Of a stretch of DNA of 64,000 bases, positions 1-64,000 are shown in pieces. The number at the start of each line of letters is the position of its first letter. Within the stretch, counting starts at the first letter, position 1. Below the pieces are notes generated by a model that was not told the origin of the DNA, ran no database searches, and worked only from the letters and a program-made list of their open reading frames with translations. The stretch comes from Alteromonas stellipolaris (GTDB taxonomy: Bacteria; Pseudomonadota; Gammaproteobacteria; Enterobacterales; Alteromonadaceae). The stretch lies in assembly GCF_001562115.1 (NCBI RefSeq), contig NZ_CP013926.1, positions 744,001 through 808,000 of the forward strand, written 5' to 3'. The position numbers and the translations under genes were made by a program.

Positions 1-417
1 GTTTAGGGTAATCATATTCTGATTAGGGTTAGCGCCGCGAACTGTTATTCGGGTACCTTCGCCATCTTCAGATTGTACGGAAACACCGGTAACCCTTGAA
101 AGCGCATCAGCAATGTTTTGGTCGGTAGATTTTCCAATATCTTCAGAGAATATAGAGTCAGAAACGTTTTTAGAGTTTCGCTTCTGTGACATTGACTTAA
201 TCAAGCTGCCTTTAAAGCCACTTACAGTAATAACCTCGACAGTCTCTTCGTCTTCTTTCTTGCTCTGTTTCTCTTTTTCAGAGACCTTAGTCTCACTCGA
301 TGAAATCTGGCGTTCAATATCGTTATTTTCTTGCGCGCCAACATATGCCGATGGTGTGATTCCCAACATTGCAAGCGCCAGAGCACTAAGTTTAAACTTT
401 GGTCCTGAATTAATCAC
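1..417 (-). CDS. TonB-dependent receptor, N-terminal part (cut by window edge)
   Basis: The N-terminal 139 codons of an outer-membrane TonB-dependent receptor are visible; the rest lies beyond base 1. A GTG start at 417 is preceded by GGAGG at a good distance, whereas the nearby upstream ATG soon meets a stop. A signal peptide is followed by a charged Lys/Glu linker, a TonB box (EVITVSGF) and the start of the plug (NIADALSRVTGVSV, then TRITVRGANPN). This plug style is typical of the large Xanthomonas/Caulobacter-type receptors for oligosaccharides. Next to sulfatases and a GH86 enzyme, import of galactan oligosaccharides is a reasonable inference; the substrate cannot be read from this fragment. 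Confidence 0.88.
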   Translation of the reverse strand, partial: MINSGPKFKLSALALAMLGITPSAYVGAQENNDIERQISSSETKVSEKEKQSKKEDEETVEVITVSGFKGSLIKSMSQKRNSKNVSDSIFSEDIGKSTDQNIADALSRVTGVSVQSEDGEGTRITVRGANPNQNMITLN

Positions 418-639
418 GCGTACCTCCCATAGACGAAATAAAGTAGCTTGGTTTTTATGAGCACTATCCTTCGTCCTAAGTTTCTAATGGTTTTCATCCC
501 AGCTTCGCTTGATGCCTATCCCGTGCTTACTGCAAATTACGGATTCTACCTCAGCAAAACATGTGTATAACAATTGTTTTACAATTATTTCGTTAAACCA
601 TAATACTTAATTTTAACAATGTAAATGGTAAATAGTTTT

Positions 640-649
640 TTGTTAACAA
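640..649. promoter_or_regulatory. TTGTTAACAA palindrome, putative operator
   Basis: A perfect 10-base palindrome followed by TGTGGTGG, lying upstream of the leftward TonB receptor. The same core followed by (A/T)GTGGT recurs at 5438 and 15211, upstream of other genes of the locus. The regulator is not identified in the window. Confidence 0.45.
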
Positions 650-1022
650 TGTGGTGGATTTTTAGAATGGTTTTTTTGAGTATTTTTGTAATTAATATTC
701 TGATTTTTATGGTTTTTATATTCAATAAGCTTAATGTTATGTAATTTCAAAAATTAACAGTTTCATTTGGATTTTCTTTAAAGTTGACCATTATTCTAGA
801 CTTTAGTATTAACGAGAGCCTTACAGGCTATGGTTTTTGAAACGTTTTATGGACTAGGCCATACAGGGTTAGGGATGTTGATATCGCTGAAATCGATGCG
901 TTGCTGGAAGTTACGCTAAGAGGAGAGCTGAAATAGAATTAGCTATTTTAATGAGAGAAGGCGTTAATCATAATTTAATTGGAGTCTCTCTTAAGCTAGT
1001 TTAACATTTGATAAACATTTAA

Positions 1023-1032
1023 TTGTTGACAA
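1023..1032. promoter_or_regulatory. TTGTTGACAA, near-copy of the locus palindrome
   Basis: One mismatch to TTGTTAACAA, followed by TTTGGCG, located 71 bases before the PhoD-like phosphatase start. It contains a TTGACA-like -35 hexamer (1026-1031), so operator and promoter could overlap. No convincing -10 was found at 17 bases. Confidence 0.35.
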
Positions 1033-1102
1033 TTTGGCGCGGTGAGTGGTTGAATTACGTGAAATAAATACAACAGTTACTACAAATAGCTGAGAGAACT
1101 CT

Positions 1103-3460
1103 ATGACAAAGCCATTTTCTCGTCGTGATACCTTAAAGTTGGCTGTTGCTGGCTTAGCGACAACCGCAGTGGGTTGCAAATCTACCGAAAGCCACATTCA
1201 AGCGCCACCTTCAAATTCTTTACACACAAAAGTTACCGATGCTTGGAGCAATACCCATGATCGAGTTTGGTTAGGCGGTGAATATTGGGCGAACCCAATG
1301 GAAGACTGGCGTGTTGTAAATGGCGCTGCTGAATGCATTAGCACGGGTGGTAACCGAAGTGTGCACTCTCTCACTACGCAAATTGTAGACGCTAACGGCA
1401 CTATTAATATGTCAGTTGTTGTACATCGTACTTCTTCAGGGGTAAACGATGGCGGTGGTGGCCTAAGATTTGGCGCAAAAAGTGATATTAATGAATACAA
1501 AAGTAATTGCTTTGTTCAGTCGGGTATAGATGCGGGTATTAAAGACGACCAACTAATTTTAAATAACAAATCTGTTAAATTGCCGCGTTTGCCAAACAGC
1601 AGCAAAGTTCGTATTAAGATTGAGGGAAAGCCCTACAACGGCACCACAAAGTTGACGGCTAAAGCGTTGGATCTCAATAATTCAGAGGTATTAGCGCAAG
1701 TTGAAACCTGGGTTGATTCCAGTTTATTACTGGGAAACGTAGCGGTGACGAGTAATTTCACTCTGTCCTCAGAAGCGCCTGCACCGAAAAATGGTACGCG
1801 TTACGGGTTTTCAGATTGGCAAATCAAAGGTTCAGCATTTGTATATTCACCGGAACAAAAATTCGGTCCACTACTATGGGCAATGTATACGCTAAGCGAT
1901 ACTCGCACCGAAGAAGGCTTTGTCCTTAAACTCAGTGCCTTTACGGGGCCTATGGGTAAACACGATAATCATCAAGTCGAGTTGCAAGTATTAAATAATG
2001 GCAATTGGCAAACAAGGGCGATGGCACCTTTAGACCCTGATGCATGGGTAGCTACATTTCGAATTCCTAATTGGAAGGAAACTCAGGCTACTAAGTATCG
2101 ACTCGTTTATGCAGAAAAACGTCGAGATGGAACTATCGCAACAGATACGTTTACAGGTCTAATTAGGGCGAACCCTACAAAGCGCAATCTGCGAATGGCG
2201 GCATTAACGTGTCAGAATGATTATGCATTTCCCTATGAACCTGTTGCCAATAATGTTGCTAAGCTACAGCCAGATCTTATTTTATTTTCCGGAGACCAAA
2301 TATATGAAAACCATGGTGGATTCGGGTTTGTTCGCACCCCTGCTTTACCTGCAATCCATTGTTACTTGAGAAAGTATTACCAGTTTGGCTGGTCATTTAG
2401 AGATGCCATGCGAAATGCCCCTACCGTTTGCTTGCCAGATGACCACGATGTATTTCAGGGCAACCTGTGGGGGGAAAGCGGTGCTGCAATGGATGAGAAG
2501 TTTGTTAAAACAGGTCGCAGCGATGGTTGGGGGGGGTATATTCAACCAATTCCTATGCTTGAGGTGGTACACCGCACCCATACGGCTCATCATCCAGATC
2601 CTATAGACCCCAGGCCGTCAGAACGTGGCATCAGTGTTTACTATACCGACTTAGTGTATGGCAATGTGAGTTTCGCTATTATTGCCGATCGCCATTGGAA
2701 AAGTGGACCTGAAAGATTAGACATCATTGTTGGGGAGACAGGGGACGGAGAAGCGCCAACCTATATTAACCCTGAATACGACAGCCCAGATTTACAATTG
2801 TTGGGACAACGTCAAGAAGACTTTTTACGACAGTGGGGGCAAGATTGGCGAGGTCATGAACTTAAAGCCGTACTGAGCCAAACCGTATTTGCTGGTATCT
2901 CCACCCATCAACCTCTACCTGACAGATATCTAAAATACGATTTTGACAGTAGTGGTTGGCCAGCAAGTGCTCGTAATCGAGCTATTGACATCATGCGCGA
3001 ATCAAAAGCATTGCATATCTGCGGTGATACGCACTTGGGCACGCTGTCGCAATACGGTGTGCATGAACAAAGAGACAGCAATTGGGCGTTTTGTACGCCC
3101 GCCATTGCAGCAGGGTGGCCAAGGTGGTGGCGACCTGACGACCTAGGTTTGCCTTATCAACATCGCCCGTCTCATGGCTTAGCCCAAACCGGTGAATATT
3201 TAGATAGTTTCGGGAACAAAATATATGTTTACGCCGTCGGGAATCCGCTGGTGAGTAAAGCGGAAAACCGCTATATCGAAGCACACGAAAAGGGCAGTGG
3301 CTTTGGCTTTATCACATTTGATACTGATGCTAAAACCTACACCATAGAGGCTTTTCGATTTCTTGTAGATGCTGCAAACGCTAGCCAAGACGATCAATTT
3401 TCAGGTTGGCCCGTTACTATCCATCAACAAGAAAATATGGGTAAAAATAGGCTCTCTTAA
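1103..3460 (+). CDS. PhoD-like phosphatase, Tat-exported putative lipoprotein
   Basis: A 785-residue metallophosphatase of the PhoD family. The N-terminus has a twin-arginine motif (SRRDTLK), a hydrophobic stretch and a lipobox-like AVGC, so export by Tat and lipid anchoring are likely. Residues about 30-350 form a beta-rich region that I do not recognise as catalytic. The phosphatase domain follows, with metal-ligand motifs FSGDQIYE (near 396), PDDHDVFQG (near 446) and ICGDTHLG (near 640). Family members are phosphodiesterases or phosphomonoesterases; the substrate here is unknown. It is the first gene of a rightward run with a sulfatase 25 bases downstream, which suggests removal of ester groups from the locus polysaccharide or from an organophosphate. 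Confidence 0.82.
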   Translation: MTKPFSRRDTLKLAVAGLATTAVGCKSTESHIQAPPSNSLHTKVTDAWSNTHDRVWLGGEYWANPMEDWRVVNGAAECISTGGNRSVHSLTTQIVDANGTINMSVVVHRTSSGVNDGGGGLRFGAKSDINEYKSNCFVQSGIDAGIKDDQLILNNKSVKLPRLPNSSKVRIKIEGKPYNGTTKLTAKALDLNNSEVLAQVETWVDSSLLLGNVAVTSNFTLSSEAPAPKNGTRYGFSDWQIKGSAFVYSPEQKFGPLLWAMYTLSDTRTEEGFVLKLSAFTGPMGKHDNHQVELQVLNNGNWQTRAMAPLDPDAWVATFRIPNWKETQATKYRLVYAEKRRDGTIATDTFTGLIRANPTKRNLRMAALTCQNDYAFPYEPVANNVAKLQPDLILFSGDQIYENHGGFGFVRTPALPAIHCYLRKYYQFGWSFRDAMRNAPTVCLPDDHDVFQGNLWGESGAAMDEKFVKTGRSDGWGGYIQPIPMLEVVHRTHTAHHPDPIDPRPSERGISVYYTDLVYGNVSFAIIADRHWKSGPERLDIIVGETGDGEAPTYINPEYDSPDLQLLGQRQEDFLRQWGQDWRGHELKAVLSQTVFAGISTHQPLPDRYLKYDFDSSGWPASARNRAIDIMRESKALHICGDTHLGTLSQYGVHEQRDSNWAFCTPAIAAGWPRWWRPDDLGLPYQHRPSHGLAQTGEYLDSFGNKIYVYAVGNPLVSKAENRYIEAHEKGSGFGFITFDTDAKTYTIEAFRFLVDAANASQDDQFSGWPVTIHQQENMGKNRLS

Positions 3461-3485
3461 TCGTCTATATGCACGAGTAAATAGC

Positions 3486-5264
3486 ATGAAAAAAATCCTC
3501 TGGTTCAAATTAGTGTTGTGTACAGCACTAATGATTAACATGGTCACTAACGCCTATGGCGACGAAAATGGTGAAAAGACCAATATTGTCCTCATTTTAA
3601 TCGATGATTTAAGCCACTATGGTGTGACCGCTTATGGGGCGAATCGAATAACCAGCAATGATGGTAAATTCACCAATAAAGTATTTGCTACCCCTAATAT
3701 AGATGAGCTTGCTCGGGAAGGACTCCGTGTAGACCACGCTTATGCATACCCCCTTTGTGAAAATACGCGTGTCGCATTGATGAGTGGCAAACGCAATGAC
3801 AGAAATTATCTAAGACCAAAATCACTGCATGCCTCAGATATCACCTTTGGTGATGCCTTTAAAAATGCAGGTTACGCCACAGGGTTGTTCGGAAAGTGGA
3901 AACAGACGCGCGGCACTAAAGAGGTTCCAGGGGAACGCTATATCTCGGAGTTTGGTTGGGATGAGTACGCCGCTTTTGATGTAACTAAACAAGGTCAGCG
4001 GTACATTAACCCTAACTTGGTCATCAATGGGAAGGAATACAATTACAATGGAAGGAACGATCTGGATCCCAACACCGGACGTCGTTGGTATGGGCCTGAT
4101 ATCGTCAATCGTCATGCACTTCAATTTATTGAAGATAACCGAGATAAACCATTCTTTTTGTATTACCCGATGATTTTAGTTCATGACGAACACAAACCTA
4201 CTCCCCTCACTCAGCCTGCCAGTGCATTTGATAATTTTCCAGAAATAGCACAGTACAACAATCAAGGAGGGGATGACCGCCAGTACTTCCCCGATATGAT
4301 TGAATATATGGATCACCTCATTGGTAAGGTCGTGATGAAACTCGATGAAGTAGGTGTTCGTAACAACACCTTAATCGTGGTGATGGGGGACAACGGAACA
4401 AAAGAAGTCTTTGGTCATGTTTTGCCTGATGACACGGTTTATCCAGGAAGAAAAGGGGGCAATGCCGACAATGGCCTGCATGTTCCATTAGTGTTGAATT
4501 ATCCTACTGTGGTTCCAGCATCTAAAAAGGAGGAATACAGAACATACCAAGGCTTGGTCAACCTTACTGATATATACCCCACTGTTGCTGAAGCCGCTGG
4601 TATAGACATGCCGCAGGCTGAGCACGTTGACGGTATTAGCTTTTGGTCACAAGCAAAAGGGGCCGAAGGTGAACCTAGAAAGTACATCTATACATGGTTT
4701 ATTGGCAACAACAGCTATGAAGAAGTCGATGAAGTGGGCATCATCTATGCGTTCAACAAGGAGTTCAAACGATATGCACCCACTAAAGAATTTCCTAAGG
4801 GGCGCTTTTTTGATTTACGCACCGACCCACTTGAGCGTGTGGGAAAAAAAGTAGTTGAAGCCAAGTTTGGTAAGTTACGATACAGTGGGATCCCGCTAGA
4901 TTCCCTCACTAAAGAACAGCAGAAAGCCTACAAGGAGCTAGGTGATGTACTGGAAAAGAACACCATGCGCCCAGTTCGTGAAGTGCAAATTTTAGCGCCC
5001 TATAAAACGTTAAACGTTAATCAACAAGTTCAACTTTCTTACCACCTTTCACCTGCTAACGCACAAAGAGCCGGCGTAATATGGCACTCTGATAACCCCC
5101 TTATCGCTTCTGTTAATAAGTTTGGGCAAGTCATCGCTCATCGCAAAGGGCAAACAACAATTCGGTTGTACTCTTGGCAAGATGCTTATCCTGTAGCAAA
5201 TAACCGCAACCCCTCATACCTTACAAACGGTGTACAAGATGCCATTGATGTAGAAGTGAAATAA
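3486..5264 (+). CDS. Secreted sulfatase with C-terminal Ig-like (BIG2) domain; atypical active-site motif
   Basis: A sulfatase of the alkaline-phosphatase fold (592 residues from the ATG at 3486, which opens directly into a signal peptide MKKILWFKL... ending near NAYG). Upstream in-frame starts would place the signal peptide internally, so they were rejected. The domain opens with NIVLILIDDLSHYG, where the Asp pair binds metal, and contains MGDNGT and PLVL motifs. The formylglycine Cys is residue 91, but the motif reads CENTRVALMSGK and lacks the Pro of the usual CxPxR. Residues about 495-592 form a bacterial Ig-like domain (WHSDNPLIASVNKFGQVIA). It probably removes sulfate from galactan chains outside the cytoplasm; regiospecificity cannot be told. 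Confidence 0.85.
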   Translation: MKKILWFKLVLCTALMINMVTNAYGDENGEKTNIVLILIDDLSHYGVTAYGANRITSNDGKFTNKVFATPNIDELAREGLRVDHAYAYPLCENTRVALMSGKRNDRNYLRPKSLHASDITFGDAFKNAGYATGLFGKWKQTRGTKEVPGERYISEFGWDEYAAFDVTKQGQRYINPNLVINGKEYNYNGRNDLDPNTGRRWYGPDIVNRHALQFIEDNRDKPFFLYYPMILVHDEHKPTPLTQPASAFDNFPEIAQYNNQGGDDRQYFPDMIEYMDHLIGKVVMKLDEVGVRNNTLIVVMGDNGTKEVFGHVLPDDTVYPGRKGGNADNGLHVPLVLNYPTVVPASKKEEYRTYQGLVNLTDIYPTVAEAAGIDMPQAEHVDGISFWSQAKGAEGEPRKYIYTWFIGNNSYEEVDEVGIIYAFNKEFKRYAPTKEFPKGRFFDLRTDPLERVGKKVVEAKFGKLRYSGIPLDSLTKEQQKAYKELGDVLEKNTMRPVREVQILAPYKTLNVNQQVQLSYHLSPANAQRAGVIWHSDNPLIASVNKFGQVIAHRKGQTTIRLYSWQDAYPVANNRNPSYLTNGVQDAIDVEVK

Positions 5265-5302
5265 TTCCTAGGATTCAAAGTTTCTTTCTATTTAAGCCGT
5301 TT

Positions 5303-5343
5303 ACATAGCGTGGCCTACATTAGGTGAACCTACCTCGCTATGT
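5303..5343 (+). terminator. Possible hairpin terminator after the sulfatase
   Basis: Outer arms ACATAGCG and CGCTATGT enclose a smaller AGGT/ACCT hairpin, 39 bases after the sulfatase stop. There is no strong U tract, so termination is uncertain. Confidence 0.35.
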
Positions 5344-5437
5344 GGAATTAAAAGAACGAAGTTGCAACATTTTGTTTACCTAAAATGCAATTTACTATGT
5401 TCCTAGCTTACATTAATTGTTACTATTTGATTGATGA

Positions 5438-5447
5438 TTGTTAACAA
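5438..5447. promoter_or_regulatory. TTGTTAACAA palindrome, putative operator
   Basis: A perfect copy followed by AGTGGTTCG and, further on, CTCTGCTGAAG, 46-55 bases before the receptor start at 5493. The copy at 15211 shares the same downstream context (TGTGGTATC, then TTGTGCTGAAT), so similarity extends well beyond the palindrome. Confidence 0.5.
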
Positions 5448-5492
5448 AGTGGTTCGATTGGAACTCTGCTGAAGTGTCTAGGGAGAAGTCAT

Positions 5493-7346
5493 ATGCGCAT
5501 TGCGACAAGCGCGACAGTATGTTTATTTTTATATTGTGTTGGTATCAATGCTAACGAAAAGGAAGATTCTGAAGTTATTGAAATTTATGGAAACTTTCAA
5601 CCTTCAGCCGTTAGCCAAATGGTCAGCCCAGTATTTGTGCTATCAGCACAAGATATCCGCTCTATTGTCGGCTCCACTGCATTGGATGTATTAGCTCAAG
5701 TCCCAAGCGTCACCATTAAAAAGTCCGGTGCCGTGCAAGAAATATTTTTGCGTGGCGCAGAAACCAATTTTGTCATCGTTCAAATAGATGGGGTTCAAGT
5801 TAACAACCCTCTTGATACTCGAGGGGGTAGTTTTGACTTAGCTTCGATATCGAAAAGCGCGCTGCAACGTGTTGAGGTTATAAAGGGCGCCCAATCTTCT
5901 ATTTATGGTTCAGACGCAATAGCAGGTGTTATTAACCTTGTTACATTTACGCCCGGAGACATTGGGACAGAGCTATCAGTAGGTGTTTTGCCGAAAGGTC
6001 AAAAAGTAGCGAGCGTAAATGTTGGCGCAGATAATCTTCAAGGGAGATTTAGCTATTTAGATACCGATAGGCAACCGAATGGTGATCAACAAGAATCCTT
6101 AGAGTTCGCACTACAGGGAGATTTTGTGTTGATGGATAACAGCAGCACGCGGCTAAATGCGCGATATAGCGACTATAAACAATGGGCATACGCAGATCAA
6201 AGCGGTGGAATTGTATATGCGCCAACAAACCCTCGTGATGAAAAACGTGGCGAGTTAGTTACCGCAAGTGTCCGCCATACTCATGAAATTAACTCATGGT
6301 ACGAATTAGCTGCTCAGGCCGAGCTCTACCACATCGATGACCAATTAGTATCGGCCGGTATTGCTCCTTATACCAACGCGCCCCCGACAGAATCACAAAA
6401 CCAATATGATTATTACAAGTTACGTTGGTTGAATATGATGTCATTAAACAGTGTGCAAGTTACTGCAGGGGTGGATTACAAAAGTGAGGAAGGGGGTGCT
6501 TCGGGTTTCGTTAGTCTATTTGGTACTGACATCCCTACTGACTTTGGTATCGAACGGGACACGCTAGCGGGCTTCATAGATGCGCAATGGTCTTATGAGG
6601 CATTGACCCTATTTTCGGGTCTACGTCACGATGATGCCGAAGGTTTTGCCAGCGAAAATACATGGAAAGTTGGTGGTGTCTATCAACTCTCTAAGCAAAT
6701 ACGATTTTTTGCCAACATTGGGTCGGCGTTTAAGTTACCGAGCTTATATGCGTTAAGTAACAATATGATTGGTAACCCTGATTTGAAGCCCGAGCAGGCT
6801 ACCAACAAAGATATCGGTATTGAATGGCAAAGTGACTCGAGCGAATTAAACGCTTCTATTTTCTTTTACCACTACAAAAATCTCGTCGACTTTGATGGGC
6901 AAACTTTTTCGCTAGTCAATAGGTCAAACATCGAAGGCAGTGGTGTGGAGCTGTTTGCCAGCCATCAGCTATCAGAAGACATCGCCGTCGAAGGAGATAT
7001 CACCTATGTCAATCTTGATACAGAAAGTGGAGAGATATTAACGGGTAGACCAGAATGGCAGGGTAGGCTGGCAGTAAATTATCAAGTTACTGACAATATA
7101 AAAACGATAGCAAGACTCAATTATGTTGGCGCTACTGAGTCTACAAGCCTGTATTCGGGAGAATTTGAGCAAAGTGACTTAGCCGCTTTCAATAAAGTGG
7201 ATGTTACGACCACGTGGGATATTTCCAATCAGCATACCCTCGATTTCTACGTACAAAATATCTTCGATAAAAATTATCAAGTGGCCGTTGGCGTTCCTGG
7301 GCCTGAGCTAGGTGTAGGGCTACAACTTTCGTGGCATACAAACTAA
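5493..7346 (+). CDS. TonB-dependent receptor, small BtuB-like type
   Basis: A 617-residue outer-membrane TonB-dependent receptor. A GGGAGAAG ribosome site precedes the ATG. A signal peptide (1 to about 20) is followed by a TonB box (EVIEIYG, near 28), a plug domain (VLAQVPSVTIKKSG, then RGAETNFVIVQIDGVQ and IKGAQSSIYGSDAIAGVINL) and a beta-barrel from about 155 to the C-terminus. The size and plug resemble BtuB/vitamin-B12 and small-ligand receptors rather than the 900-plus-residue glycan receptors. No cobalamin riboswitch was seen upstream. It is the first gene of a four-gene run with a cytochrome, a dehydrogenase-like propeller and a ThuA-like protein. It may import a product of that pathway, or a metal or cofactor the pathway needs. 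Confidence 0.85.
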   Translation: MRIATSATVCLFLYCVGINANEKEDSEVIEIYGNFQPSAVSQMVSPVFVLSAQDIRSIVGSTALDVLAQVPSVTIKKSGAVQEIFLRGAETNFVIVQIDGVQVNNPLDTRGGSFDLASISKSALQRVEVIKGAQSSIYGSDAIAGVINLVTFTPGDIGTELSVGVLPKGQKVASVNVGADNLQGRFSYLDTDRQPNGDQQESLEFALQGDFVLMDNSSTRLNARYSDYKQWAYADQSGGIVYAPTNPRDEKRGELVTASVRHTHEINSWYELAAQAELYHIDDQLVSAGIAPYTNAPPTESQNQYDYYKLRWLNMMSLNSVQVTAGVDYKSEEGGASGFVSLFGTDIPTDFGIERDTLAGFIDAQWSYEALTLFSGLRHDDAEGFASENTWKVGGVYQLSKQIRFFANIGSAFKLPSLYALSNNMIGNPDLKPEQATNKDIGIEWQSDSSELNASIFFYHYKNLVDFDGQTFSLVNRSNIEGSGVELFASHQLSEDIAVEGDITYVNLDTESGEILTGRPEWQGRLAVNYQVTDNIKTIARLNYVGATESTSLYSGEFEQSDLAAFNKVDVTTTWDISNQHTLDFYVQNIFDKNYQVAVGVPGPELGVGLQLSWHTN

Positions 7347-7362
7347 CAAGGACTCAGCAACA

Positions 7363-8700
7363 ATGAAGAAACTCACTTACGCAATGACGGTGTTGGTAGT
7401 TACGATGGTGTTTAGTGTTAATGGAAACGAATTAGACACCACGCTAAGGTTAAAAAGTCAGGACGTAAAAGTAACCCAGCAAGGCCAAAAGCTGTTCGAA
7501 CAAATATGTGCATCTTGCCACGCTAAAGATTTAAGTGGCGGGACTGGGTTTAACTTAAAAGACGGCGAATGGGTGCACGGAAGTGCGCCTTCTCAGATAC
7601 TCAGTAACGTAAAGACAGGTTTTCTCAATGCAGGGATGCCGGGATTTGAGCAGGTTTTTGATGCGACGCAAATTGAAGCAATAGTGGCCTATGTATTGTC
7701 TAAACGGGAAGGGTGGGACAACCTAACTTACAAGCTATATCAACTAAACGGTGCAGACGATACGGATGTTACAGCCGATAAGTTGATAAAATCGGGTGAG
7801 TTAGCAAAGGGGCTTGCAGACTTTGCTATCCCTGAGGTTCAGCACTATTTTATTGAGTTCGAGGGTGACTTTTATGCACCTAAAGACTTGGATACACAAG
7901 TATGGTTACAGTGGGGATTCCCCCATGAACTGAAAGTTTACATTAATCATAAACAGGTGACGAAGGGCGGTACTGCATGGTTCCCTACTTGGCGTTTGGA
8001 GCGCGGTAAACAACACTTGAAAGTCACTTATCGTTCCGGCGACACAAAGCCAAATCAACGAGACCTCATACTCATCGGTACGAATTTAGATTTAACGGTA
8101 AAGCTCTTTCCGTTATCGAGTAAAGCCAAAAATATAGTGGAAGAGAAGAAGTTTGAATTAAAAGCCTCTGACCATATACTCATTCAACGAAAGCGAATTT
8201 TAGACCTACCTCCTTCCACTATTTCCGTTGGTTTCCCTACAAAAGTAAACTATGGCTTTAACACAAAGACATGCGCCGTAGTCGGTTTATGGCAGGGCGA
8301 TATGTTGAATGTTGGGCCCAATATTGCTGGTCGTGGTGAAGATCCTAGTTTGCCTTTGGGCGAGTGGGTATTTCATGCACCTGAGCAGCTTCAGCACGTG
8401 AACGAAGAACACAAGTGCCACTACAAAGGCTATCGATTAGAAAACGGTAACCCCGTATTTTCCTACACATTGGGTGGACAGCAGTACGCACTTTCAGTGG
8501 AAACTAAAAGCAGCAATACCCTCAATTTTATCTATTCGATAACAGGAAACCAGCCCATAAAGCTAAAGATTCCTGAAACCTCAAACTGGCAATGGACACA
8601 TGGGCTGCAGCCTATTGAACGGCAAAGCGCATTATTAACCCCGAAACAAAATGGGCGTGTCGTGGTTACGGCGACAGCAACCGCAACAGTGAAAGAGTAA
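7363..8700 (+). CDS. Periplasmic c-type cytochrome with C-terminal accessory domain
   Basis: A 445-residue protein with a signal peptide, then a class I cytochrome c domain. The heme attachment motif CASCH is at residues 49-53 and a likely distal Met (GMPGF) is at 92. From about 150 to 240 is a beta-rich stretch. The C-terminal part (about 270-440, with AVVGLWQGDMLNVGPNIAGRG) looks like the domain found attached to heme proteins in planctomycete-type sugar oxidation clusters. Here it sits 16 bases after the receptor and 26 bases before a sorbosone/glucose dehydrogenase-like gene, so it is the probable electron acceptor for that enzyme. The function is inferred from the heme motif and context. 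Confidence 0.8.
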   Translation: MKKLTYAMTVLVVTMVFSVNGNELDTTLRLKSQDVKVTQQGQKLFEQICASCHAKDLSGGTGFNLKDGEWVHGSAPSQILSNVKTGFLNAGMPGFEQVFDATQIEAIVAYVLSKREGWDNLTYKLYQLNGADDTDVTADKLIKSGELAKGLADFAIPEVQHYFIEFEGDFYAPKDLDTQVWLQWGFPHELKVYINHKQVTKGGTAWFPTWRLERGKQHLKVTYRSGDTKPNQRDLILIGTNLDLTVKLFPLSSKAKNIVEEKKFELKASDHILIQRKRILDLPPSTISVGFPTKVNYGFNTKTCAVVGLWQGDMLNVGPNIAGRGEDPSLPLGEWVFHAPEQLQHVNEEHKCHYKGYRLENGNPVFSYTLGGQQYALSVETKSSNTLNFIYSITGNQPIKLKIPETSNWQWTHGLQPIERQSALLTPKQNGRVVVTATATATVKE

Positions 8701-8726
8701 AACCAGCCATAAGTAGGAATGACAAT

Positions 8727-10202
8727 ATGAAATTCAAAGGATTAAAAAAAGTCGCGCTCTGCCTAGTCGGTGCAGGTTTAGTGAGTTCGCTTCAGTTGGA
8801 AGCCGCGCAAGCGCCAAAGCAGGAATACAAACCTGATGGTTATGACATTGTCACCATAGAAACCCCCAAAGATGAACGCTTCCATGTCACGGGAATAGAC
8901 AGTGATAGTGATGGGGTTATCTGGGTCGCTACCCGCTTTGGGGATGTGTGGTATTACAAAAACGATACTTGGTTTAAATTTGCGCAGGGCTTACACGAGC
9001 CGACTGGATTACTAATAGACACTGACGGAAGCCTTCTAGTTTCTCAAAAGCCAGAACTCACTCGCATTGTAGATAGTGATAAAGATGGTGTTGCCGATAT
9101 CTATCAGCCTGTCGCTAACGATTGGACATTCAATGATAACTATCATGAATTCGTCTTCGGTCCGGTTAAAGATGAACAAGGAAACCTATACGGTACGCTG
9201 AACTTGAGCCACAATAATCCTGATGCCTTTACAATGGGTGCGATGGGCTCTCCAGGGGGATATCGTGGATTTGCTTTTCAAGTGGATACCAAGGGAGTCT
9301 TTACACCCTACGCTTGGGGGTTGCGCTCTCCGGCTGGACTTGGTACCTCGCCGCAAGGGGAAATCTTCTTCACCGATAATCAAGGTGATTGGGTCCCGAC
9401 ATCTAAAATGCACTTGTTAGAACAAGGTAAGTTCTACGGTCATCCTGTGTCGCTAGTTGATGTAGAAGGTTACACGCGAGAGTCTATCAAGGAAATGTCT
9501 GTAGAGACATTTGCACAAATGAGTGAGAAGCCTGTGGTGTGGATCCCTCATGTGGAAGTGGCTAACTCGCCAGGGAATCCAGAATGGGATACCACCGAAG
9601 GTAAGTTTGGTCCATTTAAGGGCCAAATTTTCATTGGTGATCAAACTCAGTCCAACCTATTTCGCGTATTGCTCGAGAAGGTCAACGGTCAGTATCAAGG
9701 CGCAGTCATCAACTTTATGAATAAATTTCAAAGCGGTAACATTCGCACTGAGTTTGATGTAAATGGCCAGCTATGGGTTGGACAGACTGCTCGCGGGTGG
9801 GGGGCGCAAGGTGGCAAACCATTTGGGCTACAAAAAGTAGTATGGGATGGCACTATGCCCTTCGAATTGCATTCTATTACGCTGACTGAAACAGGGTTTA
9901 GAATGTCGTTTACCGATACCTTATCTTCTGAGACTGTTGTTAAAGAAAGCCTTAAAGCCCAATCATGGCAATATCATTACTCTAGTAGCTATGGCTCGCC
10001 TAAGGTGGACTTGTCTACGTTGCCGATTACTAATGTTGTTTTGTTAGATGATGGAAAAACCATCGACGTAACACTGCCATTAACTTCGGGCAAGGTGGTA
10101 CAAATTGATTTCACAGGTCTGAAAGATGTTAACGGGCGTTCAGTAAGTGTTGACAAGGTTTACTATACGCTCAACCAGTTGCTCGCGAGTAAGCAGCAAT
10201 GA
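8727..10202 (+). CDS. Secreted sugar-dehydrogenase-like beta-propeller protein
   Basis: A 491-residue exported protein (signal peptide ending near LEAAQA). Residues about 45-360 show repeated propeller-like blades (GVIWVATRFGDVWYY, PTGLLIDTDGSLLVS, GLRSPAGLGTSPQGEIFFTDNQG) as in the glucose/sorbosone dehydrogenase and planctomycete membrane-bound dehydrogenase-like families. A DSDKDGVAD stretch looks like a calcium loop. The last ~110 residues form a separate beta domain. It overlaps the next gene by 4 bases (ATGA). It probably oxidises a sugar or uronate in the periplasm and passes electrons to the cytochrome upstream. The cofactor (PQQ or none) cannot be judged by eye. Confidence 0.72.
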   Translation: MKFKGLKKVALCLVGAGLVSSLQLEAAQAPKQEYKPDGYDIVTIETPKDERFHVTGIDSDSDGVIWVATRFGDVWYYKNDTWFKFAQGLHEPTGLLIDTDGSLLVSQKPELTRIVDSDKDGVADIYQPVANDWTFNDNYHEFVFGPVKDEQGNLYGTLNLSHNNPDAFTMGAMGSPGGYRGFAFQVDTKGVFTPYAWGLRSPAGLGTSPQGEIFFTDNQGDWVPTSKMHLLEQGKFYGHPVSLVDVEGYTRESIKEMSVETFAQMSEKPVVWIPHVEVANSPGNPEWDTTEGKFGPFKGQIFIGDQTQSNLFRVLLEKVNGQYQGAVINFMNKFQSGNIRTEFDVNGQLWVGQTARGWGAQGGKPFGLQKVVWDGTMPFELHSITLTETGFRMSFTDTLSSETVVKESLKAQSWQYHYSSSYGSPKVDLSTLPITNVVLLDDGKTIDVTLPLTSGKVVQIDFTGLKDVNGRSVSVDKVYYTLNQLLASKQQ

Positions 10203-11134
10203 CGCTCAGTGAACGTCGCATTCGGACATGCATATTGTTTGCTATCACCTGCCTGCTCATGGCGTGTGTTTCACAATATATAGCGCCTGAGCCTAAAAAA
10301 GTGTTGATCGTAGATGGTCAAAACAACCATCCTATCTGGCCAAAATCAACGGCAATGATGAAAGCTTTTTTGGAAGGAAATGGACAGTTCGTCGTTGATG
10401 TTTATCGAACGCAATATACTTGGCGGGGAGATAAGTGGCTTGAGCAGTATCCGGCCAATGACGGCCGTGAGCATCAATCAATGTCCCAAGCTAAAACAGA
10501 CCCCTCGTTTTCCCCCGACTTTGCGCAGTACGATGTGGTTATCTCTAATTTTGGTTGGAAGGCCGCGCCATGGCCACCTGCAACCCAGCGCAAATTTGAG
10601 CAGTACATGCAAAACGGAGGCGGTTTCGTGTCGGTGCATGCTGCCAATAATGCATTTCCCAATTGGCTTGAATACAACAAAATGATTGGCCTAGGTGGTT
10701 GGGGAGGGCGAAACCAAAAAGATGGGCCTTATATTTATTACAACGACGATGGTGAATTGCAGCGCGATATGTCAGCAGGACAGGGCGGCGGACATGGTTA
10801 TATACACGAGTTTACTATACAGGTAAGGCATGCAACTCATCCCATAATGCAGGGGCTGCCTAGCAATTGGCTGCATAGCAAAGATGAATTATATAATCGC
10901 CTGCGGGGACCTGCAGAAAACTTAACAGTGCTAGCTTCGGCGTACGACAACAAAAAATATAACGGATACGGGCGGCACGAACCTATGATTATGACCATTG
11001 ACTATCATCAAGGAAGAGTGTTTCACACAACGTTGGGTCATGGTGAAGCGGTCTATTCTGATCCTACTTTTATGTCGATATTGGCTAAAGGGGTTACCTG
11101 GGCAGCGGGCACTAATCATGAGGGGCTGCGATAA
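10199..11134 (+). CDS. ThuA-like domain lipoprotein
   Basis: A 311-residue protein with a lipoprotein signal (CLLMAC) and a ThuA-like fold over about residues 33-300: KKVLIVDGQNNHPIWPKS, YDVVISNFGW, GGGFVSVHAANNAFP, and the late HTTLGHGEAVYSDP. ThuA-type proteins are glutamine-amidotransferase-like and are linked to oxidised disaccharide use (trehalose utilisation in rhizobia). Translation is coupled to the propeller gene by ATGA. In this operon it probably acts on the oxidised sugar. The catalytic role is not established for this subgroup. Confidence 0.78.
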   Translation: MTLSERRIRTCILFAITCLLMACVSQYIAPEPKKVLIVDGQNNHPIWPKSTAMMKAFLEGNGQFVVDVYRTQYTWRGDKWLEQYPANDGREHQSMSQAKTDPSFSPDFAQYDVVISNFGWKAAPWPPATQRKFEQYMQNGGGFVSVHAANNAFPNWLEYNKMIGLGGWGGRNQKDGPYIYYNDDGELQRDMSAGQGGGHGYIHEFTIQVRHATHPIMQGLPSNWLHSKDELYNRLRGPAENLTVLASAYDNKKYNGYGRHEPMIMTIDYHQGRVFHTTLGHGEAVYSDPTFMSILAKGVTWAAGTNHEGLR

Positions 11135-11192
11135 AAAACGAAGTTATTATTGTGCTATGGTTGGTTGCTACAAGCTTAATGAACACCGGTTG

Positions 11193-11221
11193 ATAGCGAC
11201 AGGTTTTTAACCTGTCGCTAT
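11193..11221. terminator. Bidirectional hairpin between convergent genes
   Basis: A perfect 13-base stem (ATAGCGACAGGTT / AACCTGTCGCTAT) with a TTT loop lies between the stops of the rightward ThuA-like gene and the leftward cohesin-like gene. There is no long U tract, but the position suits a shared terminator. Confidence 0.65.
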
Positions 11222-11236
11222 ACGATAAATGACTTA

Positions 11237-11776
11237 TCAGCGGTTAAATCGGCGTACGCCAATAAATGTGATAGCAACCATCAATATAATACTCAAGGTG
11301 TTGGGTGCAATTACGTTTACCGCATTAACAGTTGCCGACGCTTGCCCGCTATCTATTGCAACATCTAACTCCCCAACGACAAATTCAGCAGCAATGATAT
11401 TTTCCATGTTGAAGTTGCTTTGCCCTGCATCGAGAGCATTTACGCTGAATCTAACAATTGTGAAATCGCCACCGGAAAACGCGACAAAGTCTAAATAAGC
11501 CACCGCGACACCAAACGCCTGAGGTGTCACATTGAATATAAACGGTAGTGAATCGTATAAGTCCCCGCCTATGGAAAGTGCATCAAGCTCAAATAAATCA
11601 GTATCAAACGCAATATCTAAGCTCAAAGTGTCGAAGTTTGTAAATCCTGTGCCTATTACCGAAACCTCTACGGTATCGCCAACAATAACGTTGCTAGTAT
11701 CAAGCTCAATACTAATGAGTCCAGCTTGAGCTTGAAAGCCAATTAATAGCGTAATAAAAGTAAACAGTTTTTTCAT
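11237..11776 (-). CDS. Cohesin-like domain protein with PEP-CTERM-like C-terminus
   Basis: A 179-residue protein. A signal peptide (1 to about 18, ending QAQAG) is followed by one cohesin-type beta domain (about 20-150): an opening strand pattern VIVGDTVEVSVIG, then FDTLSLDIAFDTDLFEL, a classic cohesin signature. The tail (IAPNTLSIILMVAITFIG then RRFNR) is a short Pro-containing motif, a hydrophobic segment and basic residues, like a PEP-CTERM sorting signal although the motif is APN rather than PEP. It lies 34 bases downstream of the GH86 gene, which ends in a dockerin-like domain, so it is probably the anchor for that enzyme. The cohesin call is from pattern only. Confidence 0.72.
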   Translation of the reverse strand: MKKLFTFITLLIGFQAQAGLISIELDTSNVIVGDTVEVSVIGTGFTNFDTLSLDIAFDTDLFELDALSIGGDLYDSLPFIFNVTPQAFGVAVAYLDFVAFSGGDFTIVRFSVNALDAGQSNFNMENIIAAEFVVGELDVAIDSGQASATVNAVNVIAPNTLSIILMVAITFIGVRRFNR

Positions 11777-11810
11777 TCAATTGTGTTCCTGTAAGTGGTT
11801 ATTTAGCGAC

Positions 11811-14800
11811 TTATTCCGTTTCTTCTTTTACGCATCGAGCACGGGTACATAAGGCCATCATGGCGCGAGCGTCTAGAATATTAACGAGGCCATCATTGTT
11901 GATGTCGAAATTGGGAGGGACATCCTGACGGGCTTGTATTGCGGCCAGAAGTCCGCTGATATCAGCACTGTCTACATCGGCGTCACCATCCCAGTCACCG
12001 AATAACGCTGCAGGTGCGACCACATTTAACGGTGCAATGCCTTGAATTTTATAGGTGCTGCCGTCGGTTGAGATAAATTGCGCAAACAGGAAGTAAAAAT
12101 GCCCCTCAGGTAACGCTTGGGTTGGGGGAATACCACTAAGTGGCAACGACACCTGTGCAGTACCGCTCTGTTTACCAATAGCATTAGGATCGGATACCAC
12201 GATGTCGTTAAACGAACGTGACCAAGTTTGATCCATTTCCCTTAGGAAAAATTTTACGCCACCAAGCTCGTCGGTTACGGTTTGTCCCTCGCCGGCTTCA
12301 AAAAACGCAGTGACATCAAGAGTGCCATTGTTGCTATATGTGCTAGAAAGGTACTTACTCTCATCATCTAAGGCCAGACTAGGTTTAACCGTATCTTCAC
12401 TTGGCACGATAGTAATAGGGTAAGCTGCCACGCTTTCGGTGTCACCAGAGGATGAGCGCACGCGCACAAACAAAAAGTAAAATTCACCGTTGGTTAAGTC
12501 CTCGCTGGGCGTAAGTCCTGACAGAGGAATGTAAACTGTAGAAGTGCCTTTCTGTGTTCCAATAGCGGTACTGTCCGTCACTTTGATATCACTAATGACT
12601 GTCCAGTTGCTCGCCATGTGCCGCAACAGGTAATTAATACCGCCTAAATCAGCCGTTACCTCAAAGCCCGTGCCAGCGTCATATTCAGTAGTGACTTGCA
12701 TATTTTTATCTAAATGGAATTCAAGCGTTTCATATTTTTGAACATCATCAAAACTTATCGATGTTTGCGTGGGCTCTTCAACGGTTATCTTGGTGGTTGC
12801 CGTAAAATTTCCATCACGTGATGTGGCAGTGATAGTCACATCACCAACGTTCAGGGCTGTTACCATGCCATTGCTATCGACCATAGCGACTGATTCATCG
12901 CTAGACGCTAAATTGAAACTTTGATCACTAGCAAAAAAGGGCGTGACGGATGCGGATAGTTTTAATGTAGCTCCGATGGCGAGCGTAGCGTTGTCAGGGC
13001 TAATATACATGCCGGTAACTGCGCCGCCATCCGGTCTGATCTCTTGGTCAAAACCAAACACTTTCATATTAACGCTGGCAATGTGGCCTCCCGTATCGGG
13101 GAAGGTAATATCGATTTGGTTATCGTTTTTAAGTAATGAATAGGGAACCGGAATTTCAAGTAACCCAAAAAAGCGGTCTCTTCCTAATTGTTCGTCTCCG
13201 CTAATACGTGCATTCGAAGTGAGTAACTGACCATTGAATCTCACTTCTGGTGAAAGTGATTGACCATGGTCTCTGCCGAGCGCTATGCGCAGAATTGATT
13301 CACCTAGGGAGGTGGTTTGAACCCCTTTTATTTCAAATTGATTAACTTGATTGGCGTCTATTTCTTTTAAGTACTCTGTTGCAAAGTACTTGTTTTCAGT
13401 GGATAGGCCATTGATGTTCAAATCGGCGTCGTAACTATATTCGACCACTATCGTTGCTTCTGGCGCTAGCTCGAAGTGATCGAGGCCCAACGGAGCATTA
13501 ATAATATCTAACTGCGGCGCATTATTGGCTAGATATAAATGTTTAACTTTTATGTTTTGAACCTTGGCACCTGAAGTACCATGTTGATGAAGTAATATGG
13601 TTTCGTTGTCTTCAGTCAGGTTACTGAAAATAACGTACAACTTTTCCTTGCTGACATAGCTGTCTATCAATATATCTTCGTTGGTAGTAAACGAATCTAC
13701 ACGTGTCCCTTGCACGTCAGACCAAAGCTCATAGAACTTCACCATTTCAGTGAACACCCAGTGCTCACCTTGTTCTCCTTCGCCCTCTTTAGCTTGACGA
13801 AGTAAGCGCCAGTTATAAGGAAAACCGTTTCTAGTTCCCCATAATGCTTTTACGGTGACAAAAGGAATTGCTTTGCTGATAGCATCTGGACGATCCATAA
13901 ATTGCATCATCATGGGGCTGGCGGTTTTAAGAAACCACCAGTCTCTCAGCGGTGTCCAGGGGGCATTCTCTAGGGGGCGATTACGGCCGCCGTATTCTGA
14001 AATGACATGTTCTTTGGTTTTACCCAGAGTGAGCAGAGAATAATGATCCATCATATCTAATGTGGCTTCAATACGACTACCCTTGAACCGGTTGTCATCT
14101 TCTAAGTCATAAAAGTGGGTTGAATAAAAATCCATGCTTTCGCCAGCGGTATCAATGAATAACTTCATTCTTTCCCCCCACCGTGCAAAGTTACGTTCTT
14201 CGTAAATTGGGAATGCAACCGTATAGCCACCAATTTTTATGTCTTGATTGTGCTGGCGAAAGGCATTGGCAACATCTTTGTGAAAATTAAAAATATCAAT
14301 GGGAGGAATGGGCGCCTCTAAGCCCATTTCATGTGGCGCATCGGTAAGTTGATATAAAGGTTCATTTAATACCTCAAAATACGTTGGCTTCACTCGTCCT
14401 TGGGTAGAGGGTTCGCCCTCGGTACGAAAAAAAGCATTCATATATTGACCCATGAAGTCACCCACTGCATCTGCGCCATTTGCTTGCCAGCTTTGACCTC
14501 CACAGCAAGGATTTACCGTTGCAAACCAGTGCGGGCGAGGTTGCCCTCCCACCATAACGTCACCGCGGCCATCATATTTGTGAACGCTCGCGTCGTTAAT
14601 TCCATACGTGGTTTCACGAGCGAATCTACCGCGATTGACTAAGTGTGTTGGGTCGACATAACCAGGGTTGAGCGGATCTTCAGCAGACTGATTAAAGTTC
14701 CAGCCAGCACTGCCGTTTTCTCGGCCAAAATAGACGTCTAAGTCTTCCATCAAATACTTAAGCTTGTCTGCTTCTCCGTCCCAATCACTTTCTGAAACCG

Positions 14801-14960
14801 TGGAATGCAACGTAATATATTTGTGTCTATCAAAGCTGTCTTTACCTCCGACGGAATGCTTAATATTTGCATTCACCACGGCCTCTGTTTTAGCGATTAA
14901 CTCCGGCGATGATAAAGCCAGTCCTACTCCAAGTAAGGCGGAGAATAATTTGTAATTCAT
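11811..14960 (-). CDS. GH86 beta-agarase/beta-porphyranase with Ig-like domain, two repeats and a dockerin-like domain
   Basis: A secreted 1049-residue endo-hydrolase. A signal peptide (to about 24) precedes a GH86-type catalytic barrel (KHSVGGKDSFDRHKY). Likely acid/base is Glu200 (EVLNEP) and nucleophile Glu322 (VISEYGGRNRP). Beta domains follow to about 640, a BIG2 Ig-like domain at about 647-727, two homologous ~105-residue repeats at about 733-837 and 858-967 (both with a LGG...FLLR/FFLR core and a YFLFV/YFLFA strand), and a dockerin-like domain at 988-1049 with two calcium loops (DWDGDADVDSAD, DINNDGLVNILD) and a closing CTRARC. GH86 enzymes cut agarose or porphyran internally. The surrounding sulfatases favour a sulfated galactan such as porphyran. 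The cohesin-like gene is immediately downstream. Confidence 0.86.
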   Translation of the reverse strand: MNYKLFSALLGVGLALSSPELIAKTEAVVNANIKHSVGGKDSFDRHKYITLHSTVSESDWDGEADKLKYLMEDLDVYFGRENGSAGWNFNQSAEDPLNPGYVDPTHLVNRGRFARETTYGINDASVHKYDGRGDVMVGGQPRPHWFATVNPCCGGQSWQANGADAVGDFMGQYMNAFFRTEGEPSTQGRVKPTYFEVLNEPLYQLTDAPHEMGLEAPIPPIDIFNFHKDVANAFRQHNQDIKIGGYTVAFPIYEERNFARWGERMKLFIDTAGESMDFYSTHFYDLEDDNRFKGSRIEATLDMMDHYSLLTLGKTKEHVISEYGGRNRPLENAPWTPLRDWWFLKTASPMMMQFMDRPDAISKAIPFVTVKALWGTRNGFPYNWRLLRQAKEGEGEQGEHWVFTEMVKFYELWSDVQGTRVDSFTTNEDILIDSYVSKEKLYVIFSNLTEDNETILLHQHGTSGAKVQNIKVKHLYLANNAPQLDIINAPLGLDHFELAPEATIVVEYSYDADLNINGLSTENKYFATEYLKEIDANQVNQFEIKGVQTTSLGESILRIALGRDHGQSLSPEVRFNGQLLTSNARISGDEQLGRDRFFGLLEIPVPYSLLKNDNQIDITFPDTGGHIASVNMKVFGFDQEIRPDGGAVTGMYISPDNATLAIGATLKLSASVTPFFASDQSFNLASSDESVAMVDSNGMVTALNVGDVTITATSRDGNFTATTKITVEEPTQTSISFDDVQKYETLEFHLDKNMQVTTEYDAGTGFEVTADLGGINYLLRHMASNWTVISDIKVTDSTAIGTQKGTSTVYIPLSGLTPSEDLTNGEFYFLFVRVRSSSGDTESVAAYPITIVPSEDTVKPSLALDDESKYLSSTYSNNGTLDVTAFFEAGEGQTVTDELGGVKFFLREMDQTWSRSFNDIVVSDPNAIGKQSGTAQVSLPLSGIPPTQALPEGHFYFLFAQFISTDGSTYKIQGIAPLNVVAPAALFGDWDGDADVDSADISGLLAAIQARQDVPPNFDINNDGLVNILDARAMMALCTRARCVKEETE

Positions 14961-14995
14961 TGTTCTAGGATCCTTAATATTGATGCGTTGCTGAG

Positions 14996-15005
14996 TTGTT
15001 AACTA
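14996..15005. promoter_or_regulatory. TTGTTAACTA, near-copy of locus palindrome
   Basis: One mismatch to TTGTTAACAA, 36 bases before the GH86 start (leftward gene). Confidence 0.35.
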
Positions 15006-15045
15006 AACGTAAATCCTATTGCATGATTGTTATTTATACAATCAA

Positions 15046-15055
15046 TTGTTAACAG
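15046..15055. promoter_or_regulatory. TTGTTAACAG, near-copy of locus palindrome
   Basis: One mismatch to TTGTTAACAA, 50 bases from the copy at 14996 (about five helical turns) and upstream of the leftward GH86 gene. Confidence 0.38.
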
Positions 15056-15210
15056 TTTACTATTGTTTTTAATGGTGCTGTCCTTCTTTGCTGCCAAGGA
15101 AGGAATGGTATGTCATTGATAAATAATATTTTTAGTGGGGTTTTGGTGAGGGTTTTCTATAGGGGTTAATAGCAATGATGAAAATAAAGAGTTGATTTCA
15201 CTCTTGATAA

Positions 15211-15220
15211 TTGTTAACAA
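15211..15220. promoter_or_regulatory. TTGTTAACAA palindrome, putative operator
   Basis: A perfect copy followed by TGTGGTATC, 110 bases before the sulfatase start at 15330; it matches the arrangement at 5438. Confidence 0.48.
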
Positions 15221-15329
15221 TGTGGTATCTGGAGTTGTGCTGAATTCTAGTGATTGGTAGATGGTGAACCTTATTGCTATCTATCTAAAATGCTCATTTA
15301 CTTATTAAATTCTGAACAGGTTCCTAGCA

Positions 15330-17288
15330 ATGAAACGTACTTGTCTCCCTATTTTTTTCCTCGTGTTAGCCATGTTTGCTCTGATCTCGTGTGCTCATGA
15401 ATCACAGGATAAAGTATTGGAAATAGCGCCTGATACTCTAACTCAGGCCCAAGACCGCAAGCTCCCCATTCTAAACACCGCCAATACTGATAAAATTCAA
15501 CCCAATATTCTTTGGATAATTACCGATGACCATCGACCGGATTCGGTATCTGCATACAATAAAGCTATATATGGGCAAAGTGATAGCCCGCTAGGGTACA
15601 TTGAATCACCTAATGCTGACCAGTTAGCCGAAGAGGGAGTGCTCTTTACCCAGGCCTTCACTAACTCCCCTGTATGTGCGCCATCGCGAGCCGCATTACA
15701 TTCTGGCAGGTATCCATTTCGTACCGGGCGATTTGCTTTTGAACTGTCCCACCCAGGCCCGGATTTTTCTAAGCCTTTGCTATCTGAATACCTAAAAGGT
15801 GCTGGCTATTACACAGCAATGTTTGGAAAAGAAGACCATTACTTCATGCAATGGGGGCCTGGTCAATCGTTCAATAAACTCCCCTTATTTGATTTTAGGG
15901 TGCACTTCAAACATGACCTGCAAAATCATGGTATTGGTGATATTTACACCCGAGCGTCATATGGCGACGAACCTGGTAATTCAACCCCTATCGGCTATAG
16001 CGAATACGTGAACTACCCAGATGGCACTAGCAGAAGCTATTTAATTAAGAGTAAAGAGGGAGAGGTTAGTGAGCAGGATCTTCAATTGCGAAGCAAGACC
16101 GATGAAGAATTTGATATTTTACGAAGTTATACACGCAGCAATCCCAACCTCATCATCGGTGGCGTAAATCCCAACACGGCTACTGAAACCATTGATGCGA
16201 AGGTAGTTAGAGAGCTACGCAATCATTTAGAAAATGCCAAGCAAACCTACAGTACATTATCAGGTAAGCCGGCAGAAGGAGCCGATTCTGATAAGCCATT
16301 GTTCGTGAATTTGGGCTTCCATTTACCTCACACTCCTGTATTGCCGCCCAAGTCTGTAAGAGATAGGTTTAAAACAAAGGAATACAAGGTTCCAAAATTC
16401 GAATTATCTGAAGTAGAGAAGCTGCCTTTGCAACTTCAAAAAATGTATCACGCCACTAAAATTACAGGCATGACAGATGCTGAAGTTCAGCAGGCAATAC
16501 AGGACTATTATGCGTTTACTGCGCATGGCGATGAACTTATTGGCGAAGCGGTCGACGTTTTTAAAGCTTACAGCAAAAAACAAGGTCGTCCTTGGGTGGT
16601 GGTTTACACCGTGGGTGACCATGGGTGGCATTTAGGTGAGCAAGGCATTGAGGCGAAATTCGGCCCCTGGCAGCAAAGTGTAGCCAATGCTGCAATCATT
16701 ACTGCCTCTGATAAGTCTTTAGTTCCTCGTGGTTTGGTTAATCATGATTTGGTTGAATTTGTTGATTTTGCGCCGACCATACTAGATCTGGCAGGGGTCG
16801 ATATTAAGCAAGAAAGATTTAATCATTTAGATGGTTACAGCTTACTTGATGTGGCGGCTGGTGAGGCACCAAAGCGAGAGTATATCTTGGGTGAAACCAA
16901 TGTAGTGGTTGGCTCTCGTGCATACCTGCATTCAAAGCGGTTTCGTTTTTCTATGCGAACTCGACCTCCAGGCGCAGCGACTGGTGAGCGTATGCGTTGG
17001 GCGTTAGATGCAGATGCGAATGACGTCGACATGGCATTATACGATTTAGCTGTGGATCCGTTAGAGAGGCAAAATGTTGCTGATACAGAGGCCTATAGAC
17101 CTTTAGCGCTATGGCTAAGAAATAAACTAGGCAACATAGTGCTAGGCGATGGCAGAATTGAGGTGGACTGGTCACAAGAAAATAGTTATGTAGAAAGTAA
17201 TTTCGCTGAAGGTGCTGATGACAAACGGTTGGATATTCCTAAAGACTTAATTCCTTCAGTTCCTCAAAATGTGGCGACGAATAAATGA
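15330..17288 (+). CDS. Sulfatase, lipoprotein, first of a tandem pair
   Basis: A 652-residue sulfatase with a lipobox (ALISC, Cys21). The catalytic domain starts at NILWIITDDHRPDS. The formylglycine motif is canonical CAPSRAALHSGR, with the modified Cys at residue 116. Later motifs include GFHLPHTPVLPPKS and VGDHGWHLGEQG, typical of family S1 arylsulfatase-like enzymes. Maturation needs a formylglycine-generating enzyme or anSME, not found in this window. It overlaps the following sulfatase by 4 bases (ATGA) and is clearly paralogous to it. It probably desulfates galactan oligosaccharides at the cell envelope; the sulfate position attacked is unknown. Confidence 0.9.
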   Translation: MKRTCLPIFFLVLAMFALISCAHESQDKVLEIAPDTLTQAQDRKLPILNTANTDKIQPNILWIITDDHRPDSVSAYNKAIYGQSDSPLGYIESPNADQLAEEGVLFTQAFTNSPVCAPSRAALHSGRYPFRTGRFAFELSHPGPDFSKPLLSEYLKGAGYYTAMFGKEDHYFMQWGPGQSFNKLPLFDFRVHFKHDLQNHGIGDIYTRASYGDEPGNSTPIGYSEYVNYPDGTSRSYLIKSKEGEVSEQDLQLRSKTDEEFDILRSYTRSNPNLIIGGVNPNTATETIDAKVVRELRNHLENAKQTYSTLSGKPAEGADSDKPLFVNLGFHLPHTPVLPPKSVRDRFKTKEYKVPKFELSEVEKLPLQLQKMYHATKITGMTDAEVQQAIQDYYAFTAHGDELIGEAVDVFKAYSKKQGRPWVVVYTVGDHGWHLGEQGIEAKFGPWQQSVANAAIITASDKSLVPRGLVNHDLVEFVDFAPTILDLAGVDIKQERFNHLDGYSLLDVAAGEAPKREYILGETNVVVGSRAYLHSKRFRFSMRTRPPGAATGERMRWALDADANDVDMALYDLAVDPLERQNVADTEAYRPLALWLRNKLGNIVLGDGRIEVDWSQENSYVESNFAEGADDKRLDIPKDLIPSVPQNVATNK

Positions 17289-19273
17289 ACTACCTTCAAA
17301 GTCGCTTTATGCAATCCGCCTTTTACGCATGTGCAGCTGTGACCTCGTGTTTAATACTCGGGTGCAGCTTCACTGCACCTCAAGATAGCGGGAGTGAAAG
17401 AATACCTTTATCACCAAACTCTTCTTCAGATACACCAAGGCAGAGCGATGCTTCAGATGAATTATCCCGTCATGCACACAAGAAATCACAGCTTCAGCCG
17501 AATATATTATGGATTTTAACTGATGATCAACGTGCTGACTCAATCGCTGCCGTTAACCGAGTCATTAGGGGAACCAGTGAAAGTGCGTTGGGCTATGTAG
17601 AGTCGCCGAATATCGATGCGTTAGCAAAGGAAGGCGTCTTGTTTACTTATGCTTATAGTCAGTCTCCAGGTTGCTCTCCATCACGATACTCTATGGCAAC
17701 AGGACAATATCCTCATCGAAGTGGACGTTATGGCTTTGAATATGCGCACCGAGGGAACGAACATGCAAAACCCACAATGCCTGAAATACTGCGACAAGCA
17801 GGTTATCAAACAATGCTTAGCGGAAAGTCAGGTTTGCGGCTACGAGAATGGCAGCCTGAAAAAGGTGAGCGGCAGACACCCTTAACTTATGATTTTGAGG
17901 TTGAGCGATATGCGTTAAGTAAAGCTGGGTTTACCGATTGGGGTAAAAATACCGCTTACGACCCTGAAACATGGGAGCCACTGTCTACATCCGAGCATTT
18001 TTATTATTCTGATGGCAGTAAAAAATCTTTTTTAGTTAGTGAAAATGGCAAGAGTATTGGTGCTAAGAATCCAATTGATGAAGAACTGGATATTGTGCGC
18101 TCTTATACCCGAAGCCTTAAATCGTTGATTCTAGCCGGGGAGAGTCCCAAACCCGCAGGTGAAACTTTAGATGGGTTTATATTAAAAGCATTTACTCAGT
18201 ATTTAAGCCATCCAAATGCCTCGTATACCTCTGTGCTTGGCGACAAAATTGAAGGGCCAGATCCGACTAAACCGGTAATGCTAAGTTTAAGCTTCGGATT
18301 TCCTCATACACCAGTGCTCCCTCCAAAATCCTTCCGAGACCGGTTTAAAACTAAACAGTACCGTATTCCTAAGTTTTCAAAATCTGATGTTGAAAGTCTG
18401 CCACCACAACTGGTGAAGCTATATAAAAATATGAAAACGGATGACATGACAAGCGAAGAAAAGCTCAAAACCATTCAGGATTATTATGCCTTTACAGCCT
18501 ATGGTGATGCTCTCATCGGCGAGGCGATTGAAAAATTTAAGGTATTTAATGAAACATCGGGACGGCCATATTTGATTGTTATGTCAGTAGGGGATCATGG
18601 CTGGCACCTTGGCGAGCAGGGGATTTCTGCAAAGTTTGCGCCTTGGAATAAATCTAATCATGGGGCGATGATTGTTGTAGATTCTTCCGGTGAATATTTT
18701 CCGAAGGACACGGTATATAACGACTTTGTCGAATATGTGGATATTGCGCCTACGATATTAGCAGCGTCTGGCCTTGATGTAGAAAATGATGAAAAGCTAT
18801 CTCATTTAGATGGTTTCGATTTGGCCTCGGTTGTTCGAAACCCGACATTAAAACGAGACTACGTTATAGGTGAATTAAATCAAATTATCGGTGATCGTGC
18901 TTATTTGAGAACGAAGCGATTTGGTTTCTCCATGAAAGTACGGCCTAAACTAGGGAAGCCGGGGGAAACCCATGCGCCAGGCGAAGATATACACTGGGCG
19001 TTAAATGCGAAAGCAGAAGATGTTGAAATGGCACTCTATGATTTAGCGTGCGATCCGCACGAGCGACAAAACGTGGCTTACCACAAAGATTATGCTGATA
19101 TTGTTGCTGTGCTTCGCACAAAAACTCAAAACATCTTTCTGGGCGACAAGCGCTTAGAAATAGATTGGCAGAAAGAAAACGTCTCTTTTGAATCACACTT
19201 TGCGTCAGGCGCCCATGATTACCGTTTGCCAAAAGCGCTTACAGAAGAGGCCTCATGTACTGCAGGGCTATAA
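17285..19273 (+). CDS. Sulfatase, lipoprotein, second of a tandem pair
   Basis: A 662-residue sulfatase with a lipobox (LILGC, Cys27) and a Ser/Asp-rich linker. The domain opens with NILWILTDDQRADS, and the active-site motif is CSPSRYSMATGQ with the formylglycine Cys at 130. It shares long matching segments with the upstream sulfatase (PHTPVLPPKSFRDRFKTK, SVGDHGWHLGEQGISAKF), so the pair arose by duplication. The start ATG overlaps the previous stop, indicating coupled translation. The two enzymes probably act on different sulfate positions or chain ends of the same polysaccharide. It is the last gene of the locus on this side. Confidence 0.9.
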   Translation: MNYLQSRFMQSAFYACAAVTSCLILGCSFTAPQDSGSERIPLSPNSSSDTPRQSDASDELSRHAHKKSQLQPNILWILTDDQRADSIAAVNRVIRGTSESALGYVESPNIDALAKEGVLFTYAYSQSPGCSPSRYSMATGQYPHRSGRYGFEYAHRGNEHAKPTMPEILRQAGYQTMLSGKSGLRLREWQPEKGERQTPLTYDFEVERYALSKAGFTDWGKNTAYDPETWEPLSTSEHFYYSDGSKKSFLVSENGKSIGAKNPIDEELDIVRSYTRSLKSLILAGESPKPAGETLDGFILKAFTQYLSHPNASYTSVLGDKIEGPDPTKPVMLSLSFGFPHTPVLPPKSFRDRFKTKQYRIPKFSKSDVESLPPQLVKLYKNMKTDDMTSEEKLKTIQDYYAFTAYGDALIGEAIEKFKVFNETSGRPYLIVMSVGDHGWHLGEQGISAKFAPWNKSNHGAMIVVDSSGEYFPKDTVYNDFVEYVDIAPTILAASGLDVENDEKLSHLDGFDLASVVRNPTLKRDYVIGELNQIIGDRAYLRTKRFGFSMKVRPKLGKPGETHAPGEDIHWALNAKAEDVEMALYDLACDPHERQNVAYHKDYADIVAVLRTKTQNIFLGDKRLEIDWQKENVSFESHFASGAHDYRLPKALTEEASCTAGL

Positions 19274-19401
19274 ACTGTATCGTGCAATTAAACCACATGG
19301 TATGGACTATAGATGGTTTAATTACTGAGCTTTATGATGAGATTGGCTGGGGCGATTGGAGACATAATGGAAAGCTAACCGATAGCCAATCAAAAGCAAT
19401 G

Positions 19402-20403
19402 CTAGTCAATATGCTCCACTTGATAGCGGCCAGTAGAAATGTAGCGTTTCGTATCTTCTGAAATGTCGCCAAAGGGGATAAGTGCTGGGCCGGTTGGGTC
19501 AAAAAGCACGTAAGTCTTACCCTCAACTTCTAACTTCTCGTCTTCGGAAATGGCATTTATCGCGACTCCCAATAACGCATGATGGGGAAGAAAAACCATA
19601 ATGATGCTGGTAGAAGGAAGAAAGGCACGTACCAAAGCGCCCGTTAGCACCGCCTTACTGTCGCAGTCGCCCCTGTTTTGCATCAGTAACCCTAACGGAG
19701 GTGCAAAACCAGAACCATTACTGGCGACTCTGTCTTCAAGGGAATCGTAAGGAATACTTTGTACCCAGCTAGTCATCAATTGTAAATAAGCACGGTTATT
19801 TTCGATACGATCTACTTTGTCGTAAAACGCTTCCGAGATAGGCCTAAGTGATTCAAAGGTTTGGGCAACGTAGCGAAGGTGGTCCGGCTTTACCGCTTGC
19901 TGGTTAAAAAGCGTGGTGAATCGGGTGTAATAATGCTTATCAAGGTAGTCAGTATAAGCTGTTCGCTGCACGTCTTTTAGTTGAGATAATATCTGGTCAG
20001 CTTTATTCGGCTTGGTTGATTTAACCTTAATATTAATGGCGTCATTTTCATGGGTAACTGACACAACTGCTTCGCGTGGGTCGACTTTCTTCGCTTCTTT
20101 CAATAACGACACAGTAACATAACGCTGGGCTATTTCAGGTTTATAGTTGGCCTGTGTGGTAGGCGCTACCTTTAATGCGCTATTGGGCAAAGAGAATGCA
20201 ATGGTTTGCTCAGTACCTTCGTTATCTAGCCATCGATATTTAAACTGAATATCATCAGGCGTCACGGTTTTGTTGAAAGTGAGTTGCGACGCGTAAGTAG
20301 CGACAGGGGTAAAACAAAGAAGGAAAAGTGCGATCCTAAGCGGCAGCGCTAACCAAAGCGCTAGCGACTTAAACAACCGAGTAGGCAAGCCTATGGCAAA
20401 CAT
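19402..20403 (-). CDS. Transglutaminase-like exported protein
   Basis: A protein of about 333 residues from the ATG at 20403, which has an AGGA ribosome site 8 bases upstream and opens into a hydrophobic export segment (FKSLALWLALPLRIALFLL). A longer reading from 20472 lacks these signs. The C-terminal half carries a transglutaminase/cysteine-protease-like triad: Cys near 247 (NRGDCDSKA), His near 274 (LPHHALLG) and Asp in FDPTGP. Proteins of this type are widespread in marine gammaproteobacteria with no settled role; protease or peptide-crosslinking activity is possible. It stands between the polysaccharide locus and cysG and is transcribed leftward. Confidence 0.7.
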   Translation of the reverse strand: MFAIGLPTRLFKSLALWLALPLRIALFLLCFTPVATYASQLTFNKTVTPDDIQFKYRWLDNEGTEQTIAFSLPNSALKVAPTTQANYKPEIAQRYVTVSLLKEAKKVDPREAVVSVTHENDAINIKVKSTKPNKADQILSQLKDVQRTAYTDYLDKHYYTRFTTLFNQQAVKPDHLRYVAQTFESLRPISEAFYDKVDRIENNRAYLQLMTSWVQSIPYDSLEDRVASNGSGFAPPLGLLMQNRGDCDSKAVLTGALVRAFLPSTSIIMVFLPHHALLGVAINAISEDEKLEVEGKTYVLFDPTGPALIPFGDISEDTKRYISTGRYQVEHID

Positions 20404-20575
20404 CGCCGTTTTCCTGCAAAGACAGCTTACATGCCCTACAAATTGAAACCTTCGCTTTGGTGTTATTACCAATGTATAAATGCCGACATGCCGCTTAGCT
20501 GATTAATTCAGTATGCGTACGCAGGGGGAAATTGCAACAAATTAGTTAAAACCAACGCCTGCTCACAAGGGTAAG

Positions 20576-21961
20576 TTAGTCACCAAACCAGTTTAGCTGG
20601 TTATGCAAACTTACTACAGTACCTACGATAATGAGCGTCGGGGGCTTCAACGCTGACGTAGCAGGGTTTTGCGTAATATCGCTAAGCGTGCCTGTTACCA
20701 CCACTTGGTTTTCGGTGGTAGCCGATTGGATTAGGGCGATAGGGGTATCTGCGGTAAGACCATTTTCAATCAGTTTTTTACAAATAATGGGTAAGCCAGT
20801 TAACCCCATATAGAATACAATCGTCTGATTGGCGTGCGCTAACGATTGCCAATTCAAATCGATAGTACCGTCTTTTAGATGGCCGGTAGCAAACACCACT
20901 GATTGGGCGTGATCTCTGTGGGTTAACGGGATACCTGCATAACTTGATGCGCCATTCGCCGCAGTAATACCGGGCACTACTTGGAACTCAATACCGTGCT
21001 GAATAAGGGTTTGAATTTCTTCCCCGCCACGACCAAATATGAATGGGTCTCCGCCTTTTAAGCGTACCACTCGATTGCCTTTTTTCGCCTCATCAACCAT
21101 AAGCTGGTTAATATCATCTTGTGGCAAGCTATGGTTGCTCTTTGCTTTACCCACGTAAATTTTTTCGGCATCCCGGCGAACGAGTTCTAAAATCTGCGGT
21201 GAAACTAATCTATCGTAAACCACTACATCAGCTTTTTGCATTAGCCTTAGTGCACGAAACGTCAATAAATCAGGGTCGCCAGGGCCTGCACCAACAAGGT
21301 AGACCTGACCTTGAACTTGGTTGTTTTCAGCCGCTGCCGTTAGGGCGGTTTCAAAGGCTGCATCGGCTTTACTGTCTTGGCCTTTTTCGACCATTTCAGC
21401 TATGTCGCCATCTAAGACGTCTTCCCAAAAATATCGTCTAGCCGTTACACCGTTTAAGGTTTGCTTTACTTTTTCTCTGAATTTTTCTGAAAACGCACCA
21501 AGCTTACTCAAGTTAGCAGGCAGCACAGTTTCCAGTTTTTGGCGTAAATAGCGTAATAGTACGGGCGCTACGCCGCCGCTACTCATGGCAATAATAATGG
21601 GTGAGCGATCTACAATAGAAGGGGTAATGAATTGGCAAAGTGGGGTGTTATCTACCACATTCACAAGCACTTTTTGTTCGCGAGCTAAATCGTGAATAGC
21701 TTGATTGGTTTCAGATTTATCGGTGGCAATAAAAACCATGTCTTTATCGGCTAAATCGCTATCGATAAATTCCCGCTCAATAAGGGTTACTTTCTCGTTT
21801 TGCGCCAAACGTTTTACCGTGTCGCATGCCCAAGGCGCTACCACAGTGATGTGAGCTGGAGTCTTCATGATGAGCTCAAGTTTGCGGGCGGCTACTTCTC
21901 CTGCGCCAACGATTAAGCAGCGAAGAGAGCGAGCATCTAAAAATAGGGGAAAGTAATCCAT
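20576..21961 (-). CDS. cysG: Siroheme synthase CysG (multifunctional)
   Basis: About 461 residues with the full two-part CysG layout. The N-terminal part (1 to about 150) is the precorrin-2 dehydrogenase/ferrochelatase module (VGAGEVAARKLELI). The C-terminal part (about 215-455) is uroporphyrinogen-III methyltransferase (VYLVGAGPGDPDLLTFRALR, RLKGGDPFIFGRGGEE). It converts uroporphyrinogen III to siroheme, the cofactor of nitrite and sulfite reductases, and so serves NirB in this window. The start is the ATG at 21961, matching the family N-terminus (MDYFPLF); a TTG lies just before it. The ribosome site is poor, and a strong intrinsic terminator ends only about 12 bases upstream, so expression may depend on read-through. 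Confidence 0.95.
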   Translation of the reverse strand: MDYFPLFLDARSLRCLIVGAGEVAARKLELIMKTPAHITVVAPWACDTVKRLAQNEKVTLIEREFIDSDLADKDMVFIATDKSETNQAIHDLAREQKVLVNVVDNTPLCQFITPSIVDRSPIIIAMSSGGVAPVLLRYLRQKLETVLPANLSKLGAFSEKFREKVKQTLNGVTARRYFWEDVLDGDIAEMVEKGQDSKADAAFETALTAAAENNQVQGQVYLVGAGPGDPDLLTFRALRLMQKADVVVYDRLVSPQILELVRRDAEKIYVGKAKSNHSLPQDDINQLMVDEAKKGNRVVRLKGGDPFIFGRGGEEIQTLIQHGIEFQVVPGITAANGASSYAGIPLTHRDHAQSVVFATGHLKDGTIDLNWQSLAHANQTIVFYMGLTGLPIICKKLIENGLTADTPIALIQSATTENQVVVTGTLSDITQNPATSALKPPTLIIVGTVVSLHNQLNWFGD

Positions 21962-21973
21962 CAAGGGGCACGT

Positions 21974-22011
21974 AAAAAAAAAGAACTAACGCTATTTTGC
22001 GCTAATTCTTT
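21974..22011 (-). terminator. Rho-independent terminator of deaD
   Basis: On the minus strand a 13-pair stem (arms at 22011-21999 and 21992-21980, two G-U pairs) with a six-base loop is followed by a run of at least eight U. It ends the helicase transcript just before cysG. Confidence 0.82.
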
Positions 22012-22086
22012 TTAATTAGAAACAACGAAATCAGCCTTTATATTCCACAACGTTATATAAAGGCAGAAGTTGCTTTTATTTCGATC

Positions 22087-23853
22087 TTACGACTTGCGAC
22101 GTGCGCGGTTATCACGACTGCGGTTTTCACCACGGTTGTCGCCACGCTCGCGTTTCGCTGGTGGTGTATCCGACCATTCGCGAATCGACAAACGCTGACC
22201 CGCTACGCGAGTACCTTGAAGCTTGTCTTTAGTCTCTTTTGGCATGCCTTCAGGCAAATCAACAGTACTGAAGTTATCATAAATTTCGATAGCACCAATG
22301 TGCTTAGAATCCATGTTACCTTCGTTTGCGATTGCGCCGACAATATTACCAGGCTTAGCACCGTGTGTATGACCTACGTCGATGCGGAAGCGCTGCATAC
22401 CAGCTTCTGGCTTACGACTAGTGCGAGGCGCTCTAGGCTTACGTTCACGACCGTCGCCGCGGCCATCTCTGCGATCGCCACGAGGTTCACGGCTGTCACG
22501 AGGTGGTTTGCTGTGAAGATCAGGGCGGTCGCTTTCTTTAAGGATAAGCGGCTCATCACCTTGTGCAATCTTAAGCAATGCTGCCATAAGCACTTCAGGA
22601 GAAGCTTCAGCTTCTTCTTTAATCATCTCAACCAAAGGAATAAGCGTTTCAATGCTGTCATCTTGCGTAGCTTCAATAACAGATTGCTTGAAACGGCTTA
22701 AGCGAGTTTCGTTGATTTCACTAATTGAAGGAATTGGCATTGCTTCAATTGGCTGCTTAGTCGTTTTCTCGATAGAGAAAAGCATACGCTTTTCACGATG
22801 AGAGATGAAAAGTATTGCATCACCTTGACGTCCAGCACGGCCAGTACGACCAATACGGTGAACATAAGATTCACTATCGTAAGGTACGTCGTAGTTAACT
22901 ACGTGGCTAACACGTTCAACATCAAGACCACGTGCAACAACATCAGTTGCTACTAAGATATCAATGTTACCTTGCTTAAGTTTATCAACAGTACGCTCAC
23001 GAGCGTTCTGAGGAATATCACCATTTAGCGGTTCAACATCGTATCCACGTGCAGAAAGTTTATCAGCAAGTTCAACAGTCGCTGTTTTAGTACGCACGAA
23101 AATAATCATGCCGTCAAAACGCTCTACTTCCATGATACGCGTAAGTGCCTCAAGCTTATGATGAGGCGCTACTTGGCAGTAACGTTGACGGATAGTACTT
23201 GCAGTACTTACCTTAGACGCAATTTTTACGTGCTTAGGATCTTTAAGATAACGCTGAGTAATCTTCTTAATTGGACCAGGCATAGTGGCCGAGAACAACG
23301 CTGTTTGGCGTTCAGCTGGCGCGTGGCTCAAAATAAGCTCAACGTCATCAATGAAGCCCATGCGCAGCATTTCGTCGGCTTCATCAAGTACAAGGAATTT
23401 AAGTTCGCTTAAATCCAACGTTTTACGTTTGATATGGTCGATTACACGACCAGGTGTACCTACTACAACTTGAACGCCGCGTTTAAGCTGGCGAATTTGA
23501 TTGTCGTAAGATTGACCGCCGTAAACAGGCAGTACTTTAATTTTATGGCTGAAACTAGCGTACACTTGGAACGCTTCTGCTACCTGAATCGCTAATTCGC
23601 GAGTAGGTGCTAGTACCAGTAATTGCGGCTTACGTTGCTCAGGATCGATATTTGCCAACATTGGAAGGGCAAACGCTGCGGTTTTTCCTGTCCCTGTCTG
23701 GGCCTGACCGAGTAAGTCGTGACCTTCAAGCAGTAATGGAATACTCTCGGCTTGAATAGGTGACGGTTTCTCGTAGCCAACTTTTTCAAGGGCTTGTAAG
23801 ATAGGTTCTGGTAGTTTTAGATCTTTAAATGTCATGTCGACAGTTGTTGTCAT
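22087..23853 (-). CDS. deaD: DEAD-box ATP-dependent RNA helicase DeaD/CsdA
   Basis: A 588-residue DEAD-box helicase. The ATG at 23853 has AGGACC upstream and gives the family start MTTTVDMTFKDLKL; a longer reading to 23937 has no such support. Ordered motifs: AQTGTGKT (Walker A), PTRELAIQV, LDEADEML, FSATMP, and HRIGRTGRAG. After the two RecA-like domains comes a CsdA-type region, an Arg/Gly/Asp-rich linker, an RNA-binding DbpA-like fold (RFRIDVGHTHGAKPGNIVGA) and a basic RGD/R-rich tail. It unwinds structured RNA in ribosome assembly and mRNA decay, especially in the cold. It has its own terminator. Confidence 0.95.
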   Translation of the reverse strand: MTTTVDMTFKDLKLPEPILQALEKVGYEKPSPIQAESIPLLLEGHDLLGQAQTGTGKTAAFALPMLANIDPEQRKPQLLVLAPTRELAIQVAEAFQVYASFSHKIKVLPVYGGQSYDNQIRQLKRGVQVVVGTPGRVIDHIKRKTLDLSELKFLVLDEADEMLRMGFIDDVELILSHAPAERQTALFSATMPGPIKKITQRYLKDPKHVKIASKVSTASTIRQRYCQVAPHHKLEALTRIMEVERFDGMIIFVRTKTATVELADKLSARGYDVEPLNGDIPQNARERTVDKLKQGNIDILVATDVVARGLDVERVSHVVNYDVPYDSESYVHRIGRTGRAGRQGDAILFISHREKRMLFSIEKTTKQPIEAMPIPSISEINETRLSRFKQSVIEATQDDSIETLIPLVEMIKEEAEASPEVLMAALLKIAQGDEPLILKESDRPDLHSKPPRDSREPRGDRRDGRGDGRERKPRAPRTSRKPEAGMQRFRIDVGHTHGAKPGNIVGAIANEGNMDSKHIGAIEIYDNFSTVDLPEGMPKETKDKLQGTRVAGQRLSIREWSDTPPAKRERGDNRGENRSRDNRARRKS

Positions 23854-24069
23854 TAAGGGTCCTGATGCTTTAAGTAAGGAGGGTGCGGCATACTGTAGGA
23901 CGCCTTCAAACGTCGGAGTGTGCTCGCGGTATTGCAAAAAACGTTATTATATTCGAATAATGGTCAGGTTGCCACGAAATTGCACAATAATGACGAAAAA
24001 ACGCACAATTGGTAGTGTAAACTTCGGGTATACCTCGAAATTCAAATGATGTAGGGCAAAGGAACGACA

Positions 24070-26847
24070 ATGAATAAGAAATACCCACAGCAGATTTTTA
24101 AGCGATCTTCCATTGCAGTTCTGCTTTTGAGCAGTCTTTTGACAGGATGTGGTGACAAATCGATAGATGCTCACCTAGAAGATGCTCGTGCTTATGTACA
24201 AAATCAAAATAATGCTGCCGCAATCGTTGAATACAAAAATGCCATTCAGATGGATCCCAATGCTGCAGTACCTCGTTTTGAATTAGGTCGACTGTATCTT
24301 CAAAATGATAATTATGTGTCAGCTGAGAAAGAATTAAATAAAGCATTAGAGCTTGGACATCCAGCCAGTGAAGTGATTCCCTTACTTTCTGTTGCTTATC
24401 AACAGTCAGGTGCTGAAAACGCTTTAGGCGAAGTGGATTACCGAGCAGAAGGGATGACTACCGTCGAATCTGCCGAAGTCGGTTTTTATAAACTACAAGC
24501 CTTAGTGCAGCTAGAAAAGCTCGCAGAAGCAGAAGCGCTACTAGACGATTTACTCACCCTCGATACACAGTCTGTGTACAAGGGCTTAATTGAAAGCTAC
24601 CAGTATGTACTCTCTGAAGATTATACACAGGCACTTAGCGCCACTGAAGCACTGCGAGAGCAAGCGCCAAGCAATAAAGATGTTTTACTACAGCTTGCCC
24701 GCCTTTACCTGCTAGAACAAAAGCAAGTCGAAGCCATTGGTGTTTATGAAGATTACACCAAAGCCTACCCAAAAGACGTAACCAGTAAGTTCGCTTACGC
24801 TGCTTTGCTAATAGAGCAGCGTGATCTTGAACGTGCTGAGCCAGTGGTGGATGAGCTGTTAACGCTGAATGAAGCACACCCATTGTTGAATACTTTTAAA
24901 GGTATAATTGAGTCGGCCAATGGTAATCATGCAAAAGCGTTAGCGCATTTAGAGACAGCAGTACAAAATGGTCGTAACGATCAAGTGGTGCGATTGGTTG
25001 CCGGTTTCAGCGCGTATCAAATTCAAGATTTTGAAGCTGCCCAACGACACCTGACTATGGTGGCATCACGGTTACCTGAAAATCACCCAGGCTTAAGAAT
25101 GCTGGCAGACAGCATGTTACAACTGGGTGAAAATGATGAAGCCCTTGCCGTGTTAAACCGAGTGGAAGGCGGCGCGACCACAGACGCAGCGTTATTTTCA
25201 AAAGCGGGGTATCAATTACTTCGTGAAGGTAACGTGCTTGGTGCCAAGCAAATGGTAGAAAAAACCGAAGCGGTTGTTGATACCTCGCCAGAAGATCTTG
25301 CTCGTTTAGGCGTACTGCAACTTTCACTAAACGATGTGACCGGTTTGGTTAATATTGAAGAAGCGGTTCAACGTGCGCCAGAATCAACAGCTTCTCAAAA
25401 TACCTTACTGCGCGCATACATCGCGACTGGTGAGCTTGATAAAGCTAAAGTAGCTGCCAGCGAATGGCGTGACCAAGCGCCAACCGAGGCCTTGCCGCTG
25501 GTGTACTTAGCCAGCATTGCGATTGTTGAGGAAGACTTCACAACGGCAACCGACTTACTAAATAGCGCTCAGAAGCTAGAGGGTGCCGATAAAGAAGTGG
25601 CTTATGCCAAAGTGAAATTGCTGATTGCGCAGAAGCAGTTTGCTGACGCTGTAACGCTTGTTAAGTCTCATTTAAAAGATAACCCGTCTGACGTGCAAGC
25701 GTTGACCATGTGGTATGCCCTAGAAGCGCGCGAAAATAATGATGGGGTAGTGGTTGATTACTTAGAGAAGCAACTTGCAACGCAATCAGCTGATATCGAT
25801 TTGCGTTTATTATTAGCCCGTATTTATTCGCGAATGGGCGAAGTCGCCAAGAACAATAGCTTGCTAGCCTCTGTGGAAGGTGATGAAAGCACCCCAATGG
25901 CGTTTTGGAATTTAAAAGGCCAAGGGCTAATTCGAGCAAACGAAGTTGGAAAAGCCAAAGCATTGTTTGAGCGTTGGGTAGCGTTTTACCCACAAGATAA
26001 AAACGCGGTACTGGGCATGTTGCTTATCCTCGACTCAGAAAATAACTACCGCGACGGTTTAGCGCTTACTGAAAAAGTGTTAGCGAAACGTCCTGATGCA
26101 CAGATTAGCCTTTTAAAAGCGTATTTCCACGCCATGATGGGGCAAAGCAAACCGGCATGGGAGGTTGTTAATGGCACCTCTGATGAAGTACAAGCTCTGC
26201 CATTCGTACGCGGTATTCTTGCACGACTGTATGTTATCGATAAGCAACCAGAACAAGCATTAGAACATGCAGAGGTGGCTTATGAAGCTACGCCAAACTC
26301 AGACATGGCCTTGCTAATGGTCGCCATTCTTGAAATGACCGGTAAACAAGCCGAAGCTTTATCATTTCTTGAAAAACATGTGGATAAAACGCCAGACGAT
26401 GTGCGCAGTGCCATGCTGTTAGCTGAACGCCAAATTGGTAGCGATAAAGAAACAGCCATAGCGACCTATGAAACTATTTTGACTAAAACTCCAGATAACT
26501 TTGTAGTGTTGAATAACTTAGCGTTTTTGAGTTTCCAAAATGGAAACCTAGATAAAGCTGAAACCATGGCGAAAAAGGCCGTGTCTTTGCAACCTGAAAA
26601 TGCTGACTCAGTAGATACGCTGGCGCAAATACTGATTGCTAAAGGCGATAAAGAAGCCGCCCTTAAACTGTATTCAGATATTGCAACTCGGCCTATCTTA
26701 AATGATGAGGTTTATCTTAATCACGTAGAGCTTTTATTACAGATGGATAAACAAGCGTTAGCTAAGCGTCGCTTAGCCAGTAGAGAGTTTGAAAAAGAAG
26801 TATCACTTCAGCGTATAGTAACGCTTAAAACTAGCTACGGATTGTAA
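24070..26847 (+). CDS. prsT: PrsT-like TPR-repeat lipoprotein of the PEP-CTERM/XrtA system
   Basis: A 925-residue lipoprotein (lipobox SLLTGC near residue 27) made almost entirely of tetratricopeptide repeats, for example AAIVEYKNAIQMDPNAAVPR near the N-terminus and LDKAETMAKKAVSLQPENAD near the C-terminus. Length, N-terminus (SIDAHLEDARAYVQNQNNAA) and repeat style match the PEP-CTERM system TPR protein PrsT, usually found beside exosortase and exopolysaccharide genes. Here no exosortase is adjacent; the gene stands alone, divergent from deaD and followed by its own terminator. Its presence means the cell probably sorts PEP-CTERM proteins, which bears on the cohesin-like protein at 11237. GGAACGAC precedes the ATG. 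Confidence 0.85.
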   Translation: MNKKYPQQIFKRSSIAVLLLSSLLTGCGDKSIDAHLEDARAYVQNQNNAAAIVEYKNAIQMDPNAAVPRFELGRLYLQNDNYVSAEKELNKALELGHPASEVIPLLSVAYQQSGAENALGEVDYRAEGMTTVESAEVGFYKLQALVQLEKLAEAEALLDDLLTLDTQSVYKGLIESYQYVLSEDYTQALSATEALREQAPSNKDVLLQLARLYLLEQKQVEAIGVYEDYTKAYPKDVTSKFAYAALLIEQRDLERAEPVVDELLTLNEAHPLLNTFKGIIESANGNHAKALAHLETAVQNGRNDQVVRLVAGFSAYQIQDFEAAQRHLTMVASRLPENHPGLRMLADSMLQLGENDEALAVLNRVEGGATTDAALFSKAGYQLLREGNVLGAKQMVEKTEAVVDTSPEDLARLGVLQLSLNDVTGLVNIEEAVQRAPESTASQNTLLRAYIATGELDKAKVAASEWRDQAPTEALPLVYLASIAIVEEDFTTATDLLNSAQKLEGADKEVAYAKVKLLIAQKQFADAVTLVKSHLKDNPSDVQALTMWYALEARENNDGVVVDYLEKQLATQSADIDLRLLLARIYSRMGEVAKNNSLLASVEGDESTPMAFWNLKGQGLIRANEVGKAKALFERWVAFYPQDKNAVLGMLLILDSENNYRDGLALTEKVLAKRPDAQISLLKAYFHAMMGQSKPAWEVVNGTSDEVQALPFVRGILARLYVIDKQPEQALEHAEVAYEATPNSDMALLMVAILEMTGKQAEALSFLEKHVDKTPDDVRSAMLLAERQIGSDKETAIATYETILTKTPDNFVVLNNLAFLSFQNGNLDKAETMAKKAVSLQPENADSVDTLAQILIAKGDKEAALKLYSDIATRPILNDEVYLNHVELLLQMDKQALAKRRLASREFEKEVSLQRIVTLKTSYGL

Positions 26848-26929
26848 CAAGTTATTGGTTACTTAAAAGCTAGTAGCTATTGATTTAACTATAATAATAG
26901 CTAAATTAACAGCTAAATGAATACAAACA

Positions 26930-26976
26930 AAAAAAGCGCCTAGGTTGTCACTTCTATCTTCCTTAGGCGCTTTTTT
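26930..26976. terminator. Bidirectional Rho-independent terminator
   Basis: Arms AAAAAAGCGCCTA and TAGGCGCTTTTTT with a T run on either side, placed between the convergent prsT and ion-channel genes, so it can serve both strands. Confidence 0.85.
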
Positions 26977-27011
26977 ATTGTCTGTTATTTACTGTTGTTG
27001 ATTAGTGCATA

Positions 27012-27836
27012 TTATTGTTTTTCGAGTTTGGCCTTAATCGCGGTAAGCTCTGCCATTACGTCTTGTAATGTAGGTTCGCTATGGCCTTCGGCTTCTAATT
27101 CAGCTCTTAACAAGGCTTCTTTCTCTTCCCTGGCTTTTTCGTTTTCACGCTCCATCACGTTCACCACAATACCAATCACCATGTTTAAAAAGGCGAATGC
27201 AGTAAAGAAGATAAAGGTTAAGTAATACACCCAGCTTAGCGAATAAACCTCCATGGTTTCGTACATGACATCAGTCCAATCTTCAAATGTCATTACCCTA
27301 AACAGGGTAAGCAGTGAAATAGTAATGTCGCCCCAAAGGATAGGGTTAATATCGCCAAACAACGTACTGCCCACGGCAGCGTAAATATAGAAAATGATAA
27401 ACATGAGCAACATTACGTAGCCCAGTTGAGGCAATGCTTTTACTAGCGATACTAAGAGTATGCGCAGTTCAGGGATGATAGATATCATCCGCAGCACCCT
27501 AAACACCCTTACTAGTCGTGCTATCAACGCAAGTTCAGTATCATCGGCGGGTATAAGGCTGATAATAACAATGACGGTATCGAAGACATTCCAGAAACTT
27601 TTGAAAAAGTTCCGCTTTCGGCGTTCGCCTAAAAAACGAATAGTGATTTCAGTTAAGAAGAACGCGCTGATAAACCAATCGAGTAGCAGGGTAACACTGC
27701 CAAATCCAGCGGGAAGTTCATAGGTTTTAGCGCCAACTAATAACGCTGAAATGACGATAACGCTAACCACAAAGGCTTCAAACCATTTATTAGCGCGAAT
27801 GCGTTCAAATCGACTTTGTAACTCAGAAGCTTGCAT
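27012..27836 (-). CDS. Voltage-gated cation channel, NaChBac/NavAb-type, Asp-rich filter
   Basis: A 274-residue single-repeat six-TM channel. S1-S4 lie at about 18-125, and the S4 sensor carries four Arg at every third position (107, 110, 113, 116). The pore loop has the filter TFEDWTD at 183-189, in place of the TLESWSM of sodium-selective NavAb. S6 (about 202-228) leads into an acidic coiled coil (about 228-274) of the type that tetramerises these channels. It sits in the inner membrane. The two Asp at filter positions 4 and 7 suggest calcium or other divalent selectivity rather than sodium. It stands alone between prsT and tolC. Confidence 0.85.
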   Translation of the reverse strand: MQASELQSRFERIRANKWFEAFVVSVIVISALLVGAKTYELPAGFGSVTLLLDWFISAFFLTEITIRFLGERRKRNFFKSFWNVFDTVIVIISLIPADDTELALIARLVRVFRVLRMISIIPELRILLVSLVKALPQLGYVMLLMFIIFYIYAAVGSTLFGDINPILWGDITISLLTLFRVMTFEDWTDVMYETMEVYSLSWVYYLTFIFFTAFAFLNMVIGIVVNVMERENEKAREEKEALLRAELEAEGHSEPTLQDVMAELTAIKAKLEKQ

Positions 27837-27997
27837 GTTTTTCTTTGCTCACATTACAAACAAATAAGCGCTGCCAATCATTTACGATAAATAGGCTTAT
27901 TTAGGGATAATAAAAAAGGGGCAACATCATGGACGATGCATTGTGCTTGTTGCAAGTAAAATTGTATCACCGGCATGGTGTGCGTGACATCATTTAC

Positions 27998-28025
27998 AAA
28001 GAAGGCGGCTAATGCCGCCTTCTTT
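27998..28025 (-). terminator. Hairpin terminator downstream of tolC
   Basis: A perfect 12-base stem (AAAGAAGGCGGC / GCCGCCTTCTTT) with a four-base loop, 51 bases after the tolC stop. The U run is short (TTCTTT is part of the stem). Confidence 0.7.
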
Positions 28026-28076
28026 AATAACGCTGGTTGTATCGCCAGAATATTTTTTCAGTTTGTGCGTAGATGA

Positions 28077-29444
28077 CTATTCAGCGTCTTCCATTGGCTT
28101 TAAGCCACGGTTGATAATAGCCACATCTTCACCGGTTAAGGTACCTGCAGCTTGTTTTAAGGTAACAACCGATTGGATAAAGTCGTAGCGGGCGCCAGAT
28201 AAGTTGTTACGTGCATCAAACAAATTACGGGTGCTATCGAGTACATCAACAATAGTACGTGTACCCACATCAAAACCCGCTTCAGTTGCTTTCAATGCAC
28301 TGTTGGCAGAAACCACAGATTGCTCAAGGGCACGAATGGTTGATATTGATGCTTTAACATTATTAAACGAGCTACGAATAGACTGAACCGTTTCACGGTA
28401 AGTTTGTTCAGCAGCCTGACTCGCCGATACGTACAAGAATTTCGCTTGGTCAGTTTGCGAACTTACACGATGGCCAGAGTAAATTGGTACTGACACTGAT
28501 AAGCCGATTGATTGGCTATCAAGGTAAGGCGTCTCGTACTGAATAACCTGAGAATCTACGTCATTTTTCGAGCGACCCAGGCTGGCCGATAAATCAAGCG
28601 TAGGTAAGTGGCCTGAACGAGCAGCAGCGATATCTTCTTTAGCAATATCCATGGCTAAACGGTCAACCAACAATGCTAAGTTTTTATCTTGCGCCGTTTC
28701 TAACCAATTATCGACTTTTGCTGGTACTGGCATAGTGGCAGAAAATGTTTCTTTATCTAAGCCAAACAAGCGGTCGTGGTACTTGCCGGTGATCACTCGT
28801 AATGCTTCAAGGGCGAATTCTAGTTGGTTTTCAGCCTGAATCTCTTGAGCGACTGTGCTGTCGTAATTAGCTTGTGCTTCATGCACGTCAGTAATAGCAG
28901 TAAGCCCTACTTCGAAGCGCTGACGGGTTTGTTCTAACTGACGTTCAATGGCACGTTTTTCTGCGTTAACAAACTCAACGCTATCTCGGGCACGTAATAC
29001 ATCAAAGTAAGCGGTAACCGTCCGCACGATTAAATCTTGCATGCTAGCGGCTAATTGCGCATCGCTTTGTTCTGCAACCTTTTCGGCGCGATCTAAGCCA
29101 ATCCAGTTTGCATGATCGTACAACGACATAGATAACGAAATACCGTACTCGATATTGTCATTGTCGGTCTCGAAAGTGACAACTTGTAAATCTTCTGCGT
29201 TTGTACCTAATGTTTGTGCACTTTCTGTGGTAGAGGTGGTGTAAGACATAGACCCAGAGATTTGAGGAAGAAGGTTTGCACGGCTAATGCTGATCCCTTC
29301 AAATGCAGCATCACGCTGCGCTTTCGCTTGATTTACCAAAGGGTCATTGGCAAGTGCTTGTTGATACACTTGCGTCAGATCATCGGCAAGCGCACCGGTT
29401 GTTACTGAGAAACCGATTGCCAGCGACAGAAGTTTTCGATTCAT
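28077..29444 (-). CDS. tolC: Outer-membrane efflux channel TolC
   Basis: A 455-residue TolC-family outer-membrane protein with a signal peptide (ending TGALA) and the duplicated helical-barrel layout. The first half opens DLTQVYQQALANDPLVNQAKAQ with an ISISRANLLPQISGS strand, and the second half repeats this as KNLALLVDRLAMDIAKEDIAAARSGHLPTLDLSAS split by the equatorial domain. Trimers form the outer channel of RND/ABC efflux pumps and type I secretion. It is divergent from nudF, the arrangement also seen in E. coli, which supports the assignment as the principal TolC. Confidence 0.93.
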   Translation of the reverse strand: MNRKLLSLAIGFSVTTGALADDLTQVYQQALANDPLVNQAKAQRDAAFEGISISRANLLPQISGSMSYTTSTTESAQTLGTNAEDLQVVTFETDNDNIEYGISLSMSLYDHANWIGLDRAEKVAEQSDAQLAASMQDLIVRTVTAYFDVLRARDSVEFVNAEKRAIERQLEQTRQRFEVGLTAITDVHEAQANYDSTVAQEIQAENQLEFALEALRVITGKYHDRLFGLDKETFSATMPVPAKVDNWLETAQDKNLALLVDRLAMDIAKEDIAAARSGHLPTLDLSASLGRSKNDVDSQVIQYETPYLDSQSIGLSVSVPIYSGHRVSSQTDQAKFLYVSASQAAEQTYRETVQSIRSSFNNVKASISTIRALEQSVVSANSALKATEAGFDVGTRTIVDVLDSTRNLFDARNNLSGARYDFIQSVVTLKQAAGTLTGEDVAIINRGLKPMEDAE

Positions 29445-29737
29445 GCTTACGTCTTCCTGTTATGTCTAGGTGAGTCTAAGTGACTGCTAATAATTATAAA
29501 TAATATGTGAAGTGTATAAATTTTATTCGCAAACCGAAACAGTTCAGTCGTAACAGTATTGCTTTAACTGTAACAGAATATGTGATCCAACCTAGTTCAT
29601 TGGCAAGTAATCACATTTATCTCAGAAAATTCGGTATTAACTTTTTATGCTTCCGTCCGCGATTAGGGCGCGTATACAAAAGTTGTATGTCTATGTACTA
29701 TGCATGATAAATCGTTTCGAACCAAAAGTGTCTGCAA

Positions 29738-30364
29738 ATGAGCAAGAAAATCCTTTCATTTACCTCAAACGACGTTGAAATTAAGAGTGTAAAATCGGTT
29801 TATCGTGGTTTTTTCACCATGCAAGAATATCTGTTTACGCACAAATGCTTCGACGGCACCCAAAGCGGTACGGTGAAACGAGAGCTATTTGAACGCGGTC
29901 ATGCTGTAGGCGTATTGCCCTACGATCCTATTTTGAATGAATTTGTTCTTATTGAGCAGTTTAGAATAGGGGCATTAGCGACATCTTCAACCCCTTGGCT
30001 GATAGAAATAATAGCGGGCATGATTGATGAAGGCGAAACAGACGTAGATGTATGCCATAGAGAGTCGATGGAAGAGGCCGGTATTGAGCTTGAAAATCTC
30101 ACCAAAGCAATGAGTTATTTATCTAGCCCTGGGGGAACGACCGAGCGTATTCATATTTTTATTGCAAAAACCGATGCAGAAAAAGCACATGGCATTCACG
30201 GATTAGAGAGTGAGTCGGAAGATATCAAAGTACATAGAGTGGCTGAGCAAACTGCCCTTGAATGGCTGGAAAACGGCCATATAGACAACGCTGCCGCAGT
30301 AATTGCGCTACAATGGTTCTTTATGAACAAATCCACGCTAATGGAGCAATGGAAGATATCGTGA
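29738..30364 (+). CDS. nudF: ADP-ribose pyrophosphatase NudF
   Basis: A 208-residue Nudix hydrolase with a complete Nudix box at about 94-116 (G-x5-E-x7-REx2EExG: GMIDEGE then RESMEEAG). The domain ahead (RGHAVGVLPYDP) and the overall size match NudF, which hydrolyses ADP-ribose to AMP and ribose 5-phosphate. It is the first gene of the nudF-yqiB-cpdA-yqiA-parE run, divergent from tolC across 293 bases. Confidence 0.92.
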   Translation: MSKKILSFTSNDVEIKSVKSVYRGFFTMQEYLFTHKCFDGTQSGTVKRELFERGHAVGVLPYDPILNEFVLIEQFRIGALATSSTPWLIEIIAGMIDEGETDVDVCHRESMEEAGIELENLTKAMSYLSSPGGTTERIHIFIAKTDAEKAHGIHGLESESEDIKVHRVAEQTALEWLENGHIDNAAAVIALQWFFMNKSTLMEQWKIS

Positions 30365-30801
30365 CACAACGTACCCACAGAAAATACGTCCCTCATCTAC
30401 CCACAATGCAGGCATTGTGCGAGTTAAACTACGCGCACATTCTTCGTATTCTGCCCGATTGTGATACAGAGGAACTTAACTACGTATTTACCGTGGGCGA
30501 CACGCTTACGTACGAAATTAAGATTATTGAGTCTGCTCGATACACCAGTACGTTAAGCCTTAAACAAACGTCCGACGATATGCCCAGCTATTTAACACCT
30601 TCAATGACGGTGCGTTTGTACCATGATGCCAGAATGGCCGAAGTAATAAATAGCCAAAATACGGGCGCACTTCAACCTTCCTACGAATACCCTAATTTGA
30701 AAATGCGCCAACGCAATGAAAAGCAAATGGTGAATATCTTTCTTGCTGAATGGTTAGATTTTTGCCGCAAACTTCGTCCTAAGGTAACTTCGCTAGCGTG
30801 A
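30349..30801 (+). CDS. yqiB: DUF1249 protein YqiB
   Basis: A protein of about 150 residues matching YqiB of E. coli in context and sequence (KYVPHLPTMQALCELNY, SMTVRLYHDARMAEV, YEYPNLKMRQRNEKQ). Function unknown; it is a conserved partner of nudF and cpdA. Two starts are possible: ATG at 30349, or GTG at 30361, which has GGAAG five bases upstream and overlaps the nudF stop. Both keep the conserved domain intact. It overlaps cpdA by 4 bases. Confidence 0.85.
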   Translation: MEDIVTQRTHRKYVPHLPTMQALCELNYAHILRILPDCDTEELNYVFTVGDTLTYEIKIIESARYTSTLSLKQTSDDMPSYLTPSMTVRLYHDARMAEVINSQNTGALQPSYEYPNLKMRQRNEKQMVNIFLAEWLDFCRKLRPKVTSLA

Positions 30802-31553
30802 GTACCCTGCTGCATATTAGCGACTGCCATTTATTTGGTGATACCACTCGCCAAGGTTACGGTGCGATTAATCCCTATCAAAGCTTAAAACAGATATTGA
30901 TTGAGGCTTTCGAGCACAGCGCCAATATTAGCTCGATTATCGTTACCGGTGATATTAGCGGGGATGACTCTCTGGCAAGCTATCAGCACTTTACCGCGTT
31001 GATGGAAGACTACGCCAAGGCACCGGTTTATGTGATTGCCGGCAATCATGATAATAACCTTCATTTTGATACATTATCTGCTCACCATCTTGTTGCTGGC
31101 GCGCCAGTTGAATTAGGCGACTGGCAAATTCACGGTTTAGATACACGTTTTGAAGGCGCGAGAGGGCAGGTAGATATTCATGAGCTTAAGGTTATAGGCA
31201 AACAAGTATCTGAACATTCACATCGCCATCACTTACTTGCCATGCACCACCACGCCTCGCCATCTAAAAGCTGGATGGATAAACACGACTTGGCAAACGC
31301 CGGTGAGTTTTTAAACTGGGTAGAGGAAGGCATTCCATTAGTGGCCATCATTCATGGCCATGTACATTCGCCCCTTCGTTACACGCTAGGTACAAATAAT
31401 AAAGTACCAGTGATGGGCTGCCCAGCAAGTTGTTGGCAGTGGGAAATGGCACCTGAATTTGCGTTAAGTGACGAGCAGCCCGGTTATCAATTAATTAGGT
31501 TACACGACGATGGAACGTTAACCTGCGACATAAAGAGAACAAAAACAATATGA
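30798..31553 (+). CDS. cpdA: 3',5'-cyclic-AMP phosphodiesterase CpdA
   Basis: A 251-residue class III cyclic nucleotide phosphodiesterase, a two-metal calcineurin-like enzyme. Metal motifs in order: ISDCHLFGD (Asp8, His10), VTGDISGDD, IAGNHDNN, LAMHHHASP and IIHGHVHSP. It lowers intracellular cAMP. The GTG start at 30798 overlaps the yqiB stop (GTGA), and the stop overlaps yqiA, giving a tightly coupled operon. Confidence 0.93.
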   Translation: MSTLLHISDCHLFGDTTRQGYGAINPYQSLKQILIEAFEHSANISSIIVTGDISGDDSLASYQHFTALMEDYAKAPVYVIAGNHDNNLHFDTLSAHHLVAGAPVELGDWQIHGLDTRFEGARGQVDIHELKVIGKQVSEHSHRHHLLAMHHHASPSKSWMDKHDLANAGEFLNWVEEGIPLVAIIHGHVHSPLRYTLGTNNKVPVMGCPASCWQWEMAPEFALSDEQPGYQLIRLHDDGTLTCDIKRTKTI

Positions 31554-32134
31554 AACATGTGTTATACCTTCATGGCTTTTTAAGTTCACCAATGTCTGTG
31601 AAAGCGCAGGCTACCAAAGCGTATTTTGAGCAGCATCACCCCGATGTAACATTACATATTCCCGCGCTTTCGAATTACCCGAGCCAAGTAGAAAGCCAGT
31701 TACTGACACTGATAGAAAGCACGCCTGCGCTAATTAAAGATGGCCTGCGCGTTATTGGTAGTTCTATGGGCGGTTATTTATCGACTTTTTTAATTGAAAA
31801 GTTCTCGGGTAAAGCGGTATTGATTAACCCTGCGGTAAAACCTTATGAATTGCTGCAAGGTTTTATTGGAAAACATACCAACCCGTATACGGGTGAAGTG
31901 TTTCATATTGTTGAAAGCGATATTGAAGTGATAGAAAAATTAGACGCTAAAGAATTGCAGCATGCACCAGCGTACAAGGTGTTACTGCAAACTGAGGATG
32001 AAACCTTAGATTACCGTTTAGCAGAAACCAAATACGCAATGAGTACGCTAGTGGTTGAGGAAGGCGGCGATCACAGCTTTACTGGCTTTGAGAATCACTT
32101 ACCCGCCATTGCAGATTTTCTGCTTAAAGACTAA
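31550..32134 (+). CDS. yqiA: Esterase YqiA (UPF0227)
   Basis: A 194-residue alpha/beta hydrolase with YLHGFLSSP (oxyanion region), the nucleophile elbow GSSMGG and a late catalytic His in GGDHSFTGF. It matches the small esterase YqiA that lies between cpdA and parE in many gammaproteobacteria. Natural substrate unknown. It overlaps cpdA by 4 bases (ATGA). Confidence 0.9.
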   Translation: MKHVLYLHGFLSSPMSVKAQATKAYFEQHHPDVTLHIPALSNYPSQVESQLLTLIESTPALIKDGLRVIGSSMGGYLSTFLIEKFSGKAVLINPAVKPYELLQGFIGKHTNPYTGEVFHIVESDIEVIEKLDAKELQHAPAYKVLLQTEDETLDYRLAETKYAMSTLVVEEGGDHSFTGFENHLPAIADFLLKD

Positions 32135-32309
32135 AAGCCGTTAAATGCGTCGCGCTTCCCATTGTTGCGCTACTATCAACAGCGTATCGTTTCTACCAAG
32201 TTTGCTGACTATCGCCTTTTCATTGCGAGGGTAGGCAAGCCTTGGTAACATCAATTTATCTTGCGTTGCAGTTGTCTTCTGCGTACGTTAACCCTTGTTG
32301 CTGGCTTAA

Positions 32310-34220
<1,911 letters not shown>

Positions 34221-34756
34221 CCTTTGTTCGCCTGATAGCCATATTGGTATCGATATGGCTTATACCTTGTTTGATACACGCTCAAGTCTGTCTTTCAGAT
34301 CATGGCGTCATTTAATAACGACATGCCCTCATCGCTCATAAACCTCTTTTACCGATCCTGTTTCAACCTATTAATAGTCGCTAACCTATATTTTTTCTCA
34401 CAAGTACCTCGTGTGCCTAATTGGCGCGCCCATCGCAAAATCAAACTTAGGGTGTTGGAATAGCTAGCGGATAACTATCGAATAACTATCAAGTAACTAT
34501 CAAATCAGGCCGATGTATTAGTGATATAAAACCAGCTAGCTATCGTGATCGTTTCGTTGGTTTTGAGTATAAACAATGGGTTTTTTGAACCTTTTAGGTA
34601 CGTAACGCGTTTTATTTAACGTAATAAGATTAGACTTTAGTATACTTCTACAGTGCTAATTACTGGTATAGTAAGCGTATTAGATGCGGTGAAGATGCCG
34701 CAAATACTGAATGTTCGCATTGGCATTCAGTTAACTCAAATGGAGCTAAATGTAGT
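34221..34756. other. Intergenic region after parE
   Basis: 536 bases without a recognisable gene. It holds a short hairpin (AGCCATAT / ATATGGCT, 34237-34260) just after parE that may aid termination, and three 11-base direct repeats at 34471-34503. The last ~200 bases are AT-rich and probably carry the promoter of the downstream signalling pair. Confidence 0.55.
34471..34503 (+). repeat. Three 11-base direct repeats (RTAACTATCRA)
   Basis: ATAACTATCGA, ATAACTATCAA and GTAACTATCAA follow each other without gaps. An 11-base period puts each unit on the same helix face, so a multimeric regulator could bind. They lie 254 bases before the CheB-CheR-GGDEF-EAL start. Confidence 0.6.
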
Positions 34757-37700
34757 ATGGAATCTTTACCGTCATCGCGGGTGACTAAACCTGAGATAGC
34801 TCCTTTTATTGTTGGCGTAGGCTCTTCAGCGGGCGGAATAGAAGCATTGATTAATCTGGTAAGTGAATTACCAAAAGACATTAATGCGTCTTTTATTATT
34901 GCTCAGCATTTATCGCCTACCCATAAAAGCCAAATGACGGAAATATTGGCGCGGGAAACTGAATATCCTGTGGTTGAGGCGACGCCGCATTGCAAAATCA
35001 AAGCGAACACCATTTATGTAGGCCCACCTGGCTTCCACCTCAAATACAAAGAGGGGTATTTACACCTCGATAAGTCACCGGATGAGCTTTCGCCTAAGCC
35101 TTCAGTAAACCTCTTGTTTGAATCATTAGCTGATGAAATTGGCGATCACGCCATTGGCGTTATCTTATCTGGTACTGGCGGCGATGGTGCCAGAGGGCTT
35201 AAGGCCATTAAAGGTGTTGGTGGATTTGCCTTTGTACAAGACCCTGCCTCAGCAAAATATGATGGCATGCCCAAAGCGGCGCTTGAAAATGTGGCTGTGG
35301 ATTCAATTCTTGAACCCCAAGAAATGGGGCAAGAAATTGCACATATTTCGCAAAACATCGCGCGTAATTTCTTAGCGGTGCAGGAAGACACTCGAAGTGA
35401 ATTAATGAGTGAGCTCTACGGAAAGATAAGAACGGCGACCAAAATAGATTTCAGTTTTTACAAACAATCGACCTTATTGCGCAGGGTGAATCGCCGTTTA
35501 ATTGCCACACAAACTGAAGATTTACCCTCATACTTGACCTATTTAGACAATAACGCCGATGAAGTTATAGCGTTGTCGAAAGAGCTTTTAATTTCAGTTA
35601 CCGACTTTTTCAGAGACAACACTGCCTTTAACGCTATCAAAACGCACATACAAAGCATTGTAGAGAACAAAAACAGCGGCGATGCTATTCGTTTATGGGT
35701 AGCAGGATGTGCCACTGGAGAAGAGGCGTACTCATTAGCCATCTTGTTTCTTGAAGCTATTGAGAAGCAAGGCATTGATGCCAACTTACAGATTTTTGCG
35801 ACTGATATCGACGAACATGCACTCTCAGTTGCCCGCAAAGGGGCTTATTCTGTTCAGGCCATTGCAAGCCTTTCATCCGATTTAACCGACAAATACTTTC
35901 GGTATGCTGACAATGCGTATTACCCGCAAAAACTACTGCGTGATGTAATCACCTTTTCTCGTCAGGATATCACGCGAGATCCGCCATTTTTACACCTTGA
36001 CATGGTGTCGTTTAGAAATGTACTTATCTACTTTAATAGCGATTTACAGCAGCGGGTGTTATCGCTGTTTCGTTATTCGTTAACCAAAGAAGGTATTCTC
36101 TTTTTAGGTAAGTCTGAATCGATTGGCTCGACAGAAGATATCTTTGTTGCCCTTGATAGGCGCAGTAGAATTTTTAAAGTAAGCGAGGCGTCTAAGCCTC
36201 CCTCACTGCCGAAAATGCTAAAAAGCCATGTAGATATAACTAAAACGAAAACGGCTATCACTAACAGCTACGAAAATATTTTCACTCGTTCTGTACTAGA
36301 TAGCTTCGGGCCAAGTTTACTCATCAGTGAAAGGTTTGCCATTTTGCACTCACATGGCAACTTACAACGCTTTATTACGTTCCCATCTGGGGTGCCCGAT
36401 CTTAACTTATCGAAACTCATTGCTGCGCCTTTTGCCGCAGACTTGATTTCTTGCGTGAATAAGGCAAGTCGTACTGGTGAAATAGCAATAAGTCGAGCTA
36501 AGCGCTTAGCCGACGATGATAGTCGGCTGTGGAAGTTACGGGTGCTACCGCTAGAAAACCAAAGTCCTCAGCACTACTTAGTTAATTTTTATGAATACGA
36601 CACTATTATTGATGCCGAGCCCAAAGAGCCGACGGCAACCAATGAAGCTGATGTTGCTGAATTAATTGCAGCTCGAGAGCAACTACAAACGCTTACCGAA
36701 GAAATGGCTGCCTCAGCGGAAGAAATGCAGGCACTTAATGAAGAAGTGCAAGCCGCTAATGAAGAGCTACAAGCGAATAACGAAGAGCTTGAAGCCACCA
36801 ACGAAGAGCTTCAGGCTACTAACGAAGAACTCATTAGCGTAAATGAAGAAAGCATGCGGAAATCTGCTGATTTAGGTGCTATTAACAGTGAGTTAATGAG
36901 CGTTTATAACACGTTAGATTTCCCCATCTTGGTGTTTGATACCGATACCTGCCTAAGTCGAACGAATGACGCTGCCAATCGGCGTTTTCATTTAAATAAC
37001 GGCTCGTTTAAAAAGCCAATTTACTCGCTTAATTTCCCTGACTATTTTGAAGATATTGAAAAGCGCTTAAGTAAAACCCTCCGTAATGGGGTAAATACGA
37101 GCATGGTGATCAAGCCATCGAGCCAAGAAACTTACAATGTATTCATTACGCCAATTTTAAATAGTCGAGACCGCATCACTGGGGCTATTTTGGTTATTAT
37201 TGATAACTCAGAATTGGTCCTTGCCCACGAGCGAATTGAAAAAAGCCAAGAGCAGCTTTTATCTATCATGAATAACTCGTTGGCGTTAATTGCACTAAAA
37301 GACAATGCGGGCAGATATGAGTTTGTTAACTCACGTTTTGAAGAAGTCTTTGGCGTAACCGCGCAAGATGTGATTGGTAAAACCGACCTTCAAATTTTTG
37401 AGCGAGATACTGCCCGTCAGTTCCGTGAAAAAGACTTAGATACCATGCGTACTTTATCCCCGGTAGAAACCCTTGATGAGTTCACCTTGCGGGCTGGTAA
37501 AGTTATCATCAAAAGTGTGCGATTCCCTATTTTTGATGCTGAAGGCACTATTAAGTCAATTTGTACCCAAGCAACAGATATTTCAAAAGAATTACATGCC
37601 AATGAACAGTTGCGTTTAGCTGGCAAAATATTTGAGCGTACCAGTGAAGCTATCCTTGTTACTGATGCTAACCAGCGCATTCTTACTACCAACGAAACGT

Positions 37701-39262
37701 TTGCTGAGCTAACTGGTTTTTCTCAGCAGGAGCTAACCGGCAAAACACCAAAATTGCTGGAATCAGGAGAGCACTCTAAAGATTTCTTTATAGCAATGAA
37801 AGCCTCCTTAACCGAACGAGGGTTTTGGCAGGGCGAGGTTGTTAACAAGGTCAAAGATGGCAGTCATGTGAAAATGTGGCTAACGGTTAATGCGGTGAAA
37901 GGCGCTAATGGCGATATTGTTAATTACGTAGCGGCTTATAGTAATATTGACGAAATAAAGAATATGCAGCGCCGCATTGAGTATCTTGCTACCCATGATG
38001 AGCTAACGGGGCTCCCTAATAGAACCGTGTTACTTGAACGTCTTGAACTAATGATCAGTGGGGCGAAGCGTAGCAAGCAACTGTGCGGTGTGCTCTTTGT
38101 TGACCTAGATAACTTCAAGCCGGTTAATGATAACTTAGGTCATAAAGTGGGCGACTTGCTACTTAAGCAGGTTACTAAGCGACTGCAACAATGTATTCGC
38201 GACACAGATATGTTGGCGCGAATTGGCGGTGATGAGTTTGTAGCCTTAATATCAGCTTCTCATATCGACGAAATTGATGATATTGCAAAGCGTATTATAG
38301 GGCAGGTTCAAAACGAGTTTGATGTGTCTACGCATTCTATTTCGGTTTCTGCGAGTATAGGTATTGCCGTTTATCCCTCAGATGGAATTAGTTCTGAAAT
38401 ACTCTTGCAGCATGCAGATGAAGCCATGTATTTAGCAAAATCGTCTGGGCGCAATCAATATCAGTACTTTACCGCGAAGATGAAAGAACAAGCTTTAGCT
38501 CGCTTAGAAGTGGAGAAACAACTTAAAGTAGCACTAGAAGGTAAGCAGTTCTCTATGGTGTACCAGCCTCAGTTCGAGTCTACTTCGAATGCCATAATTG
38601 GCGCCGAGGCATTACTGCGCTATAAAAATAGCGACGGTGAAGTACTCAATGCAGAGTCATTTATTAATATTGCAGAGCGTGGCAAGCTCATTGAAAGTAT
38701 CGGGTTTCACGCAGTAGAGCTGGTGGCAAGAGAAATTGCCCAATATATTCAGCTTGGCAACAAACTGCCCGCTATAGCGATTAATTTGTCTGGAGCGCAG
38801 CTGCTCACATCCGATTTCATTAAAAAATTTGTGGCGGTGCTTGAGCGTTATGAACTTACCGCAGGTCTATTTAAATTCGAAGTATCAGAAAAAGACATTG
38901 AAAGTGGCGAAGAGCGAATTTACCATCGGTTGAAAACATTGGCCTCGATGGGCAGTGTAATAAGTATTGATGACTATGGTCTATATAACAGTGCCATATC
39001 TCAGCTTCAACGAAGCGGTGCAAGTGAAATTAAGCTTTCCAGCCATTTGCTAAACGATGCTAGTGATAACAATGATACAAACAAACTCATCCAAGCATTG
39101 ATTACTGCAGGAAAAGCGCTAGGCCTTAAAATTATCGCCAATAAAGTTGAAACTCAACAGCAACTCGAATCTTTACAGGATTTCGGGTGCGATATAATAC
39201 AAGGGTTGGTACTTTCACCTATGCTTACTTGCTCAGAGCTTAATAAAAAAGTTAGCCAATAA
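34757..39262 (+). CDS. CheB-CheR-PAS-GGDEF-EAL hybrid signalling protein
   Basis: A 1501-residue multidomain protein. CheB methylesterase (about 10-195) has the catalytic Ser in GVGSSAGGIEA, His in AQHLSP and Asp in GTGGDGARG, but no receiver domain. CheR methyltransferase (about 205-480) has the SAM motif VAGCATGEEAYSLA. A long Glu-rich coiled coil (about 630-700) leads into three PAS domains (about 705-815, 826-945, 951-1067). The GGDEF domain (about 1076-1235) is intact (RIGGDEF), with an RxxD inhibitory site (RDTD) five residues ahead. The EAL domain (about 1251-1498) keeps AEALLRY but is degenerate: DDFGTGYSS reads DDYGLYNSA, and AEGVE reads ANKVE. It probably makes c-di-GMP under control of PAS or partner signals. 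The phytochrome gene starts 4 bases downstream. Confidence 0.9.
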   Translation: MESLPSSRVTKPEIAPFIVGVGSSAGGIEALINLVSELPKDINASFIIAQHLSPTHKSQMTEILARETEYPVVEATPHCKIKANTIYVGPPGFHLKYKEGYLHLDKSPDELSPKPSVNLLFESLADEIGDHAIGVILSGTGGDGARGLKAIKGVGGFAFVQDPASAKYDGMPKAALENVAVDSILEPQEMGQEIAHISQNIARNFLAVQEDTRSELMSELYGKIRTATKIDFSFYKQSTLLRRVNRRLIATQTEDLPSYLTYLDNNADEVIALSKELLISVTDFFRDNTAFNAIKTHIQSIVENKNSGDAIRLWVAGCATGEEAYSLAILFLEAIEKQGIDANLQIFATDIDEHALSVARKGAYSVQAIASLSSDLTDKYFRYADNAYYPQKLLRDVITFSRQDITRDPPFLHLDMVSFRNVLIYFNSDLQQRVLSLFRYSLTKEGILFLGKSESIGSTEDIFVALDRRSRIFKVSEASKPPSLPKMLKSHVDITKTKTAITNSYENIFTRSVLDSFGPSLLISERFAILHSHGNLQRFITFPSGVPDLNLSKLIAAPFAADLISCVNKASRTGEIAISRAKRLADDDSRLWKLRVLPLENQSPQHYLVNFYEYDTIIDAEPKEPTATNEADVAELIAAREQLQTLTEEMAASAEEMQALNEEVQAANEELQANNEELEATNEELQATNEELISVNEESMRKSADLGAINSELMSVYNTLDFPILVFDTDTCLSRTNDAANRRFHLNNGSFKKPIYSLNFPDYFEDIEKRLSKTLRNGVNTSMVIKPSSQETYNVFITPILNSRDRITGAILVIIDNSELVLAHERIEKSQEQLLSIMNNSLALIALKDNAGRYEFVNSRFEEVFGVTAQDVIGKTDLQIFERDTARQFREKDLDTMRTLSPVETLDEFTLRAGKVIIKSVRFPIFDAEGTIKSICTQATDISKELHANEQLRLAGKIFERTSEAILVTDANQRILTTNETFAELTGFSQQELTGKTPKLLESGEHSKDFFIAMKASLTERGFWQGEVVNKVKDGSHVKMWLTVNAVKGANGDIVNYVAAYSNIDEIKNMQRRIEYLATHDELTGLPNRTVLLERLELMISGAKRSKQLCGVLFVDLDNFKPVNDNLGHKVGDLLLKQVTKRLQQCIRDTDMLARIGGDEFVALISASHIDEIDDIAKRIIGQVQNEFDVSTHSISVSASIGIAVYPSDGISSEILLQHADEAMYLAKSSGRNQYQYFTAKMKEQALARLEVEKQLKVALEGKQFSMVYQPQFESTSNAIIGAEALLRYKNSDGEVLNAESFINIAERGKLIESIGFHAVELVAREIAQYIQLGNKLPAIAINLSGAQLLTSDFIKKFVAVLERYELTAGLFKFEVSEKDIESGEERIYHRLKTLASMGSVISIDDYGLYNSAISQLQRSGASEIKLSSHLLNDASDNNDTNKLIQALITAGKALGLKIIANKVETQQQLESLQDFGCDIIQGLVLSPMLTCSELNKKVSQ

Positions 39263-39266
39263 GATT

Positions 39267-40769
39267 ATGAACACTGATACGATTACTCGTAATAAACATG
39301 ATGCTGAGATGGACACCTTAGTTGAAAATTGTGAAAAAGAAGCGCTGCACCTAAGTGGCAAAGTACAGCAGTTTGGCGGTGCTTTTTTCATTGATGGCGA
39401 GTCTCTCCAGGTTACTGCTGCTAGCACTAACCTGGCCAGTTTTATCCACCTATCTCCTGCTAAATTGGTAGGTTGTCCGGTAAAATCACTGGACTGGTTG
39501 CCATTAAGCTTGCTTTATAATTTAGGTTCAAAAGCAGGCGATAGAGCCTATGCCTTTAACGAGCCCTTCAACGATGATGTACTAAATTTTAGAAGTCATC
39601 GCAGTGAAGAAGGTATCTTAATAGAGATAGAATCTAGTATTACCAATGTATCTCAGCGCCAGTACCTACAGTTAAGATCGTCAATACTTCCGACGATTGA
39701 GCAGCATTGGGAAGACAAAGATTTTTGGGACCAGCTTATCTCAACCCTTGATGAATTCTTGCCTTGTGAACGTATATTACTTTACCGCTTTAACGAACTT
39801 TGGAGCGGCGAAGTGGTAGCAGAAAAAGTGATTGAAGGTGCACCAAAGTATATCGGGTTAAAATTTCCGGCATCGGACATACCTGCTATTGCCCGCCAAA
39901 TGTATTATGAAAACCCGTCGCGATATATTGCTAGCAGTGCCACACCGCCTGCTGACTTTTTGAATCAAGCGGAACAAGCGCTAAACTTAACGTATTCGGA
40001 TTTACGTAGTGTGTCGCCTATTCATGGCGAATACATGCAAAACATGGGCGTGGCTACATCGTTTTCTATTCCCATCATTCAAACCGGCAAGTTGTGGGGC
40101 ATAGTGTCCTGTCACAACAGCACTGAATCGCACATTGACGCACAGTTGCGCCATCAAGCGGAAATGCTGGTGAAGTATTTCTCTATGGTGTATTCCACAC
40201 ACAAATCGAAAAAGCGCCTGCAATTACTCACGTCATTGGATGAGAAGGTTGGGGCTATTACGCATAAGCTTCGCTTGAAAGATGCCCAAGCAACGCAAGA
40301 TTTTCTCGAAGAGGTAAAGCGAGATTTCACCGCATGTGGGGCTGCCGTTTTCATAAATGGAAAATGGTTTATTAGTAATGATAGTGGCTATGACATTAGC
40401 CAACTAAAACGTATCGATAAAGCCTTTCAGTCAGACACTTCTGATGTCATCCTGCATACTGAAGATATTCGCCAGTGCTCAGGACTAGAGGCATTAGACT
40501 CAGAAAATGTGAGAGGCGTGATGCTAATTCGTATGAACTATGAATTAGCCAAAGCGCGATTATATATTTTTAGACAACCGGAGGCGCAAATAACACACTG
40601 GGCTGGCAAGCCGGAAAAAGACATTAACGAACAAGGCATGCTATCGCCACGTGCGTCTTTTGAGCGGTGGAGCGAAGTTGATGGTGAGCAAAGCTTACCG
40701 TGGACTAAACGAGATATTTTGTTTTCCAAAAAGCTGCGGGCATCGTTAATTCGAACGCTAACACGTTAG
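39267..40769 (+). CDS. Phytochrome photosensory module (PAS-GAF-PHY) without output domain
   Basis: A 500-residue protein with the full bacteriophytochrome sensory core and nothing after it. The PAS domain carries Cys22 in ENCEKEALHLSGKVQQFGGA, the position of the biliverdin-binding Cys. The GAF domain has the PASDIP motif (Asp204), His253 in SPIHGEYMQNMGV and His283 in SCHN, all chromophore-pocket residues. The PHY tongue has PRASF (461-465) and a following SLPW. There is no histidine kinase, GGDEF or other output, so signal must pass to a partner, most likely the co-transcribed CheB-CheR-GGDEF-EAL protein that ends 4 bases upstream. No heme oxygenase for biliverdin is in the window. A terminator closes the unit. 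Confidence 0.9.
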   Translation: MNTDTITRNKHDAEMDTLVENCEKEALHLSGKVQQFGGAFFIDGESLQVTAASTNLASFIHLSPAKLVGCPVKSLDWLPLSLLYNLGSKAGDRAYAFNEPFNDDVLNFRSHRSEEGILIEIESSITNVSQRQYLQLRSSILPTIEQHWEDKDFWDQLISTLDEFLPCERILLYRFNELWSGEVVAEKVIEGAPKYIGLKFPASDIPAIARQMYYENPSRYIASSATPPADFLNQAEQALNLTYSDLRSVSPIHGEYMQNMGVATSFSIPIIQTGKLWGIVSCHNSTESHIDAQLRHQAEMLVKYFSMVYSTHKSKKRLQLLTSLDEKVGAITHKLRLKDAQATQDFLEEVKRDFTACGAAVFINGKWFISNDSGYDISQLKRIDKAFQSDTSDVILHTEDIRQCSGLEALDSENVRGVMLIRMNYELAKARLYIFRQPEAQITHWAGKPEKDINEQGMLSPRASFERWSEVDGEQSLPWTKRDILFSKKLRASLIRTLTR

Positions 40770-40793
40770 GCATTGAGCCTGACCATCTATCAA

Positions 40794-40820
40794 GGGCCTC
40801 CTGATTGGAGGTTCTTTTTT
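40794..40820 (+). terminator. Rho-independent terminator after the phytochrome gene
   Basis: Stem GGGCCTCC / GGAGGTTC (two G-U pairs) with a five-base loop, then six T, 25 bases after the stop. Confidence 0.85.
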
Positions 40821-40910
40821 CCAGTTCAGTAACCAGTACATTTTCCAGCAAGCATTCATGCGAGTAATAAAAAATTCGTTTTAGTACTTGCTCATATTCG
40901 AGGTGAACCG

Positions 40911-41588
40911 ATGGCAAATTCTTCCGTTTCCAAAAACACTACTACGCTATTGTTTGATCACGATGGTACCTTGATTAATTCAGAGCACGTCCACTTTACA
41001 CTTTGGCAAGAAATAGTCGCCAGTTATGGGGCTGAATTAACTGACGAGTTTTACTGCAAGGTAATGGCGGGCATACCAGTTAAACAAAACGCCAAAGATG
41101 TTGTTAAGCATTTTTCATTAGACGCAGTCCCTGAGCAATTGGCTAAAAAGAAACACGATAAAATTGAAGAATATCTCTTACAGCAAGCTTTCCCACTTAT
41201 GCCTTATGCTGCTGAAACTATTAAAGCGTGCGCAGAAGCAGGGTACACCCTAGGGATAGTGACCGGGGGAAGTACATTATCAGTCGAAAAAACACTGACT
41301 AGTTATGGCCTAGCGCAATACATTTCCTGTGTGGTGGCGGTAGAAGATGTTACCCACAGTAAGCCTGCACCCGATTGCTACCAGCTAGCAATGAAGAAGT
41401 TGGGAGTATCGCCTGGCGAATGTATTGCCATAGAAGATACGTATACTGGCATGCAATCAGCGTTGTCTGCTGAATTAGCGTGTGTGGTTGTCCCTACCAC
41501 TCAATCAGCTATCCATGATTTCACCAAGGCCACCTCTCGTTACGAAAGCTTACAATTATGGGTGGAACAAGAGATCACAGGTCGCTAG
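40911..41588 (+). CDS. HAD-family phosphatase (beta-phosphoglucomutase-like)
   Basis: A 225-residue HAD superfamily hydrolase. Motif I is LLFDHDGTL, motif II is VTGGST, motif III is SKPAPDCY and motif IV is IAIEDTYTGMQSA. The helical cap between motifs I and II is of the subclass IA type seen in phosphoglycolate phosphatases and beta-phosphoglucomutases. The SKPxPD and EDTxxG motifs favour a sugar-phosphate phosphatase. The exact substrate cannot be assigned. It is a single-gene unit. Confidence 0.85.
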   Translation: MANSSVSKNTTTLLFDHDGTLINSEHVHFTLWQEIVASYGAELTDEFYCKVMAGIPVKQNAKDVVKHFSLDAVPEQLAKKKHDKIEEYLLQQAFPLMPYAAETIKACAEAGYTLGIVTGGSTLSVEKTLTSYGLAQYISCVVAVEDVTHSKPAPDCYQLAMKKLGVSPGECIAIEDTYTGMQSALSAELACVVVPTTQSAIHDFTKATSRYESLQLWVEQEITGR

Positions 41589-41690
41589 TCATAAACACTA
41601 GATTTAGCTACTATTTCTATTCTTCACAACGTAGCGTTTAGGTAAGGTCGTGGTGGTATGTATTCATGGTGTTTGGGAAGTGATTAAATC

Positions 41691-43040
41691 ATGAGAAGTG
41701 TAGGTCGTTGGATTCTTGGCATCGTTGTGACCTTATTCGTGGTTACTTTTGTCGTATTGATAGGGGTAAGCGTCGCTGTAGTTCAGCGCTCGCCGTTAGT
41801 GGTAGCCAGTGCACCGAACCAATTGGATGGCGCAGACAGTGTTAATGACTTATTGTCTCAGTTACAAAATGCGTTTACCGAGCGTAGTTCTAATCATGTT
41901 ATTCGCCTAACTGAAACCCAGATAGAAAGCTTAGTAGGGGTGTTGCAGCGGGCCGTGCCTAATTTTAGTGGCGTAGTAAACGTAACCGAAGTAGGCAGTA
42001 CTATCACCTTTACCTTTTCACCCAGTAGCGTTGATTTATATTTCAATGTATCAGCACTGATTTTACCCGGCGATAGCCTGCAAATTGATTATATTAGTGT
42101 GGGGGATTTGTCTTTGTCAGGGCCTCTCATGCTCTCGTTTGCTGAAAAGGGGATAAATTATTGGACCAAGTCTGAAATTGCCACTATTGCCCTGACTCGT
42201 GTTGAAAAAGTGACCATGCGCCGCGGTGAGGTGTCTTTACATACTGCGCCACTGGCCTCGCTGTTAGAAGAGCTTACTGTCGTATCTAATAATATGGGCG
42301 TTGAAGAAGAAACAGAGCTGCAAACCCTTGCCGCTTACTACTTGCGTTATATTTCAGGACGAGATTTAGCCCTATCAAAGCAGCCAGTGCCTCTTATTGA
42401 GTACTTACGGGAAGGCATGGCTCGCGCAAGAGAGCAAAGCAATTCGCCACAAGAGGCAGCACTGCATAATAAAGCGGTTATTTTGGCCCTTGCTGCGTAC
42501 GTGGGGCACTATCGTATTGGTAGCTTAGTGGGTGATTTACAGCCTGACCCAACCAAAGCACTAAAGCCTCGTGCCCCTGCTATTTTATTGGAACGTAACG
42601 ATTTAGCCCGCCATTTCATTATTTCCGCTGCCCTTGAATTACTTGCCGAGCAAGATATGTCCTGGGCGATTGGTGAATTTAAAGAGTTAATGGACAGAGG
42701 TGCGGGTGGTTCAGGCTACAGTTTTGTTGATTTAGGCGCCGATATGTCGGGCTCTCAATTTGCCCGAGTGGCGACCATGCCAGAGCATGCCGAAAGTACG
42801 CAAAACGCGGTGGCACGAATTCAATCGGACAACGATATTGTCCCTGCGATAAAAGCCTTTCCTGAAGGGTTGAGTAAGCAAGCATTTACCGAAAAGTATG
42901 GGCAAGTAGACAGTGACGCCTATTTAAATGAAGTGGCTGAGATTAAGCGTCTTATCAAACAAGTGCCTATGTATCAAAAGGCGCATGCTGAAGGGAATTT
43001 AATAAATCAAATTGAAGCAGGCGAGGTAGGGGAACACTAA
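41691..43040 (+). CDS. Conserved exported or membrane-anchored protein of unknown function
   Basis: A 449-residue protein not recognised as a named family. An N-terminal hydrophobic segment (about 7-33, WILGIVVTLFVVTFVVLIGV) is probably an uncleaved membrane anchor. Residues about 60-190 are beta-rich with a repeated bundle-like pattern (VNVTEVGSTITFTF). The C-terminal half is helical and ends in a hydrophilic region rich in Glu and Lys. Residues 350-400 contain LSxxFxxxTGTG-free, ordinary globular sequence with no catalytic motif that I can identify. It stands alone between the HAD phosphatase and a leftward small gene. Confidence 0.6.
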   Translation: MRSVGRWILGIVVTLFVVTFVVLIGVSVAVVQRSPLVVASAPNQLDGADSVNDLLSQLQNAFTERSSNHVIRLTETQIESLVGVLQRAVPNFSGVVNVTEVGSTITFTFSPSSVDLYFNVSALILPGDSLQIDYISVGDLSLSGPLMLSFAEKGINYWTKSEIATIALTRVEKVTMRRGEVSLHTAPLASLLEELTVVSNNMGVEEETELQTLAAYYLRYISGRDLALSKQPVPLIEYLREGMARAREQSNSPQEAALHNKAVILALAAYVGHYRIGSLVGDLQPDPTKALKPRAPAILLERNDLARHFIISAALELLAEQDMSWAIGEFKELMDRGAGGSGYSFVDLGADMSGSQFARVATMPEHAESTQNAVARIQSDNDIVPAIKAFPEGLSKQAFTEKYGQVDSDAYLNEVAEIKRLIKQVPMYQKAHAEGNLINQIEAGEVGEH

Positions 43041-43156
43041 TAGCTTGCGCTAGCTCGCTGAGCCTGAATATAAACGTGGCCATGATACCCAAATTGCGAG
43101 CCAAAACAGCATGGTATTTATAGGTAGCATGGATTTTTATAGGTTAAAAAGCTCAT

Positions 43157-43471
43157 CTATTTACTTGCCAAAGACTGCTGAAATTGAGAGACAGTAGTAA
43201 GTGCCATTTCAATTTTTTTAACAAGTGCAGGTAGTGCTGCCTTTGCTTCTTCTTCTGTCATTTCTTTTAGCGCTTGCCAATCTAACGCTATCTCTTCTAC
43301 ATAAGGCCCAAAGCGTTTAGCTTGTGTGGTGAACGGGCTATCTTCAGCAAATATGGCGGCAAACTTGCCTTGGCTATCTTTTTGCAAACGATCTAATGCC
43401 TGATCTGCATCCACCGCCTTACGGTAAAGGGTCTGGATAGTATCTTGAAGTTGTTGGTGAATAGCTTGCAT
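43157..43471 (-). CDS. Small helical protein of unknown function
   Basis: A 104-residue, mostly helical, Gln/Lys/Glu-rich cytoplasmic protein without signal peptide or membrane segment. An AGGAAACGAT ribosome site precedes the ATG. The N-terminal helix (HQQLQDTIQTLYRKAVDAD) and C-terminal helix suggest a coiled-coil or helical-hairpin fold. No family was recognised. Confidence 0.65.
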   Translation of the reverse strand: MQAIHQQLQDTIQTLYRKAVDADQALDRLQKDSQGKFAAIFAEDSPFTTQAKRFGPYVEEIALDWQALKEMTEEEAKAALPALVKKIEMALTTVSQFQQSLASK

Positions 43472-43660
43472 ATCGTTTCCTGTAAAAGAAGCCCATAAAA
43501 GTAGCCTCTTAAAAAATGCCTAAAAAAGACAGCTCGTGAAAGTCGCTTAAAAAAGCAGTGTAAAATTAGATTAAAGTTTCAGCATATCGAGCCGATAACC
43601 TCGAAGGTGGGCAATTTTGCCTATTTTTTTACTTTGCTTCAAGCAACAAAGGAAAACGGT

Positions 43661-43852
43661 ATGGATCTACAAGGTGCTAGTGCCTCTGGAACGTCCGGTG
43701 CGTCACTTGAACTCGCTTCGCTTAAGTTGGCCAAGGGTCAACAAGAGCAAGAAGGAAAAGCGGCGCTTCAGCTTTTAGAAAATTCAGCTGACGTACCAAA
43801 ATCAACATCTTCTAATCCTGCTGTAGGCGGAAATATAAACACTTTCGCTTAA
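43661..43852 (+). CDS. YjfB-like putative motility protein
   Basis: A 63-residue cytoplasmic peptide starting at the ATG at 43661, which is preceded by AAGGAAAAC; a longer reading from 43607 adds unrelated hydrophobic residues. The pattern LASLKLAKGQQEQEGKAALQ and the closing VGGNINTFA (compare GxxIDxxA endings) fit the small YjfB family linked to motility by annotation only. The function is unproven. Confidence 0.6.
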   Translation: MDLQGASASGTSGASLELASLKLAKGQQEQEGKAALQLLENSADVPKSTSSNPAVGGNINTFA

Positions 43853-43854
43853 GG

Positions 43855-44880
43855 TTAGGGATGTAACTGTAAGTCGATGGGCGTTTTGCCAGGCTGAGCG
43901 CCTATCTCTCTAACGAGTTTAGGCACAAGGAAACCTGGTAAGCGCTTTATCGCTTCTCGCATTATCTCCCTTGCCTTATCATCGCTGACATAAAAGTGAC
44001 TTGCCCCTTGTACTTTATCAAGTACATGCAAATAGTAGGGCAGAACTCCCGCTTCGAATAAACTCTCACTTAATTCACACAATGCATCTGCTGAGTCATT
44101 CACACCTTCAAGTAACACCGATTGGTTTAACAAGGTAACCCCTTGATTGCGCAGCGTTTCTAAGCGGCGCTTAAGCGCGGGAGATACTTCATTTGCATGG
44201 TTTACATGTAGCACGAGTATTTTTTGAATAGGCAACTGAGTAAACCAGCCAGAAAAAGCATTATCCAGCCGCTCGGGTAGTACAACGGGTAAACGGGTGT
44301 GAATGCGAAGTCGTTTAATATGAGGTATTGCAGCAATTTCCTTTGCTAATTCGGCTAAGTGATCATCTTTTGCCATTAGCGGATCGCCACCTGAGAAAAT
44401 CACTTCGTTAATTGCTGGGTTGCCAGCAATATAAGCTATTGCCTCTTGCCACTGGGCTTTATTCACCGCGTTATCGGCATAAGGGAAGTGCCTGCGAAAG
44501 CAATAGCGGCAGTTAACGGCGCAACCAGTGCGTACCATCAATAGCACCCGGGAGTCGTACTTATGTAACAAACCTTTACCCGCAGTATCGTGTTCATCTA
44601 ACGGGTCTTTCGTATAACCCGGTTCAATACTAAACTCTTCTTTAAGGGGCATCACCTGAAGAAAAAGCGGATCTTTCGGGTTTCCTTTTTCCATTAACGA
44701 AGCAAAGTGTCGTGGAACACGCATAGGAAAAAGGCGTCTTGCTTTACTGTCTTGTTCGTAGTCTTTGGCAGGTAAATCTAAAAAAGACAACAGCTTTTCA
44801 GGGCTGGTAAAGCTATTAGCTAATTCTTTTTGCCAGTTATGCTCTACAGAAATCGCTTTTTTAGGTATTATTTGTTCCAC
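43855..44880 (-). CDS. epmB: EF-P (R)-beta-lysine generator EpmB
   Basis: A 341-residue radical-SAM aminomutase of the lysine 2,3-aminomutase family. The cluster motif is CAVNCRYC (CxxxCxxC) in [18 protein letters not shown], and the SAM region has [10 protein letters not shown]. It lacks the long N- and C-terminal extensions of true lysine 2,3-aminomutase, as EpmB does. It makes (R)-beta-lysine that EpmA attaches to Lys34 of EF-P. It is divergent from efp with only 36 bases between the starts. A GTG start at 44880 is used; no strong ribosome site precedes it. Confidence 0.93.
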
Positions 44881-44916
44881 GAAATTTTTTGTACCTTATG
44901 TTTAGACAGAGGAATT

Positions 44917-45486
44917 ATGGCTAATTACAGCACTAACGAGTTCAAAGCCGGCCTGAAAATCATGCTGGACGGTGAACCTTGTAACATTTTAGAAAACGAA
45001 TACGTGAAGCCGGGCAAGGGTCAGGCATTCAACCGCGTTAAAATTCGTAAACTTATTTCAGGCAAAGTTTTAGAAAAAACTTTCCGCTCTGGTGAGTCAG
45101 TAGAAGGCGCAGATGTTTTGGACACTGAGCTTGCTTACTTGTACACAGATGGCGAATTCTACCACTTTATGAACAACGAAACATTCGAACAAATCGCGGC
45201 TGACGAAAAAGCAGTGGGTGATAGTGTTAAGTGGTTAGTCGAAAACGATGTGTGCGTTATTACCTTGTGGAACGGTACGCCAATTACAGTAACGCCACCA
45301 AACTTCGTTGAACTTGAAATTACTGAAACTGACCCAGGCCTTAAAGGCGATACTGCGGGTACAGGTGGTAAGCCAGCTACGCTAACAACGGGCGCAGTAG
45401 TACGTGTTCCTTTGTTTGTGCAAACAGGCGAAGTGATTAAAGTAGATACTCGCTCTGGTGAGTATGCGTCTCGTGCGCAGAAGTAA
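44917..45486 (+). CDS. efp: Elongation factor P
   Basis: A 189-residue EF-P from the ATG at 44917, preceded by AGAGGA; an earlier in-frame start at 44830 was rejected as it lies inside the divergent epmB. Three beta-barrel domains are readable, with Lys34 in the exposed loop KPGKGQAF, the site of beta-lysylation. It relieves ribosome stalling at polyproline stretches. Both modification genes, epmB and epmA, flank it. Confidence 0.97.
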
Positions 45487-45522
45487 GAATAAGTAAAAAG
45501 TAAGTAGAAAAGCTGAAGTTAG

Positions 45523-45544
45523 CCGATGCTGTATTTGGCATCGG
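45523..45544 (+). terminator. Short hairpin after efp
   Basis: A seven-base stem CCGATGC / GCATCGG with an eight-base loop, 37 bases after the efp stop. No U tract follows, so it is a weak terminator candidate. Confidence 0.35.
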
Positions 45545-45730
45545 TAACTCGCTTATCGTTACGCATTTTTTTAAGCGTTATTCGCCAGACTAAGCCCAAG
45601 AATCTTGAGCTTAGGCTTTGTAAGCATAGGCATCTCAAGCTCGAATCTCGTATGGTTAAGAGTTGATAATCACAACGCTGTTTATCGTATTTATCACCAC
45701 CCTTTTCAATAAGTAAACACACATCTGTTC

Positions 45731-46699
45731 ATGAACGACTGGCAACCTACCTCATCACATGATTCTCGAATTGCGCGAGCCCACTTACTTCGCAGCATAA
45801 GGCATTTTTTCTATACACGTGATGTGCTAGAAGTAGAAACCCCTTTGTTGTCCAGCGGTACGGTAACCGATGAACATCTTGATGCATTTTATACTAGGTT
45901 CAATCATTCACATGATGGCAAGCCCGTAGACTTATACCTGCAGACATCCCCTGAGTTCGCTATGAAACGCCTTTTGTGCGACCAAAGTGGTGCTATTTAT
46001 CAAATCTGCAAAGCATTTAGGCATGAAGGGGAAGGGCGCTGGCATAACCCTGAGTTCACTATGCTTGAATGGTATCGTCCTAGATTCGACCATCACGCTC
46101 TTATGCAAGAAGTCGATGCGTTATTAATAGAAACCCTAGGTACAGACGCTAGCGAGATGGTCAGTTATCAAGATGTTTTTCAATCTCGGTTGGGTATTGA
46201 CCCACTAACCGCTACGGATGACATGCTTTTGGCTAAAATGGCTGACTGCAATATTAATATTTCAAGCCCGGAACAACTCGATAAAGACAGCAAACTACAA
46301 CTGCTTTTTGCAATGGCGATTGAGCCAGCTATAGGCCAAGAACGCCCGTGTTTTGTATTTGGGTTTCCTGCTTCACAAGCATCGCTTGCCCGTATCAATA
46401 CAGAAGACTCACGTACTGCCGACAGGTTTGAAGTGTATTTTAAAGGGGCTGAGTTGGCGAACGGATTTCATGAACTCAGCGATGCTTCAGAACAAGAGCA
46501 GCGTTTCGAGCAAGACAATGAGAAGCGTCGCAATAATGGCCAATCTGTAAAGCCTATAGATACACGATTTCTGTCAGCACTGAAAAGCGGCTTGCCACAC
46601 TGCGCAGGTGTAGCGCTAGGTATAGATCGGTTGTTAATGCTTAAAATAGGTGCTTCGCATATTAAAGAGGTGCTCAACTTTCCAGTGAGTAGGGCGTAA
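45731..46699 (+). CDS. epmA: EF-P--(R)-beta-lysine ligase EpmA
   Basis: A 322-residue paralogue of class II lysyl-tRNA synthetase lacking the N-terminal anticodon-binding domain, as EpmA always does. Class II motifs are visible: motif 2 FRHEGEGRWHNPEFTMLEWY and motif 3 GVALGIDRLLML. It activates beta-lysine with ATP and transfers it to Lys34 of EF-P. It lies downstream of efp across 244 bases with epmB on the other side. Confidence 0.95.
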   Translation: MNDWQPTSSHDSRIARAHLLRSIRHFFYTRDVLEVETPLLSSGTVTDEHLDAFYTRFNHSHDGKPVDLYLQTSPEFAMKRLLCDQSGAIYQICKAFRHEGEGRWHNPEFTMLEWYRPRFDHHALMQEVDALLIETLGTDASEMVSYQDVFQSRLGIDPLTATDDMLLAKMADCNINISSPEQLDKDSKLQLLFAMAIEPAIGQERPCFVFGFPASQASLARINTEDSRTADRFEVYFKGAELANGFHELSDASEQEQRFEQDNEKRRNNGQSVKPIDTRFLSALKSGLPHCAGVALGIDRLLMLKIGASHIKEVLNFPVSRA

Positions 46700-46876
46700 G
46701 TTTCACTCTTTACGCTATTTTCTACCCAGTGCCTTGCCCCACACTTCAGTTTATTCTAAGTGTTAAGCATGACGGCGACTGCCTCTAATCAAAGTACTAC
46801 CTTAACCAGTGTCCTCGGTGAATGAAGTTAAATCGTAGACAAGTTGCCATTGACAATAAACGGCTCAACCCACAAA

Positions 46877-46888
46877 ATGTTATAACAT
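46877..46888. promoter_or_regulatory. ATGTTATAACAT palindrome, putative Zur box
   Basis: A perfect 12-base palindrome, inside AAAATGTTATAACATCAC, 58 bases before the zinc-type receptor start. It fits the core of proteobacterial Zur sites (TGTTATAACA), so zinc-repressed transcription is the likely reading. Confidence 0.6.
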
Positions 46889-46945
46889 CACAAGAATGGC
46901 CATGTAAATGGTTAAACAAATAAAGAAATTGTTAGGGAAACCGTT

Positions 46946-49375
46946 ATGAAAATGCGTTCACTGCTAAGTCTTACAATAGCAGGTCTACTCTCGTCTCCAT
47001 CCTTTGCGACTGTTATCAGCGGTAAAGTTACCGATGTGTCAGGTCAACCCGTTGAAGGTGCCGAGGTTAGCATTGAAGGTACTCGCCGAGTCGTTACCAC
47101 CGATGAAAACGGTGTGTACCGTTTTAGCGATGTTAAGCAAACTCATGTGCATCTTCACGTATTTTCAAGCCAATATATTCATGGTGACAATGACCTTGGT
47201 GAAATCGTCGGTGATAAAACCGTTGATTTTTCACTTACCCCTTCGTCTGTTGAAAATATTGTTGTTACGGCTACCGCATTACAATCTTCAGTACTTGAGT
47301 CTGTTACGCCCGTTACTGTTATTGGCGCAGAGCGCCTTAGACGTATTGAAGCGCCGACATTAGGTGAAACGTTAAAGAATACTCCTGGGGTACAAAGCAC
47401 GTATTTTGGTCCAGTCTCAAGTAGCCCAATTATTCGTGGTAACGATGGCCCACGGGTTAAAATTGTTCAAAATGGATTAGATGTTTCTGATGTATCTCGT
47501 GTTGGTCCTGACCACAATGTAACTAGTAACTTGGCCAGTGCCACACAAGTAGAAGTACTTCGCGGTCCTGCCACTTTGCAATATGGTAGCGGCGCCATTG
47601 GCGGTGTGGTTAACATCGTTGATAAGCGTATTGTGCAACACCAAATGGACGGCGTTGAAGGTGAAGCCGAAGTAAGCTACAGCACAGTAGATAACGGTAA
47701 ATTTGCTCGCGGCGATGTAACTGGTGGCAGCGGTAACTTTGCATGGCATATCGATGGCTATTCTCGTAACACAGATGACACGGATATTCCTGGTTATGCT
47801 TCAGTAGAACCTGATGAAGACGAAGCATACGGCGTATTAGAAAGCACCGCGATGGAAACCAGCGATATTACCGCGGGTTTGTCATACATTGGTGAAGAAG
47901 GTTACTTTGGCTTTGCGGTAGAGCAACTTGATAACCGTTATGGCGTGCCTGGTCACAGTCATGAGCATGAAGAAGAGCATGATGATGAAGATCACGACGA
48001 TGAAGATCATGATGAAGAGTTGCACGAAGAAGAAGGCGTATTGATTGACGTAGATATGACTCGTTATCAAGCGGCAGGCGAATGGCATTCACCTATCAGA
48101 GGGTTAACCAATGCGAAGTTTGCAGCGGCTTATACCGATTACGAACACGTTGAAATTGAAGATGGCGAGCAAGGCACTATTTTCACTAATAAATCTAGTG
48201 ATATTCGCGCTTCAATTTCTCATGAAGAAGTGGATGGCTGGCATGGTGTGCTAGGTGTCCAGTTCCAACACAGCGACTATGAAGCTGAAGGGGAAGAAGC
48301 CTTTACCCCTGCAAATACCTCTTCTAACTATGCTGTCTACCTTGTAGAGCAAAAAGTAGTGGGAGACGTGACCTTCGAACTAGGTGGTCGTGTTGAATAC
48401 ACTGAGTACGATGCCGACGACAGTGAATTGTCTCTTGAGGTGACGCATGCTGATGAAGATGAGCATGAAGAAGAAGAGGATCACGAAGAGCATGAAGAAC
48501 AAGTTACTTCATATAGCTTCAACAAGTATGACTTCACCAGTACGTCTTTATCAGCTGGTTTAAATTGGGAATATGCAGAAGGGCGTTCAATTGCTACTAC
48601 ACTTTCACGCAGTGAGCGTGCGCCTAGCCAACAAGAGTTGTTCTCTGCAGGCCAGCATCTAGCCACACAAAGCTACGAGCTAGGTTTGGTTTTCGATTTA
48701 GATGAAGACGGTCATATTGAAGAAGACTTAAAAGACGTTGAAAAAGAAGTTAGCACTAATATTGATGTTACTTTCCGCAAATTCACCGGCGATTGGGGTT
48801 ATACAGTTTCATTGTTCTATAACCAAGCGGACGATTATATTTATCAAACGAATACTGGGTTACTGGCAATAACCGAAGAGCACGAAGATCATGAGGAAGA
48901 AGAAGAGGAAGGCCATGATGAAGAAGGCACGCCTATCTATTACTTCCAACAAGCCGATGCGGATATTTGGGGCTTAGAAGCTGAAGCCTACTACGATGTA
49001 AATGCGCAAGTACGCGTGACTGTATTTAGCGATTACATTAACGCAGAAATTGATGATGATAACCTTCCTCGTACGCCACCTATGCGATTTGGTGGTAACA
49101 TCAGTTATGTTAACGATGGCTTAAGTGGTGATGTTGGCGTCACTTGGTATGATGACCAAGACGACGTTGCGTCTTACGAAACACAAACAGATGGTTACAC
49201 GCTGTTAGATGCCAGTGTTCAGTACGAGTTTGGCGGCCAAGGCGTTGAGTGGATTGTTTATGCCAAAGGAAACAATCTAACAGACGAAGAGGCTCGTGTT
49301 CATACGTCATTTTTGAAAGATCAAGCGCCACTACCTGGCCGTAACCTTACGCTAGGAGTACGTGCGCTGTTCTAA
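46946..49375 (+). CDS. TonB-dependent receptor with His/Asp/Glu-rich loops (zinc-type, ZnuD-like)
   Basis: An 809-residue outer-membrane receptor. A signal peptide (to about 21) is followed by a carboxypeptidase-regulatory-like beta domain (ISGKVTDVSGQPVEGAEV, about 24-100), a plug (about 110-235, RGPATLQYGSGAIGGVVNIV) and a barrel ending in a C-terminal Phe. Three acidic, His-rich extracellular-type segments lie near residues 335-370, 493-515 and 648-665. Such loops bind zinc or other soft metals, as in ZnuD of Neisseria. The Zur-like palindrome upstream supports zinc uptake. It is followed 18 bases later by a gamma-glutamylcyclotransferase-like gene. Confidence 0.88.
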   Translation: MKMRSLLSLTIAGLLSSPSFATVISGKVTDVSGQPVEGAEVSIEGTRRVVTTDENGVYRFSDVKQTHVHLHVFSSQYIHGDNDLGEIVGDKTVDFSLTPSSVENIVVTATALQSSVLESVTPVTVIGAERLRRIEAPTLGETLKNTPGVQSTYFGPVSSSPIIRGNDGPRVKIVQNGLDVSDVSRVGPDHNVTSNLASATQVEVLRGPATLQYGSGAIGGVVNIVDKRIVQHQMDGVEGEAEVSYSTVDNGKFARGDVTGGSGNFAWHIDGYSRNTDDTDIPGYASVEPDEDEAYGVLESTAMETSDITAGLSYIGEEGYFGFAVEQLDNRYGVPGHSHEHEEEHDDEDHDDEDHDEELHEEEGVLIDVDMTRYQAAGEWHSPIRGLTNAKFAAAYTDYEHVEIEDGEQGTIFTNKSSDIRASISHEEVDGWHGVLGVQFQHSDYEAEGEEAFTPANTSSNYAVYLVEQKVVGDVTFELGGRVEYTEYDADDSELSLEVTHADEDEHEEEEDHEEHEEQVTSYSFNKYDFTSTSLSAGLNWEYAEGRSIATTLSRSERAPSQQELFSAGQHLATQSYELGLVFDLDEDGHIEEDLKDVEKEVSTNIDVTFRKFTGDWGYTVSLFYNQADDYIYQTNTGLLAITEEHEDHEEEEEEGHDEEGTPIYYFQQADADIWGLEAEAYYDVNAQVRVTVFSDYINAEIDDDNLPRTPPMRFGGNISYVNDGLSGDVGVTWYDDQDDVASYETQTDGYTLLDASVQYEFGGQGVEWIVYAKGNNLTDEEARVHTSFLKDQAPLPGRNLTLGVRALF

Positions 49376-49393
49376 TATTGCAGCTAAAACGGA

Positions 49394-50155
49394 GTGCGCT
49401 TGATAGACGTAAAAGCAGCAGACTGCTTATTAGCAAATACTGTAAAAAGCTCGGCGAATAGCTCAGAAAATACCACAGCAGAAAACAGTTGGTTAGCTAC
49501 CTTAGCTAACCAACAAAGTAAGCATATTGTGCTGGGTTACGGCAGTTTGCTTAGCCGAGATTCCCGAGAGCGTCACTCCGGTATTTATACTCAAGGTTTA
49601 CCCGTGCGTGTTTCAGGTTTTAAACGCGCATGGGTTACCCGTAGTCTGCAAGAAAAACAAACTTATGTAGGTGCGGTTGCCGACAATACATCTCAATTAA
49701 ATGCACAGCTTATTCCCGCTGAGGTAAACCCTTCATTGCGTGCGCGAGAAAAGAATTATCGCTTTGTGGAAGTGCCTGTTAGTGCAATTGAACATGTAAG
49801 TTCCTCCTTGTGTAATCAATCCTCTTTCACCCCTGTGCTTCGCGATGCGTTAAGTCATCACCAACTCTGGTTATGCGAAACCTTACTTTGTCATCATGCC
49901 AGTAGCGACTTCCCGGTTTCACAATCTTATATCGATACCTGTCTTGTCGGTTGTTTAGAGCATGGTGGGGTAAGTGAAGCTCACGCTTTTATCGAGCATA
50001 CTCATGGCTGGGAACACCCTAGAATTAACGACAGAGCAAACCCTCTGTACCCAAGAGCTGCTGTTATTTCTAAACAACATTTAGCGCAGATAGATAGGTT
50101 GCTTAATAATGTAAAACCACCCACCCAGAGGCACACTCATCCATGTTGTTACTAA
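49394..50155 (+). CDS. Gamma-glutamylcyclotransferase-like protein
   Basis: A 253-residue protein with an AIG2/GGCT-like fold starting near residue 45: the substrate-loop motif VLGYGSLLS, then VRVSGFKRAWVTRS, and YRFVEVPVSAIEHV. About 40 N-terminal residues precede it. The family removes gamma-glutamyl groups from glutathione or amines by cyclisation. The GTG at 49394 is used but has no well-placed ribosome site, so the true start may be further in. The end overlaps the GNAT gene by 13 bases. Confidence 0.7.
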   Translation: MRLIDVKAADCLLANTVKSSANSSENTTAENSWLATLANQQSKHIVLGYGSLLSRDSRERHSGIYTQGLPVRVSGFKRAWVTRSLQEKQTYVGAVADNTSQLNAQLIPAEVNPSLRAREKNYRFVEVPVSAIEHVSSSLCNQSSFTPVLRDALSHHQLWLCETLLCHHASSDFPVSQSYIDTCLVGCLEHGGVSEAHAFIEHTHGWEHPRINDRANPLYPRAAVISKQHLAQIDRLLNNVKPPTQRHTHPCCY

Positions 50156-50661
50156 CTGAACGGTTGGAGTTAAGCCCGCTAACGCAAGCCGATAAACTGT
50201 GGATAGTGGAAATGCACCAAGATTCGCTATGGAAGCAATTTATTGGTAATCGTGGTGTGGCAAGTGTTGAAGATGCTGCTGATTATATAGACCGGGTTAA
50301 CGCGCAACTTAATGAGTGGGGATACGGGGTGCTGGCAATAAGAAATAAGAAAACCAATGCGCCGTATGGTGTATGTGGACTGATTAATCGCTATGTTTTC
50401 AGTTGCCCTGACTTAGGTTTTGCGCTGCTACCGATTGCGCGTAAACAGGGGATCGCGTTAGAAGCCGCTAAAGCGGTTATGGATTGGGTGGAAATGGAAG
50501 AAGAAATGCATTTCATTACCGCTTCTACCCATCCCGATAACACGCGTTCTCAACATTTGTTACAAAAGCTAGGGTTTGAAAAACGCGGTCCTTATTTTAT
50601 TGATAAGTCCACACCGGTTCAAACCCTATTCTTGCGCAATAGTGAGTTCGCTGGCCGTTAG
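50143..50661 (+). CDS. GNAT-family N-acetyltransferase (RimJ/RimL-like)
   Basis: A 172-residue acetyltransferase of the Rim type: opening TERLELSPLTQADKLWIVEM, central VCGLINR, the acetyl-CoA loop LLPIARKQGIALEAAKAV (Q/RxxGxA) and STHPDNTRSQHLLQKLGF. The usual substrates are protein N-termini or small amines; not assignable here. It overlaps the gene upstream and ends 4 bases into the convergent cyclophilin stop. Confidence 0.83.
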   Translation: MLLLTERLELSPLTQADKLWIVEMHQDSLWKQFIGNRGVASVEDAADYIDRVNAQLNEWGYGVLAIRNKKTNAPYGVCGLINRYVFSCPDLGFALLPIARKQGIALEAAKAVMDWVEMEEEMHFITASTHPDNTRSQHLLQKLGFEKRGPYFIDKSTPVQTLFLRNSEFAGR

Positions 50662-51281
50662 AAAGGAGGAAGCACAATAATCTTTTTAATGATAATAGGC
50701 TCAATGGGTACGTTATTGGTGTTAAGCACTAACGAGTATTCGGTCTCTACTTCAGACATCGCATCGACAATATCTTCACCTTCTACAATCATACCAAAAA
50801 CCGCATAGCCCCAGTCTCGTCCGGGGTTTAATGTTTCGTTGTCATTCACGTTGAAGAAAAACTGACGATTTGCGGTATGTGGATCATCTTGCCGAGCCAT
50901 AGCGATGGTGTGCAAATCGTTGGTAAGCCCATTGCCCGACTCGTTAAATATTTCTGGATAATTAGACTTACCCTCAAAATCAGTCGTATAGCCTCCGCCT
51001 TGCACCACAAACCCTGGCACAATGCGATGAAAAATAGTGTTTTCATAACTGCGCTTATCTACATAACGCAAAAAGTTATTCACAGTAATCGGCGCACGTC
51101 GGCGGTCTAATTCAACCACAATATCGCCCATAGTGGTTTCAATTTTTACTCTAGGGTAATAGTTATCAGGTTGAATTTGTGAGCCATCGTCTTTTTTAGC
51201 CGCCAATGCATTAGGGCTAATGGCTGCAGACGTAAAAACGAGAGCTGAGAAAATTAAGGCTGTTATAAACGGTTTTAACAT
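50658..51281 (-). CDS. Periplasmic peptidyl-prolyl cis-trans isomerase (cyclophilin)
   Basis: A protein of about 207 residues with a signal peptide (ending near ALAA) and a cyclophilin domain: VVELDRRRAPITVNNFLRYV, IFHRIVPGFVVQGGG, and ANRQFFFNVNDNETLNPG. Active-site Arg and Gln are present. It speeds prolyl isomerisation of exported proteins. The second of two close ATGs, at 51281, is preferred because AAGGA lies six bases before it, while it directly abuts the first at 51287. rlmG lies 10 bases upstream in the same direction. Confidence 0.9.
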   Translation of the reverse strand: MLKPFITALIFSALVFTSAAISPNALAAKKDDGSQIQPDNYYPRVKIETTMGDIVVELDRRRAPITVNNFLRYVDKRSYENTIFHRIVPGFVVQGGGYTTDFEGKSNYPEIFNESGNGLTNDLHTIAMARQDDPHTANRQFFFNVNDNETLNPGRDWGYAVFGMIVEGEDIVDAMSEVETEYSLVLNTNNVPIEPIIIKKIIVLPPF

Positions 51282-51290
51282 GTACATTCC

Positions 51291-52544
51291 TTATCGTTTA
51301 GCAGTGCCCAAAATAACAAATTTTTTGTCGCTTGCCAGCACGTCTGAACCACCAAACATGCGTTTAAGTTTAACGTGATGTTCGAGGTGTCTATTTCCAA
51401 CCACCACCAATTGCCCACCTTTTACCAAGGCGTGTTTTGAGTCGTTAAACATTTGCCAGGCAATATGATCGGTAATGGCATTTTGTTGATGGAAAGGAGG
51501 GTTACACAAAATCTTGGTTACCCAAGGCGATTGTTGCTGTTCTAACAAGCTTTCAAGACAGTTACTGGCAATAAACTCACATTGATCAATTTTGTCTGGG
51601 AAATTCTCTAGTACATTTAATCGTGCACTTTCCACTGCCATAAAAGACTCATCAATGAATATTACCTTGCAGTCGCCTGCTAGGGCTAATGCGTTTACCC
51701 CTAACACCCCATTGCCGCAGCCTAAATCGACTACCGTTTCATTAGCACTTACCGTCATGTGCTCAAGCATAAGACGGGCACCAATATCTAACGACTGACG
51801 AGAAAATACATTTGCATGGTTTTTTAATACGAAGGTTTGGCTCGTAGCACCCTTGCATTCCCATGTTTCAGGGTAAGGCGAGGGGATAGGAGTAATACTT
51901 TCATCAAGGATACTGAAAACCAGCCGTGACTTTTTCTTCGCCAAGGAGGTTTTAGCTGGGCCAATGATTTTCTCGAACAGAGCAGATACCGACTTGGTCA
52001 CGGCTTTTATTTTTCCCGCTGCCACAATATGCGTACCAGGCGCTGCATATCGCTTAATATCGATAAGCTGTTGTTCAAGTAATGCCAATGTGCGCGGCAC
52101 TTTCAGCATAATTACGCTTGGGGCACTTTCTGGCATGAAAGTAAGGCTTTCAACACTGGTTAAACTTGTCACGGGTGACGTTAGCGCGCCTTCCTCATTC
52201 ATAACCGGTTTTAAATGGTTACGCCTTAGGTTTTCTTGTAATGAACGCAAGCTAATATACGAATCTGAAATCCAAATGGGATTATACTGCGTAAACCAAC
52301 AGCCAAGGGTACCAAAGTCGTCATTAAAAATGAGCATGGGCCCCAAGGTCGATGACGTTTCAGACTGGTCTTCATTTGGACCCTGGTTATTTGAAATTGA
52401 AGTAAGCGCATCAAGGTGTGCTTCAACATGCTCAATAAGCAGCTCATCGGCACTGTCCCATGCTTGTAGGCTTTTGTGCTGATGTTTTTCAGGGTAGCGT
52501 ATTAAGGTAAACTGGCGCTCTGCCATTGAAAATTCTGTATTCAT
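51291..52544 (-). CDS. rlmG: 23S rRNA (guanine-1835-N2)-methyltransferase RlmG
   Basis: A two-domain methyltransferase of about 417 residues. The N-terminal domain is a degenerate methyltransferase fold (RYPEKHQHKSLQAWDSADELLIEH at its start). The C-terminal domain has the SAM motif VVDLGCGNGVLGVNALA and the catalytic CNPPFHQ motif for N2-guanine methylation. The length and layout fit RlmG (RsmC/RlmG group). The ATG at 52544 fits the family N-terminus; an in-frame start at 52580 would overlap alkB further. Divergent from alkB, with start regions abutting. Confidence 0.88.
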   Translation of the reverse strand: MNTEFSMAERQFTLIRYPEKHQHKSLQAWDSADELLIEHVEAHLDALTSISNNQGPNEDQSETSSTLGPMLIFNDDFGTLGCWFTQYNPIWISDSYISLRSLQENLRRNHLKPVMNEEGALTSPVTSLTSVESLTFMPESAPSVIMLKVPRTLALLEQQLIDIKRYAAPGTHIVAAGKIKAVTKSVSALFEKIIGPAKTSLAKKKSRLVFSILDESITPIPSPYPETWECKGATSQTFVLKNHANVFSRQSLDIGARLMLEHMTVSANETVVDLGCGNGVLGVNALALAGDCKVIFIDESFMAVESARLNVLENFPDKIDQCEFIASNCLESLLEQQQSPWVTKILCNPPFHQQNAITDHIAWQMFNDSKHALVKGGQLVVVGNRHLEHHVKLKRMFGGSDVLASDKKFVILGTAKR

Positions 52545-52574
52545 TATTTTCTTGTCTAAAGTTATCGGGGGGTT

Positions 52575-53204
52575 ATGCAATTACCACTTTTTACTGACGC
52601 GAAAGCAGCGAAAAACTCACCCATTACGCTACCGTTGCCAGAAGCTGAGGTGCGCTATTATCCGCAATGGCTTAGCTCAGAGCAAGCGAATGACTATCTA
52701 GGTGTGTTTGAAAGCACATTGCCGTGGCGACAAGACACTATCCGCATGTATGGAAAGCGCCTAGACGTGCCTAGATTACAGGCTTGGCATGGTGATCCAG
52801 AGTGCTTTTATAAATATTCGGGTATTAAGCTTGCACCACAACCTTGGACTCAAGAGTTGGCAGCTATTCGGGATAAGTGCATCGAGGTTTGTCATATTCC
52901 TTTCAACAGTGTGCTGGCAAACTGGTATCGACATGGTCAAGACAGCATGAGTATGCATGCTGATGATGAGCCAGAACTTGGGCCAAACCCCGTGGTGGCG
53001 TCGGTAACTTTTGGCGAATCTCGGCCTTTTGTGTTTAAACACAAAGAAACCGGCGCTCGTTATACCCAACTATTAGAGCACGGTAGTCTGCTGGTTATGG
53101 GGGAAACCACTCAATCGCATTATCTGCACGGTATTGCTAAGACGACTAAACATATCGGTGGTAGAATTAACCTTACTTTCCGGCATTTAATTTCAACCAA
53201 GTAG
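52575..53204 (+). CDS. alkB: AlkB-like 2-oxoglutarate/Fe(II) dioxygenase
   Basis: A 209-residue dioxygenase of the AlkB/ALKBH2 type. The HxD metal pair is in SMHADDE, the second His in QSHYLHGI and the 2-oxoglutarate Arg in RINLTFRH (RxNxTxR). Substrate-side motif RLQAWHGDPECFYKYSG is also seen. It repairs N-alkylated bases in DNA or RNA by oxidative demethylation. It is not fused or linked to ada here. Confidence 0.9.
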   Translation: MQLPLFTDAKAAKNSPITLPLPEAEVRYYPQWLSSEQANDYLGVFESTLPWRQDTIRMYGKRLDVPRLQAWHGDPECFYKYSGIKLAPQPWTQELAAIRDKCIEVCHIPFNSVLANWYRHGQDSMSMHADDEPELGPNPVVASVTFGESRPFVFKHKETGARYTQLLEHGSLLVMGETTQSHYLHGIAKTTKHIGGRINLTFRHLISTK

Positions 53205-53211
53205 TTTTCAT

Positions 53212-53526
53212 ATGAATGTTAAAGAATTTATAGAATCGACCATTACCAGCGCACTTTCACCTGCTTTATTAAAGGTAGAAGACGAGAGTTTTATGCACAA
53301 TGTGCCTGACGGTGCGCAAAGTCATTTCAAGGTAACCGTGGTTGCTGATGCCTTTGAAGGCAAACGTTTAATTGCTCGTCATCGTGAAATTAATACGTTG
53401 GTCGATGAAGCCTTGAAAGGGCCCGTACATGCGCTAGCATTACACACTTACACCCCATCAGAGTGGGTAGCACGGGGTGGCGAAGCGCTAACATCGCCAG
53501 CGTGTTTAGGTGGCAGCAAGTCTTAA
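53212..53526 (+). CDS. bolA: BolA family protein
   Basis: A 104-residue BolA-like protein with the family signature: DESFMHNVPDGAQSHFKVTVV followed by FEGKRLIARHREINTLVDEAL and a closing VHALALHTYTPSEW. BolA proteins bind monothiol glutaredoxins and [2Fe-2S] clusters and act in iron handling, morphology and biofilm control. It follows alkB by 8 bases. Confidence 0.93.
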   Translation: MNVKEFIESTITSALSPALLKVEDESFMHNVPDGAQSHFKVTVVADAFEGKRLIARHREINTLVDEALKGPVHALALHTYTPSEWVARGGEALTSPACLGGSKS

Positions 53527-53603
53527 CGCGTATTTATTCGTTTCATCCTTTAATTAAGTATTCATTTTAATTTTATATAGCCCCAATAGGAGCGCTACGC
53601 AGC

Positions 53604-54284
53604 ATGGAAGTAAGAAGTTCGGTTAACGCGTATTTGCAAATAGTAAAAACACCCACGGTGCAGGTGGTGTTATTAGGTGGTGGCTTTTTGCTGCTAATGC
53701 TATTTGCCACCATGGAAGTATTAGCGCCTTTCGACAAAGCCGTCATTCAAATGTTGGTGTGGGACGATATGCCGGGGGTTATCCAACGCTTCTTTGAAAA
53801 TTTCACCGCACTTGGCAGTAATGAAGTACTTATCTTTTTTTCACTTGCCGTCGCCGGTTGGTTGAAGCTGACCGGGCATCCTAAAAAAGCATTTACGCTA
53901 TTAATAGCGGTAGTAGCAGGTTTGGTGATTACCTTTGTTCTTAAAGCCGGTATAGACCGCCCTAGACCACCGCTGTCTGGCCATCAAGTTACCGTATTAA
54001 CGCAAAGCTTCCCTTCTGCTCATGCCATGATGTCTACTCTTGTTTACTTCTGTATTGCTAGGCTGTTTTGCTTTTCTATCACAAAAGTTAAATTAAAAGT
54101 TTGGGTATATTCTCTGACTACACTCTTGGTATTTATGATTGGCCTGAGTCGAGTGCAATTAGGCGTACATTGGCCGACCGACGTAATAGCAGGATGGCTA
54201 GGAGGCGGGGCGATAGCCGCATTTAGTTTCTATGTGATCAAATGGCAAAGGAATCTGCGGATTCGTTCTGAGCATTCGAAATAA
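53604..54284 (+). CDS. PAP2-family membrane phosphatase
   Basis: A 226-residue integral membrane phosphatase with about five to six hydrophobic segments and the three catalytic motifs: KAGIDRPRPP, PSAHAMMS (Gly replaced by Ala in the usual PSGH) and SRVQLGVHWPTDV. It resembles undecaprenyl-diphosphate or phosphatidylglycerophosphate phosphatases. Substrate unassigned. AGGAG lies 11 bases before the ATG. Confidence 0.88.
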   Translation: MEVRSSVNAYLQIVKTPTVQVVLLGGGFLLLMLFATMEVLAPFDKAVIQMLVWDDMPGVIQRFFENFTALGSNEVLIFFSLAVAGWLKLTGHPKKAFTLLIAVVAGLVITFVLKAGIDRPRPPLSGHQVTVLTQSFPSAHAMMSTLVYFCIARLFCFSITKVKLKVWVYSLTTLLVFMIGLSRVQLGVHWPTDVIAGWLGGGAIAAFSFYVIKWQRNLRIRSEHSK

Positions 54285-54367
54285 CACCTAGCTTTCTCAT
54301 GCTAGCTTTTCTATGTTGGCCTTTTCATTAGTCTTATGAAATTAGTCTGCTCAAGTAAACGGCTTTA

Positions 54368-54979
54368 ATGATGACGAACCCAGACAGTACAGGCATTACA
54401 GAAAGCGAAGCCCGATTAGCAGTTAGCCGTATGCTAACCGAAGATCTCTATCGCATGCAGTGTTTGACTGCGCTCAAAGCGCTAAACCTGCCCCAAGGGT
54501 ATTTAGCGGCGGGATTTCTACGTAATGCCATTTGGGATGAGCTTCATGGCTATAAGAAAGCTACGCCATTAAACGACATCGATGTTATTTACTTCAACCC
54601 ATCAGATACCTCAAAAGACACCGAACTCAACATAGAAAGAGCGTTAACTTCGCAAGTTCCATCAGCCCACTGGCAAGTGAAGAATCAGGCCCGTATGCAT
54701 CTGAACCATGGCCATAACGTCTATAAAGATTGCGAAGAGGCCATTAGTTATTGGGTGGAAAAAGAAACCTGTGTCGCCATCAGGCTTTGCCCAAATGAGG
54801 GGAATGATACGTTTGATATGCTTGCGCCCTATGGGCTATCAAGTAATTTTGCTGGTACGATTTCAATAAACCCCCGTCATCCTAGAGATGACGTGTTTAC
54901 CCAACGTGTAAAAGCGAAAAATTGGCTGGTAACGTGGCCGCAACTTACTTTAGGTTCAGCGTTGATTCGCTCTATTTGA
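54368..54979 (+). CDS. Nucleotidyltransferase-like protein
   Basis: A 203-residue protein of the nucleotidyltransferase-like family often annotated DUF925: AAGFLRNAIWDELHGY followed by PLNDIDVIYFNP, the DxD metal pair of the fold, and RVKAKNWLVTWPQL at the end. Function unknown. It begins with two ATGs (54368, 54371), and its last 24 bases overlap the convergent nitrate-regulator gene. Confidence 0.8.
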   Translation: MMTNPDSTGITESEARLAVSRMLTEDLYRMQCLTALKALNLPQGYLAAGFLRNAIWDELHGYKKATPLNDIDVIYFNPSDTSKDTELNIERALTSQVPSAHWQVKNQARMHLNHGHNVYKDCEEAISYWVEKETCVAIRLCPNEGNDTFDMLAPYGLSSNFAGTISINPRHPRDDVFTQRVKAKNWLVTWPQLTLGSALIRSI

Positions 54980-56320
54980 TATTTCAACAACGGTAGCAGC
55001 GATGTCAGTAAGCTTTTTATGTTCATTCATGGCTTGTTTTTGAAGCTTTCGATATGCATCATTTTCATTCAACTGAAATTGCTGCATAAGAATGAGTTTG
55101 GCTCTATCTACTAACTTGTGCTCGGTAATAGCGCGTTTAGCTTCTTCCAACTCACGGCTCATGTCTTCAATATACTGAGCTTGTCCTCTTAATAAATCAT
55201 AAAATGAACGATGCGCGGACAAGGTTTGTGTCTGCTCGCTAATATCAGCATCTTTATTTAAGCCAGTCATATCGTGCTGTATCAGGGCGAGATCACTGTC
55301 TTCCACTAAGCCCGGCATGCGAGGGTCAAAAAGCATCGTAAGGGGGGAACCATCTTGCGCATGTTCATCGGTAAAGCTTTCAATCAACCGTTGATGGTTT
55401 TTCATTTCATGATGCGCGTTACTGACTTTAGTTTGCGCTTCTTTAGTTAAGCTGTCGGTCAGTTTATTTTCAATTTCTTGCATGGCATCAATGCGCCGCG
55501 TGGCCACATCGAACCACACTTCACTAATTTCAGCCGCAATCGGGCTGCCATCAGCAAGCTGTGCAATCATTTTGCGTAATTGATTAATATCGTGTGCGGC
55601 AGGGCTGTCATCTAAAAGCTGGTAAGCGTCTTTATGGCAAGCCCGCGCGAATTCGTTAAACACGGTAAAGTGATGCTGTTGGGCGTGTTGAAGTGCGCTG
55701 AGTTTATCGCATAAGCGTTTATCAAAATGCGTCTCTGCAAAGCCAATAGCACCCCATGCGCGTTCTTGCCCCGCATATTCCTTTCCCTGCATAAAGTTAA
55801 AAAGTGCAACTAAAAGGCGGGTTATCACAGGGTCACTTGCAATGTCAGCGGCTTCAAAAATAACGGTAAGTAGCCCAGCGACTAAGCGGCAATAAGCGCG
55901 AGTGGAATCTAGCGGGGAAAGGGTTAAATTTTTCGCTTGTTCACGAAGTACGGGCAGGTAATCAATGCCTTGCAGAGCAAGAGTAATGCTGCTTAACAAG
56001 CGAGGGTTAGCGGTGTCATGGCTATCGGTTAAATACAGTGATTTGAGTTGACTGCGTAACATCGATTCTGCTTCACAGCTTGCTTCAATATGAGTGGTAC
56101 GCTGCCCTGCAAACCTATCACCTTTAGACGCTAAATAAATGTTGGTGGCACCACGCTCGCGCTGTAGAGCATGCACCATATTTCGAACCGAAATAACAAT
56201 ACGGCAGTTGCTGGATAGCTGCTCAAGCACCGTAATTTCGGCGCGTTTGGCAGCGAGCAAGAAGCGCTTTGTAGCATCGCTATAATGGGTAGCGGCCGTT
56301 ATTTCATGGTCTGTTTGCAT
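54956..56320 (-). CDS. nasR: Nitrate-sensing antiterminator (NIT-ANTAR), NasR-like
   Basis: A 454-residue soluble regulator. The N-terminal NIT domain (about 45-330) has the RERGATNIYLASKGDRFAGQ signature of nitrate/nitrite-sensing proteins. The C-terminal ANTAR domain (about 390-448) contains LVDRAKLILMQQFQLNENDAYRKLQKQAMN, the RNA-binding helices. In Klebsiella, NasR binds leader RNA in the presence of nitrate and prevents termination ahead of the assimilatory operon. The nirB leader in this window has a matching hairpin-terminator layout. It is convergent with the gene on its right side, overlapping by 24 bases. Confidence 0.9.
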   Translation of the reverse strand: MQTDHEITAATHYSDATKRFLLAAKRAEITVLEQLSSNCRIVISVRNMVHALQRERGATNIYLASKGDRFAGQRTTHIEASCEAESMLRSQLKSLYLTDSHDTANPRLLSSITLALQGIDYLPVLREQAKNLTLSPLDSTRAYCRLVAGLLTVIFEAADIASDPVITRLLVALFNFMQGKEYAGQERAWGAIGFAETHFDKRLCDKLSALQHAQQHHFTVFNEFARACHKDAYQLLDDSPAAHDINQLRKMIAQLADGSPIAAEISEVWFDVATRRIDAMQEIENKLTDSLTKEAQTKVSNAHHEMKNHQRLIESFTDEHAQDGSPLTMLFDPRMPGLVEDSDLALIQHDMTGLNKDADISEQTQTLSAHRSFYDLLRGQAQYIEDMSRELEEAKRAITEHKLVDRAKLILMQQFQLNENDAYRKLQKQAMNEHKKLTDIAATVVEISNRANQR

Positions 56321-56577
56321 GATACGTTATGGATTTAGCGAACTAAGTGAATAGTTTATAAAAGCAATGCCTATGCCTTAACGTACCTTTCTTGAATGCT
56401 TTTGCTTAAGAATCTGTTTTTAATGGGATATTTATTAAAGTGGAATTTATTAGAGATGGGTTTTTGAACCAATATCTATAACCAGTACTACGCGTGCCAC
56501 GTTTTGTGCTCGATAACGGTGCAAGTTAAAATGATCTTAGCCTTGCACCTAGCTTAATATTCGATATTACGCTCTTA

Positions 56578-56862
56578 CTAGGCTCTTACAACTCGAAGAA
56601 ACCAGCCCACAAAAATAGAAATAAGAAGCCCGAAGAAAGACATCAACGCAGTAATCATCAGTAATTTACCTGAAAAGTCGGGGTCTTCACCGGTTTCAGT
56701 CATTAGCATGCCGGATGCTTTGAAGATAAATAATGCGGCAATAGAAAAGAGCAGAATGACTGCAGTAGACATTAACGTGGATTTCCAGAAGGTTTTTGGA
56801 AATGCCCAATGAATAGCGCCAGCCACTAGCACGCATAAAATAGTGAGTAAATAAGGGACCAC
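56578..56862 (-). CDS. Small three-helix inner membrane protein, unknown function
   Basis: About 94 residues with three hydrophobic segments (near 3-22, 28-50, and 64-90) and an acidic loop (TGEDPDFSG) between the second and third. Two GTG starts are possible (56868 and 56862); AAGGAG sits five bases before the one at 56862, which is preferred. No family was recognised. Confidence 0.6.
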   Translation of the reverse strand: MVPYLLTILCVLVAGAIHWAFPKTFWKSTLMSTAVILLFSIAALFIFKASGMLMTETGEDPDFSGKLLMITALMSFFGLLISIFVGWFLRVVRA

Positions 56863-57186
56863 TTCCACTCCTTATCGGTTGGTCAAATACACTCGCCACC
56901 AAAAGTATCAGCAACGTAGTTTAAAAAATCAGTGAGAATACCATTGAGAGCGTCAATGACAATAAACGACGAATCAATTGTTAGGGAAAAATTAAGTTTG
57001 CTACGATGCCATGGAAAGCCAGCCTTGTCAGCTTAAAATCCTCTGTTCGATTAACATTCTATTAAAAGATTTTAAGCCTTAAAGGTGATAGAATCGCACC
57101 AAAATTTGTGCATGGCAGTGATTTACAGCATCCACAGCTATACTGTTACCGCACGACCCCTAAAACCTCTAGACTCCTGAGAAAAC
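56863..57186. other. Divergent intergenic region before the SulP gene
   Basis: 324 bases between the small membrane protein and the transporter. Holds the inverted repeat at 57031-57077, a GCACCAAAATTTGTGC near-palindrome at 57096-57111 (one base off NtrC spacing) and a TATACT hexamer at 57139-57144. No gene was seen. Confidence 0.5.
57031..57077. repeat. Inverted repeat GCTTAAAATC ... GATTTTAAGC upstream of SulP
   Basis: Perfect 10-base arms separated by 27 bases, 110 bases before the transporter start. The long spacer suits a regulator site or DNA loop better than a terminator. Confidence 0.5.
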
Positions 57187-58752
57187 ATGTTTGATTTAAT
57201 TACTAATCGAGATAGTAATGTAAAAAATGACGTGCTTTCTGGTATTACCGTTGCACTAGCACTGGTACCAGAAGCGGTTGCTTTTGCATTTGTTGCTGGT
57301 GTTGAACCCATGATTGGGTTGTATGCCGCATTTATGATGGGACTTATCACGTCGGCCATTGGCGGACGTCCAGGAATGATTTCTGGTGCGACAGGTGCTA
57401 TGGCCGTGGTCATGGTGGCACTAGTAGCACAGCATGGCGTTCAATATTTGTTTGCCGCTGTTATTTTAGCCGGCTTACTGCAAATACTCTGCGGCATATT
57501 CAAGCTAGGTAAGTTTATACGATTGGTGCCTTACCCAGTAATGCTAGGGTTTGTAAATGGTCTAGCGATTGTTATTTTCCTCGCTCAATTAGGTCAATTC
57601 AAAGTCGTGAATGCCTTAGGGCAATTGGAGTGGATGCAAGGGTCTATGTTGTATTGGATGCTTGGGCTCGTCGCGCTTACCATGGCGATTATTTACTTAC
57701 TGCCTAAGCTTACTACCGCAGTGCCAGCCTCGTTAGTGGCTATTGTTACTGTAACTGCCATGGTACACGGACTTGATTTAGAAGCGCGTACCGTTATCGA
57801 TTTCGTGCGTGATTTACTGCCTGAAGCACAGAAAGCTAGCGCTACCCTAGCGGGTGAACTACCAACTTTTGCTATCCCTATGGTGCCGTTTACCTGGGAA
57901 ACGGTAATGATTGTTCTGCCTACTTCAATCATTTTATGCTTGGTTGGTTTGATTGAATCACTCCTTACATTATCGCTTATTGATGAAATGACAGACACCC
58001 GCGGCCGTGGCAACAAAGAGTGTGTTGGTCAGGGCGTAGCAAATACTGTAAATGGCTTCTTTGGCGGCATGGGTGGTTGTGCCATGATTGGTCAAAGCAT
58101 GATTAACATTAACTCTGGTGGCCGCGGACGTTTATCAGGTATTACTGCGGCATTGGTACTTCTTGCTTTTATCCTTTTTGCAGCACCATTAATTGAAATG
58201 ATTCCTCTAGCGGCATTAGTTGGCGTAATGTTCGTAGTAGTTATCGCTACCTTTGAATGGGCATCGTTCCGCATTATTCGTGGTGTAAATAAAGAAGATG
58301 CGTTTGTTCTGTTTTTAGTTACCGCGGTCACGGTCATTGCCGACCTTGCGATTGCGGTTGTGGTGGGTGTTATCGTTTCTGCCTTGGTCTTTGCGTGGAA
58401 GCATGCTCGCCATATTGAAGTTAAGAGTCATATCGATAACGACGATTGGAAAGTGTATGACTTAGAAGGGCCACTGTTCTTCGGCTCTGTTTCCCACTTC
58501 AAAGACTTGTTTGATATTGCCAATGATCCTGAGCATGTAGTTATCGACTTTAAAGAATCGCGAATTTGGGATTCTTCAGGTATTGATGCCTTAGACACCT
58601 TAGCTGACAAATACGAACAGCAAGGCAAGAAGCTGCATATTCGCCATATCAGTGATGAGTGTCGAAACTTACTGCGTAAAGCAGACAAGTTTGTAGAAAT
58701 TAACGTGAATGAAGATCCACGTTATAGAGTTGCTACCGATAAACTTGCTTAA
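57187..58752 (+). CDS. SulP-family anion transporter with STAS domain
   Basis: A 521-residue inner-membrane transporter. The SulP core (about 10-400, 12-14 hydrophobic segments) opens with [20 protein letters not shown] and includes [19 protein letters not shown]-terminal STAS domain (about 425-510) has [19 protein letters not shown] with the conserved Ser pair. Members carry sulfate, bicarbonate, molybdate or other anions in symport with sodium or protons. Its place next to nitrate assimilation genes does not fix the substrate; bicarbonate or sulfate is most likely. Confidence 0.88.
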
Positions 58753-58828
58753 CTGCTGTTGGTCAACGCCTTGGTGTTACTACTGAGGCGCATTACTAAT
58801 ACAAGAAAGTAAGATAGAGCGCTTAAAT

Positions 58829-58866
58829 GCACCAAATGAAATCGCAAATGCTTTTGTTTGGTGCAA
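58829..58866 (+). promoter_or_regulatory. NtrC-like enhancer sites upstream of nirB
   Basis: An outward pair of strong half sites: TGCACC at 58829-58834 and GGTGCA at 58861-58866 (longer arms GCACCAAA / TTTGGTGC). The segment 58850-58866 (TGCTTTTGTTTGGTGCA) matches the 17-base NtrC frame TGCACC-N5-GGTGCA on its right half with TGC on the left. It lies about 100 bases before the expected transcript start, suiting an enhancer. Confidence 0.5.
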
Positions 58867-58929
58867 ACTTAGGTGGTTCGAAAAGCCTGGCATTTGAATA
58901 AATCTATATAAAACAGGCTTGTAATGACA

Positions 58930-58945
58930 TGGCACTAATATTGGA
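58930..58945 (+). promoter_or_regulatory. Sigma-54 promoter of the nir-nas operon
   Basis: TGGCACTAATATTGGA matches the TGGCACG-N4-TTGCW consensus with correct GG-N10-G spacing; the -12 element reads GG instead of GC. Transcription should start near 58956, leaving a leader of about 150 bases. Confidence 0.6.
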
Positions 58946-58983
58946 TATACTTTATTGTGTGAAAAATTATGTGTGTATGTTTA

Positions 58984-59029
58984 GAGCAACTTAGCTCATA
59001 AAAATTTGATAGCTACGATCACTCGTAGC
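58984..59029 (+). promoter_or_regulatory. Two-hairpin leader, putative ANTAR antitermination target
   Basis: Hairpin 1 is GAGC-AACTTA-GCTC (58984-58997), hairpin 2 is GCTACG-ATCACT-CGTAGC (59012-59029). Both have six-base loops starting with A, as in RNA bound by ANTAR proteins; the fourth loop base is not G, which departs from the consensus as I recall it. They precede an intrinsic terminator. Confidence 0.5.
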
Positions 59030-59045
59030 GCTTGATAGGCAACGA

Positions 59046-59082
59046 AGCCCGCAACAACGAAAGTTGATGCGGGCTTTTTTTT
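59046..59082 (+). terminator. Leader attenuator before nirB
   Basis: Stem AGCCCGCA / TGCGGGCT continuing after a one-base mismatch into CAAC-GAAA-GTTG with a GNRA-type loop, then eight T. It ends 23 bases before the nirB ATG, inside the leader, so it must be bypassed for expression. Confidence 0.85.
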
Positions 59083-59105
59083 GTCCCGAATAAAGGGGAG
59101 AGACC

Positions 59106-61655
59106 ATGACATCTTTGGCATCTAAAACGCGAATTCTGGTTGTTGGTAACGGAATGGTAGGGCACCATTTTGTTGAACAGCTTCATCAAAGCAGCGATAA
59201 CGTTGATATCACCGTACTGTGTGGTGAGTCGAGACTAGCCTACGATAGAGTACATTTGTCCTCTTACTTTAGTGGTGCTAGTGCAGATGATTTAGCGCTG
59301 ACCACCGCTGATGTATATCGTGATTGGGGCGTTAATGTGGTAACAAACGCCATAGTGACTGACTTGCTGCGCGACGAAAAAAAGGCGTTAACAGAAGATG
59401 GCCAGGTGTTTCCCTACGATAAGTTGGTACTTGCCACGGGTTCTTACCCGTTTGTTCCGCCTATTCCTGGAAACGATCAAGAACACTGCTTAGTGTATCG
59501 CACTATTGATGACCTGATTGCGATTGAAAACTCTGCCCGCGAAAGCAAAGTGGGTGTGGTAGTGGGTGGCGGTTTATTGGGGCTTGAAGCGGCAAACGCA
59601 TTAAAAGAAGCAGGCCTTGAAACCCATGTTGTGGAATTTGCGCCACAGCTTATGGCAGTGCAGTTAGACGAAACCGGCGGTGACGTACTTCGAAGTAAAA
59701 TTGAATCATTAGGGGTAACTGTACATACCCAGAAAGCGACACAGGTTATTGAAGCCGGTGAGCAATCACGTTATCGCATGGTATTTGCCGACGGTACTTT
59801 TCTTGAAACTGATATGGTGTTGTTTTCAGCAGGTATTCGCCCATCAGATCAACTCGCCAGAAAATCCATGCTAGCCCTTGGGGAGCGTGGGGGTATTGTC
59901 GTTGATGACAACTGCTTAACCTCAGATCCTGACATTTTCGCCGTGGGCGAATGTGCGCTGTGGCAAAACCGCATATTTGGTTTGGTTGCGCCTGGTTACA
60001 CCATGGCTCGCGCCGCAGTAAGTGCGCTAACAGGTGGAGATACCGTATTCACTGGCGCCGACATGAGTACTAAACTCAAGCTGATGGGCGTGGAGGTGGG
60101 CTCTATTGGTGATGCGCACGAGCGTACTACTGGCGCACAAAGCTATACCTACTTTAATCAGCCTGAAGGCGTGTACAAGAAGTTGGTAGTAGATGAAAGC
60201 CAACAAAAAGTGTTAGGTGCCGTGTTAGTGGGTGATACTAGTGACTACGACACCTTGTTGCAATATGCCTTAAACGGTATTGATTTGCCGGAAAACCCAG
60301 AAACCCTCATTCTGCCGAGTTCAGGCGCTGCGCCAGCGTTAGGCGCTGATGCGCTGCCAGATACCGCAACGATATGTTCATGCCATAACGTGGCTAAAAG
60401 CGACATTGTCTCGGCTATCGACGAAGGCTGTTGCAGTCTTGGCGACGTAAAAAGCTGCACAAAAGCCAGCACGGGTTGTGGTGGATGTACAGCACTGTTG
60501 AAAAACGTGGTTGATAGCGAACTTGAAAAACGCGGCGTTGAAGTCTCGAAAGCCATTTGTGAGCATTTCAATCATACCCGCCAAGAACTATTTCACATTG
60601 TAAAAGTGAACGGCATTACCTCTTTTGACGAGTTACTCGAAAAGCATGGTACGGGTCTTGGCTGTGAAATATGCAAGCCAGCTGCAGGCTCTATTTTAGC
60701 GTCTGTGTACAACGACTACGTACTTAAACAAGAGCATTTACCCCTGCAAGATACCAACGATATTTACCTTGGTAATATGCAAAAAGATGGCACTTATTCT
60801 GTAGTTCCTCGTGTGGCGGGGGGAGAAATTACCCCAGAAAAGCTTATTTTGTTAGGCGAAGTTGCCAAAAAATACAGCCTGTATACCAAAATAACTGGCG
60901 GTCAGCGTATTGATTTATTTGGCGCGCGGGTCGATCAACTTCCTGATATATGGGAAGCCTTGGTTAAAGGCGGCTTTGAAACTGGGCATGCATACGCTAA
61001 AGCCCTTCGTACCGTGAAATCTTGTGTAGGTAGCACTTGGTGTCGTTACGGGGTGCAAGACTCGGTGAAAACCGCAATCGATTTAGAGAACCGTTACAAG
61101 GGCCTACGGGCACCGCACAAAATTAAATTCGGCGTTTCCGGCTGTACCCGGGAATGTGCAGAGGCACAAAGTAAAGACATTGGTGTTATTGCTACCGAAA
61201 ATGGCTGGAACTTATATGTGTGCGGAAACGGCGGTATGAAACCTCGTCATGCCGATTTATTCGCTACTGATTTAGATACAGAAACGCTGGTTAAATACAT
61301 CGACCGCGTATTGATGTTCTATGTACGCACCGCCGATAGGCTTCAACGTACATCAGTGTGGATGGACAACTTAGAAGGCGGTTTAGCTTATCTTCAAGAT
61401 GTTGTTATGAATGATTCGCTAAACATTAACGCTGACTTAGAAGCCCAGATGGAAACTGTGGTTGGTGCTTATCAATGTGAGTGGAAAACTACGCTTGAAA
61501 GCGAAGCATCCCGCAAACGTTTCCGTCAATTCGTTAACACAGATGGCACAGATACAAACATTCAATTTGTATCTGAACGGGGCCAAGTTAGACCTGCCAC
61601 TGAAATGGAAAAGTCTAAAGGTGCCGACAACCTCATTGCGGTTGACGTAATTTAA
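59106..61655 (+). CDS. nirB: Assimilatory nitrite reductase large subunit NirB
   Basis: An 849-residue NAD(P)H nitrite reductase, the usual NirB length. The N-terminal FAD/NAD(P)H module has VVGNGMVGHHFVEQL, PYDKLVLATGSYPF and GVVVGGGLLGLEAANALK. A BFD-type [2Fe-2S] region follows with CSCHN and CTKASTGCGGC. The C-terminal siroheme/[4Fe-4S] domain has KSCVGSTWCRYGV and GVSGCTRECAEAQSKD. It reduces nitrite to ammonium in the cytoplasm. It heads the nirB-nirD-nasA operon and needs siroheme from CysG. GGGGAGAGACC precedes the ATG. Confidence 0.96.
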   Translation: MTSLASKTRILVVGNGMVGHHFVEQLHQSSDNVDITVLCGESRLAYDRVHLSSYFSGASADDLALTTADVYRDWGVNVVTNAIVTDLLRDEKKALTEDGQVFPYDKLVLATGSYPFVPPIPGNDQEHCLVYRTIDDLIAIENSARESKVGVVVGGGLLGLEAANALKEAGLETHVVEFAPQLMAVQLDETGGDVLRSKIESLGVTVHTQKATQVIEAGEQSRYRMVFADGTFLETDMVLFSAGIRPSDQLARKSMLALGERGGIVVDDNCLTSDPDIFAVGECALWQNRIFGLVAPGYTMARAAVSALTGGDTVFTGADMSTKLKLMGVEVGSIGDAHERTTGAQSYTYFNQPEGVYKKLVVDESQQKVLGAVLVGDTSDYDTLLQYALNGIDLPENPETLILPSSGAAPALGADALPDTATICSCHNVAKSDIVSAIDEGCCSLGDVKSCTKASTGCGGCTALLKNVVDSELEKRGVEVSKAICEHFNHTRQELFHIVKVNGITSFDELLEKHGTGLGCEICKPAAGSILASVYNDYVLKQEHLPLQDTNDIYLGNMQKDGTYSVVPRVAGGEITPEKLILLGEVAKKYSLYTKITGGQRIDLFGARVDQLPDIWEALVKGGFETGHAYAKALRTVKSCVGSTWCRYGVQDSVKTAIDLENRYKGLRAPHKIKFGVSGCTRECAEAQSKDIGVIATENGWNLYVCGNGGMKPRHADLFATDLDTETLVKYIDRVLMFYVRTADRLQRTSVWMDNLEGGLAYLQDVVMNDSLNINADLEAQMETVVGAYQCEWKTTLESEASRKRFRQFVNTDGTDTNIQFVSERGQVRPATEMEKSKGADNLIAVDVI

Positions 61656-61669
61656 TAAGGAACAAACTG

Positions 61670-62023
61670 ATGACAGCAAATACAGAAGTGGCGCCCCTTT
61701 GGCATGACGTGTGTGGCATTGACGACGTGGTAACAAACAGTGGTGTTTGTGCACTTATCGAAGGTCAGCAGGTGGCGTTGTTTAGTGTAATGAAAGGTGG
61801 CGAGCAGTTTCTTTACGCTATTAGCAACTGGGATCCTATCGGCAAGGCGAATGTGCTTTATCGTGGCCTTATAGGCTCCATAGCGGATGATGTCGTGGTG
61901 GCATCGCCTCTTTATAAAGAGCATTACGTGTTGGCCACAGGCAAGTGTATTGAACGTGATGACGTAAGCGTAGTGGCGTACGACGTGAAAGTGGAAGGTG
62001 AGCGAATACTCGTTGCTGTTTAA
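61670..62023 (+). CDS. nirD: Nitrite reductase small subunit NirD
   Basis: A 117-residue Rieske-fold protein, 14 bases after nirB. It carries the NirD pattern (FSVMKGGEQFLYAISNWDPIGKAN, then GKCIERDDVSVVAYDVKV) but not the CxH...CxxH ligands of true Rieske proteins, as is normal for NirD. It partners NirB in nitrite reduction. AAGGAACAAACTG precedes the start. Confidence 0.93.
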   Translation: MTANTEVAPLWHDVCGIDDVVTNSGVCALIEGQQVALFSVMKGGEQFLYAISNWDPIGKANVLYRGLIGSIADDVVVASPLYKEHYVLATGKCIERDDVSVVAYDVKVEGERILVAV

Positions 62024-62066
62024 CCCATTTTTATCCGTTGTCTTTGTTTACTAAGAGAGTTTTTCC

Positions 62067-64000
62067 ATGAATATGGCTACACCAAAAACCACTATGCTGG
62101 AACCACTACTACGGCAAAAGCAAACCACCTGCCCTTATTGTGGTGTTGGTTGTGGTGTAGATATCAGTTGCAACGTTAGCGGGCGCACAACCTCCCTGGA
62201 CAAGGTTACTGGTACGCCCGAGCATCCGGCCAATTATGGTCGTCTGTGTGTGAAAGGCACAAACCTGCTTGAAACAAACGATCTTAGCGGCCGTTTGCTT
62301 CACCCAACCATGGCAGGTGCAAGGGTAGATTGGGACACGGCTACTCGCGCGGTGGCTGATAAAATCACCCAGACTATTGCTGAACATGGGCCGGATGCCG
62401 TTGCGTTTTATGTATCAGGGCAATTACTTACTGAAGATTATTATGTTGCGAATAAGCTCATGAAAGGGTTTATTGGCAGCGCAAATATAGACACAAACTC
62501 ACGGCTTTGCATGTCATCTGCTGTTGCAGGTTACAAACGTGCGTTTGGCGAAGACGTGGTGCCTTGTGATTACACCGATTTAGAGTGTACTTCGCTGTTG
62601 GTGCTTACGGGCAGCAACACTGCGTGGGCACACCCTGTGTTATTCCAGCGTATTCAACGGGCTAAGCTTCGCAATCCAGATATGAAAGTGGTGGTGATAG
62701 ACCCTCGGGAAACCGAAACATGTACTATCGCCGATTTACACTTACCTATTAAAGGGGGCAGTGACGTCGCACTGTTTAATGGGCTACTTCAATTTGCTCA
62801 CACCAATGGGGCAATCGATGAACCTGCTATTGGCGAGTTCACCCAAGGATTAAATGACGCCATCGCAAGTGCTAACACGCTTGATGCAAAAGACGTGGCG
62901 AGTGTGTGTGGTTTAAATGAAGCAGATTTGGCCACTTTCTATCAATGGTTTATTAGCGCAGAAAGTGCGGTTACCTTCTATTCCATGGGGGTTAACCAAT
63001 CCTCTGCTGGTGTAGACAAGGCCAACGCCATTATTAATTGCCACTTGGCGCTAGATTTCATTAGCAAGCCAGGTTGTGGACCCTTTTCAATAACAGGCCA
63101 GCCCAACGCCATGGGTGGCAGAGAAGTGGGTGGTTTAGCCAACATGCTGGCGGCGCATTGTGATATTGAAAACCCTGAACACCGTGAAAATGTTAAAGCG
63201 TTTTGGCAGTCTCCTGCTATGCCAGAGCAAGGCGGCTTAAAAGCGGTAGACTTGTTTTCTGCTATGGATGCGGGGCAAATAAAGTTTGTTTGGATAATGG
63301 GTACAAACCCCGTAGTCAGTATGCCTTATCGTGAGCAAGTTGAATCGGCGCTCAAAAAGTGCGACATGGTAGTGGTATCTGACATTGTGCAAAGTAACGA
63401 TACCCTTGCCTTTGCCGATATTGCACTGCCTGCAACAGGATGGTCGGAAAAAGACGGTACTGTAACGAATTCAGAGCGCAGAATTTCCCGTCAACGTGGC
63501 ATTATGTCGCCTCCAGGTGAAGCCAAACACGATTGGCAAATTATGTGTGATGTAGCCAGTAAAATGGGCTTTAGCAGCGCATTTTCCTACTCTCACCCTA
63601 GTGAAATATTTGATGAACATGCCCGCTTAACAGCATATAAAAATGATGGTGCACGACAACTTAATCTTGCCCCCTTAGCCGGTAAATCGCATGCACAATA
63701 TGATGCGATGGCGCCCGTACAATGGCCTCTGATTACCAACAGCGACCAGACACTTGCACCTGTTCGCCCCTTTTATAACAAAGTGTTTTCTACCCCGACG
63801 GGCAAAGCAAACTTTATTGCTGTGAAATTTACAGTGCCTGTTCAGTTGACCTCGAATGAATTTCCATTTGTGCTTAATAGTGGGCGAATGCGCGACCAAT
63901 GGCACACCATGACTCGAACAGGTAAGGCGCCGGTACTTCATGCCCACACTGCCCACGCTAATGTTTATATTCATCCCGAAGATGCAAAAGCATTGCTTGT
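62067..64000 (+). CDS. nasA: Assimilatory nitrate reductase catalytic subunit NasA (3' end outside window)
   Basis: The frame from ATG 62067 stays open to the right edge (644 codons visible). An N-terminal [4Fe-4S] motif has Cys22, Cys25 and Cys29 (CPYCGVGCG), with the fourth in GRLCVKG. The molybdenum ligand is the Cys of SRLCMSSAVAGYK. Further bis-MGD enzyme motifs are GSNTAWAHPVLF, GQPNAMGGREVGG, IMGTNPVVSMP and LNSGRMRDQWHTMTRTG. It reduces nitrate to nitrite in the cytoplasm. It follows nirD by 43 bases and completes the nitrate-to-ammonium route. Confidence 0.94.
   Translation, partial: MNMATPKTTMLEPLLRQKQTTCPYCGVGCGVDISCNVSGRTTSLDKVTGTPEHPANYGRLCVKGTNLLETNDLSGRLLHPTMAGARVDWDTATRAVADKITQTIAEHGPDAVAFYVSGQLLTEDYYVANKLMKGFIGSANIDTNSRLCMSSAVAGYKRAFGEDVVPCDYTDLECTSLLVLTGSNTAWAHPVLFQRIQRAKLRNPDMKVVVIDPRETETCTIADLHLPIKGGSDVALFNGLLQFAHTNGAIDEPAIGEFTQGLNDAIASANTLDAKDVASVCGLNEADLATFYQWFISAESAVTFYSMGVNQSSAGVDKANAIINCHLALDFISKPGCGPFSITGQPNAMGGREVGGLANMLAAHCDIENPEHRENVKAFWQSPAMPEQGGLKAVDLFSAMDAGQIKFVWIMGTNPVVSMPYREQVESALKKCDMVVVSDIVQSNDTLAFADIALPATGWSEKDGTVTNSERRISRQRGIMSPPGEAKHDWQIMCDVASKMGFSSAFSYSHPSEIFDEHARLTAYKNDGARQLNLAPLAGKSHAQYDAMAPVQWPLITNSDQTLAPVRPFYNKVFSTPTGKANFIAVKFTVPVQLTSNEFPFVLNSGRMRDQWHTMTRTGKAPVLHAHTAHANVYIHPEDAKALL

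Follow-up and report, generated by a model that had tools for sequence, protein, structure and literature searches.

Adjacent cohesin and dockerin-enzyme genes in Alteromonas stellipolaris suggest a surface anchor for secreted enzymes

Cohesin and dockerin modules bind each other in other systems. The cellulosome protein ScaE carries one cohesin, and Peer et al. 2009 reportedly described single cohesin- and dockerin-like modules in non-cellulolytic microbes. ScaE is anchored by sortase, according to a passage of a review (PMC12484212). Excerpts of a 2017 review (PMC5244752) assign many cohesins and dockerins to ANME archaea and call the function of the non-cellulosomal modules not known. For Saccharophagus degradans 2-40, an excerpted account (PMC2386152) reports dockerin-like modules in two ORFs and cohesin-like ones in six more, and leaves binding as an open question. 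Two C-terminal sorting systems also bear on the locus described here. Haft 2006 (PMC1569441), in an extract, sets out PEP-CTERM/exosortase with its C-terminal tripartite sorting signal and leaves the destination of PEP-CTERM proteins and their processing to experiment. The cargo of GlyGly-CTERM/rhombosortase, as listed in a portion of its description (PMC3237569), includes extracellular nucleases, M6 peptidases and a VWA protein.

Here we describe an Alteromonas stellipolaris locus in which the gene for a dockerin-bearing enzyme is followed by the gene for a single-cohesin protein. The recurrence of this two-gene arrangement points to a largely overlooked means by which Gram-negative cells might keep enzymes at their surface. 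Coordinates are positions in the window, the whole 64,000-nt stretch analysed (contig NZ_CP013926.1, positions 744,001 to 808,000).

The gene pair and its modules

Both open reading frames lie where the sequence-only reading had placed them, on a common strand with 34 nt between the GH86 gene and the cohesin gene. A scan of 11100-15400 found 0 terminator-like sites, against a mean of 4.0 in shuffles. The pair comprises the following features:

11811..14960, minus strand: GH86-type porphyranase/agarase, 1049 aa, with a signal peptide-like N-terminus and a C-terminal dockerin (ORF list, Pfam)
13365..13676, minus strand: porphyranase beta-sandwich domain 1 (Porphyrn_cat_1), residues 429-532 (Pfam E 6.7e-24, over cut-off)
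13056..13340, minus strand: BPA_C, beta porphyranase A C-terminal domain, residues 541-635 (Pfam E 6.8e-30, over cut-off)
11814..11999, minus strand: dockerin module, residues 988-1049 (Dockerin_1 E 0.0057; calcium positions in 18 aligned dockerins)
11961..11996, minus strand: dockerin calcium loop 1, DWDGDADVDSAD, residues 989-1000 (sequence, alignment)
11871..11906, minus strand: dockerin calcium loop 2, DINNDGLVNILD, residues 1019-1030 (sequence, alignment)
11832..11849, minus strand: C-x4-C tail behind the dockerin, CTRARC, residues 1038-1043 (sequence, alignment)
11777..11810, minus strand: intergenic gap, 34 nt, without a terminator-like site (ORF ends, terminator scan)
11237..11776, minus strand: single-cohesin protein, 179 aa (ORF, Pfam, family profile)
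11723..11776, minus strand: signal peptide-like N-terminus, MKKLFTFITLLIGFQAQA (read from the sequence by eye)
11420..11713, minus strand: cohesin domain, residues 22-119 by Pfam span (Pfam E 0.0038)
11240..11314, minus strand: degenerate PEP-CTERM-like tail of VIAP, hydrophobic stretch and RRFNR (sequence; no TIGR02595 match)

Judged by accessory domains of the family, the 1049-aa protein is a GH86-type agarase/porphyranase; Porphyrn_cat_1 and BPA_C we take to be marks of GH86. Pfam also finds a Big_2 domain in the enzyme, and a profile search matched no catalytic-domain model. The proposed dockerin at the C-terminus, comprising a pair of calcium loops and the CTRARC tail, is borne out by the sequence and by an alignment of 18 dockerins that includes it, in which the calcium positions are invariant or conserved. 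Loop positions 1, 3, 5, 9 and 12 are all filled in the GH86 dockerin, and its 62 residues hold two F-hand-type calcium-binding loops, as is characteristic of type I dockerins (PF00404; about 60-70 residues). The profile check gave a Dockerin_1 match over residues 988-1034 (E 0.0057, 17.3 bits) that stays under the cut-off of 22.9, and the assignment is secured through the family: this is one of three dockerins in the genome that share the C-x4-C tail, each paired with a cohesin protein. The tail itself is a possible disulfide cap. A protein search with the dockerin region as query returned 2 proteins only.

The partners in the genome's two further pairs are an ExeM-type nuclease and a VWA protein. 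By Pfam score, the dockerin of the third pair exceeds the cut-off of 22.9 (34.6) and that of the second falls below it (15.6). The three paired cohesin proteins measure 179-211 aa, with room for one cohesin each.

The cohesin assignment holds at the level of the family. On its own, the 179-aa protein matches Pfam Cohesin (PF00963) weakly and below the cut-off of 24.1 (E 0.0038, 17.8 bits), and phmmer with this single protein found no cohesin in the PDB. A family profile of 26 rows that includes it (A3) did retrieve solved cohesins, with a best E of 7.3e-14. Its best 23 PDB matches, E 7.3e-14 to 0.012, come from scaffoldin cohesins or from the cohesin modules of NagJ, and the following matches, at E 0.1, are unrelated to cohesins. 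Because this profile finds solved cohesins, we regard the assignment as secure. Pfam Cohesin at E 0.1 has no match in 8 of the 26 family members, exceeds its cut-off at 12 places only, spread over 12 of 147 genomes, and in a search of the home genome gave nothing at E <= 1 or E <= 0.1. At E <= 1, PF00963 matched in 2 and PF00404 in 9 of 14 control genomes (PF00963 at E <= 0.1: 1 of 14); since both models thus match controls at loose thresholds, we excluded weak Pfam matches alone as evidence. The two modules and their genetic pairing are direct observations.

In one relative (L085), the dockerin and cohesin genes share a frame, and we folded them as one chain (pTM 0.61). By ten-residue blocks, the cohesin part from residue 101 on scored 75-97 and the dockerin 80-87; both domains are predicted to fold.

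Recurrence and co-variation in relatives

The pair proved widespread in related genomes. Across the 147 genomes surveyed, 121 of the 150 dockerins among the matches listed have a cohesin close by, always on the same strand, and a pair test with an independent Pfam model succeeded in 12 of 12. Chance adjacency of weak profile matches, to which the sub-threshold Pfam scores of the GH86 dockerin and the 179-aa cohesin taken alone might point, is scarcely credible against these counts. From 150 listed profile rows 136 were entered, the 14 left out matching no earlier than profile position 45, and a full-length filter failed 5 of the 136. For the remaining 29 of 150, no cohesin was found within 6 kb. 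Inspection of 25 of these loci turned up a cohesin-like neighbour in 2 only; one of those inspected (L231) has no dockerin ORF of at least 90 aa, and two genomes with a cohesin-less dockerin lack both a cohesin match and an exosortase. Of the out-of-family places, 21 of 24 fall inside the 20 regions looked at. All 66 genomes for which a pair is listed encode an exosortase, a count that ignores shared ancestry.

Among the 121 listed pairs, 110 dockerins show two loops by pattern and 100 carry the C-x4-C tail. The earlier tie to galactan loci does not survive the survey: 44 of the 121 partners are ExeM-type nucleases by motif, and same-family genomes add collagenases, metallopeptidases, adhesin-like and other secreted proteins. 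We also ruled out that dockerins stand in for GlyGly-CTERM in genomes lacking rhombosortase: all 147 genomes have a rhombosortase match, 144 of them over the cut-off.

Is the pair merely a conserved operon, whose cohesin fold recognises a ligand other than the dockerin? Joint inheritance of linked genes would also yield correlated distances. Yet across the 44 ExeM-type pairs dockerin variation tracks the cohesin (0.551) better than the enzyme of the same polypeptide (0.304), the enzyme partner varies across relatives while the cohesin and dockerin modules stay together, and the two are known binding partners elsewhere. We consider this reading quite improbable. Recurrence, confinement to exosortase-bearing genomes within the survey, and co-variation are, like the pairing, observed directly.

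A candidate exosortase-sorted anchor

The C-terminus of the 179-aa protein reads VIAPNTLS, then a hydrophobic stretch, then RRFNR. The proposed PEP-CTERM-like tail is upheld in part: the hydrophobic stretch and basic end are present, while the PEP motif is degenerate, with VIAP where PEP is expected, and TIGR02595 does not match. Many relatives of this cohesin protein have VSEP or VPEP; at E <= 0.1, TIGR02595 matches 17 and Pfam PEP-CTERM 18 of the 26 family members. A recognisable sorting motif is absent in 14 of 118 paired cohesins.

The suggested exosortase route fits the gene content as well as the survey. The genome encodes an exosortase (TIGR02602), EpsB (TIGR03013) and PrsT (TIGR02917), all over cut-off. 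Its single exosortase scores 163 bits against the XrtA-specific model (cut-off 208), and the gene adjoins one for an EpsB-type exopolysaccharide glycosyltransferase.

The pairing and a proposed surface-anchor design are supported by these sequence data. In a plug-and-socket arrangement, an exosortase-sorted cohesin probably captures the co-encoded dockerin enzyme and keeps it with its cell. We infer export, binding, exosortase cleavage, final location and benefit as follows. The GH86 enzyme would be exported bearing its C-terminal dockerin, two calcium loops and cysteine-bracketed tail included, and the cohesin protein would be exported separately. The genome's single exosortase would recognise the sorting signal at the cohesin C-terminus, and the sorted domain would be held at the cell surface or within the exopolysaccharide layer. 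There it would bind the co-encoded enzyme without a covalent link, keeping it with the producing cell. The same device may serve the ExeM-type nuclease and the VWA protein in this genome and, in same-family genomes, the collagenases, metallopeptidases, adhesin-like and other secreted proteins.

Two other fates for the cohesin deserve weight. If it binds the dockerin but its tail sends the complex to exopolysaccharide, enzymes would be stored in the biofilm matrix and not on the cell; the EpsB-type neighbour of the exosortase gene and the exopolysaccharide destination proposed in the extract of Haft 2006 (PMC1569441) speak for this, and the observations made here fit cell surface and matrix alike; we hold it possible, if doubtful. 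The cohesin might instead be a periplasmic or membrane-bound private chaperone or secretion adaptor, its tail an inner-membrane tether only. One-to-one pairing, tight spacing and co-variation fit such a role equally, and a plain tether is conceivable because the tail of the 179-aa protein is degenerate. A plain tether needs neither the PEP-CTERM matches of the family nor an exosortase in every listed-pair genome, however, and we judge this role unlikely.

Beyond this locus, we are inclined to favour a general gammaproteobacterial display system, in which exosortase-sorted single-cohesin receptors co-evolve with adjacent dockerin cargo (depolymerases, nucleases, collagenases, adhesins) and the cysteine-bracketed tail is an added recognition or locking element. 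If true, the anchor would explain how marine Gram-negative degraders stop large secreted enzymes diffusing away, provide a non-covalent alternative to fusing a sorting signal onto each cargo, and assign a specific molecular role to a group of PEP-CTERM proteins. An exosortase-tailed cohesin with its own dockerin enzyme makes both non-cellulosomal cohesin/dockerin function and the fate of PEP-CTERM proteins testable with one device. The roughly 120 natural matched cohesin-dockerin pairs among the matches listed, from 66 genomes, could also serve as orthogonal connectors.

Comparison with known systems

The cellulosome of Clostridium and its relatives is a cohesin-dockerin assembly with SLH- or sortase-anchored scaffoldins. 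Our locus shares with it both kinds of module, whose folds are predicted to be alike, and, as proposed here from the genes, a surface-bound cohesin that captures dockerin proteins. In contrast, one small cohesin protein stands beside each enzyme gene, a multi-cohesin scaffold is not seen among the listed ORFs, the host is Gram-negative, the tail is of exosortase type rather than LPXTG or SLH, and the partners are mostly not cellulases. No cohesin ORF listed at relatives' loci reaches 280 aa; in relatives, frames of 469-4061 aa contain nine weak matches to Pfam Cohesin. The sequence-only reading had seen a miniature cellulosome-like system. Its one-to-one pairing is supported; judged by the listed ORFs, the system resembles a putative anchor that serves a single enzyme, or occasionally two, rather than a cellulosome with a multi-cohesin scaffold.

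Saccharophagus degradans 2-40 is likewise a marine gammaproteobacterium with dockerin-like and cohesin-like ORFs, but its account, as excerpted (PMC2386152), mentions neither paired genes nor a connection to PEP-CTERM or exosortase. Unlike other non-cellulosomal cohesins and dockerins, those described here combine a recurrent gene pair, a sorting tail and co-variation. The nucleases, peptidases and VWA proteins that bear dockerins are the kinds of protein found as GlyGly-CTERM cargo. Whereas PEP-CTERM and GlyGly-CTERM systems place the sorting signal on the cargo itself, here it lies on a separate cohesin protein.

The porphyranase pair and its genome

The window pair and the genes around it comprise:

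11811-14960, minus strand: porphyranase/agarase of 1049 aa (ORF and Pfam domains)
11237-11776, minus strand: small cohesin-like ORF of 179 aa, 34 nt beyond the porphyranase/agarase
3369, 15330 and 17285: sulfatases
5493: TonB receptor

The 1049-aa protein carries porphyranase domains and a Big_2 domain by Pfam. The sequence-only reading had called the neighbours a dockerin–cohesin pair, and both models do match, though below their Pfam cut-offs: Dockerin_1 at residues 988-1034 of the enzyme (17.3 bits versus 22.9) and Cohesin in the 179-aa protein (17.8 versus 24.1). As that reading had described, both calcium loops of the dockerin are intact and the CTRARC tail is present. The PEP-CTERM-like end proposed for the 179-aa protein, VIAPNTLSIILMVAITFIGVRRFNR, holds in layout but lacks the PEP-CTERM motif, and PEP-CTERM models gave no match to this protein. 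Its N-terminus resembles a signal peptide, and a relative with 97% identity is annotated as 'cohesin domain-containing protein [Alteromonas stellipolaris]'. The sulfatases and the TonB receptor make the neighbourhood consistent with a sulfated-galactan locus. Beside the galactan-degrading enzyme, 5493-11134 opens with the TonB receptor and continues with one protein each of the c-type cytochrome, DUF7133 and ThuA kinds.

Queried with the window dockerin, the same genome yielded two more dockerins with the same C-x4-C tail (a cysteine pair after the dockerin). One ends an ExeM/NucH-type nuclease (NF033681, 627.6 bits), with a 195-aa cohesin-like protein after it whose C-terminus reads VPAPSTG...RVKARR. 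The other is the C-terminal module of a VWA protein (Dockerin_1 34.6 bits, above cut-off); upstream on the same strand lies a 211-aa cohesin-like protein ending VSEPATG...NRRRR, which passes TIGR02595. Pfam Cohesin matched neither the 195-aa nor the 211-aa protein, and both were assigned as cohesin-like through A3, our 26-row family alignment. Near this third pair is an XrtA/PEP-CTERM system protein, PrsT. The genome's single exosortase match, adjoined by an EpsB-type glycosyltransferase, lies above the general exosortase model's cut-off and below that of the XrtA model.

Recurrence, cargo and layout

We surveyed 147 same-family genomes with a three-row dockerin profile, which matched 82. At 24 of the 30 listed dockerin loci, the window included, a small secreted PEP-CTERM-tailed protein lies immediately downstream. 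A3, made from 23 of these 24 neighbours and three proteins of the window's own genome, was searched against the same 147 genomes. The expectation that the pair would co-occur in related genomes was widely confirmed: for 121 of the 150 dockerin matches listed, a full-length A3 match lies no more than 6 kb away, always on the same strand (121/121), and in 104 pairs immediately downstream at a gap of 6-244 nt. Conversely, the same 6-kb range holds a dockerin for 118 of 131 full-length A3 matches, among the matches listed. To offset the origin of A3 in such neighbours, we recounted without its 26 source loci; 95 of 124 dockerins were still paired, 79 of them immediately downstream. As a control independent of A3, the Pfam Cohesin model (E <= 0.1) marked 39 places in the 147 genomes. 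A dockerin adjoins all 12 above cut-off. By frame length, one adjoins 29 of the 30 places in frames shorter than 300 aa and none of the nine in larger frames. Those nine weak matches, in frames of 469-4061 aa (e.g. G083:C11:101431, G068:C1:2449699, G137:C6:1362 and G089:C21:151592, as genome:contig:position), are possibly other cohesin-bearing proteins, or chance.

Pairing extends further. In named genomes, 12 of 17 dockerin loci among the matches listed have a cohesin, including Paraglaciecola hydrolytica S66, where the dockerin partner also bears porphyranase domains, Alteromonas sp. KUL106, Colwellia and Glaciecola. Among these matches, three planctomycete loci and two deltaproteobacterial loci, one of the latter close to the end of its contig, had no cohesin. 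A class-level search matched dockerins in 24 of 321 genomes, two of them within the family; nine of 20 out-of-family regions inspected have a cohesin. Viewed with wider flanks, 25 of the 29 unpaired dockerins gave two with a lower-scoring cohesin-like neighbour and 23 with none. Neither cohesin nor exosortase was detected in the genomes of dockerin loci L212 (G077) and L213 (G018). An in-frame TAA inside the dockerin match of L027 (G071:C7:187764-187952) is either a shortened tail or a sequencing error of the assembly.

A domain scan covered 26 dockerin proteins (25 paired; L083 unpaired) and the three of the window's genome; several had no informative domain.

Cargo of scanned dockerin proteins (L-numbers are dockerin loci)
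Porphyranase-type GH86: window, L078, L125
ExeM-type or Exo_endo_phos nucleases: L012, L104, L113, L114, L119
M43 metallopeptidases: L080, L102
M9 collagenases: L080, L103
IgGFc-binding-like proteins: L089, L091, L111
BNR_4 protein: L122
VWA protein: L013
PKD or PPC proteins: L108, L112, L117

The dockerin is C-terminal in 110 of the 121 pairs, internal in six and N-terminal in five; in the three N-terminal cases inspected (L108, L118, L131) the cohesin gene is upstream. L195, L199 and L229 share that layout, a large protein with a dockerin near its N-terminus and an upstream rather than downstream cohesin gene. Elsewhere one cohesin gene is flanked by two dockerin genes (L080 3124-10960, likewise L126; L086 38-6153; L100 272-9380), at L080 between M43 metallopeptidase and M9 collagenase genes; by this gene order, one receptor may therefore serve two enzymes at these four loci. 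At L121 (4702-5892), one cohesin gene adjoins a protein of 396 aa in which two dockerin matches stand in tandem. Six paired dockerins (L113, L114, L115, L119, L120, L127) lack the C-x4-C tail, which is thus dispensable for gene pairing. Outside the family, the 710-aa protein at L200 (2739-4871) shows as many as three dockerin-like matches (one partial) and ends in a hydrophobic stretch and basic residues, possibly an inverse layout with a candidate anchored dockerin carrier.

Co-variation and exosortase co-occurrence

Across the 121 pairs (66 genomes), distances between dockerins correlate with those between their cohesins (Spearman 0.342), versus 0.092 (sd 0.044; 0/1000 as high) when partners are reshuffled inside each genome. 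For 53 of 121 pairs the dockerin and cohesin nearest neighbours coincide (300 reshuffles: mean 20, maximum 32). Because co-inherited orthologous pairs would show the same sign, we analysed the 44 ExeM-type pairs (44 of the 121, in 44 genomes), judged by an SDHDP motif ahead of the dockerin. Here the dockerin tracks its adjacent cohesin (0.551) more closely than its own fused enzyme (0.304); cohesin-enzyme is 0.502. The partial dockerin-cohesin correlation given the enzyme is 0.484 (bootstrap 0.37-0.59; 0/1000 permutations as high). That of cohesin and enzyme given the dockerin is likewise sizeable (0.420), so the partial correlation does not strip out common ancestry. Such co-variation would be expected of a binding pair; the short dockerin and residual ancestry could add to it.

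An exosortase is present in every one of the 66 genomes having a listed pair, versus 49 of 81 others (Fisher 2.4e-10, ancestry ignored). The association is consistent with the cohesin being sorted by exosortase but is not proof of it.

Proposed mechanism and known systems

Beside the observed modules, pairing, recurrence, exosortase co-occurrence and co-variation, we propose that both proteins would be exported, the cohesin protein processed by exosortase, and the dockerin enzyme captured by it in a calcium-dependent manner, the complex probably ending at the surface or in the matrix. In the window, the porphyranase would be kept at the cell, beside its own sulfatases and TonB uptake.

In literature that covers subscription journals thinly, we found nothing linking PEP-CTERM with cohesin and/or dockerin, nothing on exosortase with dockerin or cohesin beyond excerpts of one archaeal review (PMC5244752), and, judging from titles, nothing on-topic on cohesin and dockerin in Alteromonas. 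Two papers bring up both GH86 and dockerin. The main text of the P. hydrolytica paper makes no mention of cohesin or dockerin. For Saccharophagus, the portion available of the genome paper (PMC2386152) reports two dockerin-like ORFs and six cohesin-like ones, and its authors asked whether these bind. GlyGly-CTERM cargo of other Gammaproteobacteria, in the accessible part of PMC3237569, includes extracellular nucleases, M6 peptidases and a VWA protein. Rhombosortase is present throughout the family; hence neither system substitutes for the other. GlyGly-CTERM cargo bears its own anchor (same excerpt), whereas the similar cargo described here has a dockerin instead, a second protein supplying the anchor.
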